Shown here: positions 1-64,000 of the stretch, in pieces
Numbering within the stretch: position 1 is the stretch's first letter
How the letters are laid out: every line of letters starts with the position of its first letter
Assembly: GCF_018622995.1 (NCBI RefSeq)
Contig: NZ_CP076022.1
Span: 806,001 to 870,000, forward strand
Source of the DNA: Arthrobacter jiangjiafuii
GTDB taxonomy: Bacteria; Actinomycetota; Actinomycetes; Actinomycetales; Micrococcaceae
Direction of reading: 5' to 3'
Length of the DNA: 64,000 bases
The notes under the pieces: model-generated
The model's database searches: none
The model's input: only the letters and a program-made list of their open reading frames with translations
What the model was told of the DNA's origin: nothing
Position numbers and translations under genes: made by a program

Positions 1-373
1 GCGCTGGACGGCCTTCAACGAGGCCATCCAGGCCGGCACCGTGGCAACGGACCTGCTGGACTCCCCGCAGGAGTACGACCCTGAGATTGTGTACTTCGCC
101 GAGGACCTGGACCGATACGGTAAAGACCTGGAGTTCCGCATGGAACGCACCGACGGCACCACGTTCTGCACCCGCTTTTCGAGCAGTGACTTTCCCGTGG
201 CCACCCGTTGGCTGCTGCACAACGCAGACCAGAAGACAGCGTCGTTTGTCCTGCCGGGAACGTCGCGTCCGGAAGGGTTCCTCGCTGCCCAGGCGGCCGG
301 AACCCTGGTGGAGCTGGCCCCCGGCCAGAGCCGCACGTTCCATGTCAGTACCGGCATCAAAGAAGAGGCGTAG
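1..373 (+). CDS. Aldose 1-epimerase-like (DUF4432-type) protein, C-terminal part
   Basis: The reading frame is already open at base 2 and ends at a TAG just before the ribokinase ATG, so only about the last 123 residues are in the window. The tail (a VLPGTSRPEGF stretch, then LAPGQS and a beta-strand ending in HVSTG) resembles the C-terminal part of the galactose-mutarotase fold found in DUF4432 and aldose 1-epimerase-like proteins; this is from memory of the family. No catalytic residue can be checked because the N-terminal part is missing. There is no gap before the kinase gene, so the two are probably translated together and act on the same sugar. The substrate is unknown. Confidence 0.6.
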   Translation, partial: RWTAFNEAIQAGTVATDLLDSPQEYDPEIVYFAEDLDRYGKDLEFRMERTDGTTFCTRFSSSDFPVATRWLLHNADQKTASFVLPGTSRPEGFLAAQAAGTLVELAPGQSRTFHVSTGIKEEA

Positions 374-1291
374 ATGGACATCGCAGTAATCGGCTCCAAC
401 ATGGTGGATCTCATTTCCTACCTCAACCGCATGCCCGCTGAAGGCGAAACGGTGGAAGCCGCCGAATTCCAGATGGGATGCGGCGGCAAGGGCGCCAACC
501 AGGCCGTGGCCGCGGCCCGCATGGGCTCCTCGGTCCTGATGGTGACCCGCGTGGGCGACGACGTATTTGCCCAGACCACCCGGGCGAACTTCGAGGCCAA
601 CGGCATCGATACCACCTATGTGCTGTCCTCTCCGGGCCCCAGCGGGGTTGCACCGATCTTCGTGGACGAGAACTCCCGCAACTCGATTGTCATCGCCAAG
701 GGAGCCAACGCGTTCCTGACCCCCGAAGACATTGAAAACGCAGGCACCGCCATCGCTGCGTGCTCGCTGATCGTCCTGCAGCTCGAAGTGAACCTGGAGA
801 CCGTCTACGCGGCCATCGACTTCGGCAACCGGCACGGCATCCCCGTGCTGCTCAATCCGGCGCCTGCCAGCGCGGACCTGGACTTTGCCCAGGTCGCCAA
901 GTGCGACTACTTCGTTCCGAACGAAACGGAACTGGCGCTGCTGACCGGCATGCCGGTGGACACCGATGACCAGGTGCGCGCCGCGGCCGGAACCATTCTG
1001 GCCAAGGGCGTGCCCAACGTCATTGTCACCATGGGCTCGCGCGGAGTGCTGTGGCTCAGCCAGGACGGCGCCGAGCTGATCCAGGGCCACAAGGTGGCGG
1101 CGCTGGACACCACCGGAGCCGGCGATTCCTTCATTGGCTGCTTCAGCCACGCCCTGGTGAAGACCGGGGATGTCCGCGGCTCGCTGCTCCTGGCCAACCG
1201 GTACGCCGCAGTCTCTGTCACCCGCCGGGGTACGCAGACCTCGTACCCCACCCGTGCGGAGTTCGAAGCGGCTCCGGCCGGCCGGAGCTGA
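374..1291 (+). CDS. rbsK: Ribokinase (PfkB-family sugar kinase)
   Basis: This 305-residue protein phosphorylates a sugar, probably D-ribose, in the cytoplasm with ATP. It has the two PfkB signatures: the GGKGANQAVAAARMG motif near residues 37-51 for substrate binding, and DTTGAGDSF near residues 245-253 containing the catalytic Asp of the GAGD anion hole. The length is normal for ribokinases. The ATG starts on the base after the TAG of the preceding epimerase-like gene, which indicates translational coupling. Ribokinase is the best assignment; a kinase for a related sugar, matching the unknown neighbour, cannot be excluded. Confidence 0.85.
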   Translation: MDIAVIGSNMVDLISYLNRMPAEGETVEAAEFQMGCGGKGANQAVAAARMGSSVLMVTRVGDDVFAQTTRANFEANGIDTTYVLSSPGPSGVAPIFVDENSRNSIVIAKGANAFLTPEDIENAGTAIAACSLIVLQLEVNLETVYAAIDFGNRHGIPVLLNPAPASADLDFAQVAKCDYFVPNETELALLTGMPVDTDDQVRAAAGTILAKGVPNVIVTMGSRGVLWLSQDGAELIQGHKVAALDTTGAGDSFIGCFSHALVKTGDVRGSLLLANRYAAVSVTRRGTQTSYPTRAEFEAAPAGRS

Positions 1292-1307
1292 CCCGGATCC
1301 AAGGACG

Positions 1308-1338
1308 GGGCACCCGCCGAGCACCCGGACGGGTGCCC
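1308..1338. terminator. Hairpin between convergent genes
   Basis: GGGCACCCG (1308-1316) pairs with CGGGTGCCC (1330-1338). A tighter alternative is GCACCCG (1321-1327) with CGGGTGC (1330-1336). It lies between the ends of the converging ribokinase and butanediol dehydrogenase genes and probably terminates both. There is no clear T-tract. Confidence 0.5.
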
Positions 1339-1356
1339 GGCCGGTGCCCGTTCGTG

Positions 1357-2433
1357 TTACAGGCCCTCGCCGGAGGGCGAAACCAGAATCTTCACCGCCG
1401 ACTCGTTGCGGTTGATCAGGGTATCGAAGCCCTCATCGACCAGCCCCTCCAGACCGATCTTCCCGGTAATAAAAGGAGAGAGGTCAATCTGGCCGGATTC
1501 AACCATCTTGATCACCGCCGGATGGGAGTTGACGTACGCGATGGTGCCACGCAGGTCGATCTCCTTCATGACGAGTTTGTGCATATCGAAATTGGCCCGC
1601 TTGCCCCAGATGGATACCACGACCAGCACACCGGTGGGCCGCAGGGCCTCCATGAGCGTGTCCAGGACGGCCTGGACGCTGCTGCATTCAAAGGCGACAT
1701 CAGCGCCCTTGCCGCCGGTGAGCCTCCGCACCTCCTCGGTGACATCGGCGACGGCCGGATCCAGCGCATGGTCGGCCACCCCGGAATCGAGGGCCTTCTG
1801 CCGGCGCAGCGGACTGAGTTCTGAGATCGCCACGGTGACGCCCAGGGCCTTGAGCACCGCTGCCGTCAGCAGTCCGATCGGCCCGGCCCCGCCCACCAGG
1901 GCAAAGTCGCCGGCCTTCGCCCCGGAACGCTCGACGGCGTGATAGCCCACGGAGAGCGGCTCGATCAGGGCGGCCTGGTCCAGCGGCACGGAGGAATCGA
2001 TGGGGTGCACCCAGCGCCGCTGCACCACGACCTTCTCGCCGAGGCCGCCGCCGCGTCCGGCCAGCCCGATGAAGTTCATGTCGGGGGAGAGGTGATAGTC
2101 GCGGCTCTCCGGCCCGGTGTCGACGTCGTCCCGGATGATGTAGGGCTCGATCACGACGTGCTGGCCGACCTCAATATCGTCGACGCCCTCACCGACGGCA
2201 TAGACGACACCGGAGAACTCGTGGCCCAGGGTGATGGGCAGGGATTCGCCCGAAATGGGATGGGGCTGGCCCTGGGCGGGCGCGAAGATCGGGCCTTCAA
2301 GGTATTCGTGCAGGTCGGTGCCGCAGATGCCGCACCAGGCGACGTCCACTCCCACCGTTCCCGGGCTGAGAACCGGCTCGGGCAGGTCATCTATCCGGAT
2401 ATCACCACGGTCGTAGTAGCGGGCCGCTTTCAT
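1357..2433 (-). CDS. 2,3-butanediol dehydrogenase-type zinc alcohol dehydrogenase
   Basis: Medium-chain dehydrogenase of 358 residues that should interconvert a vicinal diol and hydroxyketone (butanediol/acetoin) with NAD. The catalytic zinc ligands are in place (CGICGTD near residues 34-40, GHEF near 67-70), and the Rossmann motif GGAGPIG follows near residue 180. The structural-zinc cysteines normally found after the VVIEP strand are absent; that segment reads YIIRDDVDTG instead. I prefer the ATG at 2433 because a GGGAGGAG ribosome binding site sits just upstream; a longer frame adds 12 unlikely residues. It stands alone, divergent from the DUF3817 gene. Confidence 0.75.
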   Translation of the reverse strand: MKAARYYDRGDIRIDDLPEPVLSPGTVGVDVAWCGICGTDLHEYLEGPIFAPAQGQPHPISGESLPITLGHEFSGVVYAVGEGVDDIEVGQHVVIEPYIIRDDVDTGPESRDYHLSPDMNFIGLAGRGGGLGEKVVVQRRWVHPIDSSVPLDQAALIEPLSVGYHAVERSGAKAGDFALVGGAGPIGLLTAAVLKALGVTVAISELSPLRRQKALDSGVADHALDPAVADVTEEVRRLTGGKGADVAFECSSVQAVLDTLMEALRPTGVLVVVSIWGKRANFDMHKLVMKEIDLRGTIAYVNSHPAVIKMVESGQIDLSPFITGKIGLEGLVDEGFDTLINRNESAVKILVSPSGEGL

Positions 2434-2776
2434 GGGTGCTCCTCCCGTTCTTCGGCGCGGAGGCTCCACGCCGCGGCTTTAATGCTAGGCGGGCCACCGG
2501 CCCGGCGGAACACCTGCAGCGGCCTGTTCCTGCCCCGGGACCGCACGTACAAAGGATGCTGGTGATCCGGAATATGAACCGCTCGACGTGCCGAAGGTCC
2601 GCTGACGGGCGGCCGAGTCCGGCCGGCGGTCCATCAAACGGTTGATCTTGCTCGCACCGACGGCTTTCCATGAGGGCCGCCCACCGCCGCCGCGATACGA
2701 TACTGACCATCCGTTGGCAACCTGTTCCTGGTCCGGCGGAATGGCCGCAGCATCCGAAGCGCACCGAAAGAGCCCG
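2434..2776. other. 343-base divergent intergenic region
   Basis: This region lies between the diverging butanediol dehydrogenase and DUF3817 genes. It holds an inverted repeat, CGGGCC (2490-2495) with GGCCCG (2499-2504), and a possible -10 element GATACT (2699-2704) reading towards the DUF3817 gene, without a convincing -35. No gene is supported here. Confidence 0.4.
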
Positions 2777-3232
2777 ATGACACCCCGCACCCTGTTCCGC
2801 TCCCTGGCCTTCGCCGAGGCCGTCACCTGGACCCTGCTCCTGGCCGCCATGTTCGCCAAGTACGTCCTGGACAACGAGGCCTTCAGCCCGATCGCCGGCG
2901 GCCTGCACGGCTTTGTCTTCCTGTCCTACGCCGCGAGCACCGTCTTTGTGGGCGTGAACCAGAAATGGTCTCCTGCCACGATCTTCCTCGGCCTGGCCAC
3001 CGCGGTAATTCCGTATGCCACTATTCCCTTCGAGCGGTCGATGGACCGCAGGAAAAAGCTCGACGGCGGCTGGCGCCTCGCCCCGGGCGGCGAGGCTCCC
3101 GCGGGCTTCGCGGAAAAGATCCAGGCCGTGGTCCTGCGCCGTCCGGCCGTCTCGGTGGTTGTGGTCCTGGCGGGCATCGCCGTGGTCTTCAGAGTGCTGC
3201 TTTACCTGGGCCCGCCGGTGTCATTGAGCTGA
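2777..3232 (+). CDS. DUF3817 family membrane protein
   Basis: This 151-residue protein has hydrophobic segments near residues 8-25, 35-55, 60-80 and 125-148, consistent with an integral membrane protein. The FAEAVTWTLLL opening and the GLHGFVFLSYAAS motif near residues 40-52 match the DUF3817 family, which has no known biochemical role. Between helices three and four lies a charged cytoplasmic stretch rich in Lys and Arg. The ATG at 2777 places the start right at the conserved first helix. It appears monocistronic and ends before a strong hairpin. Confidence 0.75.
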   Translation: MTPRTLFRSLAFAEAVTWTLLLAAMFAKYVLDNEAFSPIAGGLHGFVFLSYAASTVFVGVNQKWSPATIFLGLATAVIPYATIPFERSMDRRKKLDGGWRLAPGGEAPAGFAEKIQAVVLRRPAVSVVVVLAGIAVVFRVLLYLGPPVSLS

Positions 3233-3261
3233 TTTCCGCAGCGGATTCCGCCGCGACAATG

Positions 3262-3299
3262 AGAAGGTGCCGTTCCCGACGTCGGGAACGGCACCTTCT
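3262..3299. terminator. 38-bp perfect palindrome, probable terminator
   Basis: AGAAGGTGCCGTTCCCGAC (3262-3280) is followed immediately by its exact reverse complement (3281-3299), a 19-bp perfect inverted repeat with no spacer. In RNA it would form a very stable hairpin with a small terminal loop. It lies 30 bases after the DUF3817 stop and lacks a run of T downstream. Confidence 0.65.
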
Positions 3300-3402
3300 G
3301 CCGTTTACAGGTATTTGTCCCGTAGCAATTGCGCGGAAAAGACCCGATGCGCCGCAGGGCCTTAAGTATGCCGGCGGCACCGGAAGTTCACCTTCTGTTT
3401 CC

Positions 3403-3450
3403 TTGCTTTCGTTTAAACCGGTTGGGTAATGTGGCCTAAGGCACATTACC
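3403..3450 (+). promoter_or_regulatory. Promoter with overlapping palindromic operator for the ugp operon
   Basis: TTGCTT (3403-3408), an 18-base spacer and TAATGT (3427-3432) resemble a housekeeping promoter. The -10 lies inside an inverted repeat, GGTAATGTG (3425-3433), 8 bases, CACATTACC (3442-3450), whose arms match perfectly. A protein bound there would cover the -10 and start site, so a repressor is likely. Which regulator binds is unknown; no regulator gene is adjacent. Confidence 0.5.
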
Positions 3451-3494
3451 TAGGCGCAGAGCCGCGCCCAAGAACCATGGACGGAAATGACTGA

Positions 3495-3596
3495 ATGAGC
3501 ATTATTTTCAAGGGATTGCCGCGGCAGGACGGATCCGTCCGCTGTCCGATTGCCGCAAACCTGACCGGGGCGCACTGCTCCCGGACCGGAGCATGA
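3495..3596 (+). CDS. Possible 33-residue leader ORF coupled to ugpA
   Basis: A short frame (MSIIFKGLPRQDG...) starts at 3495 and ends in a TGA that overlaps the ugpA ATG in an ATGA arrangement. The ugpA start itself has only a poor ribosome binding site, so reinitiation after this frame could set its translation. There is no recognisable domain, and the evidence is only the overlap and position downstream of the presumed promoter. It may equally be chance. Confidence 0.25.
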   Translation: MSIIFKGLPRQDGSVRCPIAANLTGAHCSRTGA

Positions 3597-4558
3597 GTCC
3601 CGCCGCCGAGCCGGCCCCCACGACCGTTAAGGCACCTCCGGCCCCAGCGCGCGCCGCCGTCAAGGTCCCGGGGGAGCGGGCCGCGGACAAGGGGAGCATC
3701 AAGGCCTGGTGGTATCTGCTGCCGGCGCTGCTCGTTTTTGCCGCGTTCCTGTTCTATCCCCTGGGACGGTCGGTCTTCCTGTCCTTCCAAGGCAGCGACC
3801 TCTTCGGCCGGCCGGCCGGATTCGTGGGGCTGGACCATTACCTGCGGCTGTTCACGGATTCCGGGTTCGCCACCGTCATGGGGGTAACCCTGGGCTTCAC
3901 CGTCCTGACCGTGGTCCCCTCGATCGTCCTGGCCCTGGCCCTGGCGTTGCTGCTGCATCAGAAAATCAAGGCGGTGCGGTTTTTCCGCACGGCATTCGCC
4001 CTGCCCTTTGCCTATTCGGTGGCCACCGCATCGGTGATCTTCGGAGTCATGTTCAACCAGGCCACCGGCGTGCTCAACGGCATGCTGGCCTTTTTCGGGC
4101 TGGACCGGGTGGGATGGCTGACGGACCCGGCGTGGGCACTGCTTTCGGTGTCCCTGGCCACGGTCTGGATGCAGCTCGGGTACAACCTCCTGGTCCTTTC
4201 GGCCGGGCTCGGGGCGGTAAACGATGACATCGTCGAAGCCGCCCGGCTGGACGGCGCCCACGGCTGGCGGATGCAGCGCTCCATCATCATGCCGCTGCTG
4301 ACGCCGCAGCTGTTCTTCCTGCTGGTCACCGGCACCATCCATGCCCTGCAAAGCTTCGGCCAGATCCATATCCTCACCAAGGGCGGGCCGCAGGACAGCA
4401 CCACCACCCTCGTCTACTCGATCTACGAGCAGGCGTTTGCCAACAACAACTCGAACTTCGGCTATGCCTCCGCGCAGGCTGTCGTGCTGCTGATCATCGT
4501 GGTAGCGGTGTCTGCGGTCCAATTCGGCGTCCTGGAGCGAAAGGTGTTCTACAAATGA
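3593..4558 (+). CDS. ugpA: ABC transporter permease, UgpA type
   Basis: Inner-membrane permease of 321 residues for a carbohydrate or glycerophosphodiester importer. A Pro/Ala-rich cytoplasmic tail of about 35 residues precedes six hydrophobic segments. The EAA loop that contacts the ATPase is visible (EAARLDGAHGW, around residues 218-228), followed by the usual ILTKGGP motif late in the protein. The start has a weak ribosome binding site and overlaps the end of a short upstream frame. It overlaps ugpE by four bases (ATGA). No ATP-binding subunit is encoded in the operon; actinobacteria often share one MsiK/UgpC-type ATPase among such importers. Confidence 0.85.
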   Translation: MSPAAEPAPTTVKAPPAPARAAVKVPGERAADKGSIKAWWYLLPALLVFAAFLFYPLGRSVFLSFQGSDLFGRPAGFVGLDHYLRLFTDSGFATVMGVTLGFTVLTVVPSIVLALALALLLHQKIKAVRFFRTAFALPFAYSVATASVIFGVMFNQATGVLNGMLAFFGLDRVGWLTDPAWALLSVSLATVWMQLGYNLLVLSAGLGAVNDDIVEAARLDGAHGWRMQRSIIMPLLTPQLFFLLVTGTIHALQSFGQIHILTKGGPQDSTTTLVYSIYEQAFANNNSNFGYASAQAVVLLIIVVAVSAVQFGVLERKVFYK

Positions 4559-5472
4559 GCCGCACCGCAGTCCCCGCCGCAAGCAGCACCGGGGCTGCCG
4601 GTGCCGGAGCCCCGGGCCGGCCCGGTCCCGTTATGCGGAAGAGGCAGCGCCGTCCGCTGACCCTGGGCCGTGTCCTGACCTATCTGGGGCTGTCCGCCGG
4701 CGCCGTCGTCGTCCTCTTTCCGGTGTATTTCGGTTTTGTCGGATCCTTCATGGGCCCCGGAGACATCAATTCCTATCCCGCCTCGCTGTGGCCCTTCGAC
4801 GGGTTCCGGGTGGAGAACTACACCGGCGCCCTGGGCAGCATCCCGCTGGGCCGGCAGTACCTGAACTCGGTAGTGATGGCAGGCCTGATCACGCTGGGCC
4901 AGCTGCTCACCTCGCTGCTGGCCGCCTATGCGCTGGTGTTCCTGAAGGTCCGAGGGAAGGCCTTCTGGTTCGCGCTGTTCATGTGCTCCATGATGGTCCC
5001 CTCCGAGGCCATCATCATTCCGAACTACCTGACCATGAGCTCGACCGGGCTGATGAACACCATTCCGGCGCTGGTGCTGCCGTTCCTGGCCCACGGGTTC
5101 GGGATTTTCCTGCTCCGCCAGGCGTTCCTGTCCTTCCCGATGGAGCTGTGGGAAGCCGCGCGGATCGACGGTGCCGGGCATTTCCGGTTCCTGGTCTCGG
5201 TCCTGGTGCCCCTGTCCAAGCCAACGCTGGCAGCCCTGGGCATCTGGTCCTTCCTCTCCGCCTGGAACATGTACTTCTGGCCGCTGCTGGTCACCCAGAC
5301 CCCGGAGATGCAGACCATCCAGATCGGGATCACCCAGCTGCGGTCAGCCGACAACTTCAACGCCGGCCTGGTGCTCGCAGGCACCGTACTGGCCATCATT
5401 CCCACCCTGCTGCTGGTGATCTTCGGCCAGCGCTTCATCGTCCGCGGGCTCACCGCAGGCTCCATCAAATAA
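4555..5472 (+). CDS. ugpE: ABC transporter permease, UgpE type
   Basis: Second permease subunit, 305 residues, forming a heterodimer with UgpA in the membrane. About 40 mostly basic and small residues precede the first membrane helix. The EAA motif (EAARIDGAGHFRF, near residues 201-213) is followed by VLVPLSKP, typical of MalG/UgpE subunits. The start overlaps the ugpA stop by four bases, so equimolar coupled translation is expected. The binding protein gene follows after a 69-base gap with its own strong ribosome binding site. Confidence 0.87.
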   Translation: MSRTAVPAASSTGAAGAGAPGRPGPVMRKRQRRPLTLGRVLTYLGLSAGAVVVLFPVYFGFVGSFMGPGDINSYPASLWPFDGFRVENYTGALGSIPLGRQYLNSVVMAGLITLGQLLTSLLAAYALVFLKVRGKAFWFALFMCSMMVPSEAIIIPNYLTMSSTGLMNTIPALVLPFLAHGFGIFLLRQAFLSFPMELWEAARIDGAGHFRFLVSVLVPLSKPTLAALGIWSFLSAWNMYFWPLLVTQTPEMQTIQIGITQLRSADNFNAGLVLAGTVLAIIPTLLLVIFGQRFIVRGLTAGSIK

Positions 5473-5541
5473 CCCACCCGCACCACTGAAGCGCCATCCG
5501 GAGCAAGCGGTTCCGGTCCGAACCTCGAAGGGGAACAGTCA

Positions 5542-6930
5542 ATGCGAAACACAACACGAGGCCGCAGCCTGCCGCTGGCAGCCAGCGCCGCCGCCCTGGC
5601 CCTGGCACTGTCCGCCTGCGGCGGCTCAGGGACATCCGGAGAGAACGGAGCTCCAGCAGCCGATGTCCTGGAGAACGCCGACGGCGTGACCGAGGTCAAT
5701 TTCTGGCACTCCATGGACGGCACCAACGGGGAAACCCTGGACGGCCTGATCAAGGAATTCAACGATGCCAATGACAAGATCGAGGTCAAGAGCGTCTACC
5801 AGGGCGACTACGACACCACCATCACCAAGTACAAGGCCGCGGTCCAGTCCGACAGCACGCCCAGCATGGTGCAGATCTACGACATCGGCACCCAGTTCAT
5901 GATCGACTCTGGCGCCGTGGTGCCCACCCAGGCCTTCATTGACCGCGACGAATACGACGTCTCCGACCTGCAGCCGAACATCGCCGGGTACTACTCCATC
6001 GACGACGAGCTCTGGTCGATGCCGTTCAATACCTCCATGCCGGTCCTCTACTACAACAAGACGCTCTTCGAGGCTGCCGGCCTCGATGCCGAAACCCCGC
6101 CGCTGACCCTGGCCGACGTCGGCACTGCCGCCGGCAAACTGTCCAAGGTGAACGGCGGACCCGCGGAATTCGGGTTCAACGCGGCCATCTACGGCTGGCT
6201 GCTCGAGCAGGAAATCGCCACCAACGGCGGCCTGTACTGCGGCCCGGACAACGGCCGGGCGGGGGAGCGCGCGGGCGAGTTCACGTTCAACAACGACGGC
6301 GCCGTGGAGTTTGTCGACTGGTGGAAGGACATGGTTGCCACCGGAGTGGCCGGCAACACCGGCCGGGCCACCGCCGATGCGCAGAACGCGTTCAAGAGCG
6401 GCACCATCGGCATGACGCTGGAATCCACCGGTGCCCTGGGCGGCATGCAGAAGGCTGCCGACGAGCAGGGCTTCGAACTGGGCGTGGGCTTCTACCCGCG
6501 GATCGAGGAGAACGAGTCAGGTCCGATCATCGGCGGCGCCTCGCTCTGGATCTCCGAGGAAGGCCATTCCGACGCCGAGAAGGAAGCGTCCTGGCAGTTC
6601 ATGAAGTTCCTCGCCGAGCCGGCAACCCAGGCCACCTGGCACACCGGCACCGGCTACTTCCCGATCTCGGTGGGCGCCCTCGACGAGCCGAAGGACGTGG
6701 CCTGGCGCGAGCAGTACCCGCAGTTCGACGTCGCCGTGCAGCAGCTTGCCGACACGAAGCTGACCCCGGCCACCCAGGGCTGCTCCGCCGGCCCCATGCC
6801 GCAGGCCCGCAAGGCCGCGGAGGACGCACTGGAAGGCGCACTGCTCGGCGGCGACAGCGAGACCGAGCTGACCGAAGCAGTGACCGAGTTGAAGCGGGAA
6901 ATCGACAGCTACAACGGCTCGGTACAGTAG
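5542..6930 (+). CDS. ugpB: Extracellular solute-binding lipoprotein, UgpB type
   Basis: A 462-residue binding protein of family 1. The N-terminus is a lipoprotein signal peptide ending in LSACGG, so the mature protein would be lipid-anchored outside the membrane. Motifs such as NFWHSMDGTNGETLDGLIKE near residue 53 and the central SMPFNTSMPVLYYNK strand match UgpB and related sugar-binding proteins. The following glycerophosphodiesterase gene argues for glycerol-3-phosphate or glycerophosphodiesters as ligand. Its strong site (GAAGGGGAA) before the ATG suggests higher expression than the permeases. Confidence 0.85.
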   Translation: MRNTTRGRSLPLAASAAALALALSACGGSGTSGENGAPAADVLENADGVTEVNFWHSMDGTNGETLDGLIKEFNDANDKIEVKSVYQGDYDTTITKYKAAVQSDSTPSMVQIYDIGTQFMIDSGAVVPTQAFIDRDEYDVSDLQPNIAGYYSIDDELWSMPFNTSMPVLYYNKTLFEAAGLDAETPPLTLADVGTAAGKLSKVNGGPAEFGFNAAIYGWLLEQEIATNGGLYCGPDNGRAGERAGEFTFNNDGAVEFVDWWKDMVATGVAGNTGRATADAQNAFKSGTIGMTLESTGALGGMQKAADEQGFELGVGFYPRIEENESGPIIGGASLWISEEGHSDAEKEASWQFMKFLAEPATQATWHTGTGYFPISVGALDEPKDVAWREQYPQFDVAVQQLADTKLTPATQGCSAGPMPQARKAAEDALEGALLGGDSETELTEAVTELKREIDSYNGSVQ

Positions 6931-6974
6931 GGCTGCACCAGCACCACAGAAACCGGAAAGGGCAGGAAAAGGCC

Positions 6975-7757
6975 ATAGCACGTCCACAGGGGCACCGTCC
7001 GCTCGTTGTCGGCCATCGAGGCAACAGCGGGCTGGCCCCGGAAAACACAGCCGCAGCCTTTGCCTCCGCCCTGGCGGCCGGCGCCGACATGATTGAGACC
7101 GATGTCCGCCTCAGTGCGGACGGCGAGTTGTTCCTCTTTCACGACGGCACCGGCCGCCGCACCACCAACATCGCCGAGGTATTTCCGGACCGTGCTGATG
7201 ATCCGATCACGTCCTTCACCGCAGCGCAGCTGCGGCGCCTGGACGCCGGCTCGTGGTTCGGGGAGCAGTTCCGCGGCGAACCGATCCTCTTCTTCTCCGA
7301 GCTGCCCGCAGCCGTGGACTTCAGCCTCGGCATCAACCTGGAGATCAAGGCCCCGGCCGAATCACCGGGTGTGGAGCAGGCCCTGGCTGCTGCCCTGGCC
7401 GGCGAAGCCGACTGGAAGCGGCTGGCACAGCAGCAGCCAATCGCCGTCAGCTCCTTTGACCATGCCTCGGTGCGGGCCTTCCACGAGGCTGCACCTGATG
7501 TTGCCGTGTTCCAGCTCGTGGACGGGATTCCGGACCAGGCCCTCCTGGCCGGCGCGCGCTGGCTGCAGGGCGTCGTGGCCAACCATCTCAGCCTGACCGC
7601 GGAGTCCGCCGCCGCCGTCCGGGCCCTGGACCTGGGGCTGTGGGCCTACACGGTTAACGGAGCCGAGTACACGGAACGCGCGCTGGACACTGGCCTCGAC
7701 GCCGTGATTACCGACTTCCCCGGAACCCTGGTGGAACGGCTCAGCGCCCAGTCCTAG
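6975..7757 (+). CDS. glpQ: Glycerophosphodiester phosphodiesterase with an ATA start
   Basis: Hydrolyses glycerophosphodiesters to glycerol-3-phosphate plus an alcohol. The GDPD signature is clear: HRGNSGLAPENT near residues 14-25, ETDVRLSADG, the FHD with the second catalytic His, and NLEIKAP. Between the ugpB stop and the catalytic HRG there is no in-frame ATG, GTG or TTG; the first ATG (7089) lies after the active-site motif. ATA at 6975 gives a natural N-terminus (MARPQGHRPL if read as Met) and has AGGAAAAGG upstream. It is the last gene of the ugp operon and overlaps the converging SDR gene by four bases. Either ATA is used, at low efficiency, or the start codon is mutated or misread. 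Confidence 0.85.
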   Translation: MARPQGHRPLVVGHRGNSGLAPENTAAAFASALAAGADMIETDVRLSADGELFLFHDGTGRRTTNIAEVFPDRADDPITSFTAAQLRRLDAGSWFGEQFRGEPILFFSELPAAVDFSLGINLEIKAPAESPGVEQALAAALAGEADWKRLAQQQPIAVSSFDHASVRAFHEAAPDVAVFQLVDGIPDQALLAGARWLQGVVANHLSLTAESAAAVRALDLGLWAYTVNGAEYTERALDTGLDAVITDFPGTLVERLSAQS

Positions 7758-8611
7758 GCATGCCGGACGCCGGCCCCGGACAGCACGGCGCGATAGCCCT
7801 CCCTGAACGTCGGATAGGCAAAGCCGAACCCGGTGCCGCGCAGCCGGGCGTTGGACAGCTTCCGGTTCCCGCCCCGGCTGGACCCGGCGGTTTCCGCTGG
7901 ATCCGGCAGCTCCCGGCCCAGCTCGTCCGCGAGGAACCGCAGCACCTCGGCCAGGTCCACCGGCTCGTCGTCCACGCCCACATACAGCGGTGCGGGATCC
8001 GCCACCGCGGTGGTGAGGTGCACGATGGCGGCGGTGGCGTCGTCGCGGTGGATCCGGTTGGTCAGCTGCGGGGAGGCGGGCACGACGGCGGTGCCTGCGT
8101 TCACCGAGTCGATCAGCCGGGTGCGTCCGGGCCCGTAAATGCCGGACAGCCGCAGCACCACCGCGTCCGGACGGCGCGCGTGCAGCAGCTGTTCCGCCTC
8201 GAGGATCACGGCACCGGTTGCGGAGGCCGGCGCGGCCGGTGTCTGTTCATCCACCCAGTTGCCGCCGGCGTCGCCGTACACCGCGGTGGAGGAGACAAAC
8301 AGGATCCGCCGCGGATGCACGCCGTCGCGCTCCAGCGCGTCCAGCACATTGGCGGTGCCCTCCACATAGGCGGCCCGGTAGGCCTCCTCGCTGCGGCTGC
8401 CGGCGGCCACGGCGATCACCACGACGTCGGTGTCCGCGGGAATGCGCGGCAGCCCGCCGCTGCGGCCCGTCAGATCGGCGGCCTGCCCGGTGAGCGGGGC
8501 GGGAATTTTCTCCGGGCTGCGGCGCCAGCCGAGCACGGAAAAGCCGGCCGCGGCGAACCGCAGGCCGGCTTCCGTGCCCAGATCACCGCAGCCGGCAATC
8601 AGGACAGACAC
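7754..8611 (-). CDS. NAD(P)-binding SDR/epimerase-like protein
   Basis: Predicted soluble protein of 285 residues of the extended SDR (YeeZ-like) type. It begins with a Rossmann strand and the glycine motif GCGDLG at residues 7-12. SSTAVYGD near residue 106 and a LSGIYGPGR strand near 155 follow the atypical epimerase pattern; the usual YxxxK is not obvious. It starts with GTG, seven bases after the DJ-1-family gene, so it is the third member of that operon. The substrate is unknown. The 3' end overlaps glpQ by four bases on the other strand. Confidence 0.7.
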   Translation of the reverse strand: MSVLIAGCGDLGTEAGLRFAAAGFSVLGWRRSPEKIPAPLTGQAADLTGRSGGLPRIPADTDVVVIAVAAGSRSEEAYRAAYVEGTANVLDALERDGVHPRRILFVSSTAVYGDAGGNWVDEQTPAAPASATGAVILEAEQLLHARRPDAVVLRLSGIYGPGRTRLIDSVNAGTAVVPASPQLTNRIHRDDATAAIVHLTTAVADPAPLYVGVDDEPVDLAEVLRFLADELGRELPDPAETAGSSRGGNRKLSNARLRGTGFGFAYPTFREGYRAVLSGAGVRHA

Positions 8612-8618
8612 GTCAGTC

Positions 8619-9320
8619 CTACTCGGCCAGCGCGGAGAGCACGGCCTTGGCCACGTCTTCGCTGGACTGGGGGTTCTGGCCGGAGATCAGGTTCCGGTCG
8701 CGGACCACAAAGCTGGACCAGGCGGGACCGGTCTCCACGATGGCGCCCTTGTTGCGCAGCACCTCTTCGACAAACCAGGGAGTGTTCTCTCCGGTGCCGC
8801 CGCCAAGCTCTTCCTCATCGGTGAAGACGGTCAGCTTGCGGCCGGCAAAGATGAAGCCGCCCTCTTCGGTTTCGGCGCTCAGCAAACCGGCCGGGCCGTG
8901 ACAGAACGGAGCGATGATCTTTCCGTCCTTGTCGGCTGCAACGAGAATCCGTCCCAGGTCCTTGTCGAAGGCCAGATCCGCCATGGGGCCGTGTCCGCCC
9001 GGCATGATGACGGCGTCGTATTCCGCGATGTCCGCGTCCGTGAGGGGCAGCGGGGAGGAGAGCTCGGCGTCGATGAAGGCAAGGTAGTTGGTGAAGGCCA
9101 CGGCCTTCTCTTCGCCCCCGGCCTGCGACGGGTCCAGGCTGACCGCATCCACGGTGGGCTTGGTGCCGTTGGGGGTGGCGATGCGCACCGTGTGGCCGGC
9201 TTCGCGCAGGACGCGGTGCGATTCCACGAGCTCCTCGGCCCAGAAACCGGTGGGATGCTCGCTGCCGTCCTTCATCGTGAGGGAATCGGCTGCTGAAACG
9301 ACCATGAGAATGTTTGCCAT
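8619..9320 (-). CDS. DJ-1/PfpI family protein, Hsp31-like
   Basis: A 233-residue member of the type 1 glutamine amidotransferase-like fold. The nucleophile Cys sits in APFCHGPAGL near residue 141, the acid in HPTGFWAEEL near residues 22-31, and MPGGHGP forms the preceding loop. This pattern fits the Hsp31/YDR533C branch, whose members act as glutathione-independent glyoxalases or chaperones. Its neighbours, an aldo/keto reductase upstream and an SDR downstream, point to a reactive carbonyl detoxification operon; that role is inferred. Confidence 0.8.
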   Translation of the reverse strand: MANILMVVSAADSLTMKDGSEHPTGFWAEELVESHRVLREAGHTVRIATPNGTKPTVDAVSLDPSQAGGEEKAVAFTNYLAFIDAELSSPLPLTDADIAEYDAVIMPGGHGPMADLAFDKDLGRILVAADKDGKIIAPFCHGPAGLLSAETEEGGFIFAGRKLTVFTDEEELGGGTGENTPWFVEEVLRNKGAIVETGPAWSSFVVRDRNLISGQNPQSSEDVAKAVLSALAE

Positions 9321-9372
9321 GCGGAAGTGCTCCTTTGGTGGGGAAAGGCTGTGGGGTGCTGCCGGGGAGTGC

Positions 9373-10251
9373 TTACTTACCGGCGGTCTGGCTGGCGGCG
9401 TCGAGCTCTGCGTAGGTGGCGTCGTCGAGCACCAGGTCCGCGGCGGCGAGGTTCTCCTCGAGGTGCGCGATGGAACCGGTGCCCGGGATCGGCATCATCA
9501 CGGGGGAGCGCCGCAGCAGCCAGGCCAGTGCCACCTGGGAATCGGTGGCGTCCAGGCGCTTGGCGGCCTCGGCGACAGGGCCGCCGGGCTGCGCGAGCTC
9601 GCCCGCGGAGATCGGAGCCCACGGGATGAAGCCGATGCCGTTGGCTTCGGCGTATTCCAGCACGTCCTCGGAGGAACGGTCGGTGAGGTTGTAGCGGTTC
9701 TGCACGGTGGAGACGGTGAAGTACTCGCCGGCGGCCTTGAGCTGGTCCACGGACACCTGGGACAGGCCCAGAGCCTTGACCTTGCCTTCCTGCTGCAGGT
9801 CGCGCATGACGGCGAACTGGTCTTCGGCCGGGACCTTGGGGTCGATGCGGTGCAGCTGGAACAGGTCCAGGGAGTCCACCTTGAGCTTGCGGAGGCTCAG
9901 TTCCACCTGCTGGCGCAGGTATTCGGGACGGCCCACCGGAACCCAGGCATCCGGACCGGTGCGGACAAAGCCGGCCTTGGTGGCGATGCGCACGCCGTCG
10001 GGATAGGGGTACAGGGCCTCGGCGATGATTTCCTCGCTGATGTTCGGTCCGTAGGAATCGGCGGTGTCAATGAAGTCCACGCCCAGTTCCACGGCCCGGC
10101 GGACGACGTCGACGGCGGCGCCGCGGCTTTCGGGCTCGCCCCAGACTCCGGGGCCGACGATGCGCATGGCACCGAAACCTAGACGGCGGACCGTGCCCAG
10201 GTCCGAGAGATCAATGGTCAGGGGGACGGGGGTTACGCTCTGCTCGCTCAT
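9373..10251 (-). CDS. Aldo/keto reductase
   Basis: NADPH-dependent oxidoreductase of 292 residues with a TIM-barrel fold. The catalytic tetrad is present: Asp and Tyr in DTADSYGPN, Lys in IATKAGF and His in LDLFQLHRID. The C-terminal IPGTGS motif is where the cofactor phosphate usually binds. It reduces an unknown aldehyde or ketone. It is the first gene of a leftward operon with the DJ-1-like gene (52-base gap) and SDR gene, divergent from an aldehyde dehydrogenase. Confidence 0.87.
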   Translation of the reverse strand: MSEQSVTPVPLTIDLSDLGTVRRLGFGAMRIVGPGVWGEPESRGAAVDVVRRAVELGVDFIDTADSYGPNISEEIIAEALYPYPDGVRIATKAGFVRTGPDAWVPVGRPEYLRQQVELSLRKLKVDSLDLFQLHRIDPKVPAEDQFAVMRDLQQEGKVKALGLSQVSVDQLKAAGEYFTVSTVQNRYNLTDRSSEDVLEYAEANGIGFIPWAPISAGELAQPGGPVAEAAKRLDATDSQVALAWLLRRSPVMMPIPGTGSIAHLEENLAAADLVLDDATYAELDAASQTAGK

Positions 10252-10307
10252 ATAGGCGGCAACACGGCACTGATCGGGCTTATTCCTCAGCGTGCTTCGG
10301 GTCTCCG

Positions 10308-10327
10308 CGTTCCCGCCGCCGGGAACG
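10308..10327. promoter_or_regulatory. Inverted repeat in a divergent promoter region
   Basis: CGTTCCCG (10308-10315), a 4-base loop and CGGGAACG (10320-10327) form a perfect 8-bp inverted repeat between the aldo/keto reductase and aldehyde dehydrogenase genes, which point away from each other. It could be an operator for either. Its arms share the GTTCCCG core of the palindrome at 3262. Confidence 0.3.
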
Positions 10328-10423
10328 GCCTTCGGAATCCTGTTGTTCGGGCACTTTGGGTGGGCTACCTTGTACGCAACCCAGCGGTCTCAATCCGGGC
10401 TCAACACAGAGAGGTGTTAGAAA

Positions 10424-13355
<2,932 letters not shown>

Positions 13356-13439
13356 CTGTTCCAGGACGTAGCCGTTAGAGGACCGGAGTTGACCGCTACA
13401 CCGTTTCCCGCCGTCGTCGGCGGTCCTACCGTTGACGGC

Positions 13440-13847
13440 ATGGACTGGAAAATTGAACTTGTGCCCGTGCCCGTGTCCGACGTGGATGCCTCGAAGGCGT
13501 TCTACGTGGACCAGATCGGTTTCAACGCTGACTTTGACGAGCGCGTGAATCCGGAACTGCGGTTTGTGCAGCTCACCCCGCCCGGCTCCGCCTGCTCGGT
13601 GGTGATCGGCCCGGGCACCACCGATATGGTGCCCGGTTCGCAGCGGATCCAGATCGTGGTGCCCAGTGCCGCGGAGGCCCGGCAGCATCTGGTGGAGCAC
13701 GGCGTTCAGACCAGCGACATCACTCCGCTGGACTGGGGGACCTTCGTGTACTTCAGCGATCCGGACGGCAACCAGTGGTCGCTGCAGGAACTGCCGGAGA
13801 TTCCGCCCACCCTGCCGTCGGAGGAATCGCCGGACGAGCCCTTGTAG
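13440..13847 (+). CDS. VOC family (glyoxalase/bleomycin-resistance fold) protein
   Basis: A 135-residue single-domain VOC protein with two beta-alpha-beta-beta-beta units: WKIELVPVPVSDVD with AFYVDQIGF, and later FVYFSDPDGNQWSLQE with the typical metal-ligand Glu. The start at 13440 gives the family N-terminus; a TTG at 13389 with a better ribosome binding site (AGAGGACCGGAG) would add 17 residues. The function is unknown; dioxygenase, isomerase or resistance roles all occur in this fold. It lies 84 bases after ligM and may belong to that operon. Confidence 0.75.
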   Translation: MDWKIELVPVPVSDVDASKAFYVDQIGFNADFDERVNPELRFVQLTPPGSACSVVIGPGTTDMVPGSQRIQIVVPSAAEARQHLVEHGVQTSDITPLDWGTFVYFSDPDGNQWSLQELPEIPPTLPSEESPDEPL

Positions 13848-13914
13848 CGTTCCGGGCCGGACACGGGACTGCGCACACGGTGGGAACCCCATGCGTGGAG
13901 AAGGCCCCCGGGAC

Positions 13915-16764
13915 CTACCGGGTCGCCTCCGCCAGGTACTCCAGCACATGGCGGTAGGTGTGCCCGGTGGCGGCGGTCATGCCGATCTCACAGGTCCGGT
14001 TCACCGAGGCATAGGCGGCGAACTCCCGTTCGTTGATTTCGGCTGCCTGCTTGTCGGTGGCCGACGCGGTCAGCTCCGGATGCAGCAGCCCGCGGTCACC
14101 GGCGAAAGCGCAGCAGCCCCAGCTCGGCGGGACAAACACCTCTTCGGCCACGGCTGCGGCCACCGCCTGCAATGCGTCGTTGGCGCCGAGCTGGGTGGAG
14201 GAGCAGGTGGGGTGCAGGGCCATGGACGGCAGCTTCCGGGTCACGGCCAGCTGCGGCAACAGTGTCTCGCGGACAAACTCGACCGAATCGATGAACTGCA
14301 GCCCCGGATACTCCGGGCTTTCCCCCGCCAGCCGCTTCATGGTGTCCAGGCCCTCGGTGCAGGACGCGGCGTCGCACACCACCGGCAACGCCCCGCCGCC
14401 GGTGGCTTCCCAGAGGTTTGCCAGCACGCGCTCGGTCATCACCGCATAGCCTTTGCCGAAGCCCTTGGATTTCCAGGGCGTGCCGCAGCACAGGCCGTCG
14501 ATCCCGGCCGGAATCCGCACCCCCACACCGGCGCGTGAGCACAGCTCCAGGAACGCCGCCGATACGCCCCCGCCCTTGCCCCCGCCGGAGTCGGAGTCAG
14601 AGCCGGAGCCGGCGGGACCGAACATGGTGCCGATGCAGGCCGGGAAATACACGGCCACTGCCGCCGGGTCCTCCAAGGGGGTCCGCTTGGTGCCGCCCGC
14701 AGGCAGCACGGTTTCATAGGACGGAACGGTGTCGGCACCGGCCACGGCGCGCGCGACGGCGGTGGCTGCCTTGGGCAGGACCGGCGGCATCGCCTTGGCC
14801 AGGTCCAGGGCCCGGCCGCCCGCCACCGTCACCGTGGACCAGTGTTTGGCAGCGGTCTTCCAGCCGGCGTCGGCCACCGGGTTGGCACTTTCCTTCCGCA
14901 GCCTGCGGACCAGGTCCCCGGTGTTGATCAGCACGGGGCAGGCCGTGACGCACATGCCGTCCACGGCGCAGGTCTGGACGCCGTCGTAGTCGTAGTCTTT
15001 CCGCAGTTCCTTGGCCAGGGCGAGATCGCCGCGGTCTTCGGCGGCGGCGATCTCGCGGCGCAGCACAATGCGCTGCCGGGGCGTGGTGGTGAGGTCCTTG
15101 CTGGGGCAGACCGGCTCGCAGTACCCGCACTCGACGCAGCGGTCCACTTCCGCCTCCACGGTCGGGGCAACCTTCAGGTCGGCGATGTAGGCCAGCGGGT
15201 CCTCGTTGATGAGCACGCCGGGATTGAGCAGGTTTTCCGGATCGATGAGGGCCTTGAGCTCGCACATGATCCCGTAGAGTTCGTCGCCGTACTGGCGGCG
15301 GACAAACGGTGCCATGATCCGGCCGGTGCCGTGTTCGGCCTTGAGCGAGCCGCCGTTGCCGAGCACCAGGTCCACCATGTCCTCGGTGAAGGCCTGGTAC
15401 CGGGCCAGTTCCACCGGGTCGTCGAAGCGCTCATTGAGCATGAAGTGGATGTTGCCGTCCTTGGCGTGGCCGAAGATGACGGAGTCCTGGTACCGGTGTT
15501 CACTGAAGAGCCGCGACAGTTCGCCGCAGGTTCCGGCCAGCGACGGAACCGGAACCACAATGTCTTCGAGCAGCGCGTTGGTGCCGGAGGGGCGGGCTCC
15601 GGCCACCGTGGTGTAGAGGCCCTTGCGCAGGTGCCACATGGCGGCGCGGTCCTTCGCCACAGCCGTCATGGCGAACGGGGCGGCCAGCGGCAGCGATTCA
15701 AAGAGCGCCCGGGAGGCCTCGCGTTTGTCCGCCAGTTCCTCTCCGGTGCGTCCCTGGTGTTCCACCAGCAGGGCGGCGTGGTCCACGATCTCCAGGCCGC
15801 GCAGCTCCGGGGGAGCGGCCGGATCAGCCGCGGCCACGCGCAGCGAAGTGGAGTCCATCAGTTCAATGGTGGTCAGGCCTGTGGCCACCAGCTCCGGCAG
15901 GGCACTGGCGGCCCGGTCCAGCGAATCGAAGAACATCAGCCCGGTGGCGACCTGGGGCAGTGCAGGGACCGCGCGGAAGGTTGCCTCCGCCACGAACCCC
16001 AGGGTGCCTTCGCTGCCGACCATCAGGTGCGTGAGGATGTCCACCGGGTTCTCGTAGTCCAGGAAGGAGTTCAGCCCGTAGCCCATGGTGTTCTTCATCG
16101 CGAAGAGCCGCTCGATGGTGGCCACGGAGTGCCGGTTCGCCACGATCCTGCCGCGCAGCCGCAGGAGTCCGTCGAAGAGTTCCGGTTCAAGCGTGCGCAG
16201 CTTCGTTTCGGCGTCCGCCTCGGCCGTGTTGATAAGGGTGCCGGAGGCGAGGATGAGCACCATGGATTCGATGGTCCGGTAGGTGTTGAACTCGGTGCCG
16301 CAGGCCATTCCGGAGGAGTTGTTGGCCACCACGCCGCCGATGGTGCAGGCGATTTCGGACGCCGGATCCGGCCCAAGCTTGTAGCCGTGCGCGGCCAGCC
16401 GGGAATTCACCGCCCGCACCGTGGCGCCGGGCTGGACCCGGACCCGGGCGCCGCCGTCGAGCACTTCAATGCCCCGGAAATGCTGCCGGGTGTTGATCAG
16501 CAGGTGTCCGCTCTGGCTTTGCCCGGACAGGGAGGTTCCGCCGGAGCGGAAGGTGGCGGGGACGCCCAGCGCCCGGCTGCGGCGCAGCAGCGAGGCGACT
16601 TCTTCCGCCGTGCGGGGCGTCGCCACCGCCTCGGGGATGAGCAGATAGTGGGAGGCATCGTGCGCCATCTTGCGGCGGTCGATTTCCCGCGTGCTGATGT
16701 TCTCCGTGCCGAGCCCCGCGATGGGCGCCGTGGGCTGCCCCGGAGCCTGCGTATCAACGCTCAT
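13915..16764 (-). CDS. FAD-binding and Fe-S oxidoreductase, D-lactate dehydrogenase type
   Basis: A 949-residue fusion. Residues 1-520 form a vanillyl-alcohol-oxidase-type FAD domain (FRSGGTSLSGQ near 73, IGGVVANNSSGM near 142) and an FAD-linked oxidase C domain (HAKDGNIHF, EHGTGR). A ferredoxin-like part follows with VECGYCEPVCPS and TCAVDGMCVTACP, then two CCG-type domains (DGLCCGTPW, WGCCAFAGDRG). This is the Dld/GlpC-like layout of quinone-linked D-lactate or D-2-hydroxyacid dehydrogenases. A low-complexity Gly/Ser/Asp linker splits the CCG region. The nearby lut genes support a lactate role. Confidence 0.8.
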   Translation of the reverse strand: MSVDTQAPGQPTAPIAGLGTENISTREIDRRKMAHDASHYLLIPEAVATPRTAEEVASLLRRSRALGVPATFRSGGTSLSGQSQSGHLLINTRQHFRGIEVLDGGARVRVQPGATVRAVNSRLAAHGYKLGPDPASEIACTIGGVVANNSSGMACGTEFNTYRTIESMVLILASGTLINTAEADAETKLRTLEPELFDGLLRLRGRIVANRHSVATIERLFAMKNTMGYGLNSFLDYENPVDILTHLMVGSEGTLGFVAEATFRAVPALPQVATGLMFFDSLDRAASALPELVATGLTTIELMDSTSLRVAAADPAAPPELRGLEIVDHAALLVEHQGRTGEELADKREASRALFESLPLAAPFAMTAVAKDRAAMWHLRKGLYTTVAGARPSGTNALLEDIVVPVPSLAGTCGELSRLFSEHRYQDSVIFGHAKDGNIHFMLNERFDDPVELARYQAFTEDMVDLVLGNGGSLKAEHGTGRIMAPFVRRQYGDELYGIMCELKALIDPENLLNPGVLINEDPLAYIADLKVAPTVEAEVDRCVECGYCEPVCPSKDLTTTPRQRIVLRREIAAAEDRGDLALAKELRKDYDYDGVQTCAVDGMCVTACPVLINTGDLVRRLRKESANPVADAGWKTAAKHWSTVTVAGGRALDLAKAMPPVLPKAATAVARAVAGADTVPSYETVLPAGGTKRTPLEDPAAVAVYFPACIGTMFGPAGSGSDSDSGGGKGGGVSAAFLELCSRAGVGVRIPAGIDGLCCGTPWKSKGFGKGYAVMTERVLANLWEATGGGALPVVCDAASCTEGLDTMKRLAGESPEYPGLQFIDSVEFVRETLLPQLAVTRKLPSMALHPTCSSTQLGANDALQAVAAAVAEEVFVPPSWGCCAFAGDRGLLHPELTASATDKQAAEINEREFAAYASVNRTCEIGMTAATGHTYRHVLEYLAEATR

Positions 16765-16893
16765 AGTCTGATCCCGCCGTTCAGAGGGGGAGCGGCAGTG
16801 CCCCCGCGCTTCGATGGTACCGGGCGGCCCATGGGCCTGAACTCCTGAGGACCCGGGCCTGTCCCGGCCCGGCTGAACTACTCGCGTAGTTCC

Positions 16894-17406
16894 TTACCGG
16901 GCGCCACGCTCGGCCAGCAGCTTGTCGAGCCGGTCGCTGATCAGCTCCAGCGCCTCGGCCACGGTGGAGTGGATGACGGTTTCCGGGTCACCCTCGAAGA
17001 ACCGTTCGTGGACATCGGGATGCTGCTGGCCGGCGGCGGTGACGCCGAAAAAGACGGTGCCGGGTTCCTGCCCGTCCTGCGGTTCCGGACCGCCGGATCC
17101 GGTGATGGACAGGGTCAGGTCTGCGCCCAGCAGGCGTGCCGTGCCGTCTGCCATCTGCGCGGCGGACTCCGGGGACACTACTGCCTCCGCGGTGACGTCC
17201 AGGACCGAGCGCTTCACCGAGGTGGCGTAGGCGGTGAGCCCGCCGAGGAACCAGTCCGACGACGACGGCGCGGCACCCAGGAAGGATGCGAGCAGGCCGC
17301 TGGTGAGGGACTCGGAGACCCCAATCCTCACCCCGGTCCCTTCGATCCGGTCGGCGATCCGTTTGGCGGTGGCGGTGGATCCGGCGTCCTGGCGGTCTGT
17401 GGGCAT
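16894..17406 (-). CDS. CinA C-terminal domain (PncC-like) protein
   Basis: A 170-residue stand-alone CinA C-terminal domain; relatives deamidate nicotinamide mononucleotide. The fold is recognisable, with FLGGLTAYATSVKRSVLDV mid-protein and a GTVFFGV strand. Usually conserved positions differ: SESLTSG replaces the normal ESCTGG, and SITGSGGPEP replaces the IAGP loop. Activity is therefore uncertain. The ATG at 17406 has AGGAGC upstream; an earlier in-frame start adds ten residues. It lies 129 bases upstream of the D-lactate dehydrogenase gene on the same strand. Confidence 0.65.
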   Translation of the reverse strand: MPTDRQDAGSTATAKRIADRIEGTGVRIGVSESLTSGLLASFLGAAPSSSDWFLGGLTAYATSVKRSVLDVTAEAVVSPESAAQMADGTARLLGADLTLSITGSGGPEPQDGQEPGTVFFGVTAAGQQHPDVHERFFEGDPETVIHSTVAEALELISDRLDKLLAERGAR

Positions 17407-17513
17407 GGGTGCTCCTGTTTCCTGCGGCTCTTCCAATGAAGTCGGTTATCGAGCAGGATTTTATCAGGCTGCTTAGTAGCGGGGGCGGGATATGACACTC
17501 GAGGGAGAGCGCG

Positions 17514-17669
17514 ATGGAGATTACCGGTGTATCAATGATCGTCCTCTGGGTTCTCTTTGCTGCCGTAATTGCCGGGGTTGCCTTTGGCGTTTACCGGTTT
17601 GCGAAAGTGCGCAAGGGAATTTCAGGCGGCAGGAGCGGCCCGGACGCCGGCCCAGACCCCGGCGCCTGA
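17514..17669 (+). CDS. Small single-span membrane protein
   Basis: A 51-residue frame starting at ATG 17514, eight bases after GAGGGAGAG. Residues 8-27 form one strong hydrophobic helix (VSMIVLWVLFAAVIAG within it), followed by a basic segment (YRFAKVRKG) and a Gly/Pro/Asp tail, so the C-terminus is probably cytoplasmic. No family is recognised. The good ribosome binding site, clean membrane helix and positive-inside charge support a real gene. It precedes lutA by 100 bases. Confidence 0.6.
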   Translation: MEITGVSMIVLWVLFAAVIAGVAFGVYRFAKVRKGISGGRSGPDAGPDPGA

Positions 17670-17769
17670 CCTGTTCATATCCACCGAGGTCAGGCAGCGG
17701 CGACTATGGCGTATCTGCCGCGGTTCTGTGATGGTGGTCAGCAGTAATGCGCCCCGCTGAAAGGCAGTC

Positions 17770-18570
17770 ATGAGAATTGCTTTATTCGCCACCTGCATTG
17801 TGGATGCCATGTATCCGCGCACGGCCAGGGCCACCGCAGCCATCCTCGAACGGCTGGGCCACGAGGTGGTGTTCCCCGCCGGGCAGGCCTGCTGTGGGCA
17901 GATGCACGTGAACTCCGGCTACCTGCCCGAGGCCGTTCCCGTCGTCCGGAACCATATCGAGGCCTTCGAATCCCAGGAGTACGACGTCGCCGTCGCACCT
18001 TCGGGTTCCTGTGTCGCCTCGGTGAAACATCAGCATCCGATGGTTGCCCGTTCCTGCGGGGATGCCGGGCTCGAAGCCCGGGCCGAGGCCGTGGGAGCAA
18101 AGACCTACGAACTGTCCGCGCTGCTGACCGACGTCCTGGGCGTCACCGATGCCGCAGCCCAGCTGGGTTCCTGGTTCCCGCATACCGTCACCTACCATCC
18201 CAGCTGCCACGGTATGCGGCTGCTGAAACTGGGGGACCGGCAGCTGAACCTGCTCCAAAGCGTCGAGGGCATTGCCGTGGAGGCGCTGCCGCAGGCGGAC
18301 CAGTGCTGCGGCTTCGGCGGCACGTTCTCCCTAAAGAACGCCGACGTCTCCACGGCCATGCTGGACGACAAGGCAGCGAACATCACCGCCACCGGCGCCG
18401 AACTGTGTTCCGGAGGTGATGCCTCCTGCCTGATGCACATTGGCGGCGGGCTGTCCCGGCAGGGCAGCTCCGTGGCCACCCTGCACTTCGCCGAAATCCT
18501 CGCCAGCACCAGGGAACATCCGGTCTCCGTCAGCGGCGACGTCCTGGCCGGTGGAAAGGCTTCATCATGA
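17770..18570 (+). CDS. lutA: L-lactate utilisation protein LutA (Fe-S, CCG domains)
   Basis: First subunit of the LutABC complex that oxidises L-lactate to pyruvate. The 266-residue protein has two CCG domains: GQACCGQMH near residue 40 with SGSCVA downstream, and YHPSCHGMR plus DQCCGFGGTFSLK near residues 178-189. These match the heterodisulfide reductase-like ligands of LutA/YkgE. The ATG has AAAGG six bases upstream. It overlaps lutB by four bases. No lut regulator gene is adjacent. Confidence 0.88.
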   Translation: MRIALFATCIVDAMYPRTARATAAILERLGHEVVFPAGQACCGQMHVNSGYLPEAVPVVRNHIEAFESQEYDVAVAPSGSCVASVKHQHPMVARSCGDAGLEARAEAVGAKTYELSALLTDVLGVTDAAAQLGSWFPHTVTYHPSCHGMRLLKLGDRQLNLLQSVEGIAVEALPQADQCCGFGGTFSLKNADVSTAMLDDKAANITATGAELCSGGDASCLMHIGGGLSRQGSSVATLHFAEILASTREHPVSVSGDVLAGGKASS

Positions 18571-20042
18571 GCAGCACGTATCTGGGCATGCCCACCGCGC
18601 CAGTCTTCGGGCAGGGCAACATTAACGCGACCGAGTCCTTTCCGGCGGCGGCCCGCCGGGAACTGGGCAACACCCAGCTGCGCGCCAACCTGGGCCATGC
18701 CACTCACACCATCCGGGACAAGCGGCTGCGGGTGGTCGGCGAGCTGCCCGACTGGGAGGAGTTGCGTAACGCCGGCAGCGCCACCAAAGCCGCCGTCATG
18801 GCGCAGCTGCCCGAACTGCTGGAGCAGTTCGAGGCGAACTTCACCGCCCGCGGCGGCATCATCCACTGGGCCCGCGACGCCGCAGAGGCCAACGAAATTG
18901 TCCACGACCTGATCCGGGAACAGGGCGTGGACGAGGTGGTCAAGGTCAAGTCCATGGCCACCCAGGAGATCGGCCTGAACGAGTATCTGGAAGAGCAGGG
19001 CATCGCCGCGTTCGAAACCGACCTCGCTGAGCTGATCGTGCAGCTGGACCACGACAAGCCCAGCCACATCCTGGTGCCGGCCATCCACAAGAACCGCAGC
19101 CAGATCCGGGAGATCTTCCTGCGCGAAATGCCGGGCGTGGATCCGGGCCTGACGGACAGCCCTCCGAAGCTGGCCGAGGCCGCCCGGCTGTACCTGCGCC
19201 GGAAGTTCCTCTCCGCCAAGGTCGCCATCTCCGGGGCGAACTTCGCAATCGCCGACGCCGGTACCCTCGCCGTCGTCGAATCCGAAGGCAACGGGCGGAT
19301 GTGCCTGACGCTGCCCGACACCCTGATCACCGTGATGGGGGTGGAGAAGCTGCTGCCGTCCTGGCAGGACCTGGAAGTGTTCATGCAGTTGCTGCCGCGG
19401 TCCTCCACGGGGGAGCGGATGAACCCGTACACCTCGCTGTGGACCGGGGTGACGCCGGGGGACGGGCCGCAGAATGTCCATCTGGTGCTGCTGGACAATG
19501 GCCGCAGTGCGGCGCTCGCCGATCAAATGGGCCGCTCGGCGCTGCACTGCATCCGCTGTTCGGCCTGCATGAATGTCTGCCCGGTATACGAACGCACCGG
19601 CGGCCATGCCTACGGTTCGACCTACCCCGGGCCCATCGGCGCGATCCTCTCGCCGATGATGACGGGGATCCGCTCCGAGGAAAACAGCTCCCTGCCGTAC
19701 GCCTCCTCGCTGTGCGGGGCCTGCTACGACGCCTGCCCGGTGAAGATCAACATCCCCGAAATCCTGGTGCACCTGCGCGCCGAGGATGTGGACAGCAAAC
19801 GGGGCAGGAAACCGCCGTCGCAAATGGACCTGCTGATGAAGGGTGCGTCCTGGGCGTTCTCCTCCGGAAAGCACCTGCGCCTGCTGGAGAAAGGCCTGCC
19901 GCTGGGCCGGATTGCCGCCGGCCGGAAGAAGAAGATCACCAAGCTCCCCGGCATCGCCGCCGGCTGGACCCGGAGCCGGGACGTGCCGGCACCGCCCGCG
20001 GAGTCCTTCCGCGACTGGTGGGCAAAGGAGCACAAGGCATGA
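18567..20042 (+). CDS. lutB: L-lactate utilisation iron-sulfur protein LutB
   Basis: A 491-residue cytoplasmic electron-transfer subunit. The N-terminal two thirds are the LUD domain (ANEIVHDLI, ISGANFAIADAGT). It is followed by two cluster motifs: CIRCSACMNVCP near residue 328 (complete CxxCxxCxxxCP) and CGACYDACP near residue 386. The conserved C-terminal segment ends in FRDWW. Both ends overlap their neighbours in ATGA junctions, so lutA, lutB and lutC are made together. Confidence 0.9.
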   Translation: MSSTYLGMPTAPVFGQGNINATESFPAAARRELGNTQLRANLGHATHTIRDKRLRVVGELPDWEELRNAGSATKAAVMAQLPELLEQFEANFTARGGIIHWARDAAEANEIVHDLIREQGVDEVVKVKSMATQEIGLNEYLEEQGIAAFETDLAELIVQLDHDKPSHILVPAIHKNRSQIREIFLREMPGVDPGLTDSPPKLAEAARLYLRRKFLSAKVAISGANFAIADAGTLAVVESEGNGRMCLTLPDTLITVMGVEKLLPSWQDLEVFMQLLPRSSTGERMNPYTSLWTGVTPGDGPQNVHLVLLDNGRSAALADQMGRSALHCIRCSACMNVCPVYERTGGHAYGSTYPGPIGAILSPMMTGIRSEENSSLPYASSLCGACYDACPVKINIPEILVHLRAEDVDSKRGRKPPSQMDLLMKGASWAFSSGKHLRLLEKGLPLGRIAAGRKKKITKLPGIAAGWTRSRDVPAPPAESFRDWWAKEHKA

Positions 20043-20674
20043 GCGCCCGCGAACAGATCCTGGAACGGCTGCGGTCGGCACTGCATGACAACCCTCCGGT
20101 GCCGCATATTCCGCGGCACTACCGGGAGCACTCGGGCCTGGACCGGGAGGAACGGATCCAGCTGCTGGTGGACCGGCTGGTGGATTACAAGGCCGGAGTC
20201 ACCGTGGTGGATGAGGCAGGGCTGGCTCCGCGGATCGCAGAATTGCTGGCCGGCGCGCACAGTTACGTGGTTCCCGAGGGGCTCGACGGCGGCTGGCTGG
20301 CCGACGCCGAAGCAGCCGCTCCGGGCCGCCGCCGCGTGGATACCCTCGAGGAACCGCTGAGCGTGGCGGAGCTGGACGCCGTGGACGCCGTCGTCACCGC
20401 GAGTGCGGTCGCCGTCGCAGAGACCGGCACGATCATCCTGGACGGCAGCCCCGACCAGGGCCGCCGCGCGATTTCGCTGGTTCCGGACCACCACATCTGC
20501 GTGGTGCGCAGCGATCACATAGCCGGGATCCTGCCCGAAGCGCTGCGCCGGCTGGACGGCACCCGCCCGCTGACCTGGATCAGCGGGCCCAGTGCAACGT
20601 CGGACATCGAACTGGAACGCGTCGAGGGAGTGCACGGCCCGCGGAACCTGGACGTCATCATCCTCCGGTCCTGA
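20039..20674 (+). CDS. lutC: L-lactate utilisation protein LutC
   Basis: LUD-domain protein of 211 residues, third component of the L-lactate oxidation system. Typical features are the N-terminal SAREQILERLR helix, the ASAVAVAETGTIIL strand and the LVPDHHICVV segment, followed by SGPSATSDIELERVEGVHGPR, of which the last part is the LUD signature. The ATG overlaps the lutB stop. The operon appears to end here, converging with an alpha/beta hydrolase gene. Confidence 0.9.
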   Translation: MSAREQILERLRSALHDNPPVPHIPRHYREHSGLDREERIQLLVDRLVDYKAGVTVVDEAGLAPRIAELLAGAHSYVVPEGLDGGWLADAEAAAPGRRRVDTLEEPLSVAELDAVDAVVTASAVAVAETGTIILDGSPDQGRRAISLVPDHHICVVRSDHIAGILPEALRRLDGTRPLTWISGPSATSDIELERVEGVHGPRNLDVIILRS

Positions 20675-20699
20675 TGGCCACCCCTGCGCCTGCGCCCGG

Positions 20700-21794
20700 C
20701 TAGGCGCTGAGCCGGATATCCGGTTGTGCATCCAGGCGCCGCCGGGCGGCACGCTCCTCCAACGGGTTCCGGGGCAGGGCCGTGACACCGGTGACCTGCT
20801 CCAGGAAGGCAACGGTCTCGTGCAGGGATTCCATCGCTTCGGGGCGGTGCAGCTGGAACTGATACTCGTGACCGAGCGCCGGGCGGTAGTTCTTCGGCCA
20901 GAACCGGCGGACCACCGGCACGCCAAGGTCCTGGAGCCGATCGGCCAGGGGCACTGACTGAGTGAGGGTCAGGTTGTCGCCGTTGCCGCCCGAAATGTAG
21001 GTCGGCGGAAAGCGGTGATCCACGTGCTTCGGAATGCACATATGGTCTGCGGCTTCGGTGGCGGCCCAGTCCTTTGATCCGGTGTAGGCCCAGAGGGCCT
21101 TCCGCAGGCCCCAGCCCACCGGGCCGGCCATGCGGGCCACTGACTCCAGATCGAAGACGCCGCAGTGCAACAGGATGCCGCAGAGCTGTTCCGGTCCCGC
21201 TGCGGGGACAGCCCCGGTGTCCCGGGCATACTCCGGGTTGGTGATGGCCAGCGCCAGCTGCGCGGCCAGCTGGGCACCGGCGGAGTCCCCGGCAAGGACA
21301 ATCCGGTCAGGGTCCAGTCCGTAGCGGTCCGCATGCTCGCGCACAAAGCCCAGCGCCGCGTTCAGCTCCTTCAGCGCCGCCGGATAAACCGCTTCCGGCG
21401 AGATCGAGTAGCCGACCCCGAGCACTGCGTAACCGTATCCGGCAAGGACTTTCAGGTACGGCGCCACGTCTTCCGTGGAACCGGAAATCCACGCTCCGCC
21501 GTGGATCCACATCACCACGGGCAGCGGTTTCCGGGCCGCATTCTCGGGAAGGAACAGGTCCAGGGTCGGTTTGGCAGCTGAGCCCAGATAGTGCAGGCCC
21601 CGGTGGCCGGTGACCGTGAACCGGGGAATATGGGGGAGGATCTTCTTTACCGGGACCTTGCCCGCGCCGGCGAAGACTCCGCGGATGAGCCATGTCGAGG
21701 GCAGGGGATGCCGCCCAAGCGCTACAGCAGCACTGATTCCGGCAGCGGCCACTCCGGCCAGGAGCCCCGCCGCAGTATGCGAGGAGAGCTTCAT
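20700..21794 (-). CDS. Alpha/beta hydrolase (HSL/carboxylesterase type)
   Basis: A 364-residue esterase or lipase. A hydrophobic N-terminal segment of about 25 residues may anchor it to the membrane. The oxyanion-hole HGG is at residues 98-100 (WIHGGAW), the nucleophile Ser at 171 (AGDSAGAQ) and the probable catalytic His in GHEYQF near residue 320. Its substrate is unknown. It is clearly related along its length to the protein at 28139-29209, where the nucleophile is lost. Confidence 0.82.
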   Translation of the reverse strand: MKLSSHTAAGLLAGVAAAGISAAVALGRHPLPSTWLIRGVFAGAGKVPVKKILPHIPRFTVTGHRGLHYLGSAAKPTLDLFLPENAARKPLPVVMWIHGGAWISGSTEDVAPYLKVLAGYGYAVLGVGYSISPEAVYPAALKELNAALGFVREHADRYGLDPDRIVLAGDSAGAQLAAQLALAITNPEYARDTGAVPAAGPEQLCGILLHCGVFDLESVARMAGPVGWGLRKALWAYTGSKDWAATEAADHMCIPKHVDHRFPPTYISGGNGDNLTLTQSVPLADRLQDLGVPVVRRFWPKNYRPALGHEYQFQLHRPEAMESLHETVAFLEQVTGVTALPRNPLEERAARRRLDAQPDIRLSA

Positions 21795-22023
21795 CCTTTT
21801 AAGCTAGGGCCCTGAATTCAGCGGCTTTTTGCCGGTTCCCCGCCGGCAAGCGGTACACCGCTGCCCCCTGCGAGGAATCTCATGCCACCTGGTGTCCGGC
21901 GGCACTACGTGTTTTCCGGGCAGTTACCCCGATTCTCTCTGGCGCACCGACACGCAGCTTCGTACTGTTCCCCTCCCGCGGCGGATTTTCAGCCGTCACT
22001 GGCGGAACACAAGGGGGGGGCAC

Positions 22024-22611
22024 ATGTGGTGGTTTTTCCTGGCCGGGATCGTGGCCGGCACGATTTTGGGTGCGGTGGCGTGTGGATTTCTCCTGCACTG
22101 GCTGCAGAGTGCCCGCGAGAAGAGGGCATTGCAGGCCCTGGTCACCCATGTTCATTTGAAAAGGGCGCTGGCTGAGGGCGGGCCGGGGGTCCTTGAACCG
22201 GACCATGACGCTGCCCGCTGCCGCTCGGCCGTCGCCGACGTCCGCCAGCAGGTCCGCGACACGCTGAGCGAACTGCGCCCGGGTTCCTCTTCGCCAACGG
22301 CAGTGCTGCTGGAAATGCACCGGGCGTGCGACGCGTACCTGCGGGAAACCGACCGCAACGGACGGAACTACGAGGCCAGGCTGCGCGTGTTGCGCCCGGT
22401 GCTCAACGAGGGCGCCCGCAGGCTCAGCGGTGCCAGGCACGTCCAGTACCTGGCACCCGGCCAGCGGGAGGCGGCGCATGGAACGACCCTGCCCGCTGCC
22501 CGGCCCGAGCCGGGAGGTGACCGGAGCTGGACACGAGGCGAGGGGCGGGCCGAAGCCCGGACCGATGCCCGGCACAAAAGTGAGCGGCGGATGCCGCAGC
22601 GAATTCCCTGA
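22024..22611 (+). CDS. Hypothetical membrane-anchored protein
   Basis: A 195-residue protein with one N-terminal membrane helix (residues 3-27, FFLAGIVAGTILGAVACGFLL within it). A charged region rich in Arg, Ala and Glu with helical heptad-like spacing follows, then a disordered Arg/Glu-rich tail. I recognise no domain. The start is preceded by a run of eight G four bases before the ATG. It converges with the second ligM copy. Confidence 0.5.
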   Translation: MWWFFLAGIVAGTILGAVACGFLLHWLQSAREKRALQALVTHVHLKRALAEGGPGVLEPDHDAARCRSAVADVRQQVRDTLSELRPGSSSPTAVLLEMHRACDAYLRETDRNGRNYEARLRVLRPVLNEGARRLSGARHVQYLAPGQREAAHGTTLPAARPEPGGDRSWTRGEGRAEARTDARHKSERRMPQRIP

Positions 22612-22658
22612 GTCAGCGGAACCCGCTGCGGCATCCGCCGCACTGCCTCGCCGCCGGA

Positions 22659-25360
<2,702 letters not shown>

Positions 25361-25369
25361 CGGCGGCCA

Positions 25370-25397
25370 CGGCCGGCGCTCAGGCGGGCGCCGGCCG
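25370..25397. terminator. Hairpin between convergent genes
   Basis: CGGCCGGCGC (25370-25379), an 8-base loop and GCGCCGGCCG (25388-25397) form a perfect 10-bp stem. It lies between the converging binding-protein and metF-like genes. There is no T-tract. Confidence 0.55.
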
Positions 25398-25400
25398 CGG

Positions 25401-26273
25401 TTACCGTTGGTGCCGGTCCTGGTAATCCCGCACCCAGTCGGCCGTGGCCTTGATCCCGCCGAAGGTGTAGAAGTGCAGCCGCACCTCACCGTGGACGGCC
25501 GGTGAGTAGGCCTTGGCCAGGTCCTGGATGAACCGGTCCGGGCCCGCTGTTCCCAGAAGGTTGGTCAGGGAGAACCCGTACTTGTGCGCGATTCCTGCCG
25601 AGGAAGCGACTCCGAAGCGGCGCGCGTAGCCCAGGAGCCGCTTCACGCCGGCCGGTCCGGGGACGCCGATCCGGACCGGTGCCTTTACCCCGCGCCCGCG
25701 GAGCTCCTGGAGCCAGGCCAGGACCGGATCCACGTCGAAGCCAAACTGCGTGGTGATCGAAGCGTCCAGGCCGGCCTCCTCCAGCGCCTGGATCTTGTCC
25801 TCCAACGCTGCCCACAAGGTGTCGGTGCCGATGTCGGGGTGTCCTTCGGGGTAGCCGCTGATGCTCACGCCCCGAACCCCGTGCCCGGGCAGCAGACCGG
25901 TCCGGATCACGGACAGCGCGTCGGGATACGGCCCGAGCGGAGTGACGGGATCCCCGCCGACCACAAACAGTTCGCGTGCTGCGTCCACTTCCTCCAGCGA
26001 GGCCAGGTATTTCTCCAGCTCAGCCTGGGATTCCAGCCTCCGGGCGGAGATGTGCGGCACCGGAACAAAGCCGCCGGCAGCCACGGCTGCCGCTGCGGAG
26101 ACCCGCAGCGGCAGGTCCTCGTTGCCCAGGTAGGTGACGTTGATACGGGTTCCCTGCGGAATAGACGCTTGGGCGGCATGAAGCGCATCAACGTCCTTGC
26201 CGGTCATTTCCAGCGAGAAACCGGTGAGCAGGCGGGCAGCGGCGGAGGGTGTTCCCGCGGGGGCGTCAGTCAT
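25401..26273 (-). CDS. metF: Methylenetetrahydrofolate reductase family protein
   Basis: A 290-residue TIM-barrel protein. It begins with FSLEMTGKDVDALHAA, the FAD-binding opening of the family, and has the LFVVGGDP strand near residue 110, SISGYPEGHP near 145 with the conserved PEGHP motif, and a TTQFGFD strand. It should interconvert methylene- and methyl-tetrahydrofolate. Beside a LigM-type demethylase this suggests recycling of the methyl-THF formed, as in the ligM-metF arrangement of Sphingobium. The ATG at 26273 gives the family N-terminus; a longer frame upstream looks non-coding. Confidence 0.8.
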   Translation of the reverse strand: MTDAPAGTPSAAARLLTGFSLEMTGKDVDALHAAQASIPQGTRINVTYLGNEDLPLRVSAAAAVAAGGFVPVPHISARRLESQAELEKYLASLEEVDAARELFVVGGDPVTPLGPYPDALSVIRTGLLPGHGVRGVSISGYPEGHPDIGTDTLWAALEDKIQALEEAGLDASITTQFGFDVDPVLAWLQELRGRGVKAPVRIGVPGPAGVKRLLGYARRFGVASSAGIAHKYGFSLTNLLGTAGPDRFIQDLAKAYSPAVHGEVRLHFYTFGGIKATADWVRDYQDRHQR

Positions 26274-26328
26274 GCGCGCTACCCTAGCGGCCGCAGAAAC
26301 GGCTGTCCACGAAGGTGGCTCTGCAAAC

Positions 26329-27786
26329 CTAGAACTGCCCGGAGCTGCCGGAACCGGAAAAGCTGCCGCCGGAGCTGCCGTACCCGGTCGAGGAGGAGGC
26401 CGAGCTTCGGGCGGCCTCCACACTGCTGGTGGCGTGCTGGATCCCGGAGGAGAAACTACCGACCGAGTAATAGAAGTAGGCGGGGAACGCCGTGTCCACG
26501 ATGCCTGGACGGTAGTCGTTGCGGCGCCTGCCCGGACCGGCGGCCTTGTCCAGCTCCTTCTGCATGAGCTTGCGCTCACTGTCCGTCTTCGCCTGGGCCG
26601 CAATCACCGTTCCCGCGTGGTTCTTCAGCAGATCCGAGAGTTCAGCGCGGCCTGCCTTGATGACGTCCAGCGCTTGGTCCGGGGTGATCCGGCCGTCCGC
26701 CAGCGCGGCGGATGCAGCATCCAGGTCTTCGCGGGCCTGCTGCCGGAAGGCCCGCAGGGCGTGGGCGGTTGCGGAATCCTTGGCTGCCGCGTCCTTGCCA
26801 TGCAGCAGGCCATCGAGGCTGTCCAGGTCTTCACGGAGCGGCGCGGTTTGACGGTCCCATGCCCGTTCCCAGCCCGGGGCCTTGTTCAGCAGCGCGTTGG
26901 TATCGGCAATGACGTCGTCCAACCCGTCCAGCTCCGTGGCCGCCTCGGCGTATTCCTCCACGGTTGCCGTGCTGCTGCGTCTTTTCAGGTCCGCCGAGGA
27001 GAGGGCATGGGCGGCATTGTCCAGGGCGGTCGCCTTGTTGTAGCGGGTCATGAACGTCCGGTATTCCTCCAGCACCCGGGAGCCGTAGGAGGAATCGGAG
27101 GGAATGGTATTGGCGTTGACCTCGGTGGCGTCCAGGTCCCGGGTGACGCTGGAGTAGCTGGCGTCGCCTGTGGTGAGGAGCTTGCGGTTCTTGCGCTGCC
27201 GGTTCCGGCGCACCAGCACATACGTGATGGTTGAGCCGGCCGCGGCCACCGCGGCAACTACCGCGCCGAAGATGGCGCCGGGGGAGAGGTACCAGGGCCG
27301 GTTGATCAGTTTGGCGGCCTCTTCGACGGCCGCTACGGTACCGTCCGTCCACTGCGCTTCCCGGAAGAGGTCATTGGTTTGCTCTCGAATGTCCTCCTGC
27401 TGGTTCAGGGGGATCTTCCGGTCCTCGCCATAGTAGGTACCGGTCCAGCGGCCCACCGGATCGAGCGCAAAGATGAAAAGGCCGTCGGCCCATTTCTGGC
27501 CGTCTTCACTGAGCCACTCGGGGTGTTCCGCCCGCGCGAAACGCAGTACTTCCTCATTCAGGATGGTGTCGTTGTCGCTGTTGGCCGGACCGTTGTAGGT
27601 GTACACGGCAACGGTGGTGGGCTCGCGGAACTCGATGTCCTCCAGCGCCGGCAGCAGCGTGTTGGCATCCAGGATGCCGGCGGTATCCTCGACAACCACC
27701 TCCTCAGGCGTAACGGCGGCAGCCGCGGTGGCTCCGCCGGCCAGCGTTATGACGAGCAGCAGCATGGTGGCTAATATCCGGCGCAT
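26329..27786 (-). CDS. DUF5129-type secreted/membrane protein
   Basis: A 485-residue protein with a Sec-like signal sequence (residues 1-24, ending near AAAAV). A TPM-like extracellular domain follows (VVEDTAGILD, WADGLFIFALDP), then a single membrane helix near residues 171-195, a basic stretch (RRNRQRKNRK), and a long helical Ala/Asp/Glu-rich cytoplasmic region. It ends in a Ser/Gly-rich tail. This matches the DUF5129 pattern as I remember it. The function is unknown. It appears to be transcribed alone. Confidence 0.65.
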   Translation of the reverse strand: MRRILATMLLLVITLAGGATAAAAVTPEEVVVEDTAGILDANTLLPALEDIEFREPTTVAVYTYNGPANSDNDTILNEEVLRFARAEHPEWLSEDGQKWADGLFIFALDPVGRWTGTYYGEDRKIPLNQQEDIREQTNDLFREAQWTDGTVAAVEEAAKLINRPWYLSPGAIFGAVVAAVAAAGSTITYVLVRRNRQRKNRKLLTTGDASYSSVTRDLDATEVNANTIPSDSSYGSRVLEEYRTFMTRYNKATALDNAAHALSSADLKRRSSTATVEEYAEAATELDGLDDVIADTNALLNKAPGWERAWDRQTAPLREDLDSLDGLLHGKDAAAKDSATAHALRAFRQQAREDLDAASAALADGRITPDQALDVIKAGRAELSDLLKNHAGTVIAAQAKTDSERKLMQKELDKAAGPGRRRNDYRPGIVDTAFPAYFYYSVGSFSSGIQHATSSVEAARSSASSSTGYGSSGGSFSGSGSSGQF

Positions 27787-27891
27787 GGGTCCCCTGGTAG
27801 TGGAATCGGCTTTGGTCCGAGACTAGCGGCTGCCTGCGCGGGGCGCAGTATCCGGTGGGTGCCGGAAAGCCGCGCGGTTTCCAGGGGCCGG

Positions 27892-28122
27892 CTAGATCAG
27901 CATGGCGCTCCGCACCTGCTCCTCCGCACCTGCTCCTCCGCCCCCAGTCGAGCTGACACGGCCGGCCACGAGCACGAAGTAGGTGTCCGCCGCCTGCAGC
28001 GCAAAGCCGATGTGCTGCTCCACCAGCAGCACGTGCATGCCTGAGCGGGAGGCCAGACCCATGATCGTCTGCTCGATTTCGGCCACCACATTGGGCTGGA
28101 TGCCCTCGGTTGGTTCCTCAAC
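27892..28122 (-). pseudogene. urtE: C-terminal remnant of a urea ABC transporter ATPase (urtE)
   Basis: The last 76 codons of an UrtE/LivF-type ATPase remain. The fragment opens inside the Walker B region (VEEPTEGIQPNVVAEIE, normally LDEPTEGIQP), continues through LLVEQHIGFALQAAD, the H-loop, and ends at a natural-looking C-terminus. A TAG lies directly before the first homologous codon, and the Walker A and signature motifs are missing. No other urt gene is present. It cannot encode a working ATPase and marks a deletion or rearrangement boundary next to the hydrolase gene at 28139. Confidence 0.75.
27908..27941. repeat. 14-bp tandem repeat in the urtE remnant
   Basis: The unit CTCCGCACCTGCTC occurs at 27908-27921 and 27922-27935, with the first six bases of a third copy following. 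The unit is not a multiple of three, so a recent duplication would shift the frame, which is tolerable only in a dead gene. Confidence 0.7.
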
Positions 28123-28138
28123 CTAGGTGACTCATGTT

Positions 28139-29209
28139 TCATGCTTTTAGGGTTTGCGTTTTCCCGGCATCTCTTTTGTTGCGTATGCTTTTCGCCGGTA
28201 TATCAACGGCGCACACCTCCGCCAGAAACGCGAGTGTTTCAGCCAGTGTCTGCCGTGCTTCCGGCCGGTTCAGATGGAACTGATACTCGTGCGGCAGGGC
28301 AGGGGAATGGCCGGCGGGCCAAAACCGGGTCCGGACAGCCGTCCCGAGGGCGGCGAGCCGGGCGGCCAACGGCACCGATTGGGAGCCGGTCAGGCTGTCG
28401 CCGTTACCGCCGGCGATCAAGGCGGGCGGGAAACGGGCAGTGACGTGGTCCAGGACGGACATTTGCGCACCGGCCGGAGTGGAGGACCAGTCCCGGTTGC
28501 CGGTGTAGGCCCAAAGCGCCGTCTTGAAACCCCAGCCAAGGACCCCGCGCAGCCCGGCCAGGGCGGCAAGGTCGTAGACCCCGCAGTGAAGGATGACCCC
28601 ACGCAGATCTGCTGCCGCCAGGGCCGGCGGCAGCCCGGTGACGCGGCCATAGTCCGGATTGGTGGCCAGCACGGCCAGCTGGGCGGCCAGCTGCGCGCCG
28701 GCGGGGTCCCCGGCCAGCACGATCCGCTGCGGGTCCAGCCCGAGTTCCCCGGCACGGTCCTGCAGGAAGGCCAGCGCTTCAGTCAGCTCCCGGACAGCCT
28801 GTGGATAGGTGCCCCGCGGGGCAATCGTGTAATCCACTCCGGCTGCGGCGTAACCGTGGGACGCCAGGATGCGCAGATAGGGTTCGACGTCGTTCCGGCT
28901 GCCGGAGAGCCAGGCCCCGCCGTGGATCCACACCACCAGGGGTGCCGGGCCCGGGGCATCCCGGGGAACAAACAGATCCAGCCGTCCTCCGCCGCGCGAG
29001 GCGGGGGCATACCGCAGGCCGCGGTGTTCGGTGATGCCGGTAGCCGGTGCGTGCGGACGCATGAGGCCGGCCACCTGCCGGGCGCCGCGGGCGAACACGG
29101 CGCGGATGAGCAGGGCCGAAGGCCACGGGCTGAGGCGGACGGCGGCCACGGCGGCGGCGGCCAGGCCCGCTGCGGCCAGGCGCGGCGTGGAAACAGGGAA
29201 ACGGTGCAT
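28139..29209 (-). CDS. Alpha/beta hydrolase-like protein lacking the catalytic serine
   Basis: A 356-residue paralogue of the esterase at 20700-21794, with the same N-terminal hydrophobic segment and matching motifs throughout: WIHGGAW near residue 97, CGVYDL, GGNGDSLT and PHEYQF. The nucleophile elbow reads AGDPAGAQ: residue 169 is Pro (codon CCC) where the paralogue has Ser. With no serine it should not work by the usual mechanism. The last 20 residues, rich in Lys and Arg, have no counterpart in the paralogue and abut the urtE remnant. It is either a decaying gene or a non-enzymatic protein. Confidence 0.7.
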   Translation of the reverse strand: MHRFPVSTPRLAAAGLAAAAVAAVRLSPWPSALLIRAVFARGARQVAGLMRPHAPATGITEHRGLRYAPASRGGGRLDLFVPRDAPGPAPLVVWIHGGAWLSGSRNDVEPYLRILASHGYAAAGVDYTIAPRGTYPQAVRELTEALAFLQDRAGELGLDPQRIVLAGDPAGAQLAAQLAVLATNPDYGRVTGLPPALAAADLRGVILHCGVYDLAALAGLRGVLGWGFKTALWAYTGNRDWSSTPAGAQMSVLDHVTARFPPALIAGGNGDSLTGSQSVPLAARLAALGTAVRTRFWPAGHSPALPHEYQFHLNRPEARQTLAETLAFLAEVCAVDIPAKSIRNKRDAGKTQTLKA

Positions 29210-29238
29210 ATCCCCACCCTAGGACGGCCGGCCGAAAG

Positions 29239-30975
29239 TTACGGCAGCATCCAGCCGAGCACCGGGGTGGACTGCAGGAAGACAATCACGCACAGGGCCA
29301 GCAGCAGCCCCACGCTCCAGCCCACCACTTTGCGCAGCAGCACGGATTCCTGGCCGCTCATGTTCACCGCGGCAGCGCCGATGGCCAGGTTCTGTGGGCT
29401 GATCAACTTACCCATGACGCCGCCTCCGGTATTGGCGGCGACCATCAGCTTGGGATCGATCCCGGCCTGCGCCCCGGCGGTCTCCTGCAGCTTGGCGAAG
29501 AGCGCATTCGCTGACGTGTCGGACCCGGTCACCGCCGTGCCGATCCAGCCCAGCACGGGGGAGAGGAACGCGAAGAACGCGCCGGTTCCGGCAAGCCAGG
29601 TGCCGATCGACACGGTCTGCCCGGAGAAGTTCATGACATAGGCCAGGGCCAGCACCGCCAGGATGGTCAGTGCCGCCGAACGCAGGCGCACTGCGGTGCG
29701 GCCGATCTCGCGTACCGCGTTGCCGGGGCTCAGCGGATACCGGCCGCCGTCGTCGAACCGCGAATAGACCAGCGCCACGATCAGGCCGCTGATCAACAAC
29801 AGCGTGCCCGGACTGATCAGCCATTCAAAGTCGTAAACGGTGGAGGACAGGCGCTCTCCGTTGGCGTCGAGCAGGGCGTCATGCAGGATCGGCCAGGGGA
29901 TTTCGATGATGGTTTTTGCCAGGGTTTCCGGGATGTTGATGCCCCAGGTCCACAGATTCACGATGCCGAAGACAGCGATCACCAGCACATAGGGAAAGAG
30001 CGCCATCCAGGCCCGGCCGGGGGTCAGCCGGTCCGCGGCGGTGTCACCGGCAGCCGTGCCCACATCCGCTGACCCGGCCCCCGAGGGGCTCCAGCCCGAC
30101 GCGCGGGCCTCGGCCAGTTCGCGGCTCATCCGGGCGCCGGCCTCCTGCCCGTTGCGTGGATGCCAGAGGCGCAGGAAGCCGACGGCGGCAGCCATCGCCA
30201 GGAGCGAGGCAATGATGTCGGTCAGTTCGTAGGAGAAGTAGTTCGAGCACAGGAACTGGGCCACGGAGAAGACGACGCCGGTGGCCACGGCTACCGGCCA
30301 GCAGTCGCGCAACCCGCGGGTTCCGTCGAGGATGAACAACAGGACCAGGGGAATGAAGACGGCCAGCAGCGGGGTCTGCCGGCCCACCACTGCGGCGATT
30401 TCCTCGCCTGTGTAGTCGGTGAGGTTCGCCGCCGTCGTAATGGGAATGGCGAGGGCGCCGAAGGCCACGGGTGCGGTGTTGGCGACCAGTACCGCGCTCG
30501 CAGCCCGCACCGGTGCGATCCCCAGGGCCAGGAGCATGGTCACGGTGATGGCCACCGGGGCGCCGAACCCGGCCAGCGCCTCAAGCAGCCCGCCGAAGCA
30601 GAAGGCCACCAGGATGGCCTGGACCCGCAGGTCGCCGCCGCCCACCGCGTCGAACACACGGCGCAGGTCCTCGAACCGGCCGCTGAGCACCGTGACCTGG
30701 TAAAGCCACACGGCCATGATGATGATCCAGACCACCGGGAACAAACCGAAGGCAGCCCCCTGCGTGGCGGAAAGCAGGGCCAGTCCGGCGGGCATCCCGA
30801 AGCCGAATACCGCGATCACCAGGGCGGACAGCAGGGCGAGGCCGCCGGCCACATAGGCCTTGGTCTTGGCGAAGGCCAGCAGCAGGAAGAACACCAGCAG
30901 CGGGACCAGCCCCAGAAGGGCGGACAGCGTGACGCTGCCGGCCACCGCGTCGGTGGCGGATGTGAAGCTTTCCAT
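29239..30975 (-). CDS. lldP: L-lactate permease
   Basis: A 578-residue membrane protein of the LctP/LldP family with 12 or more hydrophobic segments. Recognisable family motifs are FCFGGLLEALAGFGAPVAI near residue 110, LVANTAPVAFGALAIPI near 145, and TGSDTSANALFAKLQ with NTGGGVMGKLISPQNLAIG in the C-terminal third. It imports lactate (or glycolate) with protons. The ATG at 30975 has a perfect GGAGG seven bases upstream; a longer frame upstream is not coding-like. It supplies the lutABC and D-lactate dehydrogenase systems earlier in the window. Confidence 0.88.
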   Translation of the reverse strand: MESFTSATDAVAGSVTLSALLGLVPLLVFFLLLAFAKTKAYVAGGLALLSALVIAVFGFGMPAGLALLSATQGAAFGLFPVVWIIIMAVWLYQVTVLSGRFEDLRRVFDAVGGGDLRVQAILVAFCFGGLLEALAGFGAPVAITVTMLLALGIAPVRAASAVLVANTAPVAFGALAIPITTAANLTDYTGEEIAAVVGRQTPLLAVFIPLVLLFILDGTRGLRDCWPVAVATGVVFSVAQFLCSNYFSYELTDIIASLLAMAAAVGFLRLWHPRNGQEAGARMSRELAEARASGWSPSGAGSADVGTAAGDTAADRLTPGRAWMALFPYVLVIAVFGIVNLWTWGINIPETLAKTIIEIPWPILHDALLDANGERLSSTVYDFEWLISPGTLLLISGLIVALVYSRFDDGGRYPLSPGNAVREIGRTAVRLRSAALTILAVLALAYVMNFSGQTVSIGTWLAGTGAFFAFLSPVLGWIGTAVTGSDTSANALFAKLQETAGAQAGIDPKLMVAANTGGGVMGKLISPQNLAIGAAAVNMSGQESVLLRKVVGWSVGLLLALCVIVFLQSTPVLGWMLP

Positions 30976-31061
30976 GGAAACCTCCGGACTGCGCCGGACG
31001 GCGCCAACGGCTATGGCGGCGGGGTTCGCCCGCCGTGGCTGCAGCCGCTGCCGGCTGGCCC

Positions 31062-31093
31062 TCCCCAAGGTTAAGACAGCTCAGCCTTGGGGA
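31062..31093. promoter_or_regulatory. Operator-like inverted repeat upstream of lldP
   Basis: TCCCCAAGG (31062-31070), 14 bases, CCTTGGGGA (31085-31093) are perfect arms about 90 bases upstream of the lldP start. The arm length and spacing suit a dimeric regulator. It could be a lactate-responsive site; no regulator gene is adjacent. Confidence 0.35.
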
Positions 31094-31190
31094 ATCCGAC
31101 TACGGGGGAAATACCTGCCAAGCACCGCGCGGGCTTGACGGCGAAGGTCCGGCAGGCGACGGCCGGCAGCGGGGAATGGCTGATCCGGCG

Positions 31191-31745
31191 CTATTCGGGG
31201 CTCGTGTACCAGCCGCGGGCCAGATAGATATCGCGGTAGGCGCCACGGTCCACGTCGAGATCCTCACGCCGCTCCAGCCCTGCGGCCCGGGCGGTTAACT
31301 GCGAGCCGACGTTGTCGATGGTGGTGTAGGCGACCACCGGCAGCCCGGGCAGCAGTTTCTCTGCCAGCCGGACCGCTTCGCGGGCACCCTCGGTGGCGTA
31401 GCCGCGCCCCCACGCTTCCGGGACGTACCGGTAGTACAGGTTCAGTGCCGGGCGGGACTGCACAAGCCGGTGCGAGAGCCCGGTAAAGCCAATCAGTGTG
31501 TGGGGATTCTCCTGCGTGGCAACCGCCCAGACACCGAAACCGTGCCGGTACCAGTGCAGGCCGATCTCGTGGAAGATCCGCGCCGAGGAGGCCCGGGTGA
31601 CCATGGCCGGTGCCGGATGGTGCACGTTGGTCCGGGGGTCGGTGTGCAGGTCCAGGGCAGCCGTTTCATCGGCGCCCTCGGGCCGCCGCAGGATCAGCCG
31701 GTCGGTGTGGATCGGGGTCCAGTCGGCAACGAGCTGTGAGGACAT
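31191..31745 (-). CDS. GNAT family N-acetyltransferase (RimJ type)
   Basis: A 184-residue acetyltransferase. It begins with TPIHTDRLILRRPEGAD, the RimJ/RimL-like opening, and has the acetyl-CoA loop EAWGRGYATEGAREAVRLA near residues 110-128. It probably acetylates a small molecule or protein N-terminus; the substrate cannot be told. It is monocistronic, about 215 bases upstream of the lldP start and on the same strand. Confidence 0.8.
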   Translation of the reverse strand: MSSQLVADWTPIHTDRLILRRPEGADETAALDLHTDPRTNVHHPAPAMVTRASSARIFHEIGLHWYRHGFGVWAVATQENPHTLIGFTGLSHRLVQSRPALNLYYRYVPEAWGRGYATEGAREAVRLAEKLLPGLPVVAYTTIDNVGSQLTARAAGLERREDLDVDRGAYRDIYLARGWYTSPE

Positions 31746-31839
31746 GGACCTACCTTAAGGCACGGTTCGGGCAGGTGCAGCAACCCGGCGTGCGCGGCCC
31801 CCGGCGCGGTCCCGGGTCCGGCCGGTTTACGGCTTCCGG

Positions 31840-32586
31840 TCAGGGCTTTTCCGGATTCCCCTGGTCCGTGCCGGCGTCCGTGCCGGCGTCCGTGCCGGCG
31901 CCGGTGCGCTCGCGGTGATGCCGGACGTAACCGGCGGCAGCCACCGCCACGGAGATTGCCGCGGACAACGCCAGCCCCAGCCACAGCCCTACGTTCAAGG
32001 CCGCCGCGCCGGCGACGGCACCCAGCAGGATCAGCGCCACGGCAAGGGCGCGCCGCTGCCAGAAGCGGCTGTCCCCGCCGGCCAGCTTCGAGTCGGAGGC
32101 GAGTCCGGTAATGGTGGAGGTGACAACCACCGTGGTGATCTCAGCGACCTTCAGGCGCTTGGCCGTCGCGGCCTGGACGCCCATCACCGTGGCCATGTAC
32201 GAGGTGGTGATGCTGCCCAGGGTTCCGTTGTCCTGCACATCTGCCACGGCCACGAAGACTGCCAGCACAGTCAGTGCGGCAGCGACGACAATCAGCGCAA
32301 TGGAGGTGCGCCAGGACCAACCCTCCGGAGCCTTGCGCAGCATCCGCCCGGCCAGGGCGGCGCCGAGCATGAAGAAAACCAGTGCCAGGGCCGGCCGCAG
32401 GATCGGCAGTTCCGCGCCGCCGGCAAAGGCCATGCCCAGGAGAACGACGTTCCCGGTCATGTTGCCGGTGAACACCCGGTCCAGCCCGAGATAGCCGACG
32501 GCGTCTATAACCCCGGTGGAAAAGGTCAGCGCCAGCATCAGCCACAGGTGGACCCGGTCGGTGGGGACTGCATTCAATCGCTTCAC
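31840..32586 (-). CDS. DUF1275 (YoaK-like) membrane protein
   Basis: A 248-residue protein with about six hydrophobic segments. FSTGVIDAVGYLGLDRVFTGNMTGN near residues 17-41 contains the DUF1275 signature (DAVxYL, FxGNMTGN). The function of the family is not established. The start is GTG at 32586, with AGAGGAAG upstream. The C-terminus carries a short tandem repeat encoding GTDAGTDAGTD. Confidence 0.8.
   Translation of the reverse strand: MKRLNAVPTDRVHLWLMLALTFSTGVIDAVGYLGLDRVFTGNMTGNVVLLGMAFAGGAELPILRPALALVFFMLGAALAGRMLRKAPEGWSWRTSIALIVVAAALTVLAVFVAVADVQDNGTLGSITTSYMATVMGVQAATAKRLKVAEITTVVVTSTITGLASDSKLAGGDSRFWQRRALAVALILLGAVAGAAALNVGLWLGLALSAAISVAVAAAGYVRHHRERTGAGTDAGTDAGTDQGNPEKP
31864..31899. 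repeat. 12-bp tandem repeat, three copies
   Basis: GTCCGTGCCGGC occurs three times head to tail inside the 3' end of the DUF1275 gene and encodes a Gly-Thr-Asp-Ala repeat on the minus strand. In-frame, so only tail length would vary. Confidence 0.75.
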
Positions 32587-32689
32587 GTGGGCGGACTTCC
32601 TCTGGTTGTGATCCCGGCAACTGTATCCGAAGCGCCCTGCACGCCACGGGAGGGCTGCAGGCGGCAGCCAGTCCCCGGGGAACGCAGGG

Positions 32690-32723
32690 CTACGCGGTGA
32701 GGCCGTCGAGCCTCACCGCGTAG
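32690..32723 (-). terminator. Intrinsic terminator-like hairpin
   Basis: CTACGCGGTGAGGC (32690-32703), a 6-base loop and GCCTCACCGCGTAG (32710-32723) form a perfect 14-bp stem. It lies 12 bases beyond the 3' end of the leftward membrane protein gene and separates it from the DUF1275 gene. Confidence 0.7.
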
Positions 32724-32734
32724 CTGCTGCCGGG

Positions 32735-33451
32735 TTAGGCTTCGCCGGCCGCAGCAGGTCCGGCCGGGACCCGGCCTACCCGTCGGCGCTGCCACAGGGT
32801 CCAAGCCAGCCAGGTCCCCCAGACCACCAGCAGCACAATGGCGCCGGCCACGGCAGTGGAGACATCCAGCGGTCCGGTCCGGCCGGCCAGGACCAGGAAG
32901 CCCCACCAAGACACCGCGGCAACAGCCAGCAGGTTTACCAGTGGCACCAGCACCTCGGCCCCGGTGCGGGTCCGCACTGCCGTGACCACCACCTCCGCGG
33001 CCATCAACAACGCCACCGCCGTTACGGTGCCGGTGGCAAAGGCGACCACCTCGGGCGACACCGCCCGGTCAGCGAACCACAGGATCAGCAGCACCACCGC
33101 GGCGGCCAGTGCCAGTGCCTCTATGACGGCGGCGAGCAGGTTCATACCCCGCAACCGGCGTTCAGTATCCCGGCGTTTACCGGGGATGTAGCCCCAGGCC
33201 TCGCGGCGGAACCAGGCCGACGCGAGATTGGCAAAGAGCAGGGTGGAACCGGCGGCGAGGAAGGGTGCCACGAAGTTGTTGCTCAGCACCCAGACAAGGG
33301 CAGCGACGGCGGCAAAAACCTGCGGCGATCCGATAATCGCGAATACCCAGGAATTGATGAAAGGTCGCCGCGCCGCTTCCAGGTCCAGGGGATGAACCAG
33401 GAAATGCGTTGTGGAGTCGGGTAGGGCCACTTGTTCTTTGATCGATTTCAC
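32735..33451 (-). CDS. Hypothetical membrane protein with about six helices
   Basis: A 238-residue protein. After a soluble 35-residue N-terminus there are pairs of hydrophobic segments (FAIIGSPQVFAAVAALVWVL near residue 40, then near 60, 105, 135, 170 and 195) and a basic C-terminus. No family is recognised. The GTG at 33451 is preceded by GGAGGTAG, which overlaps the stop of the upstream DNA-binding gene, so I prefer it to the TTG four codons earlier. The two genes form an operon. Confidence 0.55.
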   Translation of the reverse strand: MKSIKEQVALPDSTTHFLVHPLDLEAARRPFINSWVFAIIGSPQVFAAVAALVWVLSNNFVAPFLAAGSTLLFANLASAWFRREAWGYIPGKRRDTERRLRGMNLLAAVIEALALAAAVVLLILWFADRAVSPEVVAFATGTVTAVALLMAAEVVVTAVRTRTGAEVLVPLVNLLAVAAVSWWGFLVLAGRTGPLDVSTAVAGAIVLLVVWGTWLAWTLWQRRRVGRVPAGPAAAGEA

Positions 33452-33453
33452 GG

Positions 33454-33900
33454 CTACCTCCAAGGGACCGTGTCCAGGTGCGGGCCGCGTAGGCCGCCCC
33501 GGGCAATCTCGTATATTTTCTGCCGGGACACGCCCAGCTCTTCTGCCACCGTGACGGCGCTGAATTCTTCCAGCAGGTCAGCGGCAGCCATGGACCGGAT
33601 GCCGGACGCCCGGCGTCCCAACTGAGCCGCCAGGGCGCCGACCTCGGCAGCGAGCAGGGCTGCGGCCAGGGTGCCGCCAAAGGGATCGGCCCAGCCGGGG
33701 GCTGCGGCCTGTGCCGCTGCATAGAGCCGGTCACCGCCGTCCGCCAGAACGGCCTTCACCTGCTCCGCAGTGAGCCCGGCTGCCTCAAAACGCTCGGCAG
33801 CAGGTCCCCGTTCACTCGGCGGCCGGTGGGACAGTGCCCTGTCCCACGCGTCTGGGACGGGAGGCGCTGCACCGTTGTCACCCCTGGGTTGACTGTCCAT
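33454..33900 (-). CDS. Hypothetical protein with C-terminal helix-turn-helix
   Basis: A 148-residue protein. The first 35 residues look disordered (Pro and Gly rich), followed by an Ala-rich helical middle. Near residues 114-136 is a helix-turn-helix candidate (VTVAEELGVSRQKIYEIARG), similar to those of site-specific DNA-binding proteins. It ends two bases before the membrane protein gene, whose ribosome binding site it contains. The pair may sense and regulate a membrane function, but nothing in the sequence identifies it. Confidence 0.5.
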   Translation of the reverse strand: MDSQPRGDNGAAPPVPDAWDRALSHRPPSERGPAAERFEAAGLTAEQVKAVLADGGDRLYAAAQAAAPGWADPFGGTLAAALLAAEVGALAAQLGRRASGIRSMAAADLLEEFSAVTVAEELGVSRQKIYEIARGGLRGPHLDTVPWR

Positions 33901-34059
33901 GCATCGAGTCTGCGCGCGGCAGGCACGCTTGTCTACCCCCTGGTGACAAGTTTTCTCCCGGACATTCCGGATGAGGCGCGACAGTCGTTCCCAACGTCCA
34001 AACCCGCGCCTACCATTGCTAGCAAAGGGGGACCCATCAAACCGGAGCGAGGCACCGGC

Positions 34060-35022
34060 ATGGCCAATATAACCACCAGACCCGTCACCAAGTTGGGAAT
34101 TGTCGGCGCCGGAAGCGTGGGCACCTCCCTGGCCTACGCGGCCATTATCAGGGATGCCGCACGGGAGATCGCCATCTACGACATCGATGCCGTCAGGGCG
34201 GAGGCAGAGGGCCTGGACCTGGCGCACGGCACGCAGTTCACCGGGGCCAGTACGGTCACCGGTGGCGGCCGCATCGAGGCGCTGGCCGGATCCGATGTCA
34301 TAGTGATTACCGCCGGCGCCCGCCAGAAGCCGGGACAGACCAGGCTGGAGCTGGCCGGGGTCAACGTGGATATTATCCAGAAGCTCATGGCGCAGCTCAT
34401 GGAGCAGGCCCCGGACGCCGTCTACATCGTGGTCACCAACCCCTGCGACGTGCTGACGGTGGCGGCCCAGAAGGCGTCGGGCCTGCCATGGAACCGCATC
34501 TTCTGTTCCGGCACGGTGTTGGACACCTCCCGGCTGCGGCTCCTGCTGGCACGGGAAGCGCATGTCCTGATGACCAGCGTCCACGCCACCATCATCGGCG
34601 AGCACGGGGACTCGGAGTTCCCGGTCTGGTCCAATGCCAGCATTGGGCCGGTGCCGATCCGGGACTGGAAGATCAGCGGCCGGCAGGTCTTCACCCAGGA
34701 CTACCTCGACGCCCTGACTGATGACGTCGTGAATGCGGCCTACCAGGTGATCGAGGGCAAGGGTGCCACCAACTACGCCATTGGCCTCGCCGGGGTCCGG
34801 ATCGTGGAAGCCGTGCTCGAGGCGCAGAACGCCGTGCTGCCGGTATCGGCCATCATGCACGGCCAATACGGCATAAACGGAGTGGCGCTGTCGCTGCCCT
34901 CCATCGTGGGCATCAACGGCGTGTACGAGATGCTGCAGATGCCGCTGGACGAGGGCGAGACCAAGAAGCTGCAGGACTCCGCCGAGACCCTGCAGAACAC
35001 CCTGGCCAAGCTCGGAGTGTAA
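34060..35022 (+). CDS. ldh: L-lactate dehydrogenase (NAD)
   Basis: A 320-residue enzyme that interconverts pyruvate and L-lactate. GAGSVGTS near residues 15-22 is the NAD loop, AGARQKPGQTRLEL near residue 89 is the mobile active-site loop with the catalytic Arg, TNPCDVLT follows, and GEHGDSEFPVWS near 180 carries the catalytic His. The Gln of the RQKPGQTR loop is the position that favours lactate over malate. The ATG at 34060 is preceded by GGAGCGAGG. It diverges from the helix-turn-helix gene and stands alone. Confidence 0.9.
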   Translation: MANITTRPVTKLGIVGAGSVGTSLAYAAIIRDAAREIAIYDIDAVRAEAEGLDLAHGTQFTGASTVTGGGRIEALAGSDVIVITAGARQKPGQTRLELAGVNVDIIQKLMAQLMEQAPDAVYIVVTNPCDVLTVAAQKASGLPWNRIFCSGTVLDTSRLRLLLAREAHVLMTSVHATIIGEHGDSEFPVWSNASIGPVPIRDWKISGRQVFTQDYLDALTDDVVNAAYQVIEGKGATNYAIGLAGVRIVEAVLEAQNAVLPVSAIMHGQYGINGVALSLPSIVGINGVYEMLQMPLDEGETKKLQDSAETLQNTLAKLGV

Positions 35023-35054
35023 CGCGGTGGGGGTCTCGGCGGGCCGCCGCGGCG

Positions 35055-36566
35055 CTAGGCGGGGACGGCAACTTCCGGTGCGGCGCCGTCCTTGGAAATT
35101 CGCACGGCGTCGTCGAATTCGGCGTCGATCTCAGCGGAGCGCTTGTAGGTCAGCCGGCTGACCACCACGGTCAGCAGCAGGTTGATCAGGAAGCCCGGGA
35201 TGATCTCGTAGACATCGCCCAGGATGCCCGGCATCTCGAAGGTGCCCCACAGGAAGGCAACGAGCGCGCCGGCGATCATACCGGCCAGCGCGCCGGCGGT
35301 GGTGAGGCGGCGCCAGTAGAGGGCCAGCAGGATGGTGGGGCCGAAGGCAGCACCGAACCCGGCCCACGCAAAGCCCACCAGGTCCAGGATCGAGGCGTTG
35401 CGGTCCAAGGCAATCAGGATCGAAATCACCGACACCACCAGCACGCCCATTCGGCCGAGCATCACCATGGACTTCGGGGAAGCGGTGCGCTTGAACGCGA
35501 TCTTGTACAGGTCCTCCACCAGTGCCGAGGAGGTCACGATCAGCTGCGACGAGATGGTGCTCATAATCGCGGCCAGCACTGCTGCCAGCACAAACCCGGC
35601 GACCAGCGGGTGGAAGAAGATCTGCGACAGCTCCAGGAACACGGCCTCAGGATCGGAGAGCGTGAGGTTGTTCTGCTGGAAGTAGGCGGCGCCGATCAGC
35701 GCCGTCATGAGGGCGCCGATCACGGTCAGCAGCATCCAGCCCACGCCGATCCGGCGGCCGGCTTTGGCATCCTGCGGGGAGCGCAGGGCCATGAAACGCA
35801 CAATGATGTGCGGCTGGCCGAAGTAGCCGAGGCCCCAGGCCAGGGCTGAAATGATGCCGACGACGGTGCCGCCGGCAATCGGATCCAGCATGTCGGGATT
35901 GATCTCCCGCAGCGAGTCGGTCATGCCGGCGAAGCCGCCGACCTGGGTCAGGCCGACCACCGGAACGAGCACCAGTGCGGCCAGCATCATCAGGCCCTGG
36001 ACGACGTCGGTGTAGCTGGCGGCGAGGAAGCCGCCGAAGAGGGTGTAGGCAATGGTTACGCCGGCCACGATCAGCATGCCCAGCAGGTAGGAGGACCCGA
36101 AGGAGCTCTCAAAGAAGACGCCGCCGGCAACCATGCCCGAGGAAACATAGAACGTGAAGAAGACCAGGATGATCAGGCCCGAGACCACGCGCAGCACGCG
36201 GGAGGTGTCCTTGAGTCGGTTTTCCAGGAAGCTGGGAACGGTGATCGAGTTGTTGGAGACCAGGGTGTAGGAGCGCAGCCGCGGGGCCACGAACTTCCAG
36301 TTCAGCCAGGCGCCGGCGGTGAGGCCCACGGCGATCCAGCCCTCAACAAGTCCTGACACGTAGATGGCGCCGGGCAGGCCCATCAGCAGCCAACCGGACA
36401 TATCGGAGGCGCCGGCGCTGAGGGCTGCCACGCCCGGCTTCAGGTCCCGCCCGGCCAGCATGTAGTCGTCGAGGTTCGTGGTGCGGCGGTAGGCCCACCA
36501 GCCAATCGCCAACATGGCGAGCATGTAAATCGCCATGGCGATCAGCTTGTACGTCTGGTCAGTCAT
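35055..36566 (-). CDS. putP: Sodium/proline symporter
   Basis: A 503-residue member of the sodium:solute symporter family with about 13 membrane helices. Characteristic segments are YMLAGRDLKPGVAALSAGASDMSGWLL near residues 35-61, whose SAGASDMSGW part is typical of PutP, and the ISALAWGLGYFGQPHI segment near 238. It imports proline with sodium. No proline catabolic gene is next to it. Confidence 0.88.
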   Translation of the reverse strand: MTDQTYKLIAMAIYMLAMLAIGWWAYRRTTNLDDYMLAGRDLKPGVAALSAGASDMSGWLLMGLPGAIYVSGLVEGWIAVGLTAGAWLNWKFVAPRLRSYTLVSNNSITVPSFLENRLKDTSRVLRVVSGLIILVFFTFYVSSGMVAGGVFFESSFGSSYLLGMLIVAGVTIAYTLFGGFLAASYTDVVQGLMMLAALVLVPVVGLTQVGGFAGMTDSLREINPDMLDPIAGGTVVGIISALAWGLGYFGQPHIIVRFMALRSPQDAKAGRRIGVGWMLLTVIGALMTALIGAAYFQQNNLTLSDPEAVFLELSQIFFHPLVAGFVLAAVLAAIMSTISSQLIVTSSALVEDLYKIAFKRTASPKSMVMLGRMGVLVVSVISILIALDRNASILDLVGFAWAGFGAAFGPTILLALYWRRLTTAGALAGMIAGALVAFLWGTFEMPGILGDVYEIIPGFLINLLLTVVVSRLTYKRSAEIDAEFDDAVRISKDGAAPEVAVPA

Positions 36567-36698
36567 TGTTTTGTTAGCCGTTCACTCTGGTTACGTATCG
36601 CGGTCCGGCCCGAAAGCCCGTCCAAGTATGCCAAGGGTCACACCGGGCGGGAAATCGGACCGCCCCGGGGTGAACGGGTGGCCCGGGCGCTGTGCCGG

Positions 36699-38207
36699 TC
36701 AGCGGGAGCGGAAGACCGTGTCCTGCCAGTCCCGGTGCGCGGCGGTGTCACGGCTCATCATCACGTGCTTGATGTTGGTGTAGTCGGCCAGCGAGTAAGC
36801 GGACATGTCCTTGCCGAACCCGGAGCCCTTGTATCCGCCGTGGGGCATTTCGGAGATGATCGGAATGTGCTCGTTGATCCAGACGCAGCCGGCGGAGAGT
36901 TCCGCCGCCGCCCGCAGCGACCTGTTCAGGTCACGGGTCCAAGCAGAGGCGGCCAGCCCGTACGGGGTGTCGTTGGCCAGGTCCAGGCCCTCGTCATCGG
37001 TATCGAAGGGCAGGGCAGCGAGCACCGGGCCGAAGACCTCCTGCTGCACGATTTCCGAATCCTGCGCCGCGCCCGTCACCAGGGTGGGCCGGTAGTAGGC
37101 GCCGGCCGCCAGGGAACCTCCGGGGGCGCTGCCGCCGGCCAGGATTTTCGCTCCGGCGGCGCGGGCGCGGTCCACAAAGCCGGCCACCTTGTCGCGGTGG
37201 GCGTGGCTGATCAATGCGCCCAGATCGGTGTCCTCCAGGGACGGATCGCCGATCACCACGGCGTCCATGAGCTCGGCGACCCGGGCGGTGAAGGCGTCGA
37301 ACAGCGGGCGCTGGATGTAGGCGCGGGTGGCCGCGGTGCAGTCCTGCCCGCCGTTGATGATGGACGCGGCAACGGCGCCGTGCGCGGCCGCCTCCACATC
37401 GGCGTCGTCGAACACCACCAGCGGCGCCTTTCCGCCCAGTTCCAGATGCACCCGTTTTCCGGTGCGGGCGGCCAGCGCCATGATGTGCCGGCCGACGGCG
37501 GTGGATCCGGTGAAGGATGTCATCGCCACATCCGGATGTGTCACCAGGGCCTCGCCGGCGGTGCGGCCGGAACCGGTCACGATATTGATGACGCCGTCCG
37601 GCAGGCCTGCCGCCGCGGCGGCCTCGGCGAACAGCAGCGAGGTTCCCGGCGTGAGTTCGGAGGGCTTGAGCACAATGGTGTTGCCGGCTGCCACGGCCGG
37701 CAGGATTTTCCAGCCCGCCATCTGCAGCGGATAGTTCCAGGGGGCTATCGAGCCCACCACGCCCACGGCCTCCCGGCGGATCATGGAGGTGGCGTTGGCC
37801 GTGTACTCACCGGCTGCCAGCCCGTCCAGGGCGCGGGCAGCGCCGGCGAAGAACACGGTGTTGTCGATCGTGCCGGGGACGTCGAATTCCGTGGCCAGCC
37901 GGATCGCCTTGCCGGTCTGCTCGGATTCGATGGCGGCGAGCAGCCCGGCGCGGCTGCGCAGTTCCGCGGCCAGCGCGTGCAGGGCATCGGAGCGCTCCGC
38001 CGGAGTGGTGCGGGACCACTCGGGGAAGGCCTGTTTGGCTGCGGCGACGGCCGCGTCGACGTCGTCCTCATTAGCGTAGCGCAGGCTCTCGGCGGCGGCG
38101 CCGGTGGCGGGGTTGATCCGTGTGGCCTCCTCCCCGCGGCCGTGCCGGTACCTGCCGCCAATGAACTGGTGGCCCTCTGAGAAGACGTGCACCGGTGTTC
38201 CGTTCAT
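36699..38207 (-). CDS. Aldehyde dehydrogenase, probable gamma-aminobutyraldehyde type
   Basis: A 502-residue aldehyde dehydrogenase with APWNYPL near residue 166 (Asn of the oxyanion hole), LELGGKAP near 265 (general base Glu) and GGQDCTAATR near 297 (nucleophile Cys). GGQDCTA is the form typical of 4-aminobutyraldehyde dehydrogenases (PatD/PuuC group). Its ATG overlaps the stop of the adjacent FAD oxidase gene by four bases. In this operon it would oxidise the aminoaldehyde released from putrescine to GABA. Confidence 0.85.
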   Translation of the reverse strand: MNGTPVHVFSEGHQFIGGRYRHGRGEEATRINPATGAAAESLRYANEDDVDAAVAAAKQAFPEWSRTTPAERSDALHALAAELRSRAGLLAAIESEQTGKAIRLATEFDVPGTIDNTVFFAGAARALDGLAAGEYTANATSMIRREAVGVVGSIAPWNYPLQMAGWKILPAVAAGNTIVLKPSELTPGTSLLFAEAAAAAGLPDGVINIVTGSGRTAGEALVTHPDVAMTSFTGSTAVGRHIMALAARTGKRVHLELGGKAPLVVFDDADVEAAAHGAVAASIINGGQDCTAATRAYIQRPLFDAFTARVAELMDAVVIGDPSLEDTDLGALISHAHRDKVAGFVDRARAAGAKILAGGSAPGGSLAAGAYYRPTLVTGAAQDSEIVQQEVFGPVLAALPFDTDDEGLDLANDTPYGLAASAWTRDLNRSLRAAAELSAGCVWINEHIPIISEMPHGGYKGSGFGKDMSAYSLADYTNIKHVMMSRDTAAHRDWQDTVFRSR

Positions 38208-39643
38208 GAATCAAACCCCATTCCTATCGTGTCCAAAGCCTGCAGCAGCGGTCCCCGCCGCCCCTGCGTGCGGTCGGCGCGGACCATCGCCGCCGTGGTG
38301 GCTTTGATGCCCAGCCAGGCTGCCGGTTCCGGCGGGAACGGCAGCGGTTTTTTACGCACCAGTTCAAGGCTGGTCCGTTCGGTCTCCTCGCCGGAGAGCA
38401 GGTCGAGCAGGACGTTCGCGGCGAACCGGGTGGCGCCGACCCCTAGCCCGGTGAAGCCTGCGGCATAGGCCACGCTCTTATTGTGGGCCGTTTCGAAAAA
38501 GGAGAAAAACCTGCTGCAGGTATCCACCGCACCGCCCCAGGTGTGGCTGAAGGCGACGGTGTCCAACTGCGGGAAGGTGGCCCGGAAATGCGCGGCCAGG
38601 CGCTCGAAGGTCTCCCGGCGCTGGTCGTATTCGGGCCGCAGGCTGCGGCCGAAGTAGTAGACGGCGTCGTACCCGCCGAAAAGGATCCGGGTCCGGCCCG
38701 GGGCATCGTCCACCAGCCGGTAGTAGTGGAACCGGTTGTTCATATCGCTCAGGCCCTGCCGGTTGTTCCAGCCGACCGCGGCCAACTGCCCCGCTGAGAG
38801 CGGTTCGGTCATCAGCGCGTAGTCGTAGACCGGCACGGTGTGCAGCCGGGTCCGGCGCAGCAGCGACGGAAAGGCATTGGTGGCCAGGGCCACGCGCCGC
38901 GCGGTGACCGTGCCGCCGTCGGTGGACAGCCGGACCCCGCCGCGGTCCGGGCGCAGGGAACGGACGGGCGTGCCTTCATGGATGACGACGCCGGCGGTCA
39001 GGCAGGCGCGCTGCAGCCCCCAGGCGAGCCTGGCCGGATTGAGCAGCGCGGTGCTTTCCTTGTCCCAGAGCCCGGCGAGATAGAGCGGGGAATCCACCTC
39101 CCGGCGGACCGCCTCCCGGTCCAGGAAAACCAGCCCCGGATCACCGGCAGCCGCTTCGGCAAGCTCCGCCACCTGATAGTCCTCGGTAGCCACGGTGAGG
39201 CTGCCGGTGAGCTCGAAGCCGCAGTCGATGCCGTACCTCGAGATGGCCTGCGCCATTTCGGCCAGGTTCTCCCGGCCCAGCTTCTGCAGCTGGGCTGCCT
39301 CGCCGGGCAGGTGCTTTTCCCCATTGGCATCCCCGTGGGTCAGGCTGGCCTCGCAGAAACCGCCGTTGCGCCCGGACGCCGCCCAGCCAATTCGGCGGCC
39401 TTCCAACAACATGACCGTCCGGTCCGGATCCCGCTCCTTGGCCATCAGCGCGGTCCACAGCCCGGTGTAGCCGCCGCCGACCACCACCAGATCCGCCTCG
39501 GCGCCGCCGTGCAGGGCGGGCAGCTCAACGGGCCGGCGGGGATCGTCGAGCCAAAAGGGGGTCGCCGCGGCACCGGCCAGGGACGGTGCCACCTCCCGGG
39601 GCGGATATTGGCGTTCCGCCCGGTCATATACGGTTCCGCTCAT
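38204..39643 (-). CDS. FAD-dependent amine oxidase, PuuB-like (DAO family)
   Basis: A 479-residue flavoprotein. The dinucleotide-binding motif ADLVVVGGGYTGLWTA lies near residues 47-62 and a C-terminal GFTGLGVGATRFAAN segment closes the FAD site, as in gamma-glutamylputrescine oxidases and related DAO enzymes. It has a longer N-terminal region than its neighbour. It overlaps both adjacent genes by four bases. It probably oxidises putrescine, a glutamylated derivative or another amine. Confidence 0.8.
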   Translation of the reverse strand: MSGTVYDRAERQYPPREVAPSLAGAAATPFWLDDPRRPVELPALHGGAEADLVVVGGGYTGLWTALMAKERDPDRTVMLLEGRRIGWAASGRNGGFCEASLTHGDANGEKHLPGEAAQLQKLGRENLAEMAQAISRYGIDCGFELTGSLTVATEDYQVAELAEAAAGDPGLVFLDREAVRREVDSPLYLAGLWDKESTALLNPARLAWGLQRACLTAGVVIHEGTPVRSLRPDRGGVRLSTDGGTVTARRVALATNAFPSLLRRTRLHTVPVYDYALMTEPLSAGQLAAVGWNNRQGLSDMNNRFHYYRLVDDAPGRTRILFGGYDAVYYFGRSLRPEYDQRRETFERLAAHFRATFPQLDTVAFSHTWGGAVDTCSRFFSFFETAHNKSVAYAAGFTGLGVGATRFAANVLLDLLSGEETERTSLELVRKKPLPFPPEPAAWLGIKATTAAMVRADRTQGRRGPLLQALDTIGMGFDS

Positions 39644-40995
39644 CGTCCGGCCACCAGGTCAGCGGCCCGCGCCAGGGGAGATGTCGCAGCGGTCCGGGAC
39701 CGGTTCTCCCTCCGGTCCGCGGCGTAGTAGGCCTTGTACATGGCGCTCACGCCCAGCCAGCGCAGCGGCTCGGGCTCCCAGCGGCGGACCTGCCGGTTCA
39801 CCCACGGCATGCGGATCAGTTCACTGTCGGTGCCCAGCACCAGGTCCGCCAGGGTGCGCCCGGCCAGATTGGACGCAGCCACTCCGGTGCCCACATAGCC
39901 TCCGGCCCAGCCAACGCCGGTGGCCGGATCCAGCCCCACCGTCGCCTTCCAGTCGCGGGGGACACCCAACACCCCGGACCAGGCATGTTCAATCCGCGTC
40001 CCCCGGGCGGCCGGGAACATCTCGTAGAGCAAAGCCGCCAGCCGGTCTACGGTTGCGGGAGCGGTGGCGCCGTCGGTATCTGTGCGGGAGCCGAACAGGT
40101 AGGGGACGCCGCGCCCGCCCAGGGCAATCCGGCCGTCCGCCGTGCGCTGGGCATACATGTAGGCGTGGGCCATGTCTGCCACGGCGTCGAACCCGTTCCA
40201 GCCGATCTCCTCCCAGGCCGCCGCCGTGAGGGGTTCGGAAACGATCATGGAGGAGTTCATCGGGAGCCAGTCCCGGTGCGAGCCGCGCAGGTTCGCGGTG
40301 AATCCTTCCGTGGCGCGCAGCACGTGGCGGCAGCGGACGGTGCCGCGCGGGCTCACCGCGGTGCCGGTGCGGATCTCGGTGACGGGGGTGTCTTCGTACA
40401 GCCGCACCCCCAGCGACTGAACGGCCCGGGCCAGCCCGCGCACCAGCTTGGCTGGCTGCAGGCGCGCGCAGTGCGGCTGGTACAGCCCGCCCAGTGCCCC
40501 GGTCACGGTTACCCGCCCGGCGCTGGCGCCGGCGTCCAGGAGCTGCGCCCCGCCTTCGGGCCACTGTTCCTCTTCGGCGGCCCAGGCGTGCAGCCGGGCC
40601 AGCTGCGCCGGGTTGCGTGCCACGTTCAACTCGCCGCCCTTGATGATGTCGGCGTCGATCCGTTCGGCTGCGGCCACGGCGATGACCTCGTCCACGGTTC
40701 CGTTGAGCAGTTCCTGGAACCGGCCGGTGACGGCGCGGCCATGCGTCCGGACGTACTGGCCGCGTCCGCCGGTGATGCTGTTGGTGAGCCAGCCGCCGTT
40801 GCGGCCGGAGGCGCCGTACCCGGCAAACCGGGCTTCGAGCACCACGATATCGAGGGCGGGCTGCGCCTTCTTCAGGTAGTACGCGGTCCAGAGGCCGGTG
40901 TAGCCCGCCCCGACAATGACGACGTCGGCGGTGGTGTCCCCGGTGAGGGCCGGACGCGTCGAGGGGATTCCGGTGGCGGCGTACCAGAAGGACAC
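39640..40995 (-). CDS. Second FAD-dependent amine oxidase, PuuB-like (DAO family)
   Basis: A 451-residue flavoprotein of the same family. ADVVIVGAGYTGLWTAYYLKK lies near residues 23-43 in part, RNGGWLTNS near 69, and GYVGTGVAASNLAGRTL near the C-terminus. Two DAO oxidases in tandem with coupled translation suggest different amine substrates or a two-subunit enzyme. It follows the aminotransferase gene after 67 bases. The start has only a weak ribosome binding site, so the exact N-terminus is uncertain. Confidence 0.8.
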   Translation of the reverse strand: MSFWYAATGIPSTRPALTGDTTADVVIVGAGYTGLWTAYYLKKAQPALDIVVLEARFAGYGASGRNGGWLTNSITGGRGQYVRTHGRAVTGRFQELLNGTVDEVIAVAAAERIDADIIKGGELNVARNPAQLARLHAWAAEEEQWPEGGAQLLDAGASAGRVTVTGALGGLYQPHCARLQPAKLVRGLARAVQSLGVRLYEDTPVTEIRTGTAVSPRGTVRCRHVLRATEGFTANLRGSHRDWLPMNSSMIVSEPLTAAAWEEIGWNGFDAVADMAHAYMYAQRTADGRIALGGRGVPYLFGSRTDTDGATAPATVDRLAALLYEMFPAARGTRIEHAWSGVLGVPRDWKATVGLDPATGVGWAGGYVGTGVAASNLAGRTLADLVLGTDSELIRMPWVNRQVRRWEPEPLRWLGVSAMYKAYYAADRRENRSRTAATSPLARAADLVAGR

Positions 40996-41062
40996 CCGGC
41001 CGTTGACCGGGGAATCCGGTGGTGGGAGCGGTTGGGGGAGTGAAAGCGGGAGGGCATCGGAG

Positions 41063-42463
41063 TCAGAGATGGTTCAGCCCCTCGCTGAGGACACCGCGCA
41101 GGATCGACTCGATCGCATCGAACTCCGGCTGGCCCATGGTCAGCGGGGGAGCCAGCTGGATGACCGGATCGCCGCGGTCATCGGCCCGGCAATACAGGCC
41201 GGCGTCGTACAGGGCGGTGGACACATAGCCGCGCAGCAGCCGCTCGGATTCCTCGGCGGTGAACGTCTCCTTGGTCCCCTTGTCCTTGACCAGCTCGATC
41301 CCGTAGAAGTAGCCCTCGCCGCGGACGTCGCCAACGATCGGCAGGTCCAGCAGCTTTTCCAGGGTGGCGCGGAACGCCGGGGCGTTGGTCTTGACCCGGT
41401 TGAACAGGTCCTCTGCTTCGAAGATGTCCAGGTTGGCCATGGCGACGGCGGCGGACACCGGGTGCCCTCCGAAGGTGTAGCCGTGATAGAAGGTGGTGTC
41501 GCCCTTGGCGAACGGTTCGAAGAGCCGGTCGGTGGCGATCATGGCCCCGATCGGGGCATAGCCGCTGGTCATGCCCTTGGCGCAGGTGATGATGTCCGGT
41601 TGGAAACCGAAATCGGTGGAGGCGAACATGGACCCGATCCGGCCGAACGCGCAGATGGTTTCGTCCGCGACCAGCAGGACGTCGTACTGGTCGCAGATCT
41701 CCCGCACCCGGGCAAAATAGCCCGGCGGCGGCGGAAAGCAGCCGCCGGAATTCTGCACCGGTTCCAGGAAGACGGCGGCCACGGTGTCGGCGCCCTCGAA
41801 TTCGATGGCCTCGCCGATCCGGTCCGCGGCCCAGCGGCCAAACGCCTCGGGATCCTCCAGGCCGGCAGGCGCCCGGTACTGGTTGGTGTTCGGCACCCGG
41901 AAGGCGCCAGGCACCAGCGGCTCGAAGGGAGCTTTCATGTCCGGAATCCCGGTGATGGACAGGGCCCCCTGCGGGGTGCCGTGATAGGCCACGGCGCGGG
42001 AAATAACCTTGGTCTTGCCGGGCTTGCCGGTCAGCTTGAAGTACTGCTTGGCCAGCTTCCAGGCCGATTCCACCGCTTCGCCGCCGCCGGTGGTGAAGAA
42101 GACGCGGTTCAGGTCTCCGGGGGCCCCGGCGGCCAGGCGCTCCGCCAGGTCGATGGCCGGGGGATGCGCGTAGGACCACAGTGGCATGAAGGCCAGCTCC
42201 CGCGACTGGCGGGCCGCCGCCTCGGCCAGCTCTTCGCGGCCGTGTCCCACCTGCACGGCGAACAGCCCGGCCAGTCCGTCAATGAGCTCGTGGCCACGGT
42301 CGTCGTAGAGCAGGTGCCCTTGTCCCCGGGTAATGATGGGAATCTTGCCGCCGGCGGCCTGCCCGGAGTGGCGGGCCATATGCATCCACAGGTGGTCCCG
42401 GGCCGCCTGCTGGCGGTCGGTGCCGCGCGGGGTAAGGGATTGCTGGACGGTTGTATCGGTCAT
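41063..42463 (-). CDS. Class III PLP-dependent aminotransferase
   Basis: A 466-residue omega-amino acid transaminase. FFTTGGGEAVESAWKLA near residues 119-135 is the phosphate-binding segment, LLVADETICAFGR near 250 carries the Asp that contacts the PLP ring, and the ITCAKGMTSGYAPIGAM segment near 280 carries the Schiff-base Lys. In this operon it would transaminate putrescine or GABA. Its ATG overlaps the stop of the Lrp-type regulator gene by four bases. Confidence 0.87.
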   Translation of the reverse strand: MTDTTVQQSLTPRGTDRQQAARDHLWMHMARHSGQAAGGKIPIITRGQGHLLYDDRGHELIDGLAGLFAVQVGHGREELAEAAARQSRELAFMPLWSYAHPPAIDLAERLAAGAPGDLNRVFFTTGGGEAVESAWKLAKQYFKLTGKPGKTKVISRAVAYHGTPQGALSITGIPDMKAPFEPLVPGAFRVPNTNQYRAPAGLEDPEAFGRWAADRIGEAIEFEGADTVAAVFLEPVQNSGGCFPPPPGYFARVREICDQYDVLLVADETICAFGRIGSMFASTDFGFQPDIITCAKGMTSGYAPIGAMIATDRLFEPFAKGDTTFYHGYTFGGHPVSAAVAMANLDIFEAEDLFNRVKTNAPAFRATLEKLLDLPIVGDVRGEGYFYGIELVKDKGTKETFTAEESERLLRGYVSTALYDAGLYCRADDRGDPVIQLAPPLTMGQPEFDAIESILRGVLSEGLNHL

Positions 42464-42921
42464 CTTGTGCCCCAGTTGTAGGCCTGCTTCCGCAGGGAGA
42501 GATACATGAAGGTTTCGGTGCCGCTGACTCCGGGAAGGCTCCGGATCCGGTTGACCAGCGCCATGAGGTCCTGGTCGTTTTCGCAGACCACTTCCGCGAA
42601 AATGTCGAAGGAACCGGCCGTGACCACGCAGTAGTCCACCTGGTCGATGCCGGCTATCTTGTCTGCTGCCGCTACCGGGTCGCCGCTGGTCTTGATGCCG
42701 AGCATCGCCTGCCGCGCGAAGCCGAGCTGCAGCGGGTCGGTGACTGCCACGATCTGCACCACCCCGGCGTCGGTGAGCTTTTGTACCCGCTGCCGCACTG
42801 CCGCTTCCGAGAGCCCCACCGCCTTGCCGATGGCGGCATAGGATCGGCGCCCGTCGGCCTGGAGCTGCTCAATGATTGCCTTGGATATGTCGTCAACGCC
42901 CGGCGCAGTTGCGGATTCCAC
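42460..42921 (-). CDS. Lrp/AsnC family transcriptional regulator
   Basis: A 153-residue regulator. Residues 10-60 contain the winged helix (IIEQLQADGRRSYAAIGKAVGLSEAAVRQRV within it), and the rest is a RAM ligand-binding domain starting at IVAVTDPLQLGF. I place the start at the GTG at 42921, where the family N-terminus begins; the ribosome binding site is poorly placed, so an earlier start is possible. It is the first gene of the polyamine catabolic operon, divergent from potDABC, and probably controls both through the site at 43046. Confidence 0.82.
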   Translation of the reverse strand: MESATAPGVDDISKAIIEQLQADGRRSYAAIGKAVGLSEAAVRQRVQKLTDAGVVQIVAVTDPLQLGFARQAMLGIKTSGDPVAAADKIAGIDQVDYCVVTAGSFDIFAEVVCENDQDLMALVNRIRSLPGVSGTETFMYLSLRKQAYNWGTR

Positions 42922-43045
42922 TGTTTGTGAGGGCCTTTCTCTGCGGATTTCGTACCCAAGCGGGCAATGCTGATTGATATTGAAGCCCGTAAACCGTCGA
43001 TAAACAAGGGTTTTAGAAACGGATTCCATAGGTAGTTAGCGGTGT

Positions 43046-43073
43046 TTTTGTTGGCAACCGTTGCGTAACAAAA
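43046..43073. promoter_or_regulatory. 28-bp nested palindrome in the polyamine divergent region
   Basis: TTTTGTT (43046-43052) and AACAAAA (43067-43073) flank an inner repeat, GCAAC (43054-43058), one base, GTTGC (43060-43064). Outer and inner arms are all exact. The site is AT-rich against a GC-rich background and lies between the Lrp-type regulator and potD starts, so it is a good candidate operator for that regulator. Confidence 0.55.
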
Positions 43074-43181
43074 CTTTTACAACTAAAACCTTGTCCGCCG
43101 TCGTCGCGCTCTGGCACTATCAACGCAACAACCTCCGTCCTGCGGCAGTGAATTCGCAGCAGTTGATCAGCAAGGAGCCCC

Positions 43182-44396
43182 ATGCCCAAGCGCCCGATCA
43201 CCGATCCGATGCTCCGCAGCATCGTCAACGCCCAGCTGTCCCGCCGCCGGGTCCTGGCCGGTGCCGGCGGGCTGACGCTGGCATCCCTGCTGGCCGCCTG
43301 CGGCACGGGGGGCAACTCCGGCAACCCGGCAGGTGCCGCAGCCACCGCGGCCGCCGACTTGTCCGAGTCGGAGAAAACCGTCAACTGGGCCAACTGGACG
43401 CTCTACCTGGATTACGACGACGCCACGGGCACCTACCCTTCCCTGGAGGCCTTCAGCGCCGCCACCGGCATCGAAGCCAACTACTCCGAGGACGTGGACG
43501 GCAACGACACGTATTTCGGAAAGGTCCAGGGCCAGCTCTCGGCGGGCCAGGACATCGGCGCGGACATCGTCACACTCACGGACTGGATGGCGGGCCGGCT
43601 GATCCGGCTGGGCTACACCCAGGAGCTGGACCGGGGGAACATGCCCAATGCGGGAAACCTCCTTGCCGGGCTGCAGGAGGTGGATTTTGATCCGGGGCGC
43701 AAGCACTCCATCACCTGGCAGTCGGGCTTCGCAGGCATCGTCTGGAACAAGGAGGCCTTCCCGCAGGGACTGAGGAGCGTGTCTGACCTGTGGCAGCCGG
43801 AGCTGAAGGGACGGGTGGAGGTCCTGGACGAAATGCGGGACACCATCGGGCTGCTGATGCTGGAAAACGGCGTGGATGTCAGCGGGGACTGGGGGAGCGA
43901 CGAGTTCGATAATGCCCTCGACATACTCTCCCAGCAGATCGCAGACGGACAGATCCGCCAGGTCAAGGGCAACTCCTACAAGGAGGACCTCATCTCTGGC
44001 GATGCGCTCGCCGTCATCGGCTGGTCCGGGGACATCACCCAGCTGAACTTCGAGGAGGGCGACAAGTGGGGCTTCGCCCTGCCTGAAGCCGGCGGGACCC
44101 TCTGGTCCGACAACATGCTGGTGCCGATCGGCTCACCGCACAAGGCCAACGCCGAGAAGCTGATGAACTATTACCTGGACCCCGAAAACGCGGCAACGGT
44201 GGCCGCCTACGTCAATTACATCTGCCCGGTGGAGGGCGCCCGCGAGGTGATGGAGTCCATTGATCCGGCGCTCGCGGAGAACCCGCTGATTTTCCCCACC
44301 GAGGAGTACCTGTCCCGCGCCCATGTGGTCCGCACCCTGACGCCCGATGAGGAAACGGACTTCAGTGACCGGTTCCAGACCGCGATCGGCAGCTGA
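43182..44396 (+). CDS. potD: Spermidine/putrescine ABC transporter binding lipoprotein
   Basis: A 404-residue binding protein. The N-terminus combines a twin-arginine-like motif (LSRRRVLAG near residues 18-26) with a lipobox (LLAACG), so it may be exported folded by Tat and lipid-anchored. NWANWTLYLDYDD starts the mature PotD-like fold, and DNMLVPIGSPHKANAEKLMNYYL near the C-terminus has the usual family spacing. The start is supported by AAGGAG. It leads the potDABC operon. Confidence 0.87.
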   Translation: MPKRPITDPMLRSIVNAQLSRRRVLAGAGGLTLASLLAACGTGGNSGNPAGAAATAAADLSESEKTVNWANWTLYLDYDDATGTYPSLEAFSAATGIEANYSEDVDGNDTYFGKVQGQLSAGQDIGADIVTLTDWMAGRLIRLGYTQELDRGNMPNAGNLLAGLQEVDFDPGRKHSITWQSGFAGIVWNKEAFPQGLRSVSDLWQPELKGRVEVLDEMRDTIGLLMLENGVDVSGDWGSDEFDNALDILSQQIADGQIRQVKGNSYKEDLISGDALAVIGWSGDITQLNFEEGDKWGFALPEAGGTLWSDNMLVPIGSPHKANAEKLMNYYLDPENAATVAAYVNYICPVEGAREVMESIDPALAENPLIFPTEEYLSRAHVVRTLTPDEETDFSDRFQTAIGS

Positions 44397-45586
44397 TGGC
44401 AGCCCTTGACCTTGCGCCCGATTCCGGCGCCCGCCAGAAGGCATCCGGCGGGGACCTGGTGCTCTCCGGACTGTCCAAGAGCTTTGCCGACTTCACCGCC
44501 GTCGACCACCTGGACCTGGTGATCCCGTCCGGATCGTTTTTCGCCCTGCTGGGTCCCTCCGGCTGCGGAAAGACCACCACGCTGCGGATGGTCGCCGGCT
44601 TGGAACAGCCCACCGCCGGCACCATCAGTATCGGCGGGCGGGACATCACCGCGGCCGGAGCCCACCAGCGTCCGGTGAACACCGTCTTCCAGAACTACGC
44701 GCTCTTTCCGCACATGAGCGTGCTGGACAACGTTGCCTTCGGCCTGAAGCGGCGCAAGGTGCGCGATGCCGAGGCACAGGCCAAGGCTGCGCTGGATCTG
44801 GTGGAACTCGGGCATCTGGGCGCCCGCCGCCCCGCCCAGCTTTCCGGCGGCCAGCAGCAGCGTGTGGCGCTGGCCCGCGCCGTGGTCAACCGGCCGGCCG
44901 TCCTGCTCCTGGATGAACCGCTGGGGGCGCTGGACATGAAGCTGCGCCGGCAGATGCAGGTGGAGCTGAAGAACATCCAGCTGGAGGTGGGCCTGACCTT
45001 TGTCCATGTCACCCACGACCAGGAGGAGGCCATGACCATGGCCGACACCGTGGCCGTGATGAACAGCGGACGGGTGGAACAGATGGGCGCTCCGCAGGAG
45101 CTGTACGAATTGCCGCGGACCGCCTTCGTGGCCAACTTCCTGGGCAAGTCCAACCTGATGCCCGCCGAGGTCACCGGCGAGGACGGCCCGGACCTGCTGG
45201 TCAACGCCGGCGGACACCGGCTGCGGCTGCGCAAGGACCGGGCCTCAGACCACAGCGGCCGGGTGCTGATCGGCATCCGGCCGGAGAAGCTGCGCATGGT
45301 CCTGGGCGCCGCTCCGCCTGCCCCGCCTGCCCCGGCTGCCGGCGCGGGCAACGCGTGGGCGCAGCCGCTGCGGGCAGTGGTGCTGGATGCCTCGTTCACC
45401 GGCGCGTCCACCGAATACGTGGTGGATGTGGAGGGCATCGGCACCATGGGGGTTTTCAGCCAGAACCATGGCGGAGCCCTGGCCGCGCCCGGCGACCGCG
45501 TGACCCTGAGCTGGGACGCCGAGCATGCCTTTGGCCTTCGCGGCGACGAGGACCGCTCGGCCGGCGCGGGCGAGAGCGCACTCTGA
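44396..45586 (+). CDS. potA: Polyamine ABC transporter ATP-binding protein
   Basis: ATPase of 396 residues. Walker A GPSGCGKTT near residues 54-62, the Q-loop NYALFPHMS, the signature LSGGQQQR near 151, Walker B LLLDEPLGALD and the H-loop VTHDQEEA are all present. A TOBE domain follows from about residue 290 with an Ala/Pro-rich insertion. The ATG shares its first base with the potD stop (TGATG). Energises uptake through PotB and PotC. Confidence 0.9.
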   Translation: MAALDLAPDSGARQKASGGDLVLSGLSKSFADFTAVDHLDLVIPSGSFFALLGPSGCGKTTTLRMVAGLEQPTAGTISIGGRDITAAGAHQRPVNTVFQNYALFPHMSVLDNVAFGLKRRKVRDAEAQAKAALDLVELGHLGARRPAQLSGGQQQRVALARAVVNRPAVLLLDEPLGALDMKLRRQMQVELKNIQLEVGLTFVHVTHDQEEAMTMADTVAVMNSGRVEQMGAPQELYELPRTAFVANFLGKSNLMPAEVTGEDGPDLLVNAGGHRLRLRKDRASDHSGRVLIGIRPEKLRMVLGAAPPAPPAPAAGAGNAWAQPLRAVVLDASFTGASTEYVVDVEGIGTMGVFSQNHGGALAAPGDRVTLSWDAEHAFGLRGDEDRSAGAGESAL

Positions 45587-46533
45587 TGGCACTGCTCACT
45601 GCTGCCGGCCGCGGGCCAGGGGCAGGCGGCGCAGGGTCGGCCGGCAGCGGCGATGCGGAGAATGAGGCCCTGCGGCGCCGGGGCCGGGTGGGCTACCTGC
45701 TGATCCTGCCCGGCTTCATCTTCATGCTGCTGTTCTTTGTCCTGCCGGTCTTCTCCCTGCTCGCCACCTCGCTGTACGTCAAACCCGAGGGCGCCGACGT
45801 CGGCGAGTTCGTCCCGGCGCTGGAGTTCGGCAACTACGCGGTGGTGCTGGCGAACTACTGGCCGGCCATCCTTCGGTCCTTCGGCTTTGCCCTGGCCGCG
45901 ACTGCCGCGGCGCTGCTGATCGGTTATCCGATGGCGTACCTGGTGGCCGTGCGGCTGCGGGCGCACAAACTGCTCAAGGGCATCCTGCTGGTGTTGATCA
46001 TCGCGCCGTTCTTTACCAGCTTCATCCTGCGGACCCAGGCCTGGAAACAGATCCTTTCCGACGAGGGGCCGGTAGTCGCCGTCCTGCGCAACCTCTCTCT
46101 GCTGCCCGACGACGGACGGCTCACCGCCACCGCGTTCGCCGTGATCTGCGGCCTGACCTACAATTTCCTGCCATTCATGACGCTGCCCATCTATGCCTCC
46201 CTGGAGCGGATGGACCCCAAGCTGATCGAAGCCGGGGGAGACCTGTACGCCAGCCCCGCAGGCACGTTCGCGCGGATCACCTTTCCGCTCTCCCTGCCCG
46301 GCGTCATCGCCGGAACCCTGCTCACCTTCATCCCGGCCACGGGCGACTACGTGAATGCCGCGCTGCTGGGCAACAACCAAAACACCACCATGATTGGGCA
46401 GGTCATCGATTCCCGGTTCTTCCGCGTGGTGGACTACCCCGGCGCCTCTGCGCTGTCGTTCCTGCTGATGCTGGCGATCCTGTTCCTGGTGATCCTGTAC
46501 GTCCGGCGCTTCGGCACGAAGGAACTGATGTGA
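45586..46533 (+). CDS. potB: Polyamine ABC transporter permease PotB
   Basis: A 315-residue permease with six membrane helices after a Gly/Ala-rich cytoplasmic tail of about 35 residues. The EAA motif appears as EAGGDLYASPAGTFARITFPLSLPG near residues 220-244 in part, and TGDYVNAALLGN is typical of PotB. The ATG overlaps the potA stop by one base. Longer upstream readings in this frame lie inside potA and are not used. Confidence 0.87.
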   Translation: MALLTAAGRGPGAGGAGSAGSGDAENEALRRRGRVGYLLILPGFIFMLLFFVLPVFSLLATSLYVKPEGADVGEFVPALEFGNYAVVLANYWPAILRSFGFALAATAAALLIGYPMAYLVAVRLRAHKLLKGILLVLIIAPFFTSFILRTQAWKQILSDEGPVVAVLRNLSLLPDDGRLTATAFAVICGLTYNFLPFMTLPIYASLERMDPKLIEAGGDLYASPAGTFARITFPLSLPGVIAGTLLTFIPATGDYVNAALLGNNQNTTMIGQVIDSRFFRVVDYPGASALSFLLMLAILFLVILYVRRFGTKELM

Positions 46534-47357
46534 GGGACTCCATGACCACGACAAGTTCGCTCCAAAGAGCCATTGGCCGGTGGCTCATCCCGACAGCCGG
46601 CACCCTCGCGTTTGCGTTCCTCCTGGTGCCGATCGGGTATGTCTTTGCCTTTTCCTTCAACGACGCCGGGCGCACCAACCTCACCTGGCGCGGCTTCACC
46701 CTCGACAACTGGAAGAACCCCTGCGGAGCGCCCGAAGTCTGTACGTCCCTGGCGAACAGCCTGCAGATCGGACTGATCTCCACTGTGCTGGCGACGGCGC
46801 TGGGCACCGCCATCGCCGTCGGGCTGGTCCGCTACCGCTTCCGCTTCAGCGCCACCGCCAACATGCTCATCTTCCTTCCGCTGGCCACCCCCGAAGTGGT
46901 GCTGGGAGCGTCGCTGCTGGCCCAGTTCCTGAACGTCGGCGCGGAACTGGGCAAGGGCACGCTCATCATTGCCCACACCATGTTCTGCATCTCTTTTGTA
47001 GTGGTCACCGTCAAGGCGCGCGTGGCGGGCCTGGATCCGAAACTGGAGGAAGCTGCAGCCGATCTGTATGCCTCGCCCCTGCAGGCTTTTTGGCGGGTGA
47101 CTTTCCCGCTGCTGCTGCCGGGCATTATGGCGGCGGCCCTGCTGGCCTTCGCCATGAGCTTTGACGATTTCATCATCACCAATTTCAATTCGGGAAATGT
47201 GGATACCTTTCCCAAGTTCGTTTATGTGGCAGCCACCCGCGGTATTCCGGCGCAGGCCAATGTGATCGGTTCGGCAATGTTCATTGTGTCGCTGCTCCTG
47301 GTGGTGGGCGGACAGTTCCTGGCACACCGGCGGGCCAAGCAGCTGGCAGCGCGATAG
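46530..47357 (+). CDS. potC: Polyamine ABC transporter permease PotC
   Basis: A 275-residue permease, partner of PotB. Six hydrophobic segments, the EAA motif EEAAADLYASPLQAFWRV near residue 173, and FDDFIITNFNSG near 213, a PotC hallmark. The GTG at 46530 overlaps the potB stop (GTGA) and has AAGGAA upstream; an ATG four codons later with AGGGA is an alternative. It is the last gene of the importer operon. Confidence 0.87.
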   Translation: MRDSMTTTSSLQRAIGRWLIPTAGTLAFAFLLVPIGYVFAFSFNDAGRTNLTWRGFTLDNWKNPCGAPEVCTSLANSLQIGLISTVLATALGTAIAVGLVRYRFRFSATANMLIFLPLATPEVVLGASLLAQFLNVGAELGKGTLIIAHTMFCISFVVVTVKARVAGLDPKLEEAAADLYASPLQAFWRVTFPLLLPGIMAAALLAFAMSFDDFIITNFNSGNVDTFPKFVYVAATRGIPAQANVIGSAMFIVSLLLVVGGQFLAHRRAKQLAAR

Positions 47358-47467
47358 CAGGGTAGCCGGCAACGCGGTGAAGCGGGTGTGGCTTTCCGTG
47401 AGGGGCTGCCCAGGTGCCTGCCCGGCGGGCGATACTGGGAGGATCCGAAGATGCGAGAGGAAACGCC

Positions 47468-47956
47468 ATGGGACATCCAGCAGCCCAGGATCCGGACGGC
47501 AATGATCTGCTCATGGTCCGGGACTTTCCGGTCCCGCCGCAGGCCGTTTATGACGCCTGGGCGGACCTTACCCACGTCACCGACTGGTGGGGTCCGGAGG
47601 GGTTCATTGTTCCGGCCGACCGGGTGAGCGTGGACGAGCGCGTGGGCGGGTCCTACCGCGCGTGCATGGTCAATACGATCACCGGCGACGAACTGTGGTG
47701 GGGAGGGGTCCTGAAAGACATTGAACCGCCAACCAGGATGGCCATGACCCAACAATGGCAGGGACCCGACGGCGCACCGGCAAGCCCCGAGACGCTGATC
47801 ACCGTTGAGCTGGCTCCGCATCACGAGGGCACCCGCATGACGTTCCGGCAGGGTCCGTTCCAGGACCGCCGGGACCTGGACGGTCATGAGTCCGGCTGGA
47901 ACTCCTCCTTTGACCGGCTCTCCCGGTACCTCGCACGGTACCGGGGGGCCTCATGA
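47468..47956 (+). CDS. SRPBCC (AHSA1-like) family protein
   Basis: A 162-residue START-like protein. The AHSA1/YndB pattern is visible: [27 protein letters not shown] early on (first 20 of these residues suffice to identify it), a central GGSYRACM strand and the C-terminal [13 protein letters not shown] motif. It probably binds a hydrophobic ligand; no enzymatic activity can be inferred. The ATG at 47468 is preceded by AGAGGAAA. Confidence 0.8.
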
Positions 47957-48044
47957 AATAAGCCGGTGGTCTTTGCCGTTGCACCTGAGGAACGTGCCCG
48001 GGAAAACAGCCCGCGGCACCTGCGCAACGAAAGGCCAATATCCC

Positions 48045-49034
48045 ATGACTGTCCCGCTTTCGATCCTCGATCTGGCCATCATCGACGAGGGCGAAACCGC
48101 ACGCGACGCACTCGATTCGTCACTTGCCCTGGCGCAGCATGCCGAGAAGCTTGGCTACACACGCATCTGGTACGCCGAGCACCACAACATGCCCACCATC
48201 GCCTCCTCCGCCACCTCCGTGCTGATCGGCTACATTGCGGCCAACACACAGAGCATCCGGCTCGGCGCGGGCGGGGTGATGCTGCCCAACCATGCACCGC
48301 TGACCATTGCTGAGCAGTTCGGCACGCTGGAGACCCTCTTCCCGGGACGCATTGACCTGGGCCTGGGCCGGGCACCGGGCAGCGACCAGAAAACCATGCG
48401 GGCCATGCGCCGCGACCCTATGTCCTCGGACAGTTTTCCGCAGGACGTGCAGGAGCTGCAGGGCTACCTGACCGGGAACACCCTGATCCAGGGCATCGAG
48501 GCTACCCCGGGCAAGGGCACCAATGTTCCGCTCTATATTCTGGGCTCCTCGCTGTTCGGGGCGAAGCTGGCGGCCGCCCTCGGCCTGCCCTATTCCTTCG
48601 CGTCGCATTTCGCTCCGCAGGCGCTGCAGGACGCGGTGGCCATCTACCGCCGCGACTTCAAGCCGTCGGCCCAGCTGGCTGAGCCGTACGTTATTGCCGG
48701 CGTCAACGTGATAGCCGCCGACAGCACCGCGGAAGCGCAGCAGATGTTCGAGGACGGCCAGCGCCGCCGGGTCACCCAGCTCTTTGGCCGGGACCGGACC
48801 TTCACCCCGGAGGAAGCGGATCTGATCCTGGAGTCCCCGGGCGGCCAGCAGGTCAAGCAGATGGGCCGCTACTCCGCCGTGGGCACCCCCGCCGAGGTCC
48901 GTGACTACCTTGACTGGTTCAGCACCCATGCCGGCGCCGATGAGCTGATCGTTGCGACCCAGACACCCACGCTGGAATCACGGCTGCACTCGTTTGAACT
49001 GCTCGCCGGTGTCACGGAGCTTGCCCGCGCCTAG
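48045..49034 (+). CDS. LLM class flavin-dependent oxidoreductase
   Basis: A 329-residue luciferase-like TIM-barrel oxidoreductase of the single-subunit type, probably using [26 protein letters not shown] near residues 26-48 in part, the [14 protein letters not shown] strand near 78, and [13 protein letters not shown] near 106 are the usual signatures. Substrate unknown. The ATG at 48045 has AAAGG eleven bases upstream. Confidence 0.82.
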
Positions 49035-49096
49035 CTCCCTGAGGCCCGTCACGCAGGATCCCGGCGCTGCCTTAGGCCCTGTGCTAGAAACGAAGC

Positions 49097-49567
49097 ATGA
49101 TGCAAACCCCGCAGGTCATCCAGTGCTCCGTCGGGATGCGCTGGGGTGACATGGATGCCTACGGGCACGTCAACAACGTGGAAATCCTGCGGATCCTTGA
49201 AGAGGCCAGGATCCACGCCTTCGGTCCGCCCGGCGGAACGGGCGGGCCGGGGCGGGAACCGGTGGTTGCGCTGTTCAACAACGTGCCCGCCGGCACCCAG
49301 GCCCTGGTTGCCGAGCACCGGGTGAAGTACCTGGTTCCGCTCACCTACCGGAACATTCCGGCGGATATCGATGTGTGGATCAGCGCCCTCAAGGGAGCCA
49401 GCCTGACGATTGCCTACGTGATCCGCGACCCCGTCACGGGCGAGTCCTGTGCCAAGGCCGAGACCACGCTGGCCTTTGTCGACGGCGGCAGCGGCAGGCT
49501 GCTGCGGATTGCGCCGGAACAAAAAGACCTCATGCTGCCCTATCTGGGTTCGTCGGTCTTCGCCTAG
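49097..49567 (+). CDS. Acyl-CoA thioesterase, hotdog fold
   Basis: A 156-residue 4-hydroxybenzoyl-CoA thioesterase-like protein. MRWGDMDAYGHVNNVEILRI near residues 12-31 carries the catalytic Asp in the D-x-x-G-HVNN motif. It hydrolyses an acyl-CoA of unknown chain. Two consecutive ATG codons (49097 and 49100) could start it. It is not obviously linked to its neighbours. Confidence 0.8.
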   Translation: MMQTPQVIQCSVGMRWGDMDAYGHVNNVEILRILEEARIHAFGPPGGTGGPGREPVVALFNNVPAGTQALVAEHRVKYLVPLTYRNIPADIDVWISALKGASLTIAYVIRDPVTGESCAKAETTLAFVDGGSGRLLRIAPEQKDLMLPYLGSSVFA

Positions 49568-49763
49568 GGCGCCCGGACCGCCCGCCGGGCCTGTCACTAA
49601 CGCCTCGCCCGGTCTAGCCTTTTCCTATCGGCCAGGCAGTTGCCGGCAGCACCCCCGGCATGATCCAAGCTCCTGCTCCACCGCGGTCTTCTACGCGTCT
49701 GCATGGCTGGGCCTTCCGGAACCGACACACGCCTCCGCCCCCGCCCCTGTAAGGAGAGCAACC

Positions 49764-50312
49764 GTGTGGTGGCAGAATCTCGGTATTTCGCCCTTGGAGG
49801 CGCTGTGGGTAGTCCTGTCGGCAATTGGAATCTACGCTGCCTTTTTCGTCCTGATCAGGACAGCGGGGCAGCGGGCGCTGGCCAGCTGGTCCACCCTGGA
49901 CAAGGCCATCGTCATTGCCTTCGGCTCGGTGCTGGGACGGGTTGTGCTGGGATATACCCCCACCCTGGCAGCCGGAGTCGTAGCCCTGACCACCATGTTC
50001 GTGCTCTTCCGGCTGGAGGCGGTGCTGCGGCGGACCCGGCGCGGGGCGTACTTCTCCAGCAAGCCGATCCTGCTGATGGCCGGAGACCAGGTGCGGCCGG
50101 CGGGCCTGAAAGCGGCCCGGATCGTAGAAGACGAGCTCTACTTCAAGCTCCGGCAGGCAGGCATCAGGAACTTCTCCGAAGTCGCCCTTGCCGTCCTGGA
50201 GCCGACCGGGGATGTCAGCGTCCTGCGCAGAGGGGAGCTCATTGACCCCGTCCTGCTGCGGCGGATCGAGGATCGGGACGACATTCCTGCCCACCTCCTG
50301 ATGCCTGATTAG
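49764..50312 (+). CDS. DUF421 (YetF-like) membrane protein
   Basis: A 182-residue protein with three N-terminal hydrophobic segments (ALWVVLSAIGIYAAFFVLI near residues 12-30, and two more before residue 90) and a soluble C-terminal domain ending in a mixed alpha/beta pattern (EVALAVLEPTGDVSVLRRGE). The FVLIRTAGQRALAS segment is typical of DUF421. The start is GTG at 49764 with AAGGAGA upstream. Function in the family is poorly defined. Confidence 0.78.
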   Translation: MWWQNLGISPLEALWVVLSAIGIYAAFFVLIRTAGQRALASWSTLDKAIVIAFGSVLGRVVLGYTPTLAAGVVALTTMFVLFRLEAVLRRTRRGAYFSSKPILLMAGDQVRPAGLKAARIVEDELYFKLRQAGIRNFSEVALAVLEPTGDVSVLRRGELIDPVLLRRIEDRDDIPAHLLMPD

Positions 50313-50371
50313 GGGCCCGGAGGCCGCACCCGGCCGCCGCTAAATCCGCCCCCGGAGGCTCCGGTTACCCC

Positions 50372-50400
50372 TTTCGGTAAATGTGGTGTAGAGTCATACT
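50372..50400 (+). promoter_or_regulatory. Likely promoter of the first cold-shock gene
   Basis: CATACT (50395-50400) as -10, with TTTCGG (50372-50377) as a weak -35 at 17 bases. It corresponds in position to the better promoter of the second cold-shock gene. Transcription would start near 50407, giving a 5' leader of about 135 bases. Confidence 0.45.
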
Positions 50401-50430
50401 CAGTTGTTGGTTGTTGCGCATTTTATTTCA

Positions 50431-50522
50431 AGTGGCGAAACCCCAAACGGGCTAGCCGCTTTTTCTGTAGAAGCGGTAAGGAACACCGCGACTGAAGCTC
50501 CCCGAAAGTCGGGATCTGCTTC
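50431..50522 (+). ncRNA. Structured leader RNA of csp gene 1
   Basis: Hairpin I: AGTGGC (50431-50436) with GCCGCT (50455-50460), with an inner CCC/GGG pair, followed directly by five T, so it looks like an intrinsic terminator inside the leader. Hairpin II: GCGGT (50473-50477) with ACCGC (50485-50489). Hairpin III: GAAGC (50494-50498) with GCTTC (50518-50522), inner CCCGA/TCGGG. The same three elements, with compensating base changes, precede the second csp gene at 52889. Probably temperature- or protein-responsive control. Confidence 0.65.
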
Positions 50523-50542
50523 ACTCCAGAAGGAATATTAAA

Positions 50543-50746
50543 ATGGCTACAGGTACCGTAAAATGGTTCAACTCCGAAAAGGGCTTCGGCTTCATCGAAC
50601 CCGATGACGGAAGTGCCGACGTGTTCGCTCACTACTCCGCTATCAACTCCAATGGTTACAAGTCCCTGGACGAGAACCAGAAGGTTAGCTTTGATACCGA
50701 GCAGGGCCCCAAGGGTCCCCAGGCTACGAACATCCAGGCGCTCTAA
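50543..50746 (+). CDS. cspA: Cold-shock protein, CspA family (copy 1)
   Basis: A 67-residue single-domain nucleic acid chaperone with the RNP1 motif KGFGFI at residues 16-21 and RNP2 as VFAHY near residues 30-34. It binds single-stranded RNA and DNA. AAGGA before the ATG is a normal ribosome binding site; the long structured leader and strong terminator indicate a single-gene, post-transcriptionally controlled unit. It differs from copy 2 at only a few residues. Confidence 0.95.
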
Positions 50747-50785
50747 TCTAGAGACTTCTATTCAGTACTTGTACTGAATTGCCTT

Positions 50786-50820
50786 ACAAAAGCAGGACGG
50801 GTTTCCCGTCCTGCTTTTGT
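50786..50820 (+). terminator. Strong intrinsic terminator of csp gene 1
   Basis: ACAAAAGCAGGACGGG (50786-50801), loop TTT, and the exact complement CCCGTCCTGCTTTTGT (50805-50820) form a 16-bp stem with a T-rich 3' arm. A smaller inverted repeat, TTCAGTAC/GTACTGAA (50761-50778), precedes it. Confidence 0.88.
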
Positions 50821-50887
50821 TGTTTAACCCGGCTTCCGCGCCGCCCGCCGCCCGGTGCCAAGCGCCTCCTGCGCACGAGGCGGGGGT

Positions 50888-50910
50888 GCGGGGGCCTTGG
50901 GGACCCCCGC
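50888..50910 (-). terminator. GC-rich hairpin after the glutaminase gene
   Basis: GCGGGGG (50888-50894) pairs with CCCCCGC (50904-50910) just beyond the 3' end of the leftward glutaminase gene. No T-tract is seen. Confidence 0.45.
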
Positions 50911-50929
50911 CCGCATCAGTCCGTCAGTA

Positions 50930-52792
50930 TCAGTCCATCGCCCGCAGGGCGCTTTCCCGGATGTACTGCTCCACTCGGGTATAGGCATCCCGGGTCAGGG
51001 CTTTCCAGAGTTCCACCGCCAGACGCGGATCTTCCTCTTCGAGCTGCTCCATCGCCTCGGCCGTGAGGACCTTGAGCCGGACCTGTCCGGCAGCCTTCAC
51101 CGTGGTTTCCTGCCGCTTGTCGCTGCTCAGCGCCATCTCCCCAAACGTCATGCCCGGGCCCAGCGTGGTCAGCTTGATCCGCGACCCGTCCGGCGCCGGC
51201 ATGGAGGTGGCGATCAGGCCCGAGACAATGAAGAACACCCCGCCGAACCGCTGCCCCACCCGGCGGACCACATCGCCGTCGTCGTATACCCGCTCTTCCA
51301 TCAGGTCCTGGACGGCCTGGGCGTCCTCTGGCTCGAGCTGGTTCAGGGCAGGTGAGTCAATGGGCTCCATGGTGTCCGGCAGCACCAGCTCGCTTCCGTA
51401 TGCCGAGATCAGCTGCGATTCGCAGTATTCGACGGCGGCGTTGCGGGTCGCGAACGACGGGACTTCGCGGCCGCGGCCGGTTAGATCGTTGGAGACGGTT
51501 CCCTCCGAGTCGACGAGCACCAGCCCCCGGCCGGTGGCCGCGAGCATGTCGGCGGACTCGGCGAACAGCCGCAGCGCCACATCCGAGACTTCGTCGACAC
51601 TGCGCAGGTCCAGGACCACCATCTCGACGCCGTCCTCCAGGGTGGACAGTGCCCGCACCACTGTCTCGGCGCCGGCGAAGAGCAGGTCGCCGTTGAGCTC
51701 GAGCACCTGGGCGCGGTGGCCGTGGCTGCGCAGCACCTCGGCGGCTTCGTCGGTGCGCCGCATCCCCGAAGGCGCGGCGGTGATGTCATAAACGTTGCGG
51801 ATGGCGGAGCGGCCGGTGCGTGCGGCGCGGACGAAATGCAGCTCCATATCGTGCGAGATCCGCTGGCTGGTGGCCACCCCGCGGACGCTGGAACCGTGGG
51901 CGTCCAACGGGGGAGAGTACACGGCCAGCCCTACCTGCCCGGGCAGGACGGCGATTGTTCCACCGCCCACACCCGACTTGGCGGGCATGCCCACGCTGGA
52001 GAGCCAGGCGCCGGCGTCGTCGTACATGCCGCAGGTGGCCATCACCGAAAGCACCCGCTCCACTGAAGCGATATCCAGCACCTGGTCACCGGACAGCGGA
52101 TTGCGGCCGCTGTTGGCCAGGGTAGCCGCCATCATCGCCAGGTCCAGCGCATTGACCATCACCGAGCACTGCCGGAAGTAGTCCTTGATGACCGGCGTGG
52201 GATCGGACTCGATGATGTCGAAGGACCGCAGCAGATAGGCCAGGGCGTGGTTGCGGTGGCCCGACTTCAGCTCCGAGCGGTAGATCCGCTCGCTCACGGT
52301 GAGCTGGCGGCCCGCGAAGGCCGAGTATGTGTTCAGGATCCGGTTGAAGCGGGTGACGCCGCCGGAGCCGCGCACCAGGGAGGTGGCGGTGAGCGCGCCG
52401 GCGTTGATCATCGCGTTGGCCGGGCGGCCCGTCCCCTCGGCCAGGGACATCTCATTAAAGGAGTCACCCGAGGGCTCCACGTCCACCTTCGCGTCCACGG
52501 CCTCCATGCCGCGGTCCGCCAGTGCCAGGCCGTAGGTAAAGGGCTTGGAAATGGATTGGATGCTGAATTGCTCGCGGGTGTCGCCGATCTCGTACACGTA
52601 GCCGTCGGCGGTGGCCAGGGCGATGCCGAAGTTGTCGGGGTCCACGTTGGCCATCGCCGGAATGCTGCTGTAGGGCTTTCCGTCCCTCAACTCCGCGATT
52701 TCGGTATGGATCCTCCGCAGGTAGTTTTCGATCGGGGAGGACGGGGCGGATGGGGACGCCGAGGCGGCGGAGATGGAGCCAGTGGAACGCAT
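50930..52792 (-). CDS. glsA: Glutaminase fused to STAS and cyclic-nucleotide-binding domains
   Basis: A 620-residue fusion. Residues 20-320 are a serine-dependent beta-lactamase-like glutaminase that converts glutamine to glutamate and ammonia; the catalytic SxxK is Ser80-Lys83 (QSISKPF), and GRPANAMINAGAL follows near 117. Residues 345-450 form a STAS domain (VVLDLRSVDEVSDVALRLF). Residues 470-605 form a cNMP-binding domain (GVFFIVSGLI, GPGMTFGEMAL), although the usual phosphate-cassette Arg is not evident. The extra domains presumably regulate activity or location. The gene lies between the two cold-shock genes, on the opposite strand. Confidence 0.88.
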   Translation of the reverse strand: MRSTGSISAASASPSAPSSPIENYLRRIHTEIAELRDGKPYSSIPAMANVDPDNFGIALATADGYVYEIGDTREQFSIQSISKPFTYGLALADRGMEAVDAKVDVEPSGDSFNEMSLAEGTGRPANAMINAGALTATSLVRGSGGVTRFNRILNTYSAFAGRQLTVSERIYRSELKSGHRNHALAYLLRSFDIIESDPTPVIKDYFRQCSVMVNALDLAMMAATLANSGRNPLSGDQVLDIASVERVLSVMATCGMYDDAGAWLSSVGMPAKSGVGGGTIAVLPGQVGLAVYSPPLDAHGSSVRGVATSQRISHDMELHFVRAARTGRSAIRNVYDITAAPSGMRRTDEAAEVLRSHGHRAQVLELNGDLLFAGAETVVRALSTLEDGVEMVVLDLRSVDEVSDVALRLFAESADMLAATGRGLVLVDSEGTVSNDLTGRGREVPSFATRNAAVEYCESQLISAYGSELVLPDTMEPIDSPALNQLEPEDAQAVQDLMEERVYDDGDVVRRVGQRFGGVFFIVSGLIATSMPAPDGSRIKLTTLGPGMTFGEMALSSDKRQETTVKAAGQVRLKVLTAEAMEQLEEEDPRLAVELWKALTRDAYTRVEQYIRESALRAMD

Positions 52793-52824
52793 GTATCCAG
52801 CTTAACGAGTAGTCCGCCCAGAGG

Positions 52825-52853
52825 GTGACGCGCCAGAGGCCCCTGTGTATACT
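52825..52853 (+). promoter_or_regulatory. Promoter of the second cold-shock gene
   Basis: GTGACG (52825-52830), a 17-base spacer and TATACT (52848-52853) form a good vegetative-type promoter. The start would be near 52860, making a leader of about 145 bases. Confidence 0.65.
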
Positions 52854-52888
52854 GAATCGCGTTGCAGTGTTGCGCATCGTGCGTTCCA

Positions 52889-52984
52889 AGCGGCGAAACC
52901 CACATCAAGGGCTAGCCGCTTTTTCCGTACGGTGCTGCGTACGACACCGCAACATGAAACTACCCGAAGGTCGGGAGTGGTTTC
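52889..52984 (+). ncRNA. Structured leader RNA of csp gene 2
   Basis: Hairpin I: AGCGGC (52889-52894) with GCCGCT (52915-52920), inner CCC/GGG, followed by five T. Hairpin II: CGGTG (52930-52934) with CACCG (52945-52949). Hairpin III: GAAAC (52956-52960) with GTTTC (52980-52984), inner CCCGA/TCGGG, with the same 2- and 4-base internal loops as in copy 1. Differences between the copies keep pairing, which argues for a selected RNA structure. Hairpin I resembles a premature terminator. Confidence 0.65.
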
Positions 52985-53003
52985 TTTAGAAGGATGATTA
53001 AAA

Positions 53004-53207
53004 ATGGCTACAGGTACCGTGAAATGGTTCAACTCCGAAAAGGGCTTCGGCTTCATCGAGCCCGATGATGGAAGCGCCGACGTTTTCGCTCACTACTCCG
53101 CTATCAACTCGAGTGGCTACCGCTCGCTCGAAGAGAACCAGAAGGTTAGCTTCGACACCGAGCAGGGCCCCAAAGGTCCCCAGGCTGTAAATATCCAGCC
53201 CCTCTAA
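53004..53207 (+). CDS. cspA: Cold-shock protein, CspA family (copy 2)
   Basis: A 67-residue cold-shock domain protein with KGFGFI (residues 16-21) and VFAHY (30-34). It is almost identical to the protein at 50543; differences cluster in the middle ([11 protein letters not shown] against [11 protein letters not shown]) and near the C-terminus. AGAAGGA precedes the ATG. Leader, gene and terminator are all related to those of copy 1, so the whole unit was duplicated. Confidence 0.95.
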
Positions 53208-53248
53208 TACCAAACTTTGGTTCCTCCGGGAACCGGTGTGAATAAGAT

Positions 53249-53276
53249 GCAGGACGGGAAGCAATTCCCGTCCTGC
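53249..53276 (+). terminator. Intrinsic terminator of csp gene 2
   Basis: GCAGGACGGGAA (53249-53260), loop GCAA, and TTCCCGTCCTGC (53265-53276) form a perfect 12-bp stem. The GCAGGACGGG core is shared with the terminator of csp gene 1. Confidence 0.82.
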
Positions 53277-53488
53277 TTCTGCGTTAACCGGTACTGGATG
53301 TGACCCAATCCCCGGCCCCGGACCGGCCGTACCCTCTCCCCGCGACAGTGCCGCCGGTGCGCCGGGCGACATGCCGGAATTTCCGCTCTGTTCCTGCACG
53401 CGTCCATACTATGTAGGACAACATTTGGCGCCGGCCCCTGCCCGGGGCCTTCCGGGCACTGCCCGGCCCACTGATGGAGAGAACCTTG

Positions 53489-55027
53489 ATGCGCCGAATT
53501 CCCGCCCGCTCGTCCGCGGCTGCCCTGCTGCTGGCGGCCGCGCTGACACTCAGCGCCTGCTCTGCCGGGTCCGGGGGCGGGTCCTCAGATGCCGGAGCCG
53601 ATGCTGCCGGACAGGACGGCGGGACCACCGGCGTCGTCGTCGCGCTGACCGGGGAACCGGCGAACCTGGACTTCACCACCACCGCCGGCGCCGCCATTCC
53701 GCAGGCCCTGATGGCCAATGTGTACGAGGGTCTGGTGGAGATTGACCAGGACGGGCAGATCCAGCCGCTGCTGGCGCAGTCCTGGGACATCAGCGAAGAC
53801 CGCACCACCTACACCTTCACGCTGGAACCGGGCGTGATGTTCAACAACGGAGCCGCGTTTACCGCCGACGACGTGAAGTTCAGCCTCGAACGCGTGAAGT
53901 CGGACTGGGTCTCCAGCCTCAAGGCCAAGATGGACGTGGTGGACACCGTCACTGTCCTCAGCGACACCGAGGTCGAGGTGCAGCTCTCCCGCCCCTCCAA
54001 CGCCTGGCTCTTCGATCTGGGCACCCCCGTGGGCGCAATGTTCGATGAAAGCGGCGTCGCCGACCTGGCTTCCACCGCCGTCGGAACCGGGCCCTTCACC
54101 ATCGAATCCTGGAAGCGCGGGGAGTCCATCGGCTTCGCCGCCCGCGATGACTACTGGGGCGAAGCGCCCAAGGTCCAGACCGCTACGCTGCGCTACTTCG
54201 CCGACGCCGTCGCCACCACGAACGCCCTGCGCTCCGGCGACGTGGACGTGGTGTACAACATGCAGGCCCCCGAACTGCTGCCGACCTTTGAAGGCGACGA
54301 CGCTTTCACGGTCCTGGAGGGCACCTCCAACGGCGAGATCGTGCTGTCCATGAATAATGCCCGCGCCCCGTTCAACGACGTCCGGGTCCGGCAGGCTGTG
54401 CTGCACGCCGTGGACCGGCAGGCCGTGCTGGACACCGCGTGGAGCGGATACGGCACCCTCGTCGGTGCGCCCGTGCCGCCCACCGACCCCTACTACGAAG
54501 ACCTCAACAACACCTACCCCTACGATCCGGACAAGGCCCGGGCGCTGCTGGCCGAAGCCGGCGCCGAGAACCTGGACATCGCGTTCACCGTTCCCACCCG
54601 CCCCTACGCCACCTCGGTGTCCGAGATCGTGGTCTCCCAGCTGGCCGAGGTGGGCATCAACGCCACCATCGAATCGGCGGAATTCCCCGCCGTCTGGCTG
54701 GACACGGTCTTCACCCGGCACGACTACGACATGTCCGTGGTCCTGGCCGTGGAAAGCCGCGACGTACTGACCATGTTCAACAACCCGGACTACTACCTGG
54801 GCTACGACAACTCGAAGATCAAGGACGCGGCAGCCGCTGCCGACGCCGCCGACGAGGCCGGGTATGTCTCCGGCATGCAGGACGTAGTGCGCACGATCAA
54901 CGACGACGCCGCCGCCGGCGTCCTGTTCCTGTTCCCGAACATCGTCGTGGCCAAGGCCGGCGTGACCGGCCTCCCGGCCAACTCCGTCACGGAGGCGCTG
55001 GATCTGGGCGCCGTGGGCTGGCAGTAG
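53489..55027 (+). CDS. Family 5 solute-binding lipoprotein (dipeptide/oligopeptide type)
   Basis: A 512-residue binding protein. The signal peptide ends in the lipobox LSACSAG near residues 18-24. The mature part has the family 5 pattern: ALTGEPANLDFT near residue 53, VEIDQDGQIQPLLAQSW near 83, and DVRVRQAVLHAVDRQAVL near 300. I prefer the ATG at 53489 because GGAGAG lies seven bases upstream; an ATG five codons earlier is possible. It heads a four-gene import operon for peptides, nickel or similar solutes. Confidence 0.85.
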   Translation: MRRIPARSSAAALLLAAALTLSACSAGSGGGSSDAGADAAGQDGGTTGVVVALTGEPANLDFTTTAGAAIPQALMANVYEGLVEIDQDGQIQPLLAQSWDISEDRTTYTFTLEPGVMFNNGAAFTADDVKFSLERVKSDWVSSLKAKMDVVDTVTVLSDTEVEVQLSRPSNAWLFDLGTPVGAMFDESGVADLASTAVGTGPFTIESWKRGESIGFAARDDYWGEAPKVQTATLRYFADAVATTNALRSGDVDVVYNMQAPELLPTFEGDDAFTVLEGTSNGEIVLSMNNARAPFNDVRVRQAVLHAVDRQAVLDTAWSGYGTLVGAPVPPTDPYYEDLNNTYPYDPDKARALLAEAGAENLDIAFTVPTRPYATSVSEIVVSQLAEVGINATIESAEFPAVWLDTVFTRHDYDMSVVLAVESRDVLTMFNNPDYYLGYDNSKIKDAAAAADAADEAGYVSGMQDVVRTINDDAAAGVLFLFPNIVVAKAGVTGLPANSVTEALDLGAVGWQ

Positions 55028-55033
55028 CCCAAC

Positions 55034-55981
55034 GTGGGAATCCGCCTGCTGATCAACGCGGCACGGTTTGTGCTCACCTTCCTGGTGGCCACCGTGGCCG
55101 TGTTCTTCTTCATGCGCGCCATTCCCGGGGATCCGGCGCAGATCGCGCTGGGCGTCAATGCCACGCCGGAGCTGCTGGAGCAGACCCGGCGGGAATTCGG
55201 CACCGACCGCCCGCTCCCGGTGCAGTACTTCGACTGGGTTTCGGGCCTGCTCCGCGGTGATTTCGGCACCTCCTACGTCACCCGGACGGACATCAGCCCG
55301 CTGGTGCTGGACCGGCTGCAGGTTTCCCTGATCCTCGTGGGGCTGGCCATGGCCGTGGCCCTGCTGATCGCCGTGCCGTTCGGGACGCTGGCGGCACTGC
55401 GGCACCGCAAACCCAGCGGCGTGCTGCTCAGCGGCCTCAGCCAGCTGGGTGTCGCGGTGCCGGGCTTCCTGGCCGCGATCATGCTGGTGGTGGTCTTCGC
55501 CGTGGGGCTGGGCTGGTTCCCGGCCAACGGCTGGACCCCTCCCGGGGTGGACTTTGCCGATTTCCTGCACCGCGTCACCCTGCCGGTGCTCGCCCTGGCC
55601 TCGGTGCAGGGCGCGGTCCTGACCCGCTATGTCCGCTCCGCCGTGCTGGAAGTGATGAGCGAGGACTATCTGCGCACCGCCCGCGCCAAGGGCCTGGGGA
55701 AGCTTGAAGCGCTGGTCAAGCACGGGCTGCGCAATGCAGCGGTTCCAGTGCTGACCGTTGCCAGCGTGCAGTTGGCGGCGTTGATCATCGGCGCCGTCGT
55801 CATTGAACGTGTCTTTGTCGTCCCCGGCCTGGGCTCCATGCTGCTGGACGCGGTGGGCAACCGCGACCTGCTCACCGTGCAGTCCGTGGTGATGGTGCTG
55901 GTGGCCCTGACCCTGATCATCAACCTGCTGGTGGACGTGCTGTACACCATCGTGGATCCCCGCCTCAGGAAGCGCGCATGA
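55034..55981 (+). CDS. ABC transporter permease, DppB type
   Basis: A 315-residue permease with six membrane helices. The start AARFVLTFLVATVAVFFFMRAIPGDPA (its last part, RAIPGDP, is the hallmark) and the loop RTARAKGLGKLEALVKHGLRNA, the equivalent of the EAA motif, near residue 215 identify the DppB/OppB group. It starts with GTG six bases after the binding protein stop and overlaps the next gene by four bases. Confidence 0.85.
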   Translation: MGIRLLINAARFVLTFLVATVAVFFFMRAIPGDPAQIALGVNATPELLEQTRREFGTDRPLPVQYFDWVSGLLRGDFGTSYVTRTDISPLVLDRLQVSLILVGLAMAVALLIAVPFGTLAALRHRKPSGVLLSGLSQLGVAVPGFLAAIMLVVVFAVGLGWFPANGWTPPGVDFADFLHRVTLPVLALASVQGAVLTRYVRSAVLEVMSEDYLRTARAKGLGKLEALVKHGLRNAAVPVLTVASVQLAALIIGAVVIERVFVVPGLGSMLLDAVGNRDLLTVQSVVMVLVALTLIINLLVDVLYTIVDPRLRKRA

Positions 55982-56805
55982 AGACCGCCCGGAAACTCTC
56001 TCCCGCCCTGCTCGCCGGGGCCGTGCTTGTCTCGCTGGTGCTGGGGGCGGCCCTGCTGTCCTTCCTCTGGACCCCGTACGACCCGGTGCAGGCCTTCCCC
56101 GCGGACCGGCTGCAGGGTTCCAGCACGGAGCACCTCATGGGCACCGACCGGTACGGGCGGGACGTGTTCTCCGGAATCCTGTACGGCGCCCGGATCACCC
56201 TGTTCGTGGGCCTGGTGGCCGTGGGCATCGCCGCGCTCATCGGCACCCCGCTGGGCATCCTCGCCGGCATGCGCCGCGGCGCGGTGGAAGAAGTCACCAT
56301 GCGCGGCGCCGACATCCTGCTCGCCTTCCCGGCGCTGCTGCTGGCCATCATGTTCGGCGCGGTGTTTGGGGCGGGCACGACGACGGCGATGGTCGCCATC
56401 GGGATCGGCTCCATTCCCGGCTTCGCCCGAGTAGCCCGGTCCGGGACGCTGCAGGTGATGAGCACCGAATATGTGCAGGCCGCCCGGGCCGCCAGCCAGC
56501 CGGCGCTGCGCATCGCCCGCCGGCACGTGCTGCCGAACATCGCCGGCCTGGTGGTGGTGCAGTGCTCGGTCACCTTCGGCCTGGCGGTCCTGGCCGAGGC
56601 CGCACTGTCCTTCCTGGGCCTGGGCACCCCGCCGCCGGTGCCCTCCTGGGGGCGGATGCTGCAGGAATCCCAGCAGTTCCTGGGCACCTATCCCTCCCTG
56701 GCCCTCTGGCCCGGAGCGGCCATCGCGGTGGCGGTGCTGGGCTTCAACCTGCTCGGCGACGGCCTGCGGGACCGGTTCGATCCCAAACTGAACGGAGAAC
56801 GCTGA
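55978..56805 (+). CDS. ABC transporter permease, DppC type
   Basis: A 275-residue permease paired with the DppB-type subunit. [21 protein letters not shown] near residues 51-71 in part is the DppC/OppC signature, and [21 protein letters not shown] near 165 is the ATPase contact loop. Translation is coupled at both ends by overlaps. Confidence 0.87.
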
Positions 56806-58571
56806 TGGCCGGGCCGCTGCTGGACGTTGCCGGCCTCACGGTCAGCGCCCGGAACCGGGTGCTGGTACAGGACTTCGGGCTGTCCCTGGCCCGCGGCGAG
56901 CGGGTCGGGCTGATCGGGGAATCCGGATCCGGGAAGTCCATGACCGCCGCGGCGCTCATGGGGCTGCTGCCCGAAGGCGTGGCTGCCGCCGGTTCGGTCC
57001 GGCTGGACGGCACGGCTCACGACCTGATCGGTGCCTCCGACCGGCAGATGAGCCGGCTGCGCGGCAAGCGCCTGGGCATGGTGTTCCAGGAACCGCTCAG
57101 CGCCCTGAATCCGCTGATGAAGGTCGGGCGCCAGGTGGCCGAGGCGCTGACCCGGCACGGTGGCGTGCCGGGCCGTGCTGCCGCGCAGCGCAGTGTCGAA
57201 CTGCTCGCCTCCGTGCAGTTGCCGGATCCGGCCCAGGCCGCGCAGGCCTACCCGCACCAGCTCTCCGGCGGCCAGCGGCAGCGGGTTCTGCTGGCCATGG
57301 CGCTGGCCAACGACCCCGACCTGCTGATCTGCGATGAACCCACCACCGCCCTGGACGTGAGCGTGCAGCGGCAGATGCTGGCCCTGATTTCCGACGGCGT
57401 GGCCCGCCGGGGGAGCGGGCTGCTGTTCATCACCCACGATCTGGCGGTGGCCGCCAGCATCTGCGACCGCATCCTGGTGCTGCGCGGAGGCGTGTTGGTG
57501 GAACAAGGTCCCACCGACGAGGTCTTCTCCCGCCCGCAGCACCCGTACACCCGGGGGCTGCTGGCCGCCTCGGACCTGGACGCGACGGACAGCAACGGCC
57601 GGCTGTTCACGGTGGCCTCTGCCGCCGGGTACGTTCCGGCCGGGGTGCCGGCGGGGGTACCGGCGGCAACCGCCGCCGCCCCCTCCGTTACGGTCCGGGA
57701 ACCGGAGCAGGGCGTTCCGGACGAGGCCTCCGCCGAGCCGCTGATCCGGGTCCGGAACCTGTCCCGCACGTTCCGCCGGGGCCGTACCTCCCTCTTCCGC
57801 CCGCCGGCCGAAGTCCACGCGCTGCAGGACGTCTCCTTCGATGTAACCCCCGGACAGCGTTTTGGCGTGGTGGGGGAGTCCGGCTCGGGCAAGTCCACCC
57901 TGCTGCGGATCCTCGCCGGGCTGGATCTGCCAACGTCGGGCAGCGTAGTGGTGGCCGGCAATGAAGTAGCCGGGTCACGCGAAGGCCAGCTGCGCCAGTT
58001 GCGCAGCCAGCTGCAGATCGTGTTCCAGGACCCGATGGGCTCCCTGAACCCGCGGATGCGGGTGGGGGAGATCATCGCCGAACCGCTGCTGCTCCCCGGC
58101 ACCCCGGTGGCGGCGCGGCACCACGGGGCACGTGTGGCCGAGATGCTCGACGCCGTCGGCCTCCCGCGGGAGGCTGCGCACCGGTATCCCCACCAGTTCT
58201 CCGGCGGGCAGCGGCAACGCATCGCCATTGCGCGGGCGCTGATCTGCGAGCCGCGCATCCTGGTGGCCGATGAGCCGGTCAGCGCCCTGGATGTCTCGGT
58301 GCGGGCCCAGATCCTGAACCTGCTGTCCGATTTGGTGGACAAATACCAGCTCACCCTGGTGTTCGTTTCCCACGACCTGGGCGTGGTGCGGCACCTGTGC
58401 GACACCGTGGCGGTGATGCACCGCGGCCGGATCGTGGAGACCGGTCCGACCGGCCAGGTCTATGCCGAGCCCCGGCACGAGTACACCAAAACCCTGGTGG
58501 CGTCGTCGCTGTCCCTGCATGAGGGGGAGCGGATCCGGGCCGGCGCTGCCTCGCATCCCGCGTCGTTCTAG
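56805..58571 (+). CDS. Fused double ABC ATPase, DppD-DppF type
   Basis: A 588-residue protein with two complete nucleotide-binding domains. The first has Walker A GESGSGKS at residues 38-45, LSGGQRQR and CDEPTTALDV; the second, from about residue 305, repeats GESGSGKST, FSGGQRQR and ADEPVSALDV. A Pro/Ala/Val-rich linker (VPAGVPAGVPAA) joins them. It energises the peptide-type importer encoded upstream; its ATG shares a base with the DppC stop. The fusion replaces the usual separate dppD and dppF genes. Confidence 0.87.
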   Translation: MAGPLLDVAGLTVSARNRVLVQDFGLSLARGERVGLIGESGSGKSMTAAALMGLLPEGVAAAGSVRLDGTAHDLIGASDRQMSRLRGKRLGMVFQEPLSALNPLMKVGRQVAEALTRHGGVPGRAAAQRSVELLASVQLPDPAQAAQAYPHQLSGGQRQRVLLAMALANDPDLLICDEPTTALDVSVQRQMLALISDGVARRGSGLLFITHDLAVAASICDRILVLRGGVLVEQGPTDEVFSRPQHPYTRGLLAASDLDATDSNGRLFTVASAAGYVPAGVPAGVPAATAAAPSVTVREPEQGVPDEASAEPLIRVRNLSRTFRRGRTSLFRPPAEVHALQDVSFDVTPGQRFGVVGESGSGKSTLLRILAGLDLPTSGSVVVAGNEVAGSREGQLRQLRSQLQIVFQDPMGSLNPRMRVGEIIAEPLLLPGTPVAARHHGARVAEMLDAVGLPREAAHRYPHQFSGGQRQRIAIARALICEPRILVADEPVSALDVSVRAQILNLLSDLVDKYQLTLVFVSHDLGVVRHLCDTVAVMHRGRIVETGPTGQVYAEPRHEYTKTLVASSLSLHEGERIRAGAASHPASF

Positions 58572-58644
58572 GGTTCAGGACACACAAGGAAACACCCGTT
58601 CGGCGCGGGCAAAGCTGGCTATACTTCCAAACAGCTTCAAGAAC

Positions 58645-58673
58645 TGCGGCCGCCAAGCTCCGACTTGGCCGCA
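58645..58673 (+). other. Hairpin in a gene-free stretch, possible leader or small RNA
   Basis: TGCGG (58645-58649) and CCAAG (58653-58657) pair with CTTGG (58664-58668) and CCGCA (58669-58673), a 10-bp stem with a 3-base bulge. A second short stem, CCAAC/GTTGG (58676-58680 with 58690-58694), follows, and TATACT (58620-58625) upstream could be a -10. It lies before the toxin-antitoxin-like pair. Confidence 0.3.
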
Positions 58674-58788
58674 TACCAACCCCACGCTCGTTGGGTGGTT
58701 CGGATGAAGAAGTGGCCAGCACTCGCCCTCGGGCAACCGGTGCCGGCAAGAGCACGCCGAAAGGACCGGCGCACGCCGCCGTATTCTC

Positions 58789-58959
58789 ATGGACCCTGCC
58801 TCAGTTCCCCACGCCGCACCCTCTCCGGCCTTGCCGCCGGATCAGCCCCAGCACGCGGTATCCCTGCAGGCGGTATCCCTGCAGGATTACGAGCAGTTGA
58901 CCTCTGCCCGCGCCTGCTTCGTGGATTTCCTGCTCTCGCACCCGGGGGCTGCCGGATGA
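58789..58959 (+). CDS. Possible antitoxin-like small protein
   Basis: A 56-residue frame whose end overlaps the PIN-like gene in an ATGA junction, as antitoxin genes often do. The second half (VSLQDYEQLTSARACFVDFLLSHPG, about residues 27-51) resembles the C-terminal part of Phd/YefM antitoxins, but the N-terminal DNA-binding fold is missing and the start has no ribosome binding site. Two copies of AVSLQ in a row suggest a small duplication. It is likely a degenerate antitoxin. Confidence 0.35.
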   Translation: MDPASVPHAAPSPALPPDQPQHAVSLQAVSLQDYEQLTSARACFVDFLLSHPGAAG

Positions 58960-59396
58960 GCGGATGCTCCGGGCTGCTGCTGGATCTGGGCATCCTGACC
59001 CGGCTCCGCGGCACCCGCCAGGATCCGGAGGTGGCGCGGTTCCTGCAGTCGAGGCGGCACCAGCGGATCTTCATTTCCGCGCTGACCCTCTGTGAACTCG
59101 CCGATGCCGGGTCAGGCGACGCAGCCAACCCGGAGGCCTGGCTCCGCGAACTCACCGAGCGGTTCGCCGCAAACATCCTGCCGGTGGACCACGGCACTGC
59201 GCTGGCCTGCCGGAGCCGAGGGCAGGGGGAATCGGGGCCCGGCGACGCAGGCCGGTTGCACAGCCCGGCGGTCCTCGCGGCCACGGCGCGGCAGCACCGC
59301 CTGACGGTGGTCAGCGCGGTACCTCTCCACTATGCCGGATTGGATGTCCGGGTCCTGGACCCGCTGGCTGCTTCCCACACGGCCGGCGCTACCTAA
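58956..59396 (+). CDS. Degenerate PIN-domain (VapC-like) protein
   Basis: A 146-residue protein that follows the VapC layout: an opening LLLDLGILTRLRG (normally LLDTNVISELR), a middle ISALTLCELADA with the acidic Glu, and LHSPAVLAATARQHRLTVVSAVPLHYAGLDVRVLDP in parts, where VapC has DALIAATA and VTRNxxDF. The first Asp and the middle Glu are kept, but the later Asp residues that bind the metal are replaced. A functional ribonuclease is therefore doubtful. It overlaps the antitoxin-like frame. Confidence 0.5.
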   Translation: MSGCSGLLLDLGILTRLRGTRQDPEVARFLQSRRHQRIFISALTLCELADAGSGDAANPEAWLRELTERFAANILPVDHGTALACRSRGQGESGPGDAGRLHSPAVLAATARQHRLTVVSAVPLHYAGLDVRVLDPLAASHTAGAT

Positions 59397-59467
59397 GCCG
59401 ACAGGCCCGTCCCGGACACGAATTCGAAGCCCCATTGTTCGCTGTGGGAGAATGCACTGACTCTGGT

Positions 59468-59481
59468 GACTGTGAACACAG
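59468..59481. promoter_or_regulatory. Short inverted repeat upstream of the NRAMP-like gene
   Basis: ACTGTG (59468-59473), two bases, CACAGT (59476-59481), 45 bases before the transporter ATG. The arms overlap a second repeat, GTGAA/TTCAC. It could be an operator. Confidence 0.35.
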
Positions 59482-59525
59482 TGGTTCACGGCTGCCCAAA
59501 TGCGTTGAGATAAGGATTCTGGCTC

Positions 59526-60827
59526 ATGGCCGACAACAGCGGTATTCCGAAGGCACCGGTCTCGCATGCAGACCGCGTCGATGACGACGGCGGTGCTCCC
59601 GCCAAATGGAAGGTCGTCGGGCCCGGACTGGTGGTTGCAGCCACTGGTGTCGGCGCGGCAGACATGGTGGCAACCCTGGTAGCTGGCTCCAAGTACGGCT
59701 ACGGCCTGCTGTGGGCAGTGATCCTCGGCGTGATCCTCAAGATCATCCTGGTGGAAGGTGCCGGGCGCTATACCCTGGCCACCGGCAAGACCATCTTTGA
59801 AGGATGGCGTTCGCTCGGGAAGTGGACCACCTGGTACTTCGGCCCCTACATCATGATCTGGGGCTTCGTCTACGGAGCCACCGCCATGTCCTCCGCCGCC
59901 CTGCCGTTGGCCGCATTGTTCCCGGGCATCCCGCTCTGGGCCTTCGCCATCCTGATGGGCCTGGCCGGTTTCGTCATGGTCTGGTTCGGCCGGTACGCGA
60001 CCTTCGAAAAAATCACCGCCGCCCTGGTGGGCATCATGTTCATCACCGTGGTGGGCCTGGCCGTGATTGCCGCCCCCAACCTGCCGGAGATGTTCACCGG
60101 ATTGATTCCGCGCATCCCGGAGGGCGGCGTTATCTACACGCTGGCATTGGCCGGCGGCGTCGGCGGAACCATCACCCTGGCCGCCTACGGCTACTGGCTG
60201 CGTGAAAAGGGCTGGTACACGCCCAAGTGGATGAAGGTCATGCGCATCGACAACTCGATGGCATACGTCATGACCGGCATCTTCGTGATTGCCATGCTGA
60301 TTGTCGGCGCCGAGGTCGTCCGTTCAGCAGGAGTCTCCCTGAGCTCGGGCGACGAAGGACTGCTGGATCTCTACGACGTGCTCAAGGCGGAGTATGGCGA
60401 CGTCGTCGGCACCGGCTTCCTGGTTGGCTTCTGGGCCGCGTCCTTCTCCTCCATCATCGGTGTTTGGAACGGCGTCTCCCTGATGTTCGCCGATTTCTGG
60501 GGCAACATGCGCGGAAAGGAATCAGGCCACCCGGACACCCGGATCGGCGGGAAGTACTTCAAGTTCTACATCCTGTGGCTGACCTTCCCGCCGATGCTGC
60601 TGTTCCTGCTCGGCAAGCCGATCGGCCTGATCCTGGCCTACGGCGTCCTCGGGTCGCTGTTCATGCCGTTCCTGGCCATCACGCTGCTGGGCCTGCTCAA
60701 CGGCCACCGGGTTCCCAAGGCCTGGGCCAACAAACTGCACACCAACATCGCTCTGGGAATCACCGCGCTGCTGTTCATTGTGCTCGGTATCCAGCAGGCC
60801 GTTGACGCCATCATCAAGGCGTTCTAA
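59526..60827 (+). CDS. NRAMP-like membrane transporter lacking canonical metal motifs
   Basis: A 433-residue protein with about 11 hydrophobic segments. GPGLVVAATGVGAADMVATL near residues 32-51 aligns with the first helix of NRAMP carriers, but the DPGN metal-binding motif is replaced by GVGAAD. The sixth helix region reads GGVGGTITLAAYGYW near 200, without the MPH motif. The general fold therefore fits while the transported substrate does not follow from the family. It is flanked by a short repeat upstream and a good terminator downstream, and appears monocistronic. Confidence 0.7.
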   Translation: MADNSGIPKAPVSHADRVDDDGGAPAKWKVVGPGLVVAATGVGAADMVATLVAGSKYGYGLLWAVILGVILKIILVEGAGRYTLATGKTIFEGWRSLGKWTTWYFGPYIMIWGFVYGATAMSSAALPLAALFPGIPLWAFAILMGLAGFVMVWFGRYATFEKITAALVGIMFITVVGLAVIAAPNLPEMFTGLIPRIPEGGVIYTLALAGGVGGTITLAAYGYWLREKGWYTPKWMKVMRIDNSMAYVMTGIFVIAMLIVGAEVVRSAGVSLSSGDEGLLDLYDVLKAEYGDVVGTGFLVGFWAASFSSIIGVWNGVSLMFADFWGNMRGKESGHPDTRIGGKYFKFYILWLTFPPMLLFLLGKPIGLILAYGVLGSLFMPFLAITLLGLLNGHRVPKAWANKLHTNIALGITALLFIVLGIQQAVDAIIKAF

Positions 60828-60848
60828 CAGGTCCCCAAAACCGGCCCG

Positions 60849-60883
60849 ACTGCCCTGTTGCTTCTGCGAAGCGGCAGGGCAGT
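60849..60883 (+). terminator. Intrinsic terminator of the NRAMP-like gene
   Basis: ACTGCCCTG (60849-60857) pairs with CAGGGCAGT (60875-60883), and an inner GCTTC/GAAGC pair caps the stem after a 2-base mismatch. A short T run follows. Confidence 0.8.
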
Positions 60884-61000
60884 TTAGCGCACCGGGGCTG
60901 CTTCCGGGAGGGCAGATGAACGGCTAAAAAAAGTGGTCCTGCCCCATCTACGCCATGATTTCTCTCCGTTACGCTTTAAGGGCGGAGGAGAGGTTGCAGC

Positions 61001-62422
61001 ATGGAGAATTTCGCAACAAGTGGGCTGAACAGGCTCATTTCCGGGCGCTACCGACTCATTGAACCCATCGGACACGGCGGCATGGCCACCGTTTACCGGG
61101 GACAGGATGAAGCTCTGGGCCGCGACATAGCCGTGAAGCTCTTCCGGGCCAGCGCGGTCTCGCCGGACGACGTGGGCCGGCAGGAAACCGAAATGCGACT
61201 CCTGGCGTCGCTGTCGCACCCCGGCCTGGTCACGCTGTTCGACGCCGGCAAGGACGACGCCGGTCGCGACGACGGTGAGGCCGGCGAACCCCGGGCTTTT
61301 CTGGTCATGGAGCTGGTTGACGGGCCGGACCTGCGCAAGCGGCTACGCGAGGTCAGGCGGATGACCCCGGCCGAGGTAGCCTACATCGGCGCAGAACTCT
61401 CCGGAGCGCTGGCCTACATCCACGACCGGGGCGTGATTCACCGGGACGTGAAACCGGCCAATATCCTGCTGCCGCCGGTCATAACCGGCACCCCGGCGCG
61501 GGCCAAGCTCACCGACTTCGGGATTGCCCGCATGCTCGACGGCGACCGGATCACGGCAGCGAACGCCACCCTTGGCACCGCCAACTATCTGAGCCCGGAA
61601 CAGGCCAGCTCCCAGGACGTCAGCTACTCCAGCGACGTTTACTCCCTGGGCCTGGTGCTGCTCGAGGCGGTCACCGGCCGCATCGAATTTGGCGGCAGCG
61701 CCGTTGAAGCAGCCCTGGCCCGGCTGAGCCGGGACCCGGCTGTCCCCGAGCAGCTCGGGCGGTACTGGACATCGCTGCTGAAATCCATGACCGCCCGTGA
61801 TCCGGACCAGCGGCCAACCGCCGCGGAAGTCTCGGCCGCACTGCTGGAGCACCGCTGGTCATCTGACGACGGGCCGCTGCCGGCACCCGAGGCAGTGCAG
61901 CAGCCTGCCGAGACTGCGGGTGCGGTGGAAGTGACGGATGGTGGCATCCGCACCGCCGAGGCGGCCGGTCCGCTGCCGCTCGCGGAGAGGGTTTCCGAAC
62001 CGGTCTCACAGCCCGCACCGGCCTGGGAAGCGGAACCGGTCTCACAACCCGCACCGGTCCGGGAAGCGGAACCGGTCTCACAACCCGCACCGGTCCGGGA
62101 GGCGGAACCGGAACCTGTCTCGGATCCGCACCCCGTCTCCCCGTCACTGGCGCCGCCGCGCAGGCCGCCTCTTGCCGGAACCGAGGGGTGGCGGACGGCA
62201 ACCCGGGTCCCGGTCGCCGCAGCCGTACGGCCGCTGCCGCCCTCCAAGCGTGCCCTGGCCGGCAGGACCCTGCTCGCGGCAGTGGCAATGGTGGTCCTGA
62301 CAGCGGCAGTGATTATGGTGGCCGACCGGCTGGGCATCTTTCCGCAGGGACAGGGCTACCCGGCCGTTCCGGGACAGCTGGGCCAGCGGCTGCAGGAACT
62401 GCAGGAAAGCGTCACACCGTGA
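61001..62422 (+). CDS. PknB-type Ser/Thr protein kinase with membrane anchor
   Basis: A 473-residue kinase. The kinase domain covers about residues 17-290: Gly-rich loop GHGGMATVY (24-32), Lys46 (AVKLF), HRDVKPAN with catalytic Asp149, DFG at 172-174, and the TANYLSPEQ activation segment. A Pro/Glu/Val-rich linker with three 12-residue repeats follows, then one membrane helix near residues 421-441 and a short extracellular tail, so the kinase faces the cytoplasm. There are no PASTA repeats. The ATG has GGAGGAGAGG upstream. The following lipoprotein gene overlaps by four bases. Confidence 0.88.
   Translation: MENFATSGLNRLISGRYRLIEPIGHGGMATVYRGQDEALGRDIAVKLFRASAVSPDDVGRQETEMRLLASLSHPGLVTLFDAGKDDAGRDDGEAGEPRAFLVMELVDGPDLRKRLREVRRMTPAEVAYIGAELSGALAYIHDRGVIHRDVKPANILLPPVITGTPARAKLTDFGIARMLDGDRITAANATLGTANYLSPEQASSQDVSYSSDVYSLGLVLLEAVTGRIEFGGSAVEAALARLSRDPAVPEQLGRYWTSLLKSMTARDPDQRPTAAEVSAALLEHRWSSDDGPLPAPEAVQQPAETAGAVEVTDGGIRTAEAAGPLPLAERVSEPVSQPAPAWEAEPVSQPAPVREAEPVSQPAPVREAEPEPVSDPHPVSPSLAPPRRPPLAGTEGWRTATRVPVAAAVRPLPPSKRALAGRTLLAAVAMVVLTAAVIMVADRLGIFPQGQGYPAVPGQLGQRLQELQESVTP
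61997..62104 (+). repeat. 36-bp tandem repeat, three copies, in the kinase linker
   Basis: Units at 61997-62032, 62033-62068 and 62069-62104 each encode EPVSQPAP plus four residues (AWEA or VREA). The last two copies are nearly identical, indicating recent expansion. In-frame changes would alter only linker length. Confidence 0.85.
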
Positions 62423-62772
62423 GGCGGCCGCGGACCACATGGGGCGTGCTGGCAGCCGGCGCCCTGGTGATCGCCGGGGTGTCGGGCTGCGAGGTCCCCG
62501 GTATCGAACCGGACGCCGCGCAGGAATTGCAGGGCCAAGTATCCGAAGTGACGGATGCAGCCGAGGAGGGCAACTATGAGCAGGCCCTGGTCTCGCTGGA
62601 TGATCTCTCCCTGCGCTTGCAGACGGCAACCCGTTCCGGGGAAGTCTCCCTGTCCCGGCACGAGCGGATCAGCGGGGCCATCGACGCCGTGCGGCTGACC
62701 CTGGAGACGGAAATCGCCCTGCGCGAGAATCCCGGCGACCCGTCACCCGCTCCGGCCACCGGAGGAAACTAG
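62419..62772 (+). CDS. Small lipoprotein cotranscribed with the kinase
   Basis: A 117-residue protein starting at GTG 62419, which overlaps the kinase stop (GTGA). Residues 1-23 form a signal peptide with Arg near the start and a lipobox ending VSGC near residue 22. The mature part is a short acidic helical domain (AAQELQGQVSEVTDAAEEGN within it) and an Asp/Pro/Ala tail. No family is known to me. The coupling suggests an extracellular partner or sensor for the kinase. Confidence 0.6.
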   Translation: MRRPRTTWGVLAAGALVIAGVSGCEVPGIEPDAAQELQGQVSEVTDAAEEGNYEQALVSLDDLSLRLQTATRSGEVSLSRHERISGAIDAVRLTLETEIALRENPGDPSPAPATGGN

Positions 62773-62812
62773 CGGCAAAGGAGCAGGCCGCCAGCCGGAG
62801 ATACTTGTATCT

Positions 62813-63223
62813 ATGACTTCTGCCAGCCGTTCCTTCACCACGCCCGACCCCGATGACCGCTGCCCCTGCCTCAGCGGCGAGACCTACGGCGGGTGCTGCG
62901 GCAAATACCATTCCGGCCGGCAGCAGGCGCCCACCGCGGTTGCCCTGATGCGCTCCCGGTACAGCGCCTTCGCCGTCGGCAACCGGCAGTACCTGCTGGA
63001 CACCTGGCACCCGTCCACCCGCCCGGCAGTCCTGGACCTGGACGCAGACCTGCAATGGCGGCGACTGGATATCGTCGACACCGTGGCCGGCGGCCCGCTG
63101 GATACCACCGGCGTCGTCCGCTTCCGCGCCCACTACCGCGCCGGCGTCGAGCGCGGAATCCAGGAGGAAACCAGCAGCTTCACCCGGATCAACGGGAACT
63201 GGCTGTACGTGGACGGGGAATAG
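62813..63223 (+). CDS. YchJ/UPF0225 family protein with SEC-C motif
   Basis: A 136-residue protein. CPCLSGETYGGCCGKYH near residues 17-33 is the SEC-C type zinc motif of YchJ, and MRSRYSAFAVGN near 46 and DTWHPSTRP complete the UPF0225 pattern. The biochemical function is unknown. It follows the kinase operon by 40 bases but has its own start region. Confidence 0.82.
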   Translation: MTSASRSFTTPDPDDRCPCLSGETYGGCCGKYHSGRQQAPTAVALMRSRYSAFAVGNRQYLLDTWHPSTRPAVLDLDADLQWRRLDIVDTVAGGPLDTTGVVRFRAHYRAGVERGIQEETSSFTRINGNWLYVDGE

Positions 63224-63317
63224 GCCCGGACCCTTCCGAACCCTTCGGGGACGCTCCTACGCTGGAGGGAACGGACCGATACCCGTCCGGGGGTCGGCAC
63301 GAGCAGACGAGGACACC

Positions 63318-64000
63318 ATGAAAGCACTCGTGTACGAAGGACCGGGACAGAAATCCTGGAAGGACGTTCCGGACCCCAAGCTCCAGGATCCGCGTGACGC
63401 CATCGTGAAAATCGACACCACCACCATTTGCGGCACCGACCTGCACATCCTCAAGGGTGACGTGCCGGCCGTGACCCCCGGCAGGATCCTGGGACACGAG
63501 GGCGTCGGAACGGTGACTGAAACCGGAACCGGCGTGAATTCGTTCAAGGTCGGAGACAAGGTCATCCTCTCCTGCGTCTCGGCGGACGGGTCCTGCAGCT
63601 TCTGCAAGGACGGCCTGTATTCGCACTGCACCGGCGATGAAGGGCAAGCCGGCATCGGCTGGATTTTCGGACACCTGATCGACGGTACCCAGGCCGAGTA
63701 CATCCGGGTTCCCTATGCGGATACCTCCATGTATCTGCTGCCGGATGATGTCTCGCAGGAGCACGGGGTCCTGCTCAGTGATATTTTCCCCACCGGATTC
63801 GAAATGGGTGTGCAGTACGGGCAGGTGAAGCCCGGCGACGTCGTCGCCGTCATCGGGGCAGGCCCGGTGGGCCTGGCCGTGATCTCCACCGCCGGACTCT
63901 ACGGCGCGGCCAAGATCATTGCGGTGGACCTGGACGCCAACAGGGTGGAGCAGGCCCGAAGGTTCGGCGCCACGCACGGCGTGAATTCCGGCGATGCCGA
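63318..64000 (+). CDS. Zinc-dependent alcohol dehydrogenase, N-terminal part
   Basis: The frame opens at ATG 63318 and runs off the window end, giving about 227 residues. Catalytic zinc residues lie in TICGTDLH near residue 37 and GHEGVG near 60. Cys residues of the structural zinc site are in CVSADGSCSFC and HC near 88-105, unlike the butanediol dehydrogenase at 1357, which lacks them. The NAD motif IGAGPVGL is near 180. It belongs to the class of zinc alcohol dehydrogenases acting on short-chain alcohols; the substrate is not determined. Confidence 0.83.
   Translation, partial: MKALVYEGPGQKSWKDVPDPKLQDPRDAIVKIDTTTICGTDLHILKGDVPAVTPGRILGHEGVGTVTETGTGVNSFKVGDKVILSCVSADGSCSFCKDGLYSHCTGDEGQAGIGWIFGHLIDGTQAEYIRVPYADTSMYLLPDDVSQEHGVLLSDIFPTGFEMGVQYGQVKPGDVVAVIGAGPVGLAVISTAGLYGAAKIIAVDLDANRVEQARRFGATHGVNSGDA

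Follow-up and report, generated by a model that had tools for sequence, protein, structure and literature searches.

A conserved leader RNA of two cold-shock genes in Arthrobacter jiangjiafuii that may hide the ribosome-binding site

In Escherichia coli, a cold-induced rearrangement of the cspA leader frees the ribosome-binding site, according to a review available in part (PMC8346122). In actinobacteria, partial texts of two studies report an observed 5'-UTR for Corynebacterium glutamicum cspA (cg0215) and its annotation as RF01766, the cspA thermoregulator (PMC3890552, PMC4046766), the published match of 60.19 bits lying below the present cut-off of 78. The capA gene of Arthrobacter globiformis SI55 is also named among the closest known systems, and so is the S4 target of the alpha operon, where a leader pseudoknot controls translation initiation (PMC7858274, in the portion accessible); leaders with pseudoknots of this type keep the ribosome trapped or the SD hidden. 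Here, we describe a folded leader RNA that, as a comparison of leaders reveals, is common to two cold-shock genes of the soil actinobacterium Arthrobacter jiangjiafuii, csp1 and csp2, and to their csp counterparts in related bacteria (GCF_018622995.1, contig NZ_CP076022.1, positions 806,001-870,000 of the forward strand; this whole stretch of 64,000 nt is the window). This leader is real and conserved, and has no match in Rfam. Judged from its sequence, its role is most likely comparable to that of the E. coli cspA leader, both being proposed to use RNA structure to gate the SD, but its fold is different; in Arthrobacter the SD is predicted to pair with an anti-SD strand that lies upstream in a 5' stem-loop. 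It resembles cg0215 in being an actinobacterial csp leader, and the S4-type leaders in the proposed control of translation initiation by a leader pseudoknot, although genes, trigger and fold all differ from the latter and no homology is implied.

The relatives comprised 110 loci, i.e. the csp genes most like csp1 among the matches listed, with some near-duplicates omitted, and they form a non-random sample. Two sequence motifs anchored 85 of 213 distinct csp upstream regions; three of these (L051, L072 and L203) were then dropped as dissimilar, five were re-anchored by hand and L008 was added, giving a family of 83 related leaders in 40 clusters, to which 42 distinct leaders of the genus were set alongside. 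Motif anchoring misses some members found by the covariance model (e.g. L182) as well as L018, an apparently divergent member, and the permutation tests reported below leave the relatedness among leaders in place. In a covariance-model search of the kind proposed by the first-pass annotation, the 18 best places in 393 genomes (E <= 2.4e-5), four of them seeds of the model, all directly adjoin csp starts on their upstream side. A verdict of 'no csp' at weaker matches is uncertain, since the csp check relied on a strict pattern that missed the known loci L231, L235 and L236. The elements of the two leaders are collected in Table 1.

Table 1. Elements of the csp1 and csp2 leaders as predicted from sequence, with positions in the window
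Feature	Position	Strand	Sequence	Basis or remark
csp1 -10 promoter element (predicted)	50389..50394	+	TAGAGT	TANNNT conservation ahead of GUUG element
csp1 P1 5' strand, probable transcript 5' end	50401..50415	+		genus permutation; family pairing
csp1 P1 pairs	50401-50406 with 50489-50494; 50412-50415 with 50482-50485	+
csp1 P2 5' strand	50417..50426	+		partner 50467-50475; A50420 unpaired
csp1 hairpin I	50430..50461	+		7-bp stem, internal loop, 3-bp CCC/GGG tip
csp1 anti-SD strand (P4 5' strand)	50460..50467	+	UUUUUCUG	8/8 pairs with 50527-50534
csp1 P2 3' strand	50467..50475	+		P2 permutation tests (genus, family)
csp1 P1 3' strand	50482..50494	+	AACACCGCGACUG	P1 pairing tests
csp1 hairpin III	50494..50522	+		core CCCGA 50501-50505 / UCGGG 50509-50513
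csp1 SD region (P4 3' strand)	50527..50534	+	CAGAAGGA	P4 pairing tests
csp1, cold-shock protein, 67 aa	50543..50746	+		PF00313, E 4.2e-32
csp2 -10 promoter element (predicted)	52848..52853	+	TATACT	TANNNT conservation
csp2 P1 5' strand	52861..52871	+	GUUGCAGUGUU	partner 52943-52953
csp2 P2 5' strand	52874..52883	+		partner 52926-52935, 10 bp
csp2 hairpin I	52888..52921	+		sequence, folding, family permutation
csp2 anti-SD strand	52920..52927	+	UUUUUCCG	7/8 pairs with 52987-52994
csp2 P2 3' strand	52926..52935	+		P2 tests
csp2 P1 3' strand	52943..52953	+	GACACCGCAAC	P1 tests
csp2 hairpin III	52956..52984	+		core 52963-52967 / 52971-52975
csp2 SD region (P4 3' strand)	52987..52994	+	UAGAAGGA	P4 pair count
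csp2, cold-shock protein, 67 aa	53004..53207	+		PF00313, E 1.2e-31

Both genes had been credited with a leader of three hairpins, and of this description the common structured leader with pair-preserving changes holds, but three independent hairpins are not supported: hairpin III stands, hairpin I, as the pairing indicates, caps a longer 5' stem-loop (P1-P2-hairpin I), and hairpin II, which finds no support as a separate unit in family-wide permutation (z -0.26), was dropped. The long-range helices P1, P2 and P4 were overlooked in that first reading. Folded singly, the leader of csp2 outperforms its shuffles (z -4.1, 0/200), and that of csp1 shows only a mild advantage (z -1.5, 19/200). Hairpin III is strongly supported by the comparison of leaders. 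Its two-sided change from GAAGC/GCTTC in csp1 (50494-50498/50518-50522) to GAAAC/GTTTC in csp2 (52956-52960/52980-52984) is as annotated, and so is the identical CCCGA/TCGGG core; the internal loops, said to be identical, agree in size (2 x 4) but differ in sequence. Across the 40 clusters, hairpin III pairing is far above chance (permutation z -12, 0/20000), and its covariation score, with pairing kept through two-sided changes, is matched by none of 500 shuffles. The stems given for hairpin I are likewise present, AGTGGC 50431-50436 with GCCGCT 50455-50460 in csp1 and AGCGGC 52889-52894 with GCCGCT 52915-52920 in csp2. The U-G versus C-G difference reported between them exists, but it falls at the third pair counted from the A and not at the second, and it is one-sided and hence weak evidence taken alone. 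Family-wide, hairpin I gives z -5.4 (0/20000; 40 clusters) in a crude test that cut the region at its midpoint, with an uneven signal: own strands beat the median swap in 23/40 clusters, the near-relative control gives 25/40, and the shuffle mean z is -0.32.

The 5' stem-loop probably starts at the 5' end of the transcript. When a spacing of 4-11 nt was allowed, 39 of 40 cluster representatives showed a TANNNT element ending 7-11 nt ahead of the GUUG element (5.1% at random positions), and the block that follows directly 3' of this -10-like element, GUUGYAGUG, is conserved in sequence. Within the genus, both helices of the stem are favoured by permutation (P1, z -4.4; P2, z -6.0; 0/20000 each), and the P2 region of csp2 reaches -19.3 kcal/mol in RNAduplex. 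Family-wide, P2 is weak (z -2.3, 318/20000; shuffle mean z -0.34), and so is P1 (z -1.6 and -2.2). The 8-pair core of P1 is 96.4% paired on alignment A2, and on the family alignment no P1 covariation beyond composition was detected, 97 of 500 shuffles pairing equally well. Because the anchoring motifs are themselves the P1 strands, the P1 tests are biased by selection. P1 is less firm than hairpin III, P4, genus-level P2 and hairpin I.

What, then, is the T run behind hairpin I for? On the sequence comparison, it doubles as the anti-SD strand of helix P4. The csp1 anti-SD strand contains the T run earlier read as a terminator tract, and the csp2 helix carries one C-A mismatch. In the genus, 41 of 42 distinct leaders form 7-8 of 8 pairs, with a mean of 7.67 as against 4.5-6.1 when the strands are slid. 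In the family, own strands average -14.5 kcal/mol versus -11.6 for swapped ones (z -6.8, 0/20000, n=40 clusters); in narrower windows z is -6.6, own strands beat the median swap in 34/40 and the near-relative control is negative in 30/40, with a shuffle mean z of -1.4. At least 3 of 6 SD-core bases are paired in 37/40 clusters, a count made without a swapped control. The family thus carries a conserved SD-pairing strand with coordinated changes, as in SD-sequestering leaders, though no single column pair is significant under a tree-based null (best E 1.6 of 8778 pairs). No such anti-SD signal appeared in csp leaders with a similar 5' element from Streptomyces, Nocardioidaceae and others (z -0.08; 12 clusters, 25 leaders), and an extension of the anti-SD claim to other groups was dropped on this result. 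One of these 12 clusters, L210, is itself weakly matched by the covariance model (E 6.9e-5).

Our main reading, to which we assign a probability of roughly 0.6, is that the leader acts in cis to control the translation of csp genes, whose SD would be hidden by P4. The comparison supports hairpins I and III, P4 and, at genus level, P2, as well as the siting of the best model matches at csp genes. The stem-loop P1-P2-hairpin I would start with the first transcribed base or close to it. On the 3' side, hairpin I and P2 would be joined by a short anti-SD strand rich in pyrimidines, predicted to pair across hairpin III with the SD before the start codon; together with P1/P2, this would make a pseudoknot. 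P4 would block ribosome binding and might form a switch with P1/P2, in competition or in cooperation, and an open SD could be favoured by cold or by Csp protein in the role of an RNA chaperone. As the fold is able to cover the ribosome-binding site, the leader probably controls the timing of cold-shock protein synthesis, and it would be expected to respond to cold. A more specific and decidedly tentative version is an undescribed actinobacterial cold switch, in which P1-P2, a long stem starting at the first nucleotides, forms in the cold and keeps the anti-SD strand occupied, allowing csp translation, whereas in the warm it opens and releases this strand to close the SD. Equilibrium folding between 5 and 42 C (RNA alone, pseudoknot-free, no kinetics) gave no clear temperature switch. 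With the coding sequence of csp1 or csp2 included, SD accessibility is nearly constant over this range and slightly lower in the cold, and across 40 representatives it stands at 0.38 for 10 C and 0.35 for 37 C. In the same pseudoknot-free treatment, P4 has a probability of 0.26-0.42 in csp1 when the coding sequence is included, but 0 in csp2 and 0 in either leader taken alone; for hairpin I it is only 0.02-0.38 in the csp1 leader alone.

It is also possible, if not the reading we favour, that Csp proteins autoregulate by binding single strands of the leader and opening or closing the SD, temperature acting only via the Csp level. The portion of PMC7858274 at hand describes Csp proteins as binding single-stranded nucleic acid and melting secondary structure, and the location of the best model matches at csp genes would fit; however, binding here is putative, and the idea is compatible with translational control by P4 rather than exclusive of it. 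That the 5' stem-loop serves mainly as a stability element, shielding or exposing the mRNA to nucleases by temperature, seems unlikely: the transcript probably begins with the P1 5' strand and the E. coli cspA transcript is stabilised in the cold (PMC7858274, same portion), but conserved SD pairing is left unexplained. Somewhat less likely still is the conditional premature terminator suggested by the first-pass annotation, in which hairpin I and its T run would stop transcription unless cold or Csp protein permits read-through. TTTTT does directly follow hairpin I in both copies and at least four T do so in all 42 distinct genus leaders (a sequence pattern), but outside the genus a run of at least four U occurs there in only 8 of 33 clusters, which makes a conserved terminator unlikely. 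Over the whole family, 25/40 clusters lack a four-U run in that region (7 of the 15 that have one are genus clusters), whereas SD pairing persists, and five U within eight bases past the folded hairpin occur in 5/40, a rough count because the fold often merges P2. Hairpin I, with its interrupted stem, went unflagged in a simple terminator scan, and P4 accounts for the T-run bases, so that the terminator claim is weakened. The same scan did pick out the csp2 hairpin III core (52963-52975); its total of 4 sites compares with 2.2 expected in shuffles. Finally, a promoter or repressor-binding region acting at the DNA level, with incidental pairing, is highly improbable, for although the GUUGYAGUG block just past the -10-like element and the strict column-wise test would suit it, the own strands of hairpins I and III and of P4 pair better than in any of 20000 permutations and hairpin III pairing survives two-sided changes.

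The first-pass annotation put forward no described actinobacterial RNA family of this shape, and this agrees with Rfam release 15: a gathering-level scan of the window matched only SAM-IV (58635-58758) and nothing at the leaders, and leader-only scans of csp1 and csp2 returned just one 10-bit minus-strand chance match. Membership of RF01766 was rejected, as its 63.3 bits at 50454-50784 include csp1 coding sequence and fall short of 78, and neither leader matches once the coding sequence is removed. The C. glutamicum match may be driven by coding sequence in the same way, a caution that sub-threshold RF01766 matches in actinobacteria can stem from csp coding sequence. Among the literature matches listed, in which subscription journals are thinly covered, no actinobacterial csp leader family is described beyond that C. 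glutamicum annotation, and neither csp nor cold shock turned up in word searches of PMC6429828 and PMC2864571.

Within the literature searched, much of it in partial text, accounts of how actinobacteria control their cold-shock genes are few next to those for E. coli, and the leader offers a second architecture to set beside that of cspA. A defined anti-SD strand in a conserved leader makes for a directly testable mechanism, and the leader can serve to mark csp genes of this order that may be under cold control. If the cold switch were true, the problem faced by E. coli cspA would have been solved by an unrelated pseudoknotted RNA.

In both csp1 and csp2, the two cold-shock genes of the window, the leader begins with two long-range stems, P1 and then P2, leading into hairpin I at the tip of this 5' stem-loop. 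The strand between hairpin I and the 3' side of P2, UUUUUCUG (in csp1 overlapping each of them by a few bases), pairs with CAGAAGGA, the Shine-Dalgarno (SD) sequence, in a helix termed P4, within which hairpin III is enclosed. Should P1 and P2 be formed together with P4, a pseudoknot would result. Hairpins I and III are present in both sequences as the first-pass annotation had written, its details having been corrected here.

The surrounding genome measures 3.59 Mb and encodes five cold-shock domains. A near-identical hairpin, GCAGGACGGG...CCCGTCCTGC, follows both csp genes and is probably a terminator common to the two copies; a terminator scan picks up both of them, on the minus strand. Elsewhere in the window lies a SAM-IV riboswitch (RF00634; 66.5 bits versus a cut-off of 38).

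Features in the window (window positions)
Feature	Position	Strand	Description
csp1	50543-50746		cold-shock protein, 67 residues
Hairpin after csp1	50792-50814	- (terminator scan)	probable terminator
Glutaminase	50933-52792	-	fused to STAS and cNMP-binding (cyclic-nucleotide-binding) domains; between csp1 and csp2, on the strand opposite to theirs
csp2	53004-53207		cold-shock protein, 67 residues
Hairpin after csp2	53249-53276	- (terminator scan)	probable terminator
SAM-IV riboswitch	58635-58758	+	RF00634

By blastn, the csp1 leader has a match in 25/25 genomes of the same genus (A. jiangjiafuii counted), two matches in 22 of them, and none in 14 genomes from other families of the order. The named csp loci come from the best 80 of 594 in a single genome scan, among which Arthrobacter provides the closest named relatives; unnamed loci came from regions fetched after 198 genomes of the order had been searched, 160 of them with a csp1-like gene at E 1e-22. 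The same layout is found upstream of csp in named Arthrobacter, Pseudarthrobacter, Paenarthrobacter, Cryobacterium, Cellulomonas and Actinotalea, and also in Cellulosimicrobium, Frigoribacterium, Diaminobutyricibacter and Candidatus Ruania. Two motifs served as anchors and yielded 83 leaders, which fall into 40 clusters at ~80% identity. Three divergent-looking members (L018, from a Micrococcales MAG, L237 and L238) would be of use in a larger covariation test. In 39/40 clusters a -10-like TANNNT has its end 7-11 nt upstream of the GUUG element (allowed range 4-11), compared with 5.1% at random positions, so that the 5' strand of P1 is probably the 5' end of the transcript.

As the pairing strands shift against one another, an alignment-free test was chosen, in which the duplex energy of a leader's own two strands is compared with that obtained when strands are swapped across clusters (20000 permutations, n=40). 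Own strands are favoured in hairpin III (-15.7 versus -10.6, z -12), in P4, where the strand after hairpin I meets the SD region (-14.5 versus -11.6, z -6.8), and in hairpin I, whose region was crudely split at its midpoint (-13.5 versus -11.1, z -5.4), each with 0/20000 permutations, while control strand pairs range from z -1.5 to +2.4. They outperform the median swap in 37/40 clusters for hairpin III, 34/40 for P4 and 23/40 for hairpin I; with swaps confined to the five nearest relatives, they are favoured in 39/40 (III), 30/40 (P4), 27/40 (P1) and 25/40 (I), and with shuffled strands as the reference the mean z is -2.7, -1.4, -0.6 and -0.3, respectively. These figures make hairpin III and P4 strong, with hairpin I carried by part of the clusters. 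The family-wide z is -2.3 for P2 (318/20000), -1.6 or -2.2 for P1, depending on the interval chosen, and -0.26 for the proposed hairpin II. In a 31-leader alignment, P1 pairs in 96.4% of 248 cells (16-75% when slid), and shuffled partners pair nearly equally (97/500 shuffles); P1 is thus consistent at the family level, not proven. A stricter, column-wise covariation test against a tree-based null covered 8778 column pairs, none of them significant (best E 1.6).

Within the genus, represented by 42 distinct leaders of the csp1 and csp2 types, both long-range stems stand out in permutations that keep relatedness in, the two types being two clades: P2 with z -6.0 (0/20000, n=29; own strands ahead of the median swap in 21/29) and P1 with z -4.4 (0/20000, n=31; 19/31). 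P2 strands read UUUUAU/GUAGAA in csp1, AUCGUGCG/CGUACGGU in csp2, GCAUGUU/AACAUGC in the leader L265 and GGAC/GUCC in L146. In P1, four leaders (L268 and L270-L272) have C-G at a pair that most leaders have as U-A. The anti-SD and SD octamers, in a register set by the T run and the final AGAARGA, form 8/8 pairs in 29 leaders, 7/8 in 12 and 6/8 in one; their mean of 7.67 pairs falls to 6.1 or less when the register is slid by 1-3. Comparison of sequences provides strong evidence for hairpin III and P4, good evidence for P2, and moderate evidence for P1 and for hairpin I outside the genus.

What is the role of the T run that follows hairpin I? The first-pass annotation had read the two as a possible cold-controlled terminator, and within the genus they may act as a terminator. 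All 42 genus leaders have four or more T behind hairpin I. However, at least four U in a row occur in only 15/40 clusters, seven of them the genus's own, which leaves 8/33 beyond it, while pairing of the strand with the SD (at least 3/6 SD-core bases, a count without swapped control) is kept in 37/40. Membership in the anti-SD strand therefore accounts better for the run.

When the csp1 and csp2 leaders, extended into the coding sequence, are folded at 5-42 C in models without pseudoknots, co-transcriptional folding or proteins, the predicted SD accessibility is 0.29-0.44 for csp1 and 0.24-0.50 for csp2, slightly lower in the cold; the 40 representatives give 0.38 at 10 C against 0.35 at 37 C. 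P1 and P2 dominate in csp2, with P4 at 0; in csp1, P4 reaches 0.26-0.42 with the coding sequence, but for the leader by itself it drops to 0, hairpin I there being minor as well (0.02-0.38). The helix comparison supports control of the SD by the leader, a temperature response (its direction or existence) being no part of that support.

R1, a covariance model built on 31 leaders and covering P1 and hairpin III, was run under strict filters on 393 genomes of the class and matches 47 at E 0.01; its two places in A. jiangjiafuii at that threshold are the csp1 and csp2 leaders. All 18 places with E <=2.4e-5 lie directly before a csp gene (4/18 are model seeds); two weaker ones (1.6e-4 and 0.0055) are likewise at csp genes. 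By a strict sequence pattern, known to miss three csp loci, no csp was found at the next place (L242, 2.7e-5) or at the other 13 weak loci fetched (L243-L255). R1 matches 44/110 csp loci at E 1e-4 or better, 14 of them seeds; one (L116), also a seed, is csp1 itself. Other csp leaders whose 5' element is similar show no anti-SD signal (12 clusters). Streptomyces csp leaders (L050, L057, L066, L069 and others) carry a GTTGCAGT element that directly follows a -10-like site, are long, very alike and unlike the Arthrobacter-type leader in layout, and may form a separate or distantly related family.

Is this leader, then, a known RNA? The first-pass annotation named no actinobacterial RNA family of this shape, and the Rfam scan of the window gives no family at cut-off over either leader. 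RF01766, the E. coli cspA thermoregulator, scores below its cut-off of 78 bits over a stretch that includes the csp coding sequence, likewise in 17/20 related loci; its identity with the two leaders was rejected, the match being gone once coding sequence is removed. In two papers, the C. glutamicum cspA leader was annotated by RF01766 at 60.19 bits, under the present cut-off (PMC3890552, PMC4046766); since the match of the two window leaders depends on coding sequence, the annotation of cg0215 (PMC3890552) may, by analogy, be driven by it as well. Arthrobacter capA is reported to be lastingly cold-induced (PMC4326396). No description of the present leader was found in the literature searched. 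It belongs with the known csp leaders, as one that seems to control its SD and has its own fold.
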